Shown piece after piece: positions 1-64,000 of a stretch of DNA of 64,000 nt (position 1 is its first letter; the number at the start of each line of letters is the position of its first letter). Origin of the DNA: Amphibalanus amphitrite (Eukaryota > Arthropoda > Thecostraca > Balanomorpha > Balanidae); assembly GCF_019059575.1 (NCBI RefSeq), contig NW_024881789.1, positions 310,001 through 374,000 of the forward strand, read 5' to 3'. The position numbers were made by a program, and so were the translations under genes. A model generated the notes under the pieces. The model saw only the letters and a program-made list of their open reading frames with translations. It did not search any database and had not been told where the DNA came from.

Positions 1-2084
1 CAAGCAGTAGCCGCCTGCAAAACCATAGCTAGGCTGTACCGCCGTGCACAAAAGCGCTGCGGGTCAGTATACCACCGCAGGCATCCGCGGCTGGAGCCTC
101 GCCGGCTGGTCTGATTCGCTGACCGGTGCGTTCCACGGGTTTCGCGTGATCATGGTGCGCAGATCAAGATGGCTGGTGTAGCATGTCTTATTGCATGCTG
201 CGCCTTCAAATTGACGTCAGCAATCTGCTAACCAGAACAGATATACGCATGTATGAATGTTATTTCACAGAACTTTGCTAAAAACGGCTATCCGAGGGAT
301 TACCTAAAGCGATAATTGTGTCACTGCCAGCTCATATGACGCAGAGACGATATATTTATCTTATATAAGACCCGATTTCATTGGCACATTGGCTATTTGC
401 GCTAGCTGGATGCTCCCATGCTCTTCAATTCGTGCGTCAGATAGCTCTCGATATGGCGACTTCGATGAAAAGGCGCGATATTAGCACCCACGTTCGATTC
501 TTAAATAGGTAGACAGTGCGCAGCAATCGATTTATTGTGGAAGGTTTCACAGCTTTTTGTGGTTGAAATTCACCAATTATGTAAATATCTACGTTTTATA
601 AAGAACATAAGCTGTGAAATACAAGTTTCTATTCGTTCTTCAAACATTTTCTCGCTTCTCGATTGCTGCGCCACTGCACCAAAATACTTTCCATTTTGTC
701 TTCCAAATATGCTATGGTGATCAATGTCAACTTCAGTCGTCCACATCCAGTGTTTCTCCTTATTTTTAAATGGATACATGGGGTTTTCGTCTCATTGGGT
801 AGCTAGTGAGTGTCCAAAAAGGTGCCGCCCGTCCAGTCTGATGGTCTGGGCTGGCTGGCTCGTCAGCGGTGGCCGTTTCCCGGCGGATCTATAGCTGTCG
901 AGGGGCGACGCTTGATGGCTCGGAAATATCGACGATCCGGATCACATCCTGCTGTTACCGGCCGCCGACGGCAGAACTGGTAGCCGCATCTGACAGGGAA
1001 CACGGGTGGATAGTCAAGGGGCTGTCGGAAGGGCGGGGGCGGGAGGGCGACGGTGAGAGAAACCGCTGACCAGTGATATTGTGTGGGAATTAGCGGTGTT
1101 GTTTTATCACTGCTGTATTGGTATAGTAGATCTTTTATATTGTTGTTTACTTTAGTGACACAACGACTAGCTGGCTGTCCTCTTCTTATGTGGCCGCCTT
1201 TTGGTGATGGTTCTTGGTGGCCAGGCCCTTTGAGGTAACTCTATCGTCAGAGGTAATCTTGCGTTGTTAAGATGACAGTTTCTTTTCTTTTCTTTTTTTT
1301 TGGGGGGGAAGTTTCGAGGTATATTTGTTGTAAAAGGAGAGGGCTTTTTGTAAGCTATTGTCCGACATTTCTTTTTCAATCCAAAATGGTACGTCAATTG
1401 TCTGATACTGTTAACACTGCTATAATTCTATTGGCTATACTTCTTTTTGCGCCATTGATGTTTTCTCACAAAACTGGCCCCAAATCACACTACATATTGC
1501 TTTCCCTAGACACTCGCTACTGTCAATCTGCGGCGTTGTCTGGCGGCCTTAGGCTCTCTCTGGCTACCCACACTGACTCTGCGGTCTCGGGCTGCCGGCT
1601 CTCGGTACCCCGGCCCGGCGGCTGTCTGTCCGGCGGGGTCCACCGTCCCGCCGCCCGCCCGCCCGTGCCCGCTCTAACCGTGCGGCGCCGCTCGGCCGGC
1701 CGGCCGGCCGCCTCGCCACGTGCCCTTCGCAGAGTGGTGACGGCCCGCCGGAAAGCCACGCGCCACGTGCAGCGCGGCGTGTTCTCATGTCTGCTGCAGT
1801 GCTGCGGGCCGCGACACGTCGATCTGCTCTCCGTGCTGGCCTATTGCCAGCGTTTCTGCCCCTGCTGGAGGCGACTGCTGTGCGCTACGTAGCTACATTG
1901 CGGGCCGGGGCTGCATGGCGTCCTCCTGCTCTGTCGCTCCCTCCGCCCTCTGTCTCTCTCTCTCCCGCTCTCTGACTGTCGCCCCTTCTCTCTCAGTGGC
2001 TCTAGCTGTTGCCGTCTTCACCCGCCGTCTCTGCAGCCGCCGGGCATGCTCTCTTTTTGTCGGTCGGCTGTTCGGTTGGCCGGC

Positions 2085-2135
2085 CGGTCGGTCGGTCGGT
2101 CGGTCGGTCGGTCGGTCGGTCGGTCGGTCGGTCGG
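2085..2135. repeat. (CGGT)n microsatellite
   Basis: Uninterrupted CGGT tetranucleotides run through this span. Degenerate copies (CGGA, TGGT, CAGT variants) continue to about 2275. The open frames across it, which read as GRSV repeats, are repeat artefacts. Confidence 0.9.
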
Positions 2136-4179
2136 ACGGTCGGACGGCTAGCCGGTTGGTCGGACGGTTGATCGGTCGGTCAGTCTTTCGATCGGTCGGC
2201 TGACCTGCTGCTGGTCGGTCGGTCGGTTAGTCGGTCGGACAACCGGTCAACCGGCCGGTCAGTTGGTCGGTCGGCGGCTCAAAGTTAGAAGCGCAGGTGC
2301 GGGAGACACGGGCGGCGGGACACGAGCAGAGGGCCACCACCGTCACACAGACAGACATACAGACACCGGGACACCGGAAAGGCACAGATGATGGACAGTG
2401 CCGCATGGCTCTGTGGGGGTGAAGTGCATGTCGGAACAGACGTGTGAAGTGCCGTTGTGGATCGGTGACGGAGTTCTGAGCTCCATGTGGTGTGAATATT
2501 ACCACCACTGCGACTAGTGGTGGAAGTTCGAGGAACTCGGGTACAGGAGTGGAAGGGGAGTTTTGGGAGTGATTTTGGGTATTGTGGGGAAATGCTGCAT
2601 AATATTAAGCACTGATCCTTGTCATAAATGTAGATAATCCTTGATTATCTATCAAATGACCCAGATAACGTTTTACGACATTTTACGCTGAATAGGACGC
2701 GCCAGTTATTGAAGGCACCAGCCTGTCCCCCGACTAATTTACGACCTTGGCTTTCGTATTGTTGTTGTATCTAGTCGTGTCAGTCCTTGCTTCAACGGCC
2801 TGGAAACGGTCGCGCGGTCTTTGCACGCTAATGCAAACAAATGTGCCCAGCGTCCGTTGCGTGTTAAGTAGTTGAGTAATGGCCCGGTAGAGTCAGTAAG
2901 CTACGCGCCTACGCGATAGTGCGAATTTAATTTCCATTGCGTTGCATTTGTATGATGATGACATTAATTGCGTTTCAGGATATTAAATTGCCTTCTTTTC
3001 AATTAATTCCTTTATTAATTTTTATGTTGCTGATTCGTGTAACTTCTTGGCAGTTTATCTCTCCGGCAGAGTATTGATTTGAACGCCCTTGTGACTATAA
3101 ATAACCCTTACCATTTTGTTGATAGTTACCAGACATAAGTGATGGCCTTGGGCAATAATAATCAAATTGTTTGTCAAACATGTAACAATGCCACATTAAA
3201 TATTGAGTACGTCTTTTTTCCTAGTGCTATCCAGTTCTTGTTTGTTTTTAACAGTTTTATCGCGCCCAAAACAGAGCTTTTATTTGTGTTGCAATAACAA
3301 GCCGATGAAAAACTGGGTAGCGAAAACAGCACGGAAAAAACATCAGTAGATCACGCGAGGTGTTGGCCACTTGGCGCGCCCGTTTGACTGCCGTGACCGT
3401 GTCATTATTCATACGGGCGCTGAGGATAACGATCGGCCATGTAAAAACCATGTGGCGGCCAGGGCGGAGCGCCGCGCGGCATCGATCACCGATCGGTGGC
3501 CGCCACCGGCCGCGCCGGCCGCGCCGCCCCTCTGACCTGCCTCTGTGTCCCCGCAGCCGGCGGCGTAGCTCAGTGCTAAGGCAGGTATTCTCGGCGGGGC
3601 CCCTGAGCACGCCGCGCGCACCGCCCGAGCACGTCCGAGCCCCACACCGACTCGGCTGTCCCGTACGGCCGCTCACAGCCCCGCGCACAGCCGCCGCTCC
3701 GCGCCGCTAGGACCCAGCACGCCCGCTCCCAGCACAGCTCCGTATACACTACACAGTACAGATCCAGCACACAACACATACTGAGCACACAACACAGAGC
3801 CAGCATACAACACAGCTCCGCATGCATCACATGCCCACTTTTGCAGCATATTCCTGCATAAAAAAGCCCCGCTGCCAACACAGTTCCTCTGATAGCCAGC
3901 TTCGAGGCTCTGTGCCTCTGGTTTCTAGTTTCTATCCTCCCCCAGACCTCTTTCGCTCCCTCTGCTGACGCTCGATAGCCTCCTCCGAGGTCCCAACCAT
4001 CTCCCTGTCGTCGCTCCCGTCCTAAAGCCTCCCGGTGCCCACCGGGCCGCCTCGGCCGCTCTGCGGTCTCTGCGGCTGTCGTTCGGCCCGGTGGGGGCCG
4101 TCTCAGCCGACACCCGTCGATGCTACGATGGCCACGGCCCCCATTGATCGTCGGCCAGCGCGGCGGAGGCGGTCGCCGG

Positions 4180-4398
4180 CCGTGTCATACAGGGCGTGTC
4201 ATGCTAGGTGTGTCATACCGGCCGTGTCATACAGGGCGTGTCATACTAGCCGTGTCGTGCTGGCAGTGTCATACTGGCAGTGCCATACCGGTGGACCGGC
4301 TGTATGACACCTGTGGGTGATACTTGCGTCTCAATGCCGGATGACTCTGTCGGACTAGCTGTGTGACACCGGTCGTGTGACACTAGTCGTCTGACACC
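4180..4398. repeat. Minisatellite built on GTGTCATAC, with an inverted second half
   Basis: From about 4180 to 4297 there are roughly seven copies of a 15-17 bp unit starting GTGTCATAC. From about 4303 to 4398 the complementary form (GTATGACAC, GTGTGACAC) appears instead. The array therefore flips orientation around 4300. The function is unknown. Confidence 0.7.
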
Positions 4399-6219
4399 AT
4401 CTGGCTATGTGGCAGCCGCGAGCCGACCTGGTCACGGGACGGTAACACAGCATAGAACCGTCGATGTCATCCTTTGAAATTAAACGCATCGCACTTCCTG
4501 TCTGGAGGTATCCCGTAGAACAGAGAGACGTCCTCTGCTCCTCTTCCAGTCATTTTATCCTAACTTCATAACTAACTCAAAGGCAAGCAATTTTACTAAA
4601 TGGGCACAGACATTATAACTTGGTCATGCCTCAAGCACGTTTGAAGAACTGTGCGCTAACACTACCTACATTTTCAGTTTATATTATATGCTTATAACCA
4701 CGACAATTCATCCATCCAACGATTCGTCTCAGACATCTGACATGTCCAAAAGCTCGCATCTCAGCACATAAAGCATCTTGTTGAGCTAGTTCCTTCGTGC
4801 GGCACGTTACAACGTATCTGCGTCCTAGACATCTGGCTGAATTGTATTCCTGGCACGTGCTCAAGCTCCCGGGCGCCCCTAAGTCTCATCCTTCACAGCC
4901 TGGCACACAGCACGGAGCACCAGTTCCCGGCCCCCGTTGGCATGCCCTCTGCGCGCGCCGAAGACCGCGCTGACGATTGCTATAATATTGCCTCGCTCCC
5001 CCTGCTTCATATCTCGTCCCTCGGAGCTGCAATGTCGGCATGGTGGAATGTCAGAGCGTCGGAATGGTTATCTGAACATAACAACCTGCCTACGTATCTG
5101 CCTGGAGCTGTAAAATACCGAAGCATTTGGCAGCGAGCCTCGTATATGTATTATGTACATACATACATATTTCGCAGCTGGACGTCCTACTCCTATAAAC
5201 ACGAGACACAAACAAGAGTCGTTCGTACGTTCCATTGGCAACGGTCTAGCTAGGAATGCTTCTTTTGCATCCCTTGCACGCTGACTTTCTCTTTCTTCCT
5301 ATCAATGCAATATTCTTATATCAGTTTATTTTTCATAAAAAGCCAACGAAATCCTCATCTGACAATAACCGTTCCTTTTTATTCGCATTTTCTGAGCCAC
5401 TCCGCCTCGACTAAGGGCGATAACCGACCTGAGGAAGTGTTCTACGGTGGTCATAAATTAATTAGAATATCCATTTCTACTCTTATTACCTTTCTGCAAT
5501 CACCAGATGATAATAAATTGACCAAATATAGCACAGTTGGTCTGCTACGTTCCTGTTAAGTGCGAGCTGGCTCACCGCTTCCAAATGCGGCAGCTGAAAT
5601 TCACCAGTGTTGCCTGCTCAGTACTCACTCTTCTCTGGCCCGATGTGCCTTGTGTCGGCTTACGCCCCAAAATGCCCGCGAGTGTGTCTGAATGTTTAGT
5701 TTTGTTGGAATCGCATGGTTGCATGTTTCGAATGTGCTGAATATTGCTGGGCAGAGCGCAGCCGAACGCGCTTTAGGGTTATGGCCAACCACTTATGCGC
5801 ACGGCGTAGCCCGAACACCACTGTAAATGGCACACTTGCTTTGACTGCTGGAACTAGAGTTTCCATATAATTCATTTTAACATTAGTCAATAGAGAGAAT
5901 TACATAGTACGTCTACCGGTCTTGTGCGTGCGTGTGTGTCGTTAAAGACATAAAGGGCTGGTCGCTCGAGGTAGCTGGCCGGACCGCGCGCTGATTTTGG
6001 CCAATAGCTGTTCTTTGCCGGCCGAGTGTCGTCAGTAGCGTCAGACTGAGCTGTCACTGTGTGCTCCCAGTAGCCTCAGAAGTCTGTCAGTCAGTCCAGA
6101 GAGTGTGCGTTTGCCGCTGGCTGCGGTCGCCGTGCTGTTACCTCTGCATGCCCCCGGCCACCCGCGTCCGTCGACCCCACCAGTGACCGTCCGGTCTGAT
6201 CTGATTCGTCAGGTCACAG

Positions 6220-38209
<31,990 letters not shown>

Positions 38210-40106
38210 GCACCGCCGTCCGTCCGTCCGGGGTCAACCATAATGCAGAGAGACTGACCCGGAGTCGGCGGCAGGCGCGCACCGCCGGGCCCGCTGTTCC
38301 AAATCAACTTTGTGATCATGTGTGTCGCGTGCGTGCAAGTGCAGTCCGTGAGCGGTGGCGGCGGCCGCAGCGCGCTGGTTTTGTACCGACACAATATCTC
38401 GATGTTCGGCGGCGGAGGTGATCTTATGACGTCACGGTTCGGTCCGGTGACGTCAGCGCGCGTCCGGTGACGCGCACGGTCCGTAGAGTTAGTCCCTCCT
38501 GATCTCCGGTGTCCAGTGAAAGGAACCCGCTTTCTCATGCTCTCTTGTTCATCTGGGCTTACCTTCTACAGTCTGCATAATCCTCTGAAAAGAATGGCAG
38601 CTAAATTCTATCCACTGCTGACGTTGGCCCCTATGAGCTTGGACGTTGAATATCCTGCCCTAGCCATCCAATAATGATACGCCAGCAGAATGACATTCCT
38701 ACGGGGATAGAACGAGAGTGGAGACATTCCATGACATTAGCTAGAGGATCGTTATCAGAGTTGATGCTCGCATATTCGCCGAGTCCAGTCATCGAACGTG
38801 CCGACGATGTTGAGGGCGCTTGTTGGCTGCTGCAGACATTTACGCCTTGTTGGACTATGGCGCATTTTAGAGACTCGATACAGAATGATTGGCGATATGC
38901 CCTATCGCACAATTAACAATCTACGGAAAGTCCACAGGTGGAGTGGCGGATGCTGTCCGTTGTTTCACTCGGCGATAGCCCTGTTACGAGTGTGACTGCG
39001 GTTAGCCGTTTGAACGATTTGCCCTATTTTACTGACAGTCATCCAGTCTATATCTAGCCTCCGCTCTTTGGCGCCGTTCTCTGGCGTCGCTGCATGACTT
39101 TTCTCGTCTACGGGAGTGAGTGACGTTATTTGACGCGACTATAGGGACGCTGGCGCGGCGTCCGCGGCGCGTTGGCGGCGCGCGCGCGACGTTTGCCGGC
39201 GGCCGGGCGGCGGCGCCGTCGGTGGCCTTGGATCGGAGCGAGGCGGCGCGAGTTCCCGTAGGGCTGTTGTAGGGTGGCGTCGGCTCGGGGCCGCCGCCGG
39301 GGCCGGTGACTTTGTACACAGTGTTATGATTTGCCTTACGAGCTCTGCCGATAGCCGCCATAGCTCCGGTCGCCGTTGTCTCGTGCCGTTTTGAACTCGC
39401 TACCAGCGGCCCAGAGAGGGAAGGAAGGCGGCCCGCCGGCTCGCCGCTCATCTAACTGTGTGCTATCATGCTTTTCCAGCGGGCCAAATTCCCAAATATA
39501 ATCAGACATGTTACATGATGGTGTTGTATCACACTTGTCACCCTCGTTCGAAACCATTTACGACCGAGCTGTTCTTTTGTCGGTAGTTACCGTTCTCACG
39601 CACTTCGCTCGGGCGATTACTACTGATAGCACCACTCGAGCAATCGCCTGCCGTCACCCAGCCAGGCCCCGTGGTGTGCCGAATCCCGAGCCTCCCTCTC
39701 CCCGGCGCAGACCACCGACTGACTCACGGACCCACGCGTATATTCTATCGGTCCCCGGCGGCGGCGGTAGGCAGTAACCAGCTGACCTGCCTCCTCGTCC
39801 CTATCAGCCGTCAGTCACCGACTGACCCCCACAATGAGGACGCTGTCATCTACCTGAGACTGAGCCGGTTCTAACCGGTCACAGTAGGTGAACGCGGCGG
39901 GCCAAACGAGGCAAGGATATGACACATGATATGTGTATTAATAACACCTGTAAACATTTGAACCGTAACAACGAATTATCACACGTATTAGGGCGCTGGG
40001 TTAAATCTCGATTCCCTTCCCACAACTTCTCTGTACGAACCACTGGTTGTTATATGCCCATAAAAGATAGCGTTTAATTTTTCTGTTGATTTTAGCGAGC
40101 GTGGCG
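38210..40106. other. Convergent intergenic region between CAPS and the transporter
   Basis: This holds the CAPS 3' UTR and that of the transporter. I see no firm AATAAA close to the CAPS stop. On the minus strand ATTAAA lies at 40073-40078, about 30 bp past the transporter stop, and may be its poly(A) signal. A CpG-rich island spans about 39140-39310. A 140-codon minus-strand frame crosses it (39029-39451) but its composition is low complexity and I do not call it a gene. Confidence 0.5.
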
Positions 40107-42832
40107 TTAACTCCAAGAGAGCGCCGACGCCACTGAGTCGCCGACTTCGATCAGGCACGAGCTTTCCAGCGAGTCTTCGATGATGTCTTTGACCGCTTCG
40201 TATGTCGACGCGGCGCCGCACAGAGTGGCTACCACAATAATTTCTACCAGAATGATCTTCTTCCATAATGGCACCTCACTGAGAACAAATATCAGGTTGG
40301 GGTCAAGATATGTAAGCGATAAATTCAAAAAAGTAAATGCCTGAGGCTGGTTGATACCACTAGCTTAATTTGATAGGCGGTTTTTATGCCATATTATCTG
40401 ACAAAGAATTTGCTGATAAATTCAACTGGTAGAAAGCCGCCAATTCGTACACATGTAACCGACAGTCTGTAGTCGCCAGCCTGTGCTCAGTGGTCACTCA
40501 TCAGCCTCTTTGCGTATATGCAGTAAAAGTGTCATTTCGGTTCCACCTGCCATACTGAGTTGATGTTCTATATAGTCTGACTAAGTAGGTACTCACATTT
40601 TGGGCCACCGACCGCCGTCGGTATGTGAGGTCAGCCTCAGGTACAGGATAGGCGGCATGATGAACGTCATCAGCGTCAGAGCGCTGGCGCCGATCAGGTC
40701 TAGCACCTTGGAGAAGCTCGGCACCGTCTCGCCAATCAGCACATTGATGGCCATCATACCGGTCCGGAATAGCACCCGCTTCCAGCCGAACTCTGCAGAT
40801 AGACGCAGCAGATTGGTCAGATGGTTTTCCAGAAACACCACTGAATGAGTTAGTGGAATGAACGAATAAAAGAATAGCGAGCGATTGAATGGAACGAATG
40901 AATAACTCGAGCGAATAAATGGATCAATGAATAACTGGAGCGAATGAATGAATCATTGAACTGAAACGAATGAAATAATCAATGAATAACTATAGAACGA
41001 ATGAATAAATCAACAAATGGATTACGAGGCGAGTGTTGGAACCAACATACCTATAATGAAAGAACTGCCGTGTAACTCAACACCGATAGAAATATAGCTC
41101 AATCCTGATACGATTTCATAAACAAGTGAAGTCTCGGCCAGCTTTCTTCGTCGTCAGACCAGAATTTCCTTGCTATTTTACATCCCAAACAATTTTACAG
41201 GGCGTCATCCACACACTTTTCCTCCTAAACTCACGGAGTGGTATGCCGATTCTGTCCTCGAGTTCCTGATACACAGGGCTGATGACGCTGAGCAGAGAAG
41301 CCGACAGGTTTATCATGAACAGCACCTGGGCGGCGCTCTTGAAGAAGCCGTCCGGTTTCAGGGAGTTGATAAGGTCGGCATCCAGCTGATCACCCAGAGC
41401 CAGGTAGCCGAGAAGCGTCATCGGGAAGTACATGCAGATCAGCGCTGAGGGTGAAATCTTAGAGTCATGCTCTGTCACCTTGCAGTCGATCATGAAGACG
41501 GTAGGTACGTGATTTGTGACAACGAAACATATAAATAATAGGCGAAATGCGGATTGCGATAATCATGGCACAGACTGCGTTAAAATTTTATTAGCCCATT
41601 ATACGTGTCAATGCATGCGATACGATTACATACAGAGCCAGAGTTATCTTACCTATGTATCCGTAAGTGATGCTCCGTCCAAACTGCTTGCGGTCGGCCA
41701 TGTCGTTCTGAATTGTCGGGAAGGAGGAGGCTCCGCCAAATGAGAACAAAAGACTTGACATGCCCAGGAAGAACGTCTCGAATGTAGGCGACGTGTGCGT
41801 AGCGTCATCCACCGTCTCTCCGTAGTGCGTGCTCAGGTGGATGATGATGCACAGCCAGGCGAGCATCGTGGAAACCAGGGCCGTCACGCCGATGAACCTG
41901 AGAAACACAGCACATTAGTTAGGATTCGATGGCGATATGTGAGTTTTAAAGCATAAGTTAGCGAAGCATGTAACAGATATAGTACGCTGCCGGCTTCGAG
42001 ATAACTATTGCTATCGTTTCAACCGATACAGTGAAACCATATAGAACGGCGTTACGTATCAGAGTTCAAAAGTTCTTTCGTCCTACATACCAGAAGTCCT
42101 TTGGCGATCCGAGGAAGGAGAGCGGCAGCAGCACGCCGGCCACCACCAGGATCCAGACGCAGTAGGTGAGGCGGTCCTTCCCGACCAGGCCCTCGAGCAG
42201 CTCAGCGGACAGCAGCACGTACACGATGCTGCCGCCAAACTGGTTGACGAAGATACCCACAGACGCCAGTATTCTGTGAAAATTTATTGGATTTCAGACA
42301 AGTATAATGAAATTAAAATACAACTGTATAAAGATTATCTGTATAAAGATAAAATCTTACAATGTGCAATACAAGCAACTGGAACACCTTAGACGTTAAA
42401 CATACCTAACTAACTTCGTAGCTTATCATTATATCAATACTTACTCAAATCGGCTTTCACAAGGGTGTTTACTGTTTACTGCTCACCTTGTTTTCTTTCC
42501 AAACGCTCTGAAGGCGATCTCGGGGTAGGGCGCTCGAACCTGACCACTCAGCTCTGGGAAGCGCGACTCGACGATCAGCCAGCATTGTGAGAGTACGAAG
42601 CCGCAGTAGGCAGAGTTGACGCCAAAATAGAGCAGCAGAACCAGGCCGATCCAGCCTGGGGCGTGGGTCATCGTCAGGTTAGAAGGCTCCATGGGTTTTC
42701 TAAGACTCGATAGCAGTTCAGCGCTGCAACTCTAGGGTATAAATGTTCCCAATGACATTATCGACGTCGGTATAGAAAAGCGGTTTCCTCTGGATTTAAC
42801 TTTTTTACTTATATGCATCTCTCTCTCGCTCC

Positions 42833-42928
<96 letters not shown>

Positions 42929-43187
42929 CCTCGACCGACGTTCCTCTCAATATATCCCCGCTCTCCTACCTATCACCCCCAGCAGTCGTAAAATACGCAC
43001 CTGTGAGTCGAACAGAGTTGGCCAGCGCCAACATCCCACTGCCGGCCACCGTTCCCGTGATGAACACGGCCGCCAGTAGGGTGCTGATGCCTCCTTTAGG
43101 TGCCGCCGGTTCCTCAGCACTAGCCGGGGAAGCCGGCGAGCCTCCAGACGAGCTGGAGCCCGCTGACCCACGCCGGACGTATGACAT
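40107..43187 (-). CDS. Aa_trans-family amino-acid transporter (SLC32/36/38, AVT1-like), complete, 7 exons
   Basis: A secondary transporter predicted to move neutral amino acids across a plasma or vesicular membrane; the substrate cannot be told from sequence. Exons in transcript order: 43001-43187, 42487-42655, 42091-42273, 41653-41897, 41235-41444, 40597-40840, 40107-40278. Joined length is 1410 nt (469 residues plus TAA) with consistent phases. A Ser/Ala/Pro-rich N-terminus of about 38 residues precedes GGISTLLAAVFITGTVAGSG, the typical first membrane segment of this superfamily. About ten more hydrophobic segments follow, with SFGGASSFPTIQNDM as the signature loop, and LICMYFPMTLLGYLALGD. 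I chose ATG at 43187 because CAACATGTC is a good context and the family starts close to this domain. An in-frame ATG at 43265 would add 26 residues. Confidence 0.9.
42841..42924. repeat. (CT)n microsatellite, 42 units
   Basis: Pure CT on the plus strand, so GA on the sense strand of the transporter. It is in transporter intron 1, about 75 bp after the donor of exon 1. CT-rich imperfect sequence extends left to about 42818. Confidence 0.95.
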
Positions 43188-43779
43188 GTTGGGCTGTGTA
43201 CACAGTGGGACACTACACGGAGATGGGTGGGTGAGGGAGCTGCAGGTCACAGAGTAGAAGTCCACAGAAACACAGTGGAATTATCCACAGATACACTAGC
43301 CGTGCTGTGAGATGGCTGCCGGACTACTGATCGATGAGCGCTGCACGATCCGCACTGTGCCAGACTGACAGCCACTCGACGGGTCAGTGCGTGTCAGACT
43401 GTTGACAATGCCGCGATCATACGGCAGTCAGCAGTATCTCTCCGGGCGGAGGTGCGGCCCGAGATACGCCGACCGTTTCGTCATTGTGGGCCGACCTAAG
43501 TGATGCAGAGTTTTGTGTGACGCTACGGTCGTTCATATTTTTTTCGAGAGTGAACCGGATGAGCCTGTCGAACTCTGAGTGGCTGAGCAGAGGGTGCGAT
43601 CAGTAAGGTTCGGGGACTCCCGCGCCCTCTCGTCCCACTTGTTGTGAAGAGGTGGAAAGTTATCATCACGGATCTGCTTGTCATATATTCGACGAAAACT
43701 GCAAGGCCTAAAATTCGAAACGTCATGAAGAGTTTGTCTATAACAAACACCTGCCTTTAGTGGAGACGCTATTACTTAA
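43188..43779. promoter_or_regulatory. Presumed 5' region of the transporter gene
   Basis: This 590-bp stretch lies upstream of the transporter start and should hold its promoter and 5' UTR. It is moderately GC-rich to about 43500, then AT-richer. I see no unambiguous TATA box. The call rests only on position. Confidence 0.35.
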
Positions 43780-44639
43780 AGGTAGTGTGCCAGCTTTCTT
43801 GGACCATATGGAGTTAATGACCCGGATAAGGAGAACCGGATTTTTAGAACTTATCCATACCTTCAAAACTTATGGAAACGTCTTAAATTCTTCAAATTTT
43901 GAGTACCCCAGTGCGAAATTCGCCCCGACGGGTTGTCGGTCGTACCCCAACCACATTTCACACCACTATGAACAATAAATGCACACACTAAAATCGCTAT
44001 TACCGATAGGCTCATCCAATCAAGTTTCGATAAACCCGTTCATCATCATCTCCTGCGGTTTCGAACACGCCTGTTAGGTGGCTTCTGATGCTCGTCGAGG
44101 TCGGAATTTCCAAATACGCGTGGTGCGTCGGGCCGCGCGCTCTGACTTCGGCCAAGAAAAATGCGTCAGCTGATCATTGTCATTTCTGCCGCTTGCGTGT
44201 GGTGTAATGGGGTCATAACTTAAGAGACGGCTGTTTCATATCAATTATTTTACATAAAATCATATTTCAAACCACAAATTAATGTTCGACAGCCAAATTT
44301 AAGAAACAATACCAATACAGGCTTACAGTTTAAGGCTCGACATTGTGTTGTCTACGATTAGACAGCTGATAACTCATTCCCGTACGTCGTATGGTCGTAA
44401 CACTATAATGACCTTTGCTTATTGTCACAAGTGCGCCGCATTCGCGATTGTTGCCCGACGCCTGTTTGCAGGTGAGCCCACTACAGTTGTTATACATATC
44501 TAAAAACCGATAAACTTTTAGGCGAAAAAGGCACTATTCCAGGCCCATTTTTGATTTTTTTGCGATATTAGGTAAAAACAGAAGCTTCTTATCCTAGGAA
44601 AAATAAAACGGGAAATCTTTCAAAGGTGGCACACTACCT
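43780..44639. mobile_element. 860-bp Kolobok/piggyBac-type non-autonomous element, TTAA target
   Basis: The left end reads AGGTAGTGTGCCAGCTTT; the right end, complemented, reads AGGTAGTGTGCCACCTTT. TTAA flanks both (43776-43779 and 44640-44643). TTAA duplication is shared by piggyBac and Kolobok. piggyBac ends start with CC, whereas AGG...CCT fits Kolobok better, so I favour Kolobok. No transposase frame is present. Confidence 0.85.
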
Positions 44640-44950
44640 TTAATCTGAAGGATAAGGGTTACTGACAAGCTGCCTCAGAATATGAAGCACGGGCCTCATG
44701 TGCGTGCGTAACGACCAACATTGAACGATAACGACCGACATTGATATTCAGCATTTTGAAAGCAGCACATAGCGCAGGGCAAGGCTATATAAACCGCGCA
44801 AGGCATTGTGCTCGTACATACCAAAAGTGCGAGTAAAGCTGATTAATTATTATTCACTTCACCTCAAGAGATGTTTTAGTTACCTCCTTCCAAAGGCACA
44901 ACCCTTCAACTGTACCATCTCTCTAAACGAGTTTTCCGATATATCACTTT

Positions 44951-46809
44951 CATGGGCGGCGCCACCGGGGGGGACGGGGGGGACAGGTCCCCCGCTATCG
45001 AAAGTTAGGGGGGTACAGTACCCCCCTATCGGCGAGGTCCGTTCAATAGTTGATAAGTGCATTGCAGAGTTATCCGTCGCATTTAATGCATCGTTGGTTA
45101 ATCAAGCCAGGTTCTGAATAAAGATTGCTGTTGGGATGTATCTCAGGGGGTCCTGGCCATCTGCAAAAGGTGTGGAGCTGTGATGCCTGTAGTTAGGTAT
45201 AAGGTGATCGGCAGGCTCTCGGGGATCGTGCCCCCTCCTTTTGGGGCGCCAGGCAGGGTTATTACCTCCCCACCCCACTGCCAGACCCCATTGCCGACAC
45301 AACCAAGTTTACTGAAATTCCATAGATTTCCGTTACTATATGGATATTTTCCATTCCTAATTAATCAAATTCAAGCATGGCAGTTCTACCACAGAAAAAA
45401 TTCAAATCTATGACATTTAACCCCAGCATTTGTGGGGAGAAATGTTCGGATAGATCACAGGCATGACCAAAAAATCACGCAGTAGCCCAAGACCTTATAA
45501 CTGGGTAGCATCGGTTCCCTCTCGTCAAGGGGATAGCATCATAGCACTCGTTTTTTTCTGCAAAACTATTTTCTGCAAACTAACTTTCTGCAAAACTAAG
45601 TTCGGTCGGCGGCCGAGCGGCTGGGGGTCTAATCGAGCCCCCTCCCCTTCTTACGTCAGCGGCTGTGAAAATGTCATTACAAGCTGTTGAAACATGGCAG
45701 TTGCTTTTGCATGAGTGCACGAAAGGGTTTTAGGTACGTGATACATGAAAGGTTCTACATGAAAATTGAGAAACACCAGCTTATCAATTTGTGCTCACCG
45801 TGGTGCGTTTACTTTGACTAGTCTTTGAATTCTGGGGTGAAACAGTCAAGAAACCTGTTCCATAAGGAGAGCCACTAATGCTAAAGAGATGAGGGATGAG
45901 GTTTCCAGAGACCTTGATTATCTCCCAAAGGGGTTGCCCCGCCATTTGCCAATCCCTGCTGTAGTTGTTACGATTGGAGGGTGAATATGAGGACGATGCA
46001 GGTCGTGCCAGCTCGATCATGACGAACACAATGGTGCCTTCATCACAGCTCTACTGCCATTTTTGACGAAGTTAATCAACAAGGACCGGAATCCTACCCT
46101 GGGGCATTTCACCTGACATCAGAGGTCGCCGGACCTGAGACCCTTTCACTCAAATTTTTAACGGTGCATACGCTGTTTGTTCCCGCGAAGCTCTAAGTAA
46201 ATAAAATCCATCAAAAAGTGTGATCAAATAACGGCTGGTGACCTTCCATGACCTAGCATGACCTTTTGAGTGACCACCGATGACATGACCACTGACGGCT
46301 AGCCATTACCTGCACCCTGCCCGTAGCATATGGATCAGGTGGTGATGTCATGATTCTGAAATTATTACTGCAGCTTTGGCGCGCTTGTCAGAGCAGAAGA
46401 CATTCCCACTTTTCCTCCATGGCTATTTGATGGTGAAGCCATCAATCTGACCAGACATAGGATCGCAAATTTGAAAGTACGAAACATAAGAAAAGTTGGC
46501 ACTGCTACTCATACCTAAGCAATTCGCAGCTTGTAGGAAACCAGCTTTGAGTTGACAAGACTGCAAATTTTCATTTAGAGGCAAGGATGCTTGAAAAGGT
46601 GATCGATCTTATAAGGTGTCCTAGGATAAGTTTGGAAACAGGATGCACCGTTCGATGTGTTTTGGGCTTTGCCAAGTTTCGCAGCGTTACGTGCCTCGTT
46701 TTTTTTTTTTTTTTTTTGCATACACGATCAGTATCTACTTCTGGGGTTTTCGGTCAGTCAAGCCCCCGTCCCCGTCCCCCCCTATCGAAAATCCGTGGCG
46801 CCGCCCCTG
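44951..46809. mobile_element. 1.86-kb non-autonomous hAT-like element, 8-bp target duplication
   Basis: ATCACTTT occurs directly before (44943-44950) and after (46810-46817) the element. The complemented right end is CAGGGGCGGCGCCACGG; the left end is CATGGGCGGCGCCACCG. Both are followed inward by a G-rich stretch and a CTATCGAAA-type word. CAGGGG ends with an 8-bp duplication are typical of hAT transposons. The interior has no long transposase frame, and contains a run of 19 T (46699-46717). Predicted peptides inside are chance frames. Confidence 0.85.
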
Positions 46810-46817
46810 ATCACTTT

Positions 46818-47834
46818 CGCTCAATAGCCTGTCGCACGAAGTTTACCACTATACACTCTACATAAATAGGCGCAAAGCAGCATTGGACCTAGCTTTCTGT
46901 CGCGGACGAGGCCGACGCGGTACTGGCATTTCCTCCGCATTTCCTGACTATTTTCAGCAGCTGCGCTGAATTTAAAAGTCCGGTAGCATCATCTGTGTAC
47001 CTACCAGCTGTGGCCCGCTCCATCGTTATTGTAGCACCCAGTGCCAATGCACGGGTCCGGCACTGTGTGATTGGGAATCTGCTAACACAAATACAAATAT
47101 CGGCACGATAGGTATCTAACGTATGCATTTCAAATTAATTCTTATTTAAATCAATTTGAAGTGGCTCAACGCTCGTTTGCTCAAAGATATACCTACTAAA
47201 CTGCCCTTTATTTTTGCCGGTCCTTCTTCCACCTCCCACCAGTGTTATTCGCGCTTAGCATACCCCCACGTCTCTGCCCGCTGGCCTAAGGTCAGCAATG
47301 TGCGATGTTTGAGGTCGACTCTAACCCTGGCACGACTCCACGCTGCCAACCATCCGAGGGATGCAGCCGCAATGTGACCCTGTATTGACGACGTCCCCAA
47401 TATCTCGGCGGTGCCAAACGGTCGTTGAACGGCTCAAAGTCGTGGCTCAGCAGCCAACTCGGTCGACCAAAGATAATCGGAGAATAAACACATGCTTTAC
47501 TAACAGTCGTGCGTGCGTTTATTGGTAACAAAATCAAACGCCGCGGGCTGAGTGTATTATTTTATTGTTGCCCGTTTTAAATAAATACTAAGAGAAGAAA
47601 GACTACGGTACAGATGACAGTTATCTTGATGGTCTATTTATTTAAAGGGTAGTGGATATATTGAGCGGGACACGACAAGGGATTCATTTGCCCTATCACA
47701 AAACGCTCAGCAACAAGCTTTACGCTTTCGGTGCAAAATTTACATACACATTACTATGCACAATGCACATGAGTCGGCACCGTCAGTTGTCTATACTTTA
47801 TAGCCAAAGCGACAATTCAACGAACAATTCTCTT
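46818..47834. other. Intergenic DNA downstream of the spectrin-repeat gene
   Basis: AT-rich to mixed sequence with no gene, element end or array that I can support. Confidence 0.45.
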
Positions 47835-47840
47835 TTTATT
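47835..47840 (-). terminator. Poly(A) signal AATAAA of the spectrin-repeat gene
   Basis: TTTATT on the plus strand gives AATAAA on the minus strand, 55 bp beyond the stop codon at 47895-47897. Confidence 0.6.
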
Positions 47841-47894
47841 TAATATTTATATTGAATATTTCAGCGAAAAAACTCCTCAGCTCGGATGATAGGA

Positions 47895-50800
47895 TCACAG
47901 TGCCTGCACTAGCTTCTGTTTCTCGGCGAAGTAGGTTTTGAGCTTGTTGAGTGTGCCGTCCACCACGTCTGCCTCCGGGTCGTCGGCCACCTTGGCGGCG
48001 GCGGCCACCCAGCCCTGTACCTCCGTGACCTGAAAGACGAGGAGAAACGTATGGTCAGATCTGCAGCGTGTGATAGGAGAGGCTATATGATTATTCAGAG
48101 GTATATAAATTGCATTCGGTAGCACAAGACGGCCTTCATTGGAATGTGTACCTAAGTTTGGTGTCAGCTAATAGTCGCTTTCGGAAATTTAGGCGGTGGA
48201 AGCACAGTGGCTGTGGAAACATACAAAACGTTCTTCTGGATTTATCTCAAAGATCGTGAATGTTAGCTATGCAATTGAACATCGAGCAGTATACGGATAA
48301 AAAGGACAATGAGCCCATTGTAACATCAATTAGCCGGATAGCCGACTGGGAGAAATGAAATCTTTGTTTACCTAGCACCGATATCGGATAGATAGCAAAG
48401 TCGCTGATAATCATGGGCCTTGATGAACTGTCCAGAACAGTGCAAAACCTATAGACTATAGGTTACAAGATAAATACAAAGGATCTATAGAAAGATACAA
48501 GATGCTGGATTTTACGGGTAACGTTACATGCTCAATTTGTGACTGAGCGTAATAATTTTCCGTACATCTATAAAACTGATAATGAAATGCCCCTAATCGG
48601 GGCTGAATTCTATATTTAGCAAGTAACACTAAAACTTCACTTTCATGCCGGTAGTCGTTCTTCTTGCCGGTAGTCGTTCTTTTGCACTGTTCTGGACAGT
48701 TCATCAAGGCCCAGTCGGTGGACTTACCGTGTTGCTGAGCTCCTCCCACTGTTTGACCAGCTTCTCCATGCGCTGAACCCACTCGCAGCAGACGGTCTCG
48801 GCGGCCTGCCGGCGGTCGCGGCACTCGGTGATCTCCCGGTCCGCCTTGTCGTGCTGCGTCATCTTGGACACCGTCTCAGTCATCTTGTCCAGGCTGGCCA
48901 GCCGAGACTTGATGTCTGCGTCAAACTCCTGTAGAGGCAACACGGATGATGGAATTAGGCCGGGATCCTCGGTAAGGGGACAAACTCGCATTACCGTGAA
49001 CAGTTTACTGGGTGGGATATTCTTTATTTACTGATTAATGCATTTCATACTACACAAAAAACGAAAATGATTTATGTTATGGTAGGAATAATCTGTCATC
49101 GTTGTACTGCATATTCTGTCCATGCTTCTTACCACCGAAGCTTTTACTGAACTTACAATGACAGATTTCTGCATCTCCTGGGCCTCGATGAGGCTGTTGG
49201 GCTTCTTCAGACCACCCTTGATCCTCTCCTCGCACTGAGTCAGCCACGGCTGGAACACCTTCAGTTCGGCCTGCAGAGCGAAAAACAAATCTAAATGCAA
49301 AGCAAGACACACCATCGGTGCTGGCATCATCGCTAACACGCTACACATATAGCATTAAAGCGGTTGGTTGGCTCAGTAAGATGTTTAAAACAGCAAGTTC
49401 AAGGTGATGTTGCCATTTGGTTCTGACCTGGTAATCGGCCCAGTGGTGGAGGTCCTCGGAGATGTCACCGCACACGTCCGTCAGCTTCTGGTTCAGCTCC
49501 TCCAGCTTCACCTTGATCTTCTGCACGTCCAACATGTGTGCTTCGGCAATCGAGTTGGACTTGCCTGCAAGAATGCAGATTGCAGAAGTGGTCAACGAGG
49601 TCAACAATCGACATACCTTCCGTTTGCGCCGCTTTTAAACATTAATGAGAGCTCATCTGCCAAACTGTACATAAAACGTCAGAGCTGGACCAAACGCAGA
49701 CATAAGCTTTTAAACGTTGTGGATTCTAAGTTTGGAGACTCGCAACATCCAGAATACTTAGCACTCAGCACCCAATAAAACGCCAGCAACACCTGAATCA
49801 CTGGCAGCACGACACTGCACTGAAAACAATTTAACCCAAGGCCCGCGAGTAAACCGGTGTTTTGTGGGTACCCCTATCCGCAACCATTTTTAACCACCCT
49901 CCCAGGAGTACAGTAAGGTCCCATTGCAGTGTAGTCGTCCCTGCTCTCAGCGGACTTGTTCGCTGACAGCGGTTATATCCGCTCAGAGCAAGTACGACTA
50001 CACCGCAATGGGACCTAGCACTACTCCTGGGAGGGTGGTTAAAAATGGTTGCGGATAGGGGTACCCGTAAAACACCGGTTTACTCGCAAGCCTTGGGTTA
50101 AATTGTTTTCAGTGTGGGCCCTCCTTACCTCCGAGCAGCCGCTCCGACTCAGTGACCAGCCAGGCCAGGGTGTTCAGCTGGGTCTCCATGTTCTTCTGCA
50201 TCTTCACAGTCATGAGCAGCTTCTCATCTGACTTATCCTCGCCGGGGAATTTCAGCAGCTCGTTCAGCATGTCCTCACCCTGCTGCAGCCACGCCATCGA
50301 CGCGTCCTTCTTGTCGACGAACGCCTGGGGATGTTGATAAAATGCGTCAAAGATTGACTAATTACCCAATTATTGCATTTAGATGCATCCTTAGGTATTT
50401 ATTCGTATGTATGAGTTAAATTGATGTCTTTTAGTGCATCGCATTGGAGACGTTCTTAGGAAGACGGACGCTTGGGAAATGCAAACAAACCTGCAGATCC
50501 TCGGTGTACTTCTTCAGCTTGGCAATGCGTTCGTCGGTCTTATCCAGCACCTTGTTCCGCTCCTCGAATCCAGCTATCTGTGAGCCGAATGAGATTGTGA
50601 ATTCGCTTTTATTTTGGCAAGGGTGAACGGATGTATTTCATGGCCCCAACATATTTAGCAAAAAGCATGTATATTAACATTTTTTTTTATAAATTTAGTC
50701 CGAACCTTTTGATGGGAAGGATTCACAAGGACAGAGCCATCGCTAAGCGAAGCTTGTTGCGGTGACCCTGCCCTCTACCCTCCGATCGCGCAATTCCAGT

Positions 50801-53800
50801 TCTATGGCAGAATTTAGAGTCCAAAGTTTAACGTGCGCACATAGCCGCGCACGGCCGGTCCCCTCACTGACTTCACCTGGCTACGGCCTGCCACCAACCG
50901 CAACCATACCTGTCAGGAGGCCCATAAATGTCAAGCGCCCGTCGCGCTTCGAACCCGGACTGTTGTAACCGGGAACGCGTGCTCTCACCACGCGGAGTCC
51001 AACGCTCTACCAACTGAGCTACGGGACCGGCAAAACATTGTCACCGAATACAAGAACAACTCACCGTTTTCAGGACCTCCTCCTTCTTATCGGCGGAACA
51101 AATGCCGCAGATGATTTCCACGTTGCCCATGAGTTTCTTCAGACAGGCCTCGTTGGCCTCGCGCGTCTTGGCGGCGATCTCCAGTCGCAGCGCCACGTCC
51201 TCGGCGCCGGCCTTTGGGTCGAACAGTTTGCGGATGTTGCGCAGTTTCTCGTCCGCCTGGTCGAGCAGGTTGACAATGTTCACCTTGCCGTCCTCGAACT
51301 CCTTCCAGGCAGTCTCGTTACCTGTATTGGGAGAGATCGAAAAGGTATTGAGACCCGACGAGATGAGAACGGATGGTAAGGATCAAAACTGGTTAGAATA
51401 GACATACCACCGAAAAAGTTGAAGGTGAATCATTAATGTCATTTAGAATGACTCACAAACATTCTTAACATTTTTTTCAACAGCACTTCATGACTTGCAT
51501 ACGGGTAACAGGGTAGTACACTAGCCCATCTTGTGAGAAACGTCACACTATAGCCGGGCTGCATTTATCACTTTCACATGCTCACGTTTGAGGGTCTCCA
51601 GCTTCTTCTTGGCCTTCTCCTCGGAGTCCTTAAAGAGCTCACTTAGTCCCTTGACCTGCTCCTTGAGGAAGTCGGGACAGTCGGCCTGGCCGGCCAGCTT
51701 CTCGCCGCGTTTGATCAGCTGAGCGAACTCTCCGCGCTTCTCCTCAATCTTGGCGATCACGGCCTCCTGGTTCTCGATGAACGAGGCCACGTGCTCCGTG
51801 CTGTCCGGGTGGATCTGCGCCGGGAGAGGTCAATGACTGAGCTTATTGTATCAGAGAAACCCAGAGGCATGAGTAAGACTGCCTTATTTAAAAGCACTAA
51901 TGTACTTATAAGATGATGATGTAGCAAGATACAAGAAAAAAAACGAAGCGAAATATGTTGATGTAATCAGAGGATCGCTTGCAAGACTGTAGCATCCCCT
52001 ATAATTTATGATAATAATCCTAAAAATTGGAATCTATTAACGCACACTTTACACTTACTTTGACTCCGCAGTCCACACAAAGCCTCCACTGATAATTTAG
52101 CATGCTTGTCCAGCGCAATCAGCTAGCCTTTCTTCGCTATTACTCCGTTCCCGCGAGAATGGCATGCAGCTCACTGGACCAGAGGCGTTCTCTATGTAGA
52201 TACGATACGAGGGTCAATTATAGGCCTACTATGCGCGGATGGCATGGAGGTCAAGTACATACATGCGTCATCTACGAGAGCAAGAGCAGAGTGCAGAGAG
52301 AATGAGAACACCACAACTCTTCTGATCCGCAATAGCGCACGTTTGACACAAACCGCTAACTACGGTTGTAAAAGGTAACTAACAAAAATAATCTAGGCGA
52401 AGACACACCGATGTAAGACTTACCTTTGGACCACCGACAGTGCCTTTCTTTTGCTCGAGCTGTGGTACGAAACATATGGTGCTTAAAATAGACTCAGCAA
52501 TACACATAGTCGACTATCTGAATGAAAATAGCTTATAAGTATGTTGATCAGTCTTTATAGTTAGTTATTTGATCATAACTAACTAAGGTCATTAAAAAAG
52601 CAATAATGAACTTGACTAATGGACCATCATAAGTAGAAGTCTCAATAAGAAACACTATAAAGGTATCGATCAGCTATTTACTTCCGAATCCCCACAGTGT
52701 TGCTGATCTAAAGAATGTAACGGTATCCCCGTTGTCTGACCTCCTCCGTCGATTTGCGACGGAGCTCCTCCAGCAGTTTCACCAGTGGAGTGATATCGTC
52801 CACGTATTGGTAGCAGCGGGAATACACATCGACCTGTGAAAGGACAAAGGTGTGTGAATATGAGCACCTTTGAATAAGTCGTTTAGTGGTAAAATTATCA
52901 GTGCTCATCTGAGTTTTTTTTTGTGAGTTAGTTGGGAAATCAATGGGCTACACCTACATATAAACAGCCTTGACTGATTTCCGTAGACGTCACGCACTGA
53001 CGTACTGACGATTTAGTCGCACTTAACATAATAACTCAGTCGTTTTTAAAGGATCTTACTGACTGGCACTGTCCCACCCTTTATGGCGAACAAGTGGCCA
53101 CCCCTTCCCCTCGAACCTTGCGCATGTTCTCCTCGATTCCTGGCAGCATCTCGATGTGTCGCTGGTGGAGCGCCTCCAGTCGCTTCTTCTCGGCCTCCAG
53201 GCTCTGGTCCGACTTCTGGTTCAGCAGCTTCAGCATGTCGTGCAGCCACTGCTTCACCTCCTCACGCTTCAGGTTCTTGCACTGGTACTGTTGATGAGAG
53301 GAGTAGGGAATATTGATTATTTAGCTGCTAAATGCAGCTAAAACAAGGCGCAGTAACATGCAAGAGACATTGAACGCAATGAAGATAAACGCTTCCAATA
53401 CGAGAGACGTGTCATATACACTGTGCATAACTATGGGCTGTTTAATATAAAAGAAAGGTTTTAATGCAAAAAGATATGTTTTAATGCTTCCGTTCAGACG
53501 GTACTGAGAAGTAAGCCTTATATGAGGAGACACAGCATTGAACGTTATTCTGTTCTGGACCCGGCATTCTGGACTGCTCGATTTAGCAGAACTCCAGTCC
53601 AGTTCCTTCCTTGTGATGTCAGTAATAGCCGGACGCCTGGCGCATGCTGTGCCGCAATGCTCACCAGTATCTGTTCCAGCCGCTAGATGTCCCTACCAGT
53701 TGTGCGCCTGGTGCATGCTGTGCCGCATGACTTAGTAGTCCCTATTCCAGCCGCTAGATGTCTAGCAGTCATGTGCCTGGAGCATGCTGTGCCGCAATAC

Positions 53801-56800
53801 TTAGGCAGCATTGTAGTCCCTATTCCAGCCGCTAGATGTCTAGCAGTCATGCGCCTGGCGCATGCTGTGCCGCAATGCTCACCAGTATCTGTTCCAGCCG
53901 CTAGATGTCCCTACCAGTTGTGCGCCTGGTGCATGCTGTGCCGCATGACTATCGACTTAGTTCCTATTCCAGCCGCTAGATGTCTGGCAGTCATGCGCCT
54001 GGCGCATGCTGGCCGCAATGCTCACCAGTATCTGTTCCAGCCGCTAGATGTCCCTACCAGTTGTGCGCCTGGTGCATGCTGTGCCGCATGACTATCGACT
54101 TAGTTCCTATTCCAGCCGCTAGATGTCTAGCAGTCATGCGCCTGGCGCATGCTGTGCCGCAATACTAAGGCAGCATTGTCTACTCCATTCGTGCGCCTGA
54201 CGCATGCTGTGTCGCAATGCTTAATAGTTTCTATTCCAGCCGCTAGATGTCTATCGTAGTCGGACGCCTAATGCATGCTGTGCCGCAGTGCTTTGTAGCT
54301 GATATTCTAGCCACTAGGTGCCTGTGTAGCAGTCGTGCGCCTGGAGCATGCTGTGCCGCAGTGCTCAGTAGTGTCTGTTCCAGCCGCTAGATGTCCCTAC
54401 CAGTTGTGCGCCTGGTGCATGCTGTGCCGCATGATTTTTGACTTAGTTCCTATTCCAGCCGCGAGATGTCCCTTCTAGTCGAACGCCTGGTACATGCTGT
54501 GCCGCATTACAAGGTTTGAATAGCTTCTATTCCAGCCGCTAGATGTCTAGCAGTCGTGCGCCTGGAGCATGCTGTGCCGCAGTGCTCAGTAGTGTCTGTT
54601 CCAGCCGCTAGATGTCCCTACCAGTCGTACGCCTGGCGTATGCTGTGCCGCATAACAATTGGCTCTTGCCGCGGTCACCGCACCGCAGCAGAACAACACC
54701 TCGGCTCGTAACTTGCAGTGGCACGCAGCGGGTTGGCGACGCGTGCCACGCCGCTCGAACTGGGGCCAGGACCTGTCCACCAGCACGTGCACGGAATACC
54801 GGCCCCGGTGACACACTGCACTGAATACCGGCCTGAGGTCCGGCAAGGTCGCCGAATGCCTCGCACGGTCACTGAATATGAGTCGATAACTTACTCCGTA
54901 GTAAGTTAGTAGCAACTGGGTACAATGCCGTGATGCGTAATCGTAAAGTCGCTGATAGCTCGACGTCCCAATGCAGAGCCGCATGATAGGTCATGACCTT
55001 CACGAATTACAATAAATACATGTTCACCGACTTGATCTTACGAATTTTGACACTGAATGCCATGTTAAGTAGCCATGCCTATGCAATATCTGCTCATATC
55101 AAATATTTTAACACACAAGGTTATGAGTATCAGTTGCATTTACTTCTCGTAGTTTTCGCTCGTCTTATAGTTTTATGTAAAGCGTATAGATGCTGATTAT
55201 TTAGGGACATATTTGTGTTATGAGGTTATCGGTGGAGCCAACAAATAACTAAATGCACTATCATATTTCTGTTTTAGTTGCTCTGGTGCCGATGTAGGGA
55301 GAACTTGCTCTGCAATGCAGTCCTTTAGAAACTTGAGACGATTCATTCTACTGGAGATCTTTTTCTTAAATTAAATTCTTTCATTACTGTACTTGGGCCG
55401 CCACCGTCACCTTCAGACAGATGCTGATTATTTAGGGACATATTTGTGTTATGAGGTTATTGGTGGAGCCAACAAATAACTAAATGCACTTACTTTTATT
55501 GACGTTTCGGTTTCAAACAACCTTCGTCAGAATAGAATTACAAGTTACGTCTCATATTTCAAAAATGCACATATTTCTGTGTTAGTTGCTCTGGTGCCGA
55601 TGTAGGGAGAACTTGCTCTGCAATGCAGTCCTTTAGAAACTTGAGACGATTCATTCTACTGGAGATCTTTTTTCTTAAATTAAATTCTTTCATTACTGTA
55701 CTTGGGCCGCCACCGTCACCTTCAGACAGATGCTGATTATTTAGGGACATATTTGTGTTATGAGGTTATCGGTGGAGCCAACAAATAACTAAATGCACTT
55801 ACTTTTATTGACGTTTCGGTTTCAAACAACCTTCGTCAGAATAGAATTACAAGTTACGTCTCATATTTCAAAAATGCACATATTAACCTCATAACACAAA
55901 TATGTCCCTAAATAATCAGCATCTGTCTGAAGGTGACGGTGGCGGCCCAAGTACAGTAATGAAAGAATTTAATTTAAGAAAAAAGATCTCCAGTAGAATG
56001 AATCGTCTCAAGTTTCTAAAGGACTGCATTGCAGAGCAAGTTCTCCCTACATCGGCACCAGAGCAACTAAAACAGAAATATGTGCATTTTTGAAATATGA
56101 GAGGTAACTTGTAATTCTATTCTGACGAAGGTTATTTGAAACCGAAACGTCAATAAAAGTAAGTGCATTTAGTTATTTGTTGGCTCCACCGATAACCTCA
56201 TAACACAAATATGTCCCTAAATAATCAGCATCTGTCTGAAGGTGACGGTGGCGGCCCAAGTACAGTAATGAAAGAATTTAATTTAAGAAAAAAGATCTCC
56301 AGTAGAATGAATCGTCTCAAGTTTCTAAAGGACTGCATTGCAGAGCAAGTTCTCCCTACATCGGCACCAGAGCAACTAAAACAGAAATATGTGCATTTTT
56401 GAAATATGAGACGTAACTTGTAGTTCTATTCTGACGAAGGTTGTTTGAAACCGAAACGTCAATAAAAGTAAGTGCATTTAGTTATTTGTTGGCTCCACCG
56501 ATAACCTCATAAAGCGTATAGCTTATATAGTATCCTCAAACTAATCAACCATTACTTTGCTGGGTCCCTGCTCTCTGGAGTCTTGACAGTGGACACCGAC
56601 CGACGCCCTAACGGCTGACAAGTCACCGGGCATAGTGAAACTTATCTTCGATCGTGAATCAACAATGGAAAGCGCAATACAATATAACCGGTCACCGGAT
56701 ATCAGATTCAGCCCTATGAAGGGTCGCTGCATGGCGCATGCTATGCGCCCCGACTTCGAGCCTATCATGTCAAATCTTTCAATGTCAAGCCATATAAGTT

Positions 56801-58113
56801 GAGGAAGAAGTCTAATTACGAGCGAGCGAGCGCAGCGAGCGAAGCGAAGTCTTTTCAATATAACGGAAAAATCTCAGTATGAGCGGCCCGGCCCGGCCCG
56901 GCCCGGCCTGTAACGCTTTTGAGAGGCTTATATCTCAGCAACCGCTGGACCGATTGGCCTGTGGTCTTTTTTGCTGGGTAGCCCCATCCCTTCTACCCCG
57001 TAATTGACTACCTGTGATACACCTCATTGACCGTCGTGGCAGGTGCCACGTGAAAAGTCAATGGTGTTCAAGCTGTTTTGCAAAAGTAGTGATTTTGAGA
57101 GGCTCATATCTCAGCAGCCGCTTGGGCGATTGACTTGCGGTAATTTTTGTAGGGTAGCAGCATCCCTTCTACCAAAAATAGGATACTCTCGATGCATGTG
57201 GGTCACCCCCAGTGCACGTGCAAAATACAACAATAAGAGGTGTCAAATTTGTTCCCATTTTAATAACTCGGTAATTACTGGGGCGATTTCGCTGAAACTT
57301 GGCATGCAGGTAGGCACCCACCAGGCAATGCATTCCCATGTGTTGCGGTTAAGGTGCTACTGCACGTGCGCACGTGCAGGGGGCGCTTCCAGATCTCGAG
57401 AACGGCTGGGCCGATTGCGCTCAAATTTGGTACACGGTTGGGGACCAGTTAGTAGGGTGCCGTGCAAAAGTCAGTTTGGACCCCGTTTGCACGTGCGCAC
57501 GTGCAGAATGCCGCTTCCAGATCTCAAGAACGGCTGGGCCGATTGCGTTCAAATTTGGCACACGGCTATCACCGGTTAGAAGGGTGTTTTGCGCAAGTCC
57601 GTTGGAAGTACCCTCTCGCCCTTCCGCACGTGCAGGGCTCACTATCTCGCTCGCTCGTTCTTCGCCCAAAAGGCGTTTTACTGGTACCAAATGCGCCGAA
57701 AGATGTCCGGCTGGTAAATGGCCTGACCCTAATATCATTACCAAAATAATGATTATAGACCACCCTGATCATAACCACTATCAAAAACCGTAAATATAGG
57801 GCTACCTCGGATATTGCGTGGTCATGGCTGAACATTGCAGAACACCCCACAGCAATTATAATCCATTGAATTCGCCAATGTCTCCAATCTATCGCACAAC
57901 CACTTATGCCTCCGCTCCCTCACCTCTCCTCAAGCCTTGGATGCTCACCCTGAACTGGTCCCTCATGCGTCGGAACTCCCTGGAAGTGTAGACCTTGTTG
58001 GTGATGAGCTTCTTGCTGCTCTCCTCCAGCGCGTCCATCCACTTGTTCATCTCCTCCACTCGGAAGTCGTACACTTCCTTGATGAAGTGATAGTTCTCTG
58101 ACCAGCAGGACAT
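47895..58113 (-). CDS. Spectrin-repeat-like all-helical protein (nesprin/MSP-300-like), complete, 12 exons
   Basis: Probably a structural cytoskeletal protein. Exons in transcript order: 57949-58113, 53117-53287, 52741-52833, 52424-52459, 51586-51814, 51065-51321, 50491-50577, 50129-50324, 49428-49564, 49157-49270, 48728-48928, 47895-48029. They total 1821 nt: 606 residues plus TGA, phases consistent. The start MSCWSENYHFIKEV sits in a fair context (GCC-ATG). The protein is nearly all charged amphipathic helix of about five to six spectrin-type units. Trp lies at repeat-like intervals (EVKQWLHDMLKLL, NETAWKEFEDGKVNIVNLLD, DASMAWLQQGEDMLNELLKF, LKVFQPWLTQCEERI, AAETVCCEWVQRMEKLV). There is no actin-binding CH domain, membrane segment or KASH tail. 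Relation to short MSP-300/nesprin isoforms is a guess. Exon 2's donor (AAG-GTTCGA) is weak and its end is the least sure boundary. Exon 4 is only 36 nt. Confidence 0.8.
48414..48713. repeat. 300-bp segment with perfect 34-bp inverted ends
   Basis: TGGGCCTTGATGAACTGTCC and the following AGAACAGTGCAAAA (48414-48447) are exactly complemented at 48680-48713. The right arm ends 15 bp from the donor side of spectrin-gene exon 11 (48728). No target duplication is visible, so this may be an inverted duplication of intron sequence rather than a transposon. Confidence 0.85.
49818..50114. mobile_element. 297-bp hairpin MITE with CACTGAAAAC ends, TG target duplication
   Basis: Almost the whole element folds on itself. 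The left arm begins CACTGAAAACAATTTAACCC and the right arm is its complement. Inner words such as GGGTACCCCTATCCGCAACC and CACCCTCCCAGGAGT are mirrored, leaving a short centre near 49955-49980. TG flanks both sides (49816-49817 and 50115-50116). The CACTGAAAAC terminus equals that of the 4.5-kb element at 13922. It lies 14 bp past the donor of spectrin-gene exon 8 (50129). Confidence 0.92.
50680..51029 (-). mobile_element. tRNA-derived SINE
   Basis: On the minus strand from 51029 the sequence begins GGTCCCGTAGCTCAGTTGGT (an A-box) and carries GGGTTCGAAGC (a B-box) about 75 bp later. The anticodon and T stems do not pair properly, so it is not a functional tRNA. A body of about 250 bp ends in an A-rich tail (TTTTTTTTTAT on the plus strand near 50681-50690). 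AATGTT occurs near both ends and may be a remnant target duplication. It is in intron 6 of the spectrin-repeat gene, in sense orientation. Confidence 0.65.
53640..54660. repeat. About 70-bp minisatellite, roughly 13 copies
   Basis: TTCCAGCCGCTAGATGTC recurs about every 55-90 bp through the span, alternating with TGCGCCTGG-GCATGCTGTG. Copies differ by point changes and small gaps, and two alternating subtypes are visible (CTAGCAGTC and CCTACCAGT). Confidence 0.9.
55501..55530 (-). ncRNA. Hammerhead-ribozyme-like motif, copy 1
   Basis: Minus strand: CTGACGA, then A and stem GGTT / AACC around a GTTTGA loop, then GAAAC-GTC. The flanks can pair as stem I (CTATT with AATAA). This resembles the small type-I hammerheads of Penelope-like elements, though an extra A sits between CTGACGA and stem II and stem III is very short. 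Activity is not shown. Confidence 0.4.
55810..55839 (-). ncRNA. Hammerhead-ribozyme-like motif, copy 2
   Basis: Identical core to the copy at 55501, one repeat unit (309 bp) away. Confidence 0.4.
56122..56151 (+). ncRNA. Hammerhead-ribozyme-like motif, copy 3
   Basis: Same core on the plus strand. The loop reads ATTTGA instead of GTTTGA; the change is outside the conserved core. Confidence 0.4.
56431..56460 (+). ncRNA. Hammerhead-ribozyme-like motif, copy 4
   Basis: Same core as copies 1 and 2, on the plus strand, 309 bp after copy 3. Confidence 0.4.
56816..57662. mobile_element. Repeat element with GAGCGAGCGAG ends and GCACGTGC units
   Basis: The left end carries ACGAGCGAGCGAGC and the right end its complement (CTCGCTCGCTCGTT near 57643-57658). 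The interior has four to five diverged copies of a unit of about 100 bp holding CTCAAGAACGGCTGGGCCGA, TTCAAATTTGGCACACGG and GCACGTGCGCACGTGCA. No target duplication found. Confidence 0.5.
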
Positions 58114-59122
58114 GGCTGCGGCGGTGGCGGAGGTTGGGGAGGATGATACCGGAGCGGCCGATCGGCGGGGACTGACGTGCAGTTGCTGTTCTCCTCCCGG
58201 CCGAGGTCGCGGGGAGGGGACAGGGTTGCAGTGCCCGCAGAGCCGCTGACGCAGCCGAGTTGGCCGCCGCACGCCGCACGCACGCAGAGCGCGCAGGGAC
58301 GCGCCCGGATTAGCTGACAGGGAGGCGGATCGGCGACCGATGGCGAGCGCCAGTCGCCAGCCCGCTGACCTAGGCCCCCTTGTGTGACCTAAAATGCAGA
58401 CCGATGCTCACCCTTCGCCCCGCATTGGCAGCCTGTTCGATAACGCTGATGATATCGTCCTTGAGCACCAAACAGATGATAGTTCTAAATGAAAGGAATG
58501 TGCGGTACAACGCAGTGACGGTTATGTGTCCGTTAAACGTTTATGATTAAATGCAGGCAGTCCGAACTGTGTCATCTGATATACTTCCTTGGTCGCGACA
58601 TTCGAGTGAACAACTCTAGCCTCCCATTTTGGCATGTGCTCCGTTCGGTTATGCTGCGCCTCTGGCCTGATGTATTCTCTCCCTTATGACCAATTTCGGC
58701 TTTAACAGTTCATGCTTTCCAAATCTCTTTAATTCGTCAGTCCCAGCCCCCTCCCACCTCCAACAAAACTCCGCGTCTTACGAGATGAATGTATTGCGCC
58801 GTTCTGTCGGCTGCAAGCCCAATGATCGCGATGCGAACAACCCTTCAACAGTATATATCAAACAGCACACACAGAGAGAGTAGCAACAACATGAACAGAG
58901 CGGGCGCGTAGCACAGCCGTTCTCGCGGTCTGGCCGCGTACACAAACACCTACACACATCAACGGACGCTCCGAATACAAAAACGCGCACCGCCAATGGA
59001 ATGATTTGTACGTTTGACGCTTCGAACGCTCAGCCGTCACGCGCACAATAAATACACTCTCACGCCGGTGAGCGGGGCTCGGACGTCCCGCCGGCGGCTC
59101 CGGCGGGCCGGGCCGAGTCGGC
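58114..59122. promoter_or_regulatory. Between REXO1 stop and spectrin-gene start; presumed promoter of the latter
   Basis: About 1 kb separates the two minus-strand genes. The 200 bp next to the spectrin-gene start (58114-58380) are GC- and CpG-rich, fitting a 5' UTR or promoter. The rest would hold the REXO1 3' UTR, and I see no canonical AATAAA on the minus strand close to its stop. Confidence 0.4.
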
Positions 59123-62100
59123 TCAACGCATCAGCTTAGCGTCCTCACGCAGACGCCACATCATCAGATCCATGGCGGAGATGGCGTCTTCGGCACTGTC
59201 GTGGCCGCCCACTGCGGGAGACGGAGACAGACAACGGTTAGATGGGAGGGCAGGGCGACACGGTGTGACACAGACATAAACTGTGCTGCGGGGAGTACGA
59301 ACACAAACAGACAGACTGAGGGGAAGAGCAATCGCAGTAGCTTTACGTATCTATCCAAACTGAATAAAAATTAACAATGAATTAATCATAAGGTTGATTG
59401 ATCGAAGTCGTGTATTTTAAACAAAGATCATTAGATAACTACGATTTTGAATAGCAACGGCTACTCCATAGACAAGCATCCATATCTAATACCAAATGCC
59501 AGTCCACGCAGCCCGTCACTAGTTATTTTAGTACCCAGGCTGCCTGATCGCTGACTCACCGTCATCCTGAATGAAGCGTTTCAGGTACTCTTGGCAGAGC
59601 ATTTTGAGGCCGCGTTTGAACGGCGGCCCGTTCTTGTGTGGGAAGACCACACTCGTGTCGGCCACCGTCGGGTGGATCAACTGGAGAGGCAAGGGAGAGA
59701 GCGGTTAGATAACCAGATAACAGGACGGACAGAAAAGAGAAGTCCTAGACTACTATTCAAGTGTAAACACTTACCATGGGTTTGCTAAGATGTGTATCAA
59801 ACAATTTGGTGAAACAGCAGAAGCTAATCATGGACAAGCATCACATCTATTGACAAAGAAGCATTCGGAAGATGAGGCGTTTAACTACAACTCTTCATTT
59901 TAAAAACACCAACTAAAATGTCAAATATAACGAGCAGGTTAGCTGTCAACACAAGATTAGAAGGACAGTTTGTGACAGTTACCTTCAGCGCCTTGAAGTC
60001 GCTCTCGAGTGAGTGTCCGATGAGGATGGTCTTGCTGCTGAACATGTTGAGCAGCACGGCCTGCACGTCCCGGATGGTGACCGTGACGCCCTCCATGTCG
60101 CTCTCCTTGATCCCGCTGAACCTGCGGACACGGATGGAGATACGGCGTCAGTAGGAGTCCCAGGAGGGAGACATTGGCCATCCAACGAGCACAACAAGAA
60201 CAGTGTCATATGCTTGACGGCAGCTTTCGGCGCTACACATTTCCACTTTGAGGTCGCAGCTCATTAACAAACTTTCATTATCGACCACTAAACGACATGA
60301 AAACTTATCACAACAAAGGCAAGAGCAAAAATAGCTTTGTGATTCACATCGCTACGAACAAATAGCTACATGGACAACAAAATCCAGACCCACTTTACAC
60401 ACGCCCCTAATCCTTCCTCTCTGAGCTCACCTGGTATTAAAGTCGATGATGGGGTTATCGGGCTTGACGATCGTCTCGTAGACGGTGTCGCCCTGCGCGT
60501 TGACCACGGTGACGCGGGTCAGCTCACAGCCCTGGGTGGTGTAGCTCATCTCACAGTCCAGGGCAAACACGCCGTGGTCGCCGTCCTCCGGATCTGTCGA
60601 AAGAAGAGGTGTGGTTAGAAGTGCAGCAGGGACAGTGCAGGTGACGTAAGATAGTACATAAAAGTAAATGCAAAAGCCTGAAATATGTGAGAATACCCTT
60701 CACCGTCGATGGGCGCGAACCCAAGTCAGCAAAATTTCGTAACAGGGAACTAAACAACAAGGCTCATCGCTTGTTGTTGCACAGCTATTATCTAATCTTA
60801 GCTATCATCTAAGGTCAATACAAGAATGCAACTAACATAACATAAACAAACAGCCTGCCAAGCCGGGAGTATAAGGCACCTGGCTTTACTGACCCATAAA
60901 CTCCTCCAACCCGCGGTGTAACGCACCTGGCTTCTCCATGGTGGCCATGTAGCCGATCAGGTTGTCCGGGTCAAAGTTGTCGGACACATGGCAGTCGGCG
61001 TCACAGCACGGCTCGGCAGGGGCCACCATGTTGCAGCAGCGGTACTTGGTCACACCTGCCGACATAAGACTCGGAGTTAAACAAAGTCAGGAAACACAAA
61101 AAAGTCGCCTTTTATCTACACTAGGTCGCGAATCACTTCAATCAAAGTCCACGAAGCTGGAAGCCAACTAATAAACGTTCACAAATCCGGTGAGGCGACT
61201 TCAATGGCGCCAACTAATGTGGCTGGCACATGTGGAAAATAGACAAAATCATTTGACCTACAATATTTGACCACACATCGCACACCCACCCAGCTGTTCT
61301 CAGCCCGTGTTCTCACCTCTGAACGTGTAGGGCCGTCCCCAGTGGTAGGCGCACGAGTTGGGCACCACCTGGCGTCCTTCTGCCGACACCTCGTAGGTTC
61401 GTGCGCACCGGATACACTCGCGGTAGGTGGCGCCAGCGCGGGTGATTCGCGCGCGCGAGTCCACGTGCGCCAGGTGCGCGCGGCCCGGCCGTCCGAGCGG
61501 GTCTGGCCGCGGGAAGCCGTTCTTCTCCAGCTGCTCCTCCGTCAGGACGTGTTTGGTCATACGCGAGTACAGCTCAGCGGCCGTCCAGGTCTCGTCGGCC
61601 TTCTTGGTCCGCTCGATGCTCCAGGAACCGGTGGTGCCTCCACGGCCGGCCAGAACGTCCAGATGGGAGACGGTTCGGTTCGCCACCGGTACGCCGCCTA
61701 ACGGACACAGAGAGAACCGTTAGTAAAGGTAGGCGCCGAGAGTGTTCGCAATACAAAGATCGACGCAGGCTGCAGAGAGTGCAGTTGCTTCCTGCAGCGG
61801 TGTTTGCCTACGATCTCAGTGCGTCTAATCGTCCCAGGAGGCGGCAGCGGTGCCTCCAACCCACACGGCGGCGGCGGCGGCGGCGGCGACGGGGCGGGGC
61901 GGGGCGCGAGCGGTTTTAACGTTATACTGCATCAGTTAGATTCAATCGGACGTAGATCGGAACAAGGACTTTGTCCCATAATTAGTGTCACCACAAGGTG
62001 TGACAATTGTCAACAAAATCTCAACCTGCTAAGCCGCTCCCCGCTGTGCATCTATCGCAGGGGTAGTGACATCCCCTAACCTCGCTTGTGATCACGGAGA

Positions 62101-62788
62101 CATCTCAGGGTAGCCGTATTCAAAACACATGTTTTTATGTGGGGAGTTTTGGACTGATACAATCAACTGAGGCAGCCTTTCAGTTAAAATTAAAGCCTGC
62201 ATTTATCCCTTCTTTAACTGCCAATAGGAAAAACGGTAGACCCAAAACTAAGGGGACGGGATGCTCGGAGAGGAACCAAAGCCCTTTCCTACACCAGCGG
62301 CCCATCACGGCCATTACCTGGTAACCCTTAACTGCTAGATCAAATGGCAACTCTACCTGCATCATACGCCGCCGGGACACACCACAGCCCACAAACACGT
62401 ATCGCACTGTCCACGCCCTCTGGTCGCCCGCGCCCCCGCCGCTCGTCCCCGCCCCGCCCGCGCGCGGCCGGCGGCCCGGCGCGCGCACCGTACCGTAGCC
62501 GGCGGCGGCCAGCGGGCCGCAGAAGAACTCGTGGTGGGGCACGAAGTTGAAGACATTATTCATGTAGTGGTGAGGGTGCAACACAGTCGGCACGGCGTAC
62601 GGCCAGCCTGCCACGTTGGAGAGGTCGGCCAGCGGCTGGCGACGCGGCAGCAACACCCATGTACCGTTCTGCGAGGTCGACTTGAGCGCGGCGGCGTCGC
62701 GGAGTCGTTTGACGGCGCCGACGGACAGGTTGACGTAAACGCGACGGGACGGACTGCGGCTGTACACGACCTGCTCCTCCTCCAGAGC
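59123..62788 (-). CDS. Rexo1: REXO1-type DEDDh 3'-5' exonuclease, C-terminal part
   Basis: A member of the REXO1/Rnh70 family, which trims the 3' ends of structured RNAs. Exons in transcript order: 62494-62788, 61317-61697, 60927-61055, 60431-60593, 59983-60121, 59560-59680, 59123-59211. They total 1317 nt (438 visible residues plus TGA), phases consistent. The exonuclease domain starts near residue 276 and shows the catalytic set: D281 and E283 in [17 protein letters not shown]364 in [14 protein letters not shown], and H413 with D418 in GGHDSAEDA. Before it, [12 protein letters not shown]-like and [19 protein letters not shown] segments supply the Cys-rich region of the family. Exon 62494-62788 carries a conserved non-catalytic domain ([20 protein letters not shown]). 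The beginning of the protein was not found between 62789 and 64000. Confidence 0.93.
61698..62493 (-). other. REXO1 intron, with a GGC-rich tract
   Basis: A (GGC)n-like tract and GGGGC repeats occupy 61868-61910 and the rest is unremarkable. The long minus-strand frame running through 62180-62493 is the exon's read-through into the intron, ending near 62180. Confidence 0.6.
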
Positions 62789-64000
62789 CTGCGGACGGAG
62801 GGAGAGAGGGGTCAGATACGGCACGGGAGCTACAGACAAATAGAGCTACAGAGAGTGAGAGGGAGGATTGGGAGGGGGGGGGGGGGGGTCAGACACACAA
62901 CAGACAGACGAACGGGGACACATTGCATATTGCACAAGGCCGAATGAACATTAGTCATCGATTTGTACACTGCAACACGGTGATTACAGCGACATGAGTA
63001 ATAGTGACAGAAGTAAACGTATACCGAAATTAACTGAGGCCACGTTGAACTAAATATCCAAAACACAGTTGGCCCATCGCATCCACACATTAATCATTGG
63101 ACCCGCACCTACAGTGGCTAGTAAATATCCATTTATGACCTCCGTTTGAAACAAGTGCAGCGTTGAGGGACGGTGTCAGAGGAATGTACAGGTTTCAGGC
63201 CATGGTGGCCCCGGGTGGTGGGAGCCCCCGTCCATCCCCACTCCACCTGGATCACTGTCCACCCCGGGCGGATGGACAGATCGCGTGACTGGCGGCCGTC
63301 ACTGCGCGGACCGACGGCGTCACGGCGCCATTCGTCACGGGCCGTCACCCCCGATCGGCTAACGACTGTCCTATTGTGACGGATAAACGATCCGTCCCAG
63401 GACCCGGGGATGGCGCTACGTTCTACTACACGCAGCCGTAGGCTTTCAGACACTTTTGGTGAATGTAAGACGCCCCTCCACGGTTCACACCTCAACGTAT
63501 TACAACTAATCCTTCACCTGAGTTCGACTTCCCTTCCCTCTCCCCACCAAGCAATGGTAGGTTAGCTTCGGGACCCGGCCGGGTTCGCCTACCCCCCGTG
63601 TCACTCTCTCCTCCCACCTACCCAGTGGCTCACTCCAGAGACCTCACCCCCCCCCCCCACACACACTTAGCAAAGGTCACGCACAAAGCACAAAGACACG
63701 CCACAAAGCAGTCACCCCCGCCCCCACCGATGATGTCAGGTAGCGTCGTCACGCGTGTGGGGCCCGCATCCCCCCGCCCCACCCCTACCAGGCGCGTGGC
63801 GCCCCCACTACCGGTACCGACGGTCTAGTTCAAGGTCGCGACCCAGCAAACAGTGGCTGACGGCGTTCGATCGACACAGACCGTGGCCAGGGGATACCCG
63901 CAGACACCAGAGAGGCGGGCCATCCCGGAAACCACAGGACAACAGGGAGGTAGAGTCAACAGGACAGTCTCGAGCGTGTTATTAAGCGTGGGCTCATAGT
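62789..64000. other. Right edge: upstream REXO1 intron or intergenic DNA
   Basis: No further REXO1 exon was recognised. There is a run of 15 G (62874-62888) and a run of 12 C (63647-63658). A 120-codon minus-strand frame (63133-63495) has no recognisable domain. Confidence 0.45.

Follow-up and report, generated by a model that had tools for sequence, protein, structure and literature searches.

How does a short sequence that is repeated several times, and that encodes no reverse transcriptase of its own, come to lie in a genome as two opposed arms enclosed by one and the same 12-mer, and did the array grow in place or arrive whole? The question is raised by a locus in the window, the stretch of 64,000 nucleotides from Amphibalanus amphitrite analyzed here. 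An earlier note on this DNA had read the array as an inverted concatemer of Penelope-like units that was inserted as one event, had considered it young, had pointed to hammerhead-like motifs and had proposed a small non-autonomous element that moves as multimers; it had also suggested a search of the genome for an autonomous Penelope element with a matching pLTR and for other multimers. We conclude that the array is very probably the product of a single Penelope-like retrotransposition event, in which an end-joined, short 5′ RNA of a Penelope-like element (PLE) would have served as the template. The integration of PLEs is still a largely open subject and, judged by its sequence, the locus holds a genuine PLE insertion, recent and clearly resolved, whose unusual form provides evidence on it.

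Architecture of the Insertion

The insert measures 1,320 bp (55190-56509) and is flanked on both sides by TAAAGCGTATAG, so that the whole array occupies 55178-56521; this 12-mer occurs exactly twice in the 64 kb, both strands having been searched. The repeated unit is 309 bp long (GC 37.9%), with direct repeats spaced by 309 as well as inverted partners, and the concatemer described in the earlier note was confirmed in all of its parts: the direct repeats, the inverted partners and TAAAGCGTATAG at both edges. Each arm holds slightly more than two units, and the arms abut head-to-head at 55884 (Table 1). Unit positions are given relative to the predicted cleavage site of the hammerhead. On this scale, the right arm starts at position 42 and, after two full units, reaches its end at 49-52; the left arm starts at position 235, passes through two units up to about 240, skips the hammerhead to resume at position 12, and stops at 80-82. 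It is the leftmost repeat that carries no hammerhead, with 4 nt in place of 82 nt between two GTGCATTT repeats; it also contains a 1-nt frameshift.

The arms meet out of phase, position 235 of one facing position 42 of the other with 1 nt in common, and their inner ends lie 116 nt apart within the unit; they are therefore not mirror copies of each other, and alignment shows them to be different copies. All four unit-to-unit junctions fall at the identical base with zero added nucleotides, one copy having a substitution nearby, and the inner end of the left arm lies within 2 nt of the pLTR side of this junction. Leaving the hammerhead jump aside, five substitutions and one single-base indel distinguish the copies, each private to one of them, and the three 63-aa frames differ solely by one Lys/Thr exchange. 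Such near-identity supports the view, already taken in the earlier note, that the array is young.

Table 1. Features of the array, in positions of the window (., no strand).
Feature	Position	Strand	Remark
Left target-site duplication TAAAGCGTATAG	55178..55189	.	Last 2 nt (AG) also fit the unit
Left arm, cDNA-type copy	55190..55884	-	Outer end at putative RT-initiation site 2 (unit position 80-82, 'tail' end)
Hammerhead-skipping jump, outermost left repeat	55251..55270	-	Position 240 joined to position 12, with extra ATA/GATA, at GTGCATTT repeats
Left-arm unit-to-unit junctions (n = 2)	55577/55578, 55269/55270	-	
Predicted minimal hammerhead core	55501..55530	-	
63-aa frame, Thr variant	55559..55750	-	Truncated N-terminus of the PLE ORF
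Predicted minimal hammerhead core	55810..55839	-	
Head-to-head arm junction	55884..55884	.	1 nt shared, no palindrome; unit position 235 against 42
Right arm, cDNA-type copy	55884..56509	+	Outer end at putative RT-initiation site 1 (unit position 49-52)
63-aa frame	55902..56093	+	First 57-58 codons of the PLE ORF, then into the pLTR
Right-arm unit-to-unit junction AAAACA/GAAATATG	56074..56075	+	PLE ORF nt 173 joined to pLTR start
Predicted minimal hammerhead core	56122..56151	+	
63-aa frame, second copy	56211..56402	+	
Right-arm unit-to-unit junction, second copy	56383..56384	+	
Predicted minimal hammerhead core	56431..56460	+	
Right target-site duplication TAAAGCGTATAG	56510..56521	.	First 3 nt (TAA) also fit the unit

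The surrounding window holds further repeats. A 71/143-bp tandem repeat (CGCCTGGTGCATGCTGTGCCGCA...) lies immediately left of the insertion at 53634-54652, and farther away are a 67/134-bp minisatellite rich in GC and an almost perfect run of about 200 GA (26993-27839 and 33093-33492). An amino-acid transporter and a CAPS C2 domain were recognizable among the ten window frames scanned, in keeping with animal DNA.

Origin of the 309-nt Unit

The genome used for comparison was the host's own assembly (G000, 807.6 Mb). Its contig C220 carries a tandem PLE (L012) with a period of 2,558 nt and a 780-aa open frame, and the unit is 98.7% identical to positions 1663-1971 of this locus across all 309 nt. 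An autonomous element with the same 5′ end is thus present in the host genome, which bears out the description of the unit as Penelope-like and provides the relative with a matching pLTR that had been proposed as a target of the search. The 780-aa frame matches RVT_1 in Pfam (3e-11), and its best PDB match, a weak one (0.004), is telomerase reverse transcriptase; no GIY-YIG match was obtained in Pfam up to an E-value of 10, and a CGGCHKKYIGETGRGLKTRLTEH stretch in the C-terminus has what we take to be a resemblance to the PLE endonuclease motif.

By this alignment, the unit is shown to be the contiguous first 309 nt of a PLE, consisting of the hammerhead-bearing pLTR plus 173 nt of the ORF, and its 3′ end is joined to its 5′ end (AAAACA to GAAATATG) with no shared bases. 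The 63-aa frame was identified solely by way of the host genome, as the N-terminus of the L012 ORF; the 63-68-aa frame has no match in Pfam or PDB and none, by BLASTP, to the ORF start of the Anolis PLE. L012 deviates at subfamily positions where the unit agrees with other copies (L013, L015, L016, L017, and L029) and is therefore not the direct source of the unit. We also considered whether ORF nucleotide 173 might be the counterpart of the 172-nt RNA minimum of the Anolis element and dropped the idea, as the frame starts differ relative to the hammerhead.

The ORF part of the unit gave 16 candidate sites in the genome, all of which were scored: four at the locus, one in L012 and 11 in other elements at 73-78% identity. 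The unit junction, with up to two mismatches allowed, occurs three times in the genome, every time at this locus; the fourth copy is broken by the hammerhead-skipping jump and hence lies outside these matches. Within the reach of the search, the 309-nt multimer belongs to a single locus of this assembly and does not form a dispersed family. The suggestion of a small non-autonomous element moving as multimers is not supported: within these limits the junction was found nowhere else, and the ORF part, besides the 73-78% relatives, was found only here and in one full-length PLE.

The Hammerhead Motif

The core CTGACGA-A-GGTT(6-nt loop)AACC-GAAACGTC is kept in four of the five repeats of the array. 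The exact pattern was absent from all 100 dinucleotide shuffles of the window and, with three mismatches allowed, the shuffles gave a mean of 0.02 and a maximum of 1; the hammerhead-like motifs noticed earlier can be specified as four minimal cores. Helix III is absent from the predicted hammerhead, GAAACGTC following directly, and both CTGACGA and GAAACGTC are intact in 28 of 28 aligned arms from 17 other loci. RNAfold, applied to the isolated strand, favors a structure other than the hammerhead. No Rfam hammerhead model matches the locus, and at the gathering threshold the whole window is without any Rfam match; ten matches at the locus under an E-value threshold (to microRNA-precursor and other models) all lay below the gathering scores and were judged to reflect the long inverted repeat and to be spurious.

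The point at which the units are joined end to end lies 77 nt upstream of the predicted cleavage site. It was therefore not produced by hammerhead cleavage, so that hammerhead processing is not needed for the model proposed below; a role of the hammerhead in the formation of the array is unproven, and its activity is a prediction only.

Scans of viral and GTDB sequences for the core or the frame returned no relative (loop of 4-16 nt in the widest scan). Two of the core scans had the loop fixed at 11 nt against 10 in the core of the locus, and another used a fixed spacing unlike that of the locus core, which put the exact form out of reach of all three; the match from this last scan (L001) sits in an apparent phage terminase gene and was set aside. 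Another match, in Pedobacter (L002), was obtained with the loop fixed at 11 nt, and a third, from the scan with a loop of 4-16 nt (L003), was judged from 300 bases of sequence to be due to chance. The protein scan for the frame in the same collections gave zero confirmed matches.

Other Insertions of the Family

We fetched 34 loci, 28 of which have two arms; after loci with shared flanks were merged (L013 with L014, L019-L025 as one, L026 with L030, L037 with L038), 19 independent insertions were left, or 20 with the studied locus, while L018, L031, L036, L042, L043, and L045 were left out of this set. As 40 of 153 and 40 of 193 candidates were scored, the PLE counts for the genome are lower bounds. 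A second round with wider flanks took up L031 again (as L063), L045 (as L064) and L043, L042, and L036 (as L065, L066, and L067) and added two new loci, L068 on C1131 and L069 on C763.

A target duplication of 8-15 bp is present in all 20 independent two-armed insertions and is exactly 12 bp long in 11. Chance duplications in 380 flank-swapped controls did not exceed 8 bp, which was reached twice and is also the length in two of the 20. Each of the 20 has one outer end at unit position 29-57 and a second, on the opposite arm, at 65-85; L033 is the borderline pair (57/65), and the value of 85 for L037 comes from a match of poor quality. Random pairing of 20 long and 20 short ends would give an all-mixed outcome with p = 7.6e-6, a value calculated for a threshold set post hoc. 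The wider flanks contributed three more cases (L063, L068, and L069, with duplications of 12, 12, and 13 bp), again with one short and one long end each. Thus, the rule of one short and one long end applies to 23 of 23 two-armed insertions with a duplication (8-15 bp, 12 bp in 13 of them), the studied locus included, and one of the others (L027) has ends that are identical to those of the studied locus to the base, with a different duplication. As for the remaining loci, L064 carries an arm at each of the start sites and no duplication that could be found, L065, L066, and L067 have neither a second arm at a start site nor a detectable duplication, and L018, whose flanks are common to the L019 group, has lost its other arm.

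Across the family, the two end sites lie about 30 nt apart, and by analogy they would correspond to the start sites of reverse transcription that define the PLE "tail." The insert under study can be seen to bear the signature of the family in its sequence: outward arms, two fixed outer ends (one per arm) and a duplication of about 12 bp.

The inner ends are more varied. At least one arm runs upstream of the pLTR start into the 3′ region of the element in 17 of the 19 other insertions, while at the studied locus the arms reach ORF nucleotide 173 instead, four times. The inner ends of the two arms lie within 11 nt of each other in 13 of the 19 others and in two of the three added insertions, and are asymmetric in the rest (6/19 and 1/3); in several insertions they lie near the 5′ boundary of the unit. 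Elsewhere in the family the end points of the cDNAs vary by tens of nucleotides, and fillers at the junctions are frequent and often palindromic.

Some of these loci have peculiarities of their own. The filler at the inner junction of L019 consists of nested palindromes, and that of L028 is an AT-rich stretch of about 200 nt; both have the look of products of snap-back synthesis that occurred repeatedly. In L063 (C465:191300-201200), a left arm of 23 nt that is tail only (7493-7515) stands opposite a right arm of about 1.5 kb, within a 12-bp duplication. L018-L025 share near-identical flanks (hundreds of bp to about 1 kb, 97-100%) on eight contigs, and their pair of pLTRs probably sits in another repeat that spread later; in L020, about 8 kb of extra sequence separates the arms.

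Full-Length Arrays in Other Families

Although no other multimer of the 309-nt unit was found, the search for multimers did uncover an array of full-length elements from a second PLE family: a head-to-head concatemer of 12.4 kb with a unit of 2,755 nt (C298:508976-521332; L054, L055, and L060). Its left arm (8.77 kb) consists of three full units and its right arm of one, with a 24-nt tail on one arm, and the whole lies inside a 12-bp duplication, TCTTTCACCACC. The center of the array, 366 nt long, matches nothing else within the fetched stretch. An inverted concatemer that appears to have been inserted as one event has thus been seen in two cases, from two PLE families. The idea that the 309-nt array, too, arrived as one event is sustained by its duplication, by its ends at the start sites of the family and by this parallel with a duplication of equal length.

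A one-base homopolymer indel at alignment column 2363 alternates among the units of the C298 array, in a pattern that is equal in both arms when read from the outside; as a weak hint, this pattern may fit a linear multimer template slightly better than a one-unit circle. For another array, on C215 (L056 and L062), a target duplication was looked for and not found. On C44, L058 (C44:1387000-1391000) contains a simple repeat of about 110 bp (coding for a Tyr-Ile run, at about 3455-3571) between two repeated PLE stretches.

Discussion

We propose that a PLE protein made a staggered break in the target DNA and that both DNA ends then served as primers on a PLE RNA, whose two neighboring start sites were used for reverse transcription. 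Each cDNA would have been extended over more than two 309-nt units in a row until it met the other head-to-head, on a template consisting of a short 5′ PLE RNA with joined ends. The 116-nt offset of the inner ends, the one shared base and the loss of the hammerhead from the left arm only mean that neither arm is a simple copy of the other, and two independent cDNAs look like the simplest reading of the insertion.

An alternative for the inverted arms is self-priming, in which one cDNA snaps back and copies itself, as has been suggested for Penelope (PMC3846280). Symmetric arms, with inner ends within 11 nt in 13 of the 19 others and in two of the three added insertions, and the palindromic fillers would suit such fold-back in the family; at this locus, however, the arms meet out of phase, share a single nucleotide and differ in their outermost hammerhead, so that fold-back is refuted by the sequence here unless the hammerhead was lost and the junction trimmed after insertion, which makes it a very improbable explanation. 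Tandem growth in place, a local inversion or an error of assembly has to be considered as well. Repeats and inversions are classic assembly problems, but the exact duplication at both outer edges, the ends at the standard start sites of the family and the copy-specific differences leave explanations of this group scarcely credible. The same low standing, if not quite so low, falls to a non-LTR retrozyme, that is, to dispersed non-autonomous tandem repeats with hammerheads that spread as circular RNA: a 309-bp unit with a GC of 0.379, a hammerhead in four of five repeats and a target-site duplication (TSD) recall those elements (cf. PMC7229834), but the junction was found at one locus only, its unit is an uninterrupted 5′ segment of an autonomous PLE with the ORF start included, and its hammerhead is of the minimal PLE form, which matches no Rfam hammerhead model.

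What form the joined template took is harder to say. Our leading candidate, in which we have about as much confidence as doubt, is a short 5′ PLE RNA closed into a circle by the joining of its ends; we prefer it because the four junctions fall at the same base without additions and because no other such array was found in the assembly. Asymmetric inner ends occur elsewhere in the family too, so that asymmetry alone is no proof of a circle, and an argument from arm lengths that come near to whole units (2 x 309 + 11 on the right and, after the jump, 2 x 309 + about 6 on the left) was dropped, the left inner end being at a place where other insertions also stop. Without a circle, the reverse transcriptase might have jumped from end to end, copying several identical linear 309-nt PLE RNAs in series. 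The inner ends of several insertions near the 5′ boundary of the unit, perhaps the 5′ end of the RNA, would agree with this, as would the stop of the left arm within 2 nt of that presumed end, just as a linear RNA predicts, and the fillers common in the family; yet four junctions at one base without additions are set against cDNA ends that vary by tens of nucleotides elsewhere, and we consider serial jumping unlikely, if far from implausible. Less probable again is a multimeric RNA transcribed from an older 309-nt array that is absent from the assembly. Tandem full-length PLE loci do exist, so tandem transcripts are plausible, and the true source is missing in any case, L012 being the sole full-length relative found with this ORF start and differing from the unit; but the junction was found only at the studied locus with up to two mismatches, the ORF part gave no match above 73-78% beyond it and that one PLE, no variant is common to two copies, and the first such array would still require a separate origin.

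Returning to the circle, a more specific version of the proposal is two-sided, rolling-circle target-primed reverse transcription, in which a circle was copied more than twice by two complexes from one staggered break; we offer this as a tentative scheme, possible rather than probable. The short 5′ RNA would in that case have been closed at a junction other than the hammerhead cleavage site, and arms of nearly two units would be compatible with a single complete turn around a dimeric circle. The rule that a short end is paired with a long one would reflect a protein dimer that gives each DNA end a start site of its own.

The locus can thus be taken as a readable record of PLE integration, in which both broken ends appear to have been extended in opposite directions from the same short piece of RNA, and it favors two independent cDNAs over fold-back for its inverted structure. 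That each insertion with a duplication uses both start sites, one in either arm (23 of 23), is directly testable with the in vitro assay already described. Should the template have been circular, the locus would also bear on the question, left by PMC7761336, of which machinery from a retroelement inserts copies of small circular RNAs into the genomes of animals.

Comparison with Known Systems

The closest relatives in structure are PLEs that are already described. In the work on Poseidon of Anolis, a 2024 paper that presents the first full-length PLE protein with activity in vitro, both strands of the DNA are cut and extended by the protein, two adjacent internal start sites define an optional tail of 30-40 bp, and hammerhead mutants insert normally (PMC11167929). 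The start sites showed no difference between top and bottom strand there (PMC11167929), a result that, by analogy, does not by itself predict one start site per DNA end. The PLEs of rotifers show pLTRs in head-to-head inversion, one of which bears a 31-bp tail, and a TSD of 9 bp (PMC3846280); the architecture itself is therefore already known. The locus shares with Poseidon and with Pen of Adineta vaga the pLTR and its head-to-head inversion, the optional tail of about 30 nt on one arm, a short TSD and tandem units, and with Poseidon also the minimal hammerhead, in an element for which cleavage and extension of both strands have been demonstrated (PMC11167929, PMC3846280). It differs from both in that its unit comprises the first 309 nt only, without reverse transcriptase and endonuclease, with more than two repeats per arm; in the portions of the two descriptions considered here we met no short-unit array (PMC11167929, PMC3846280).

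Animal non-LTR retrozymes resemble the locus in unit length, low GC, tandem hammerheads and a TSD of more than 4 bp, and copying over several turns has been proposed for them: circular templates would be read more than once, with PLEs suggested as helpers (PMC7229834, PMC7761336). According to the review, animal retrozymes carry no motif that reveals their helper, and the minimal hammerhead without helix III is ascribed to Penelope-like elements (PMC7761336). In the main text of PMC7229834, the word "inverted" is absent, and titles and abstracts on retrozymes and on non-autonomous or multimeric Penelope products in the open-licence literature yielded no report of a short-unit head-to-head concatemer. 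In contrast to retrozymes, whose mark is a canonical type I hammerhead with helix III in dispersed, multi-copy, non-coding tandem repeats, the locus has a minimal hammerhead, is the only one at which the junction was found, contains the start of a PLE coding sequence and has inverted arms. Retrozymes are further characterized by loop-loop contacts within that hammerhead and by their expression as circular RNA. What it has in common with PLE insertions is a source with a PLE-type reverse transcriptase, inverted pLTRs with a TSD, a tail of about 30 nt and the minimal hammerhead.

A further parallel is the twin priming of L1, in which two cDNAs made from both sides of one break give a head-to-head insert. 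The PLE start sites differ from that case in being internal and fixed, and at this locus the template would have been traversed more than twice.
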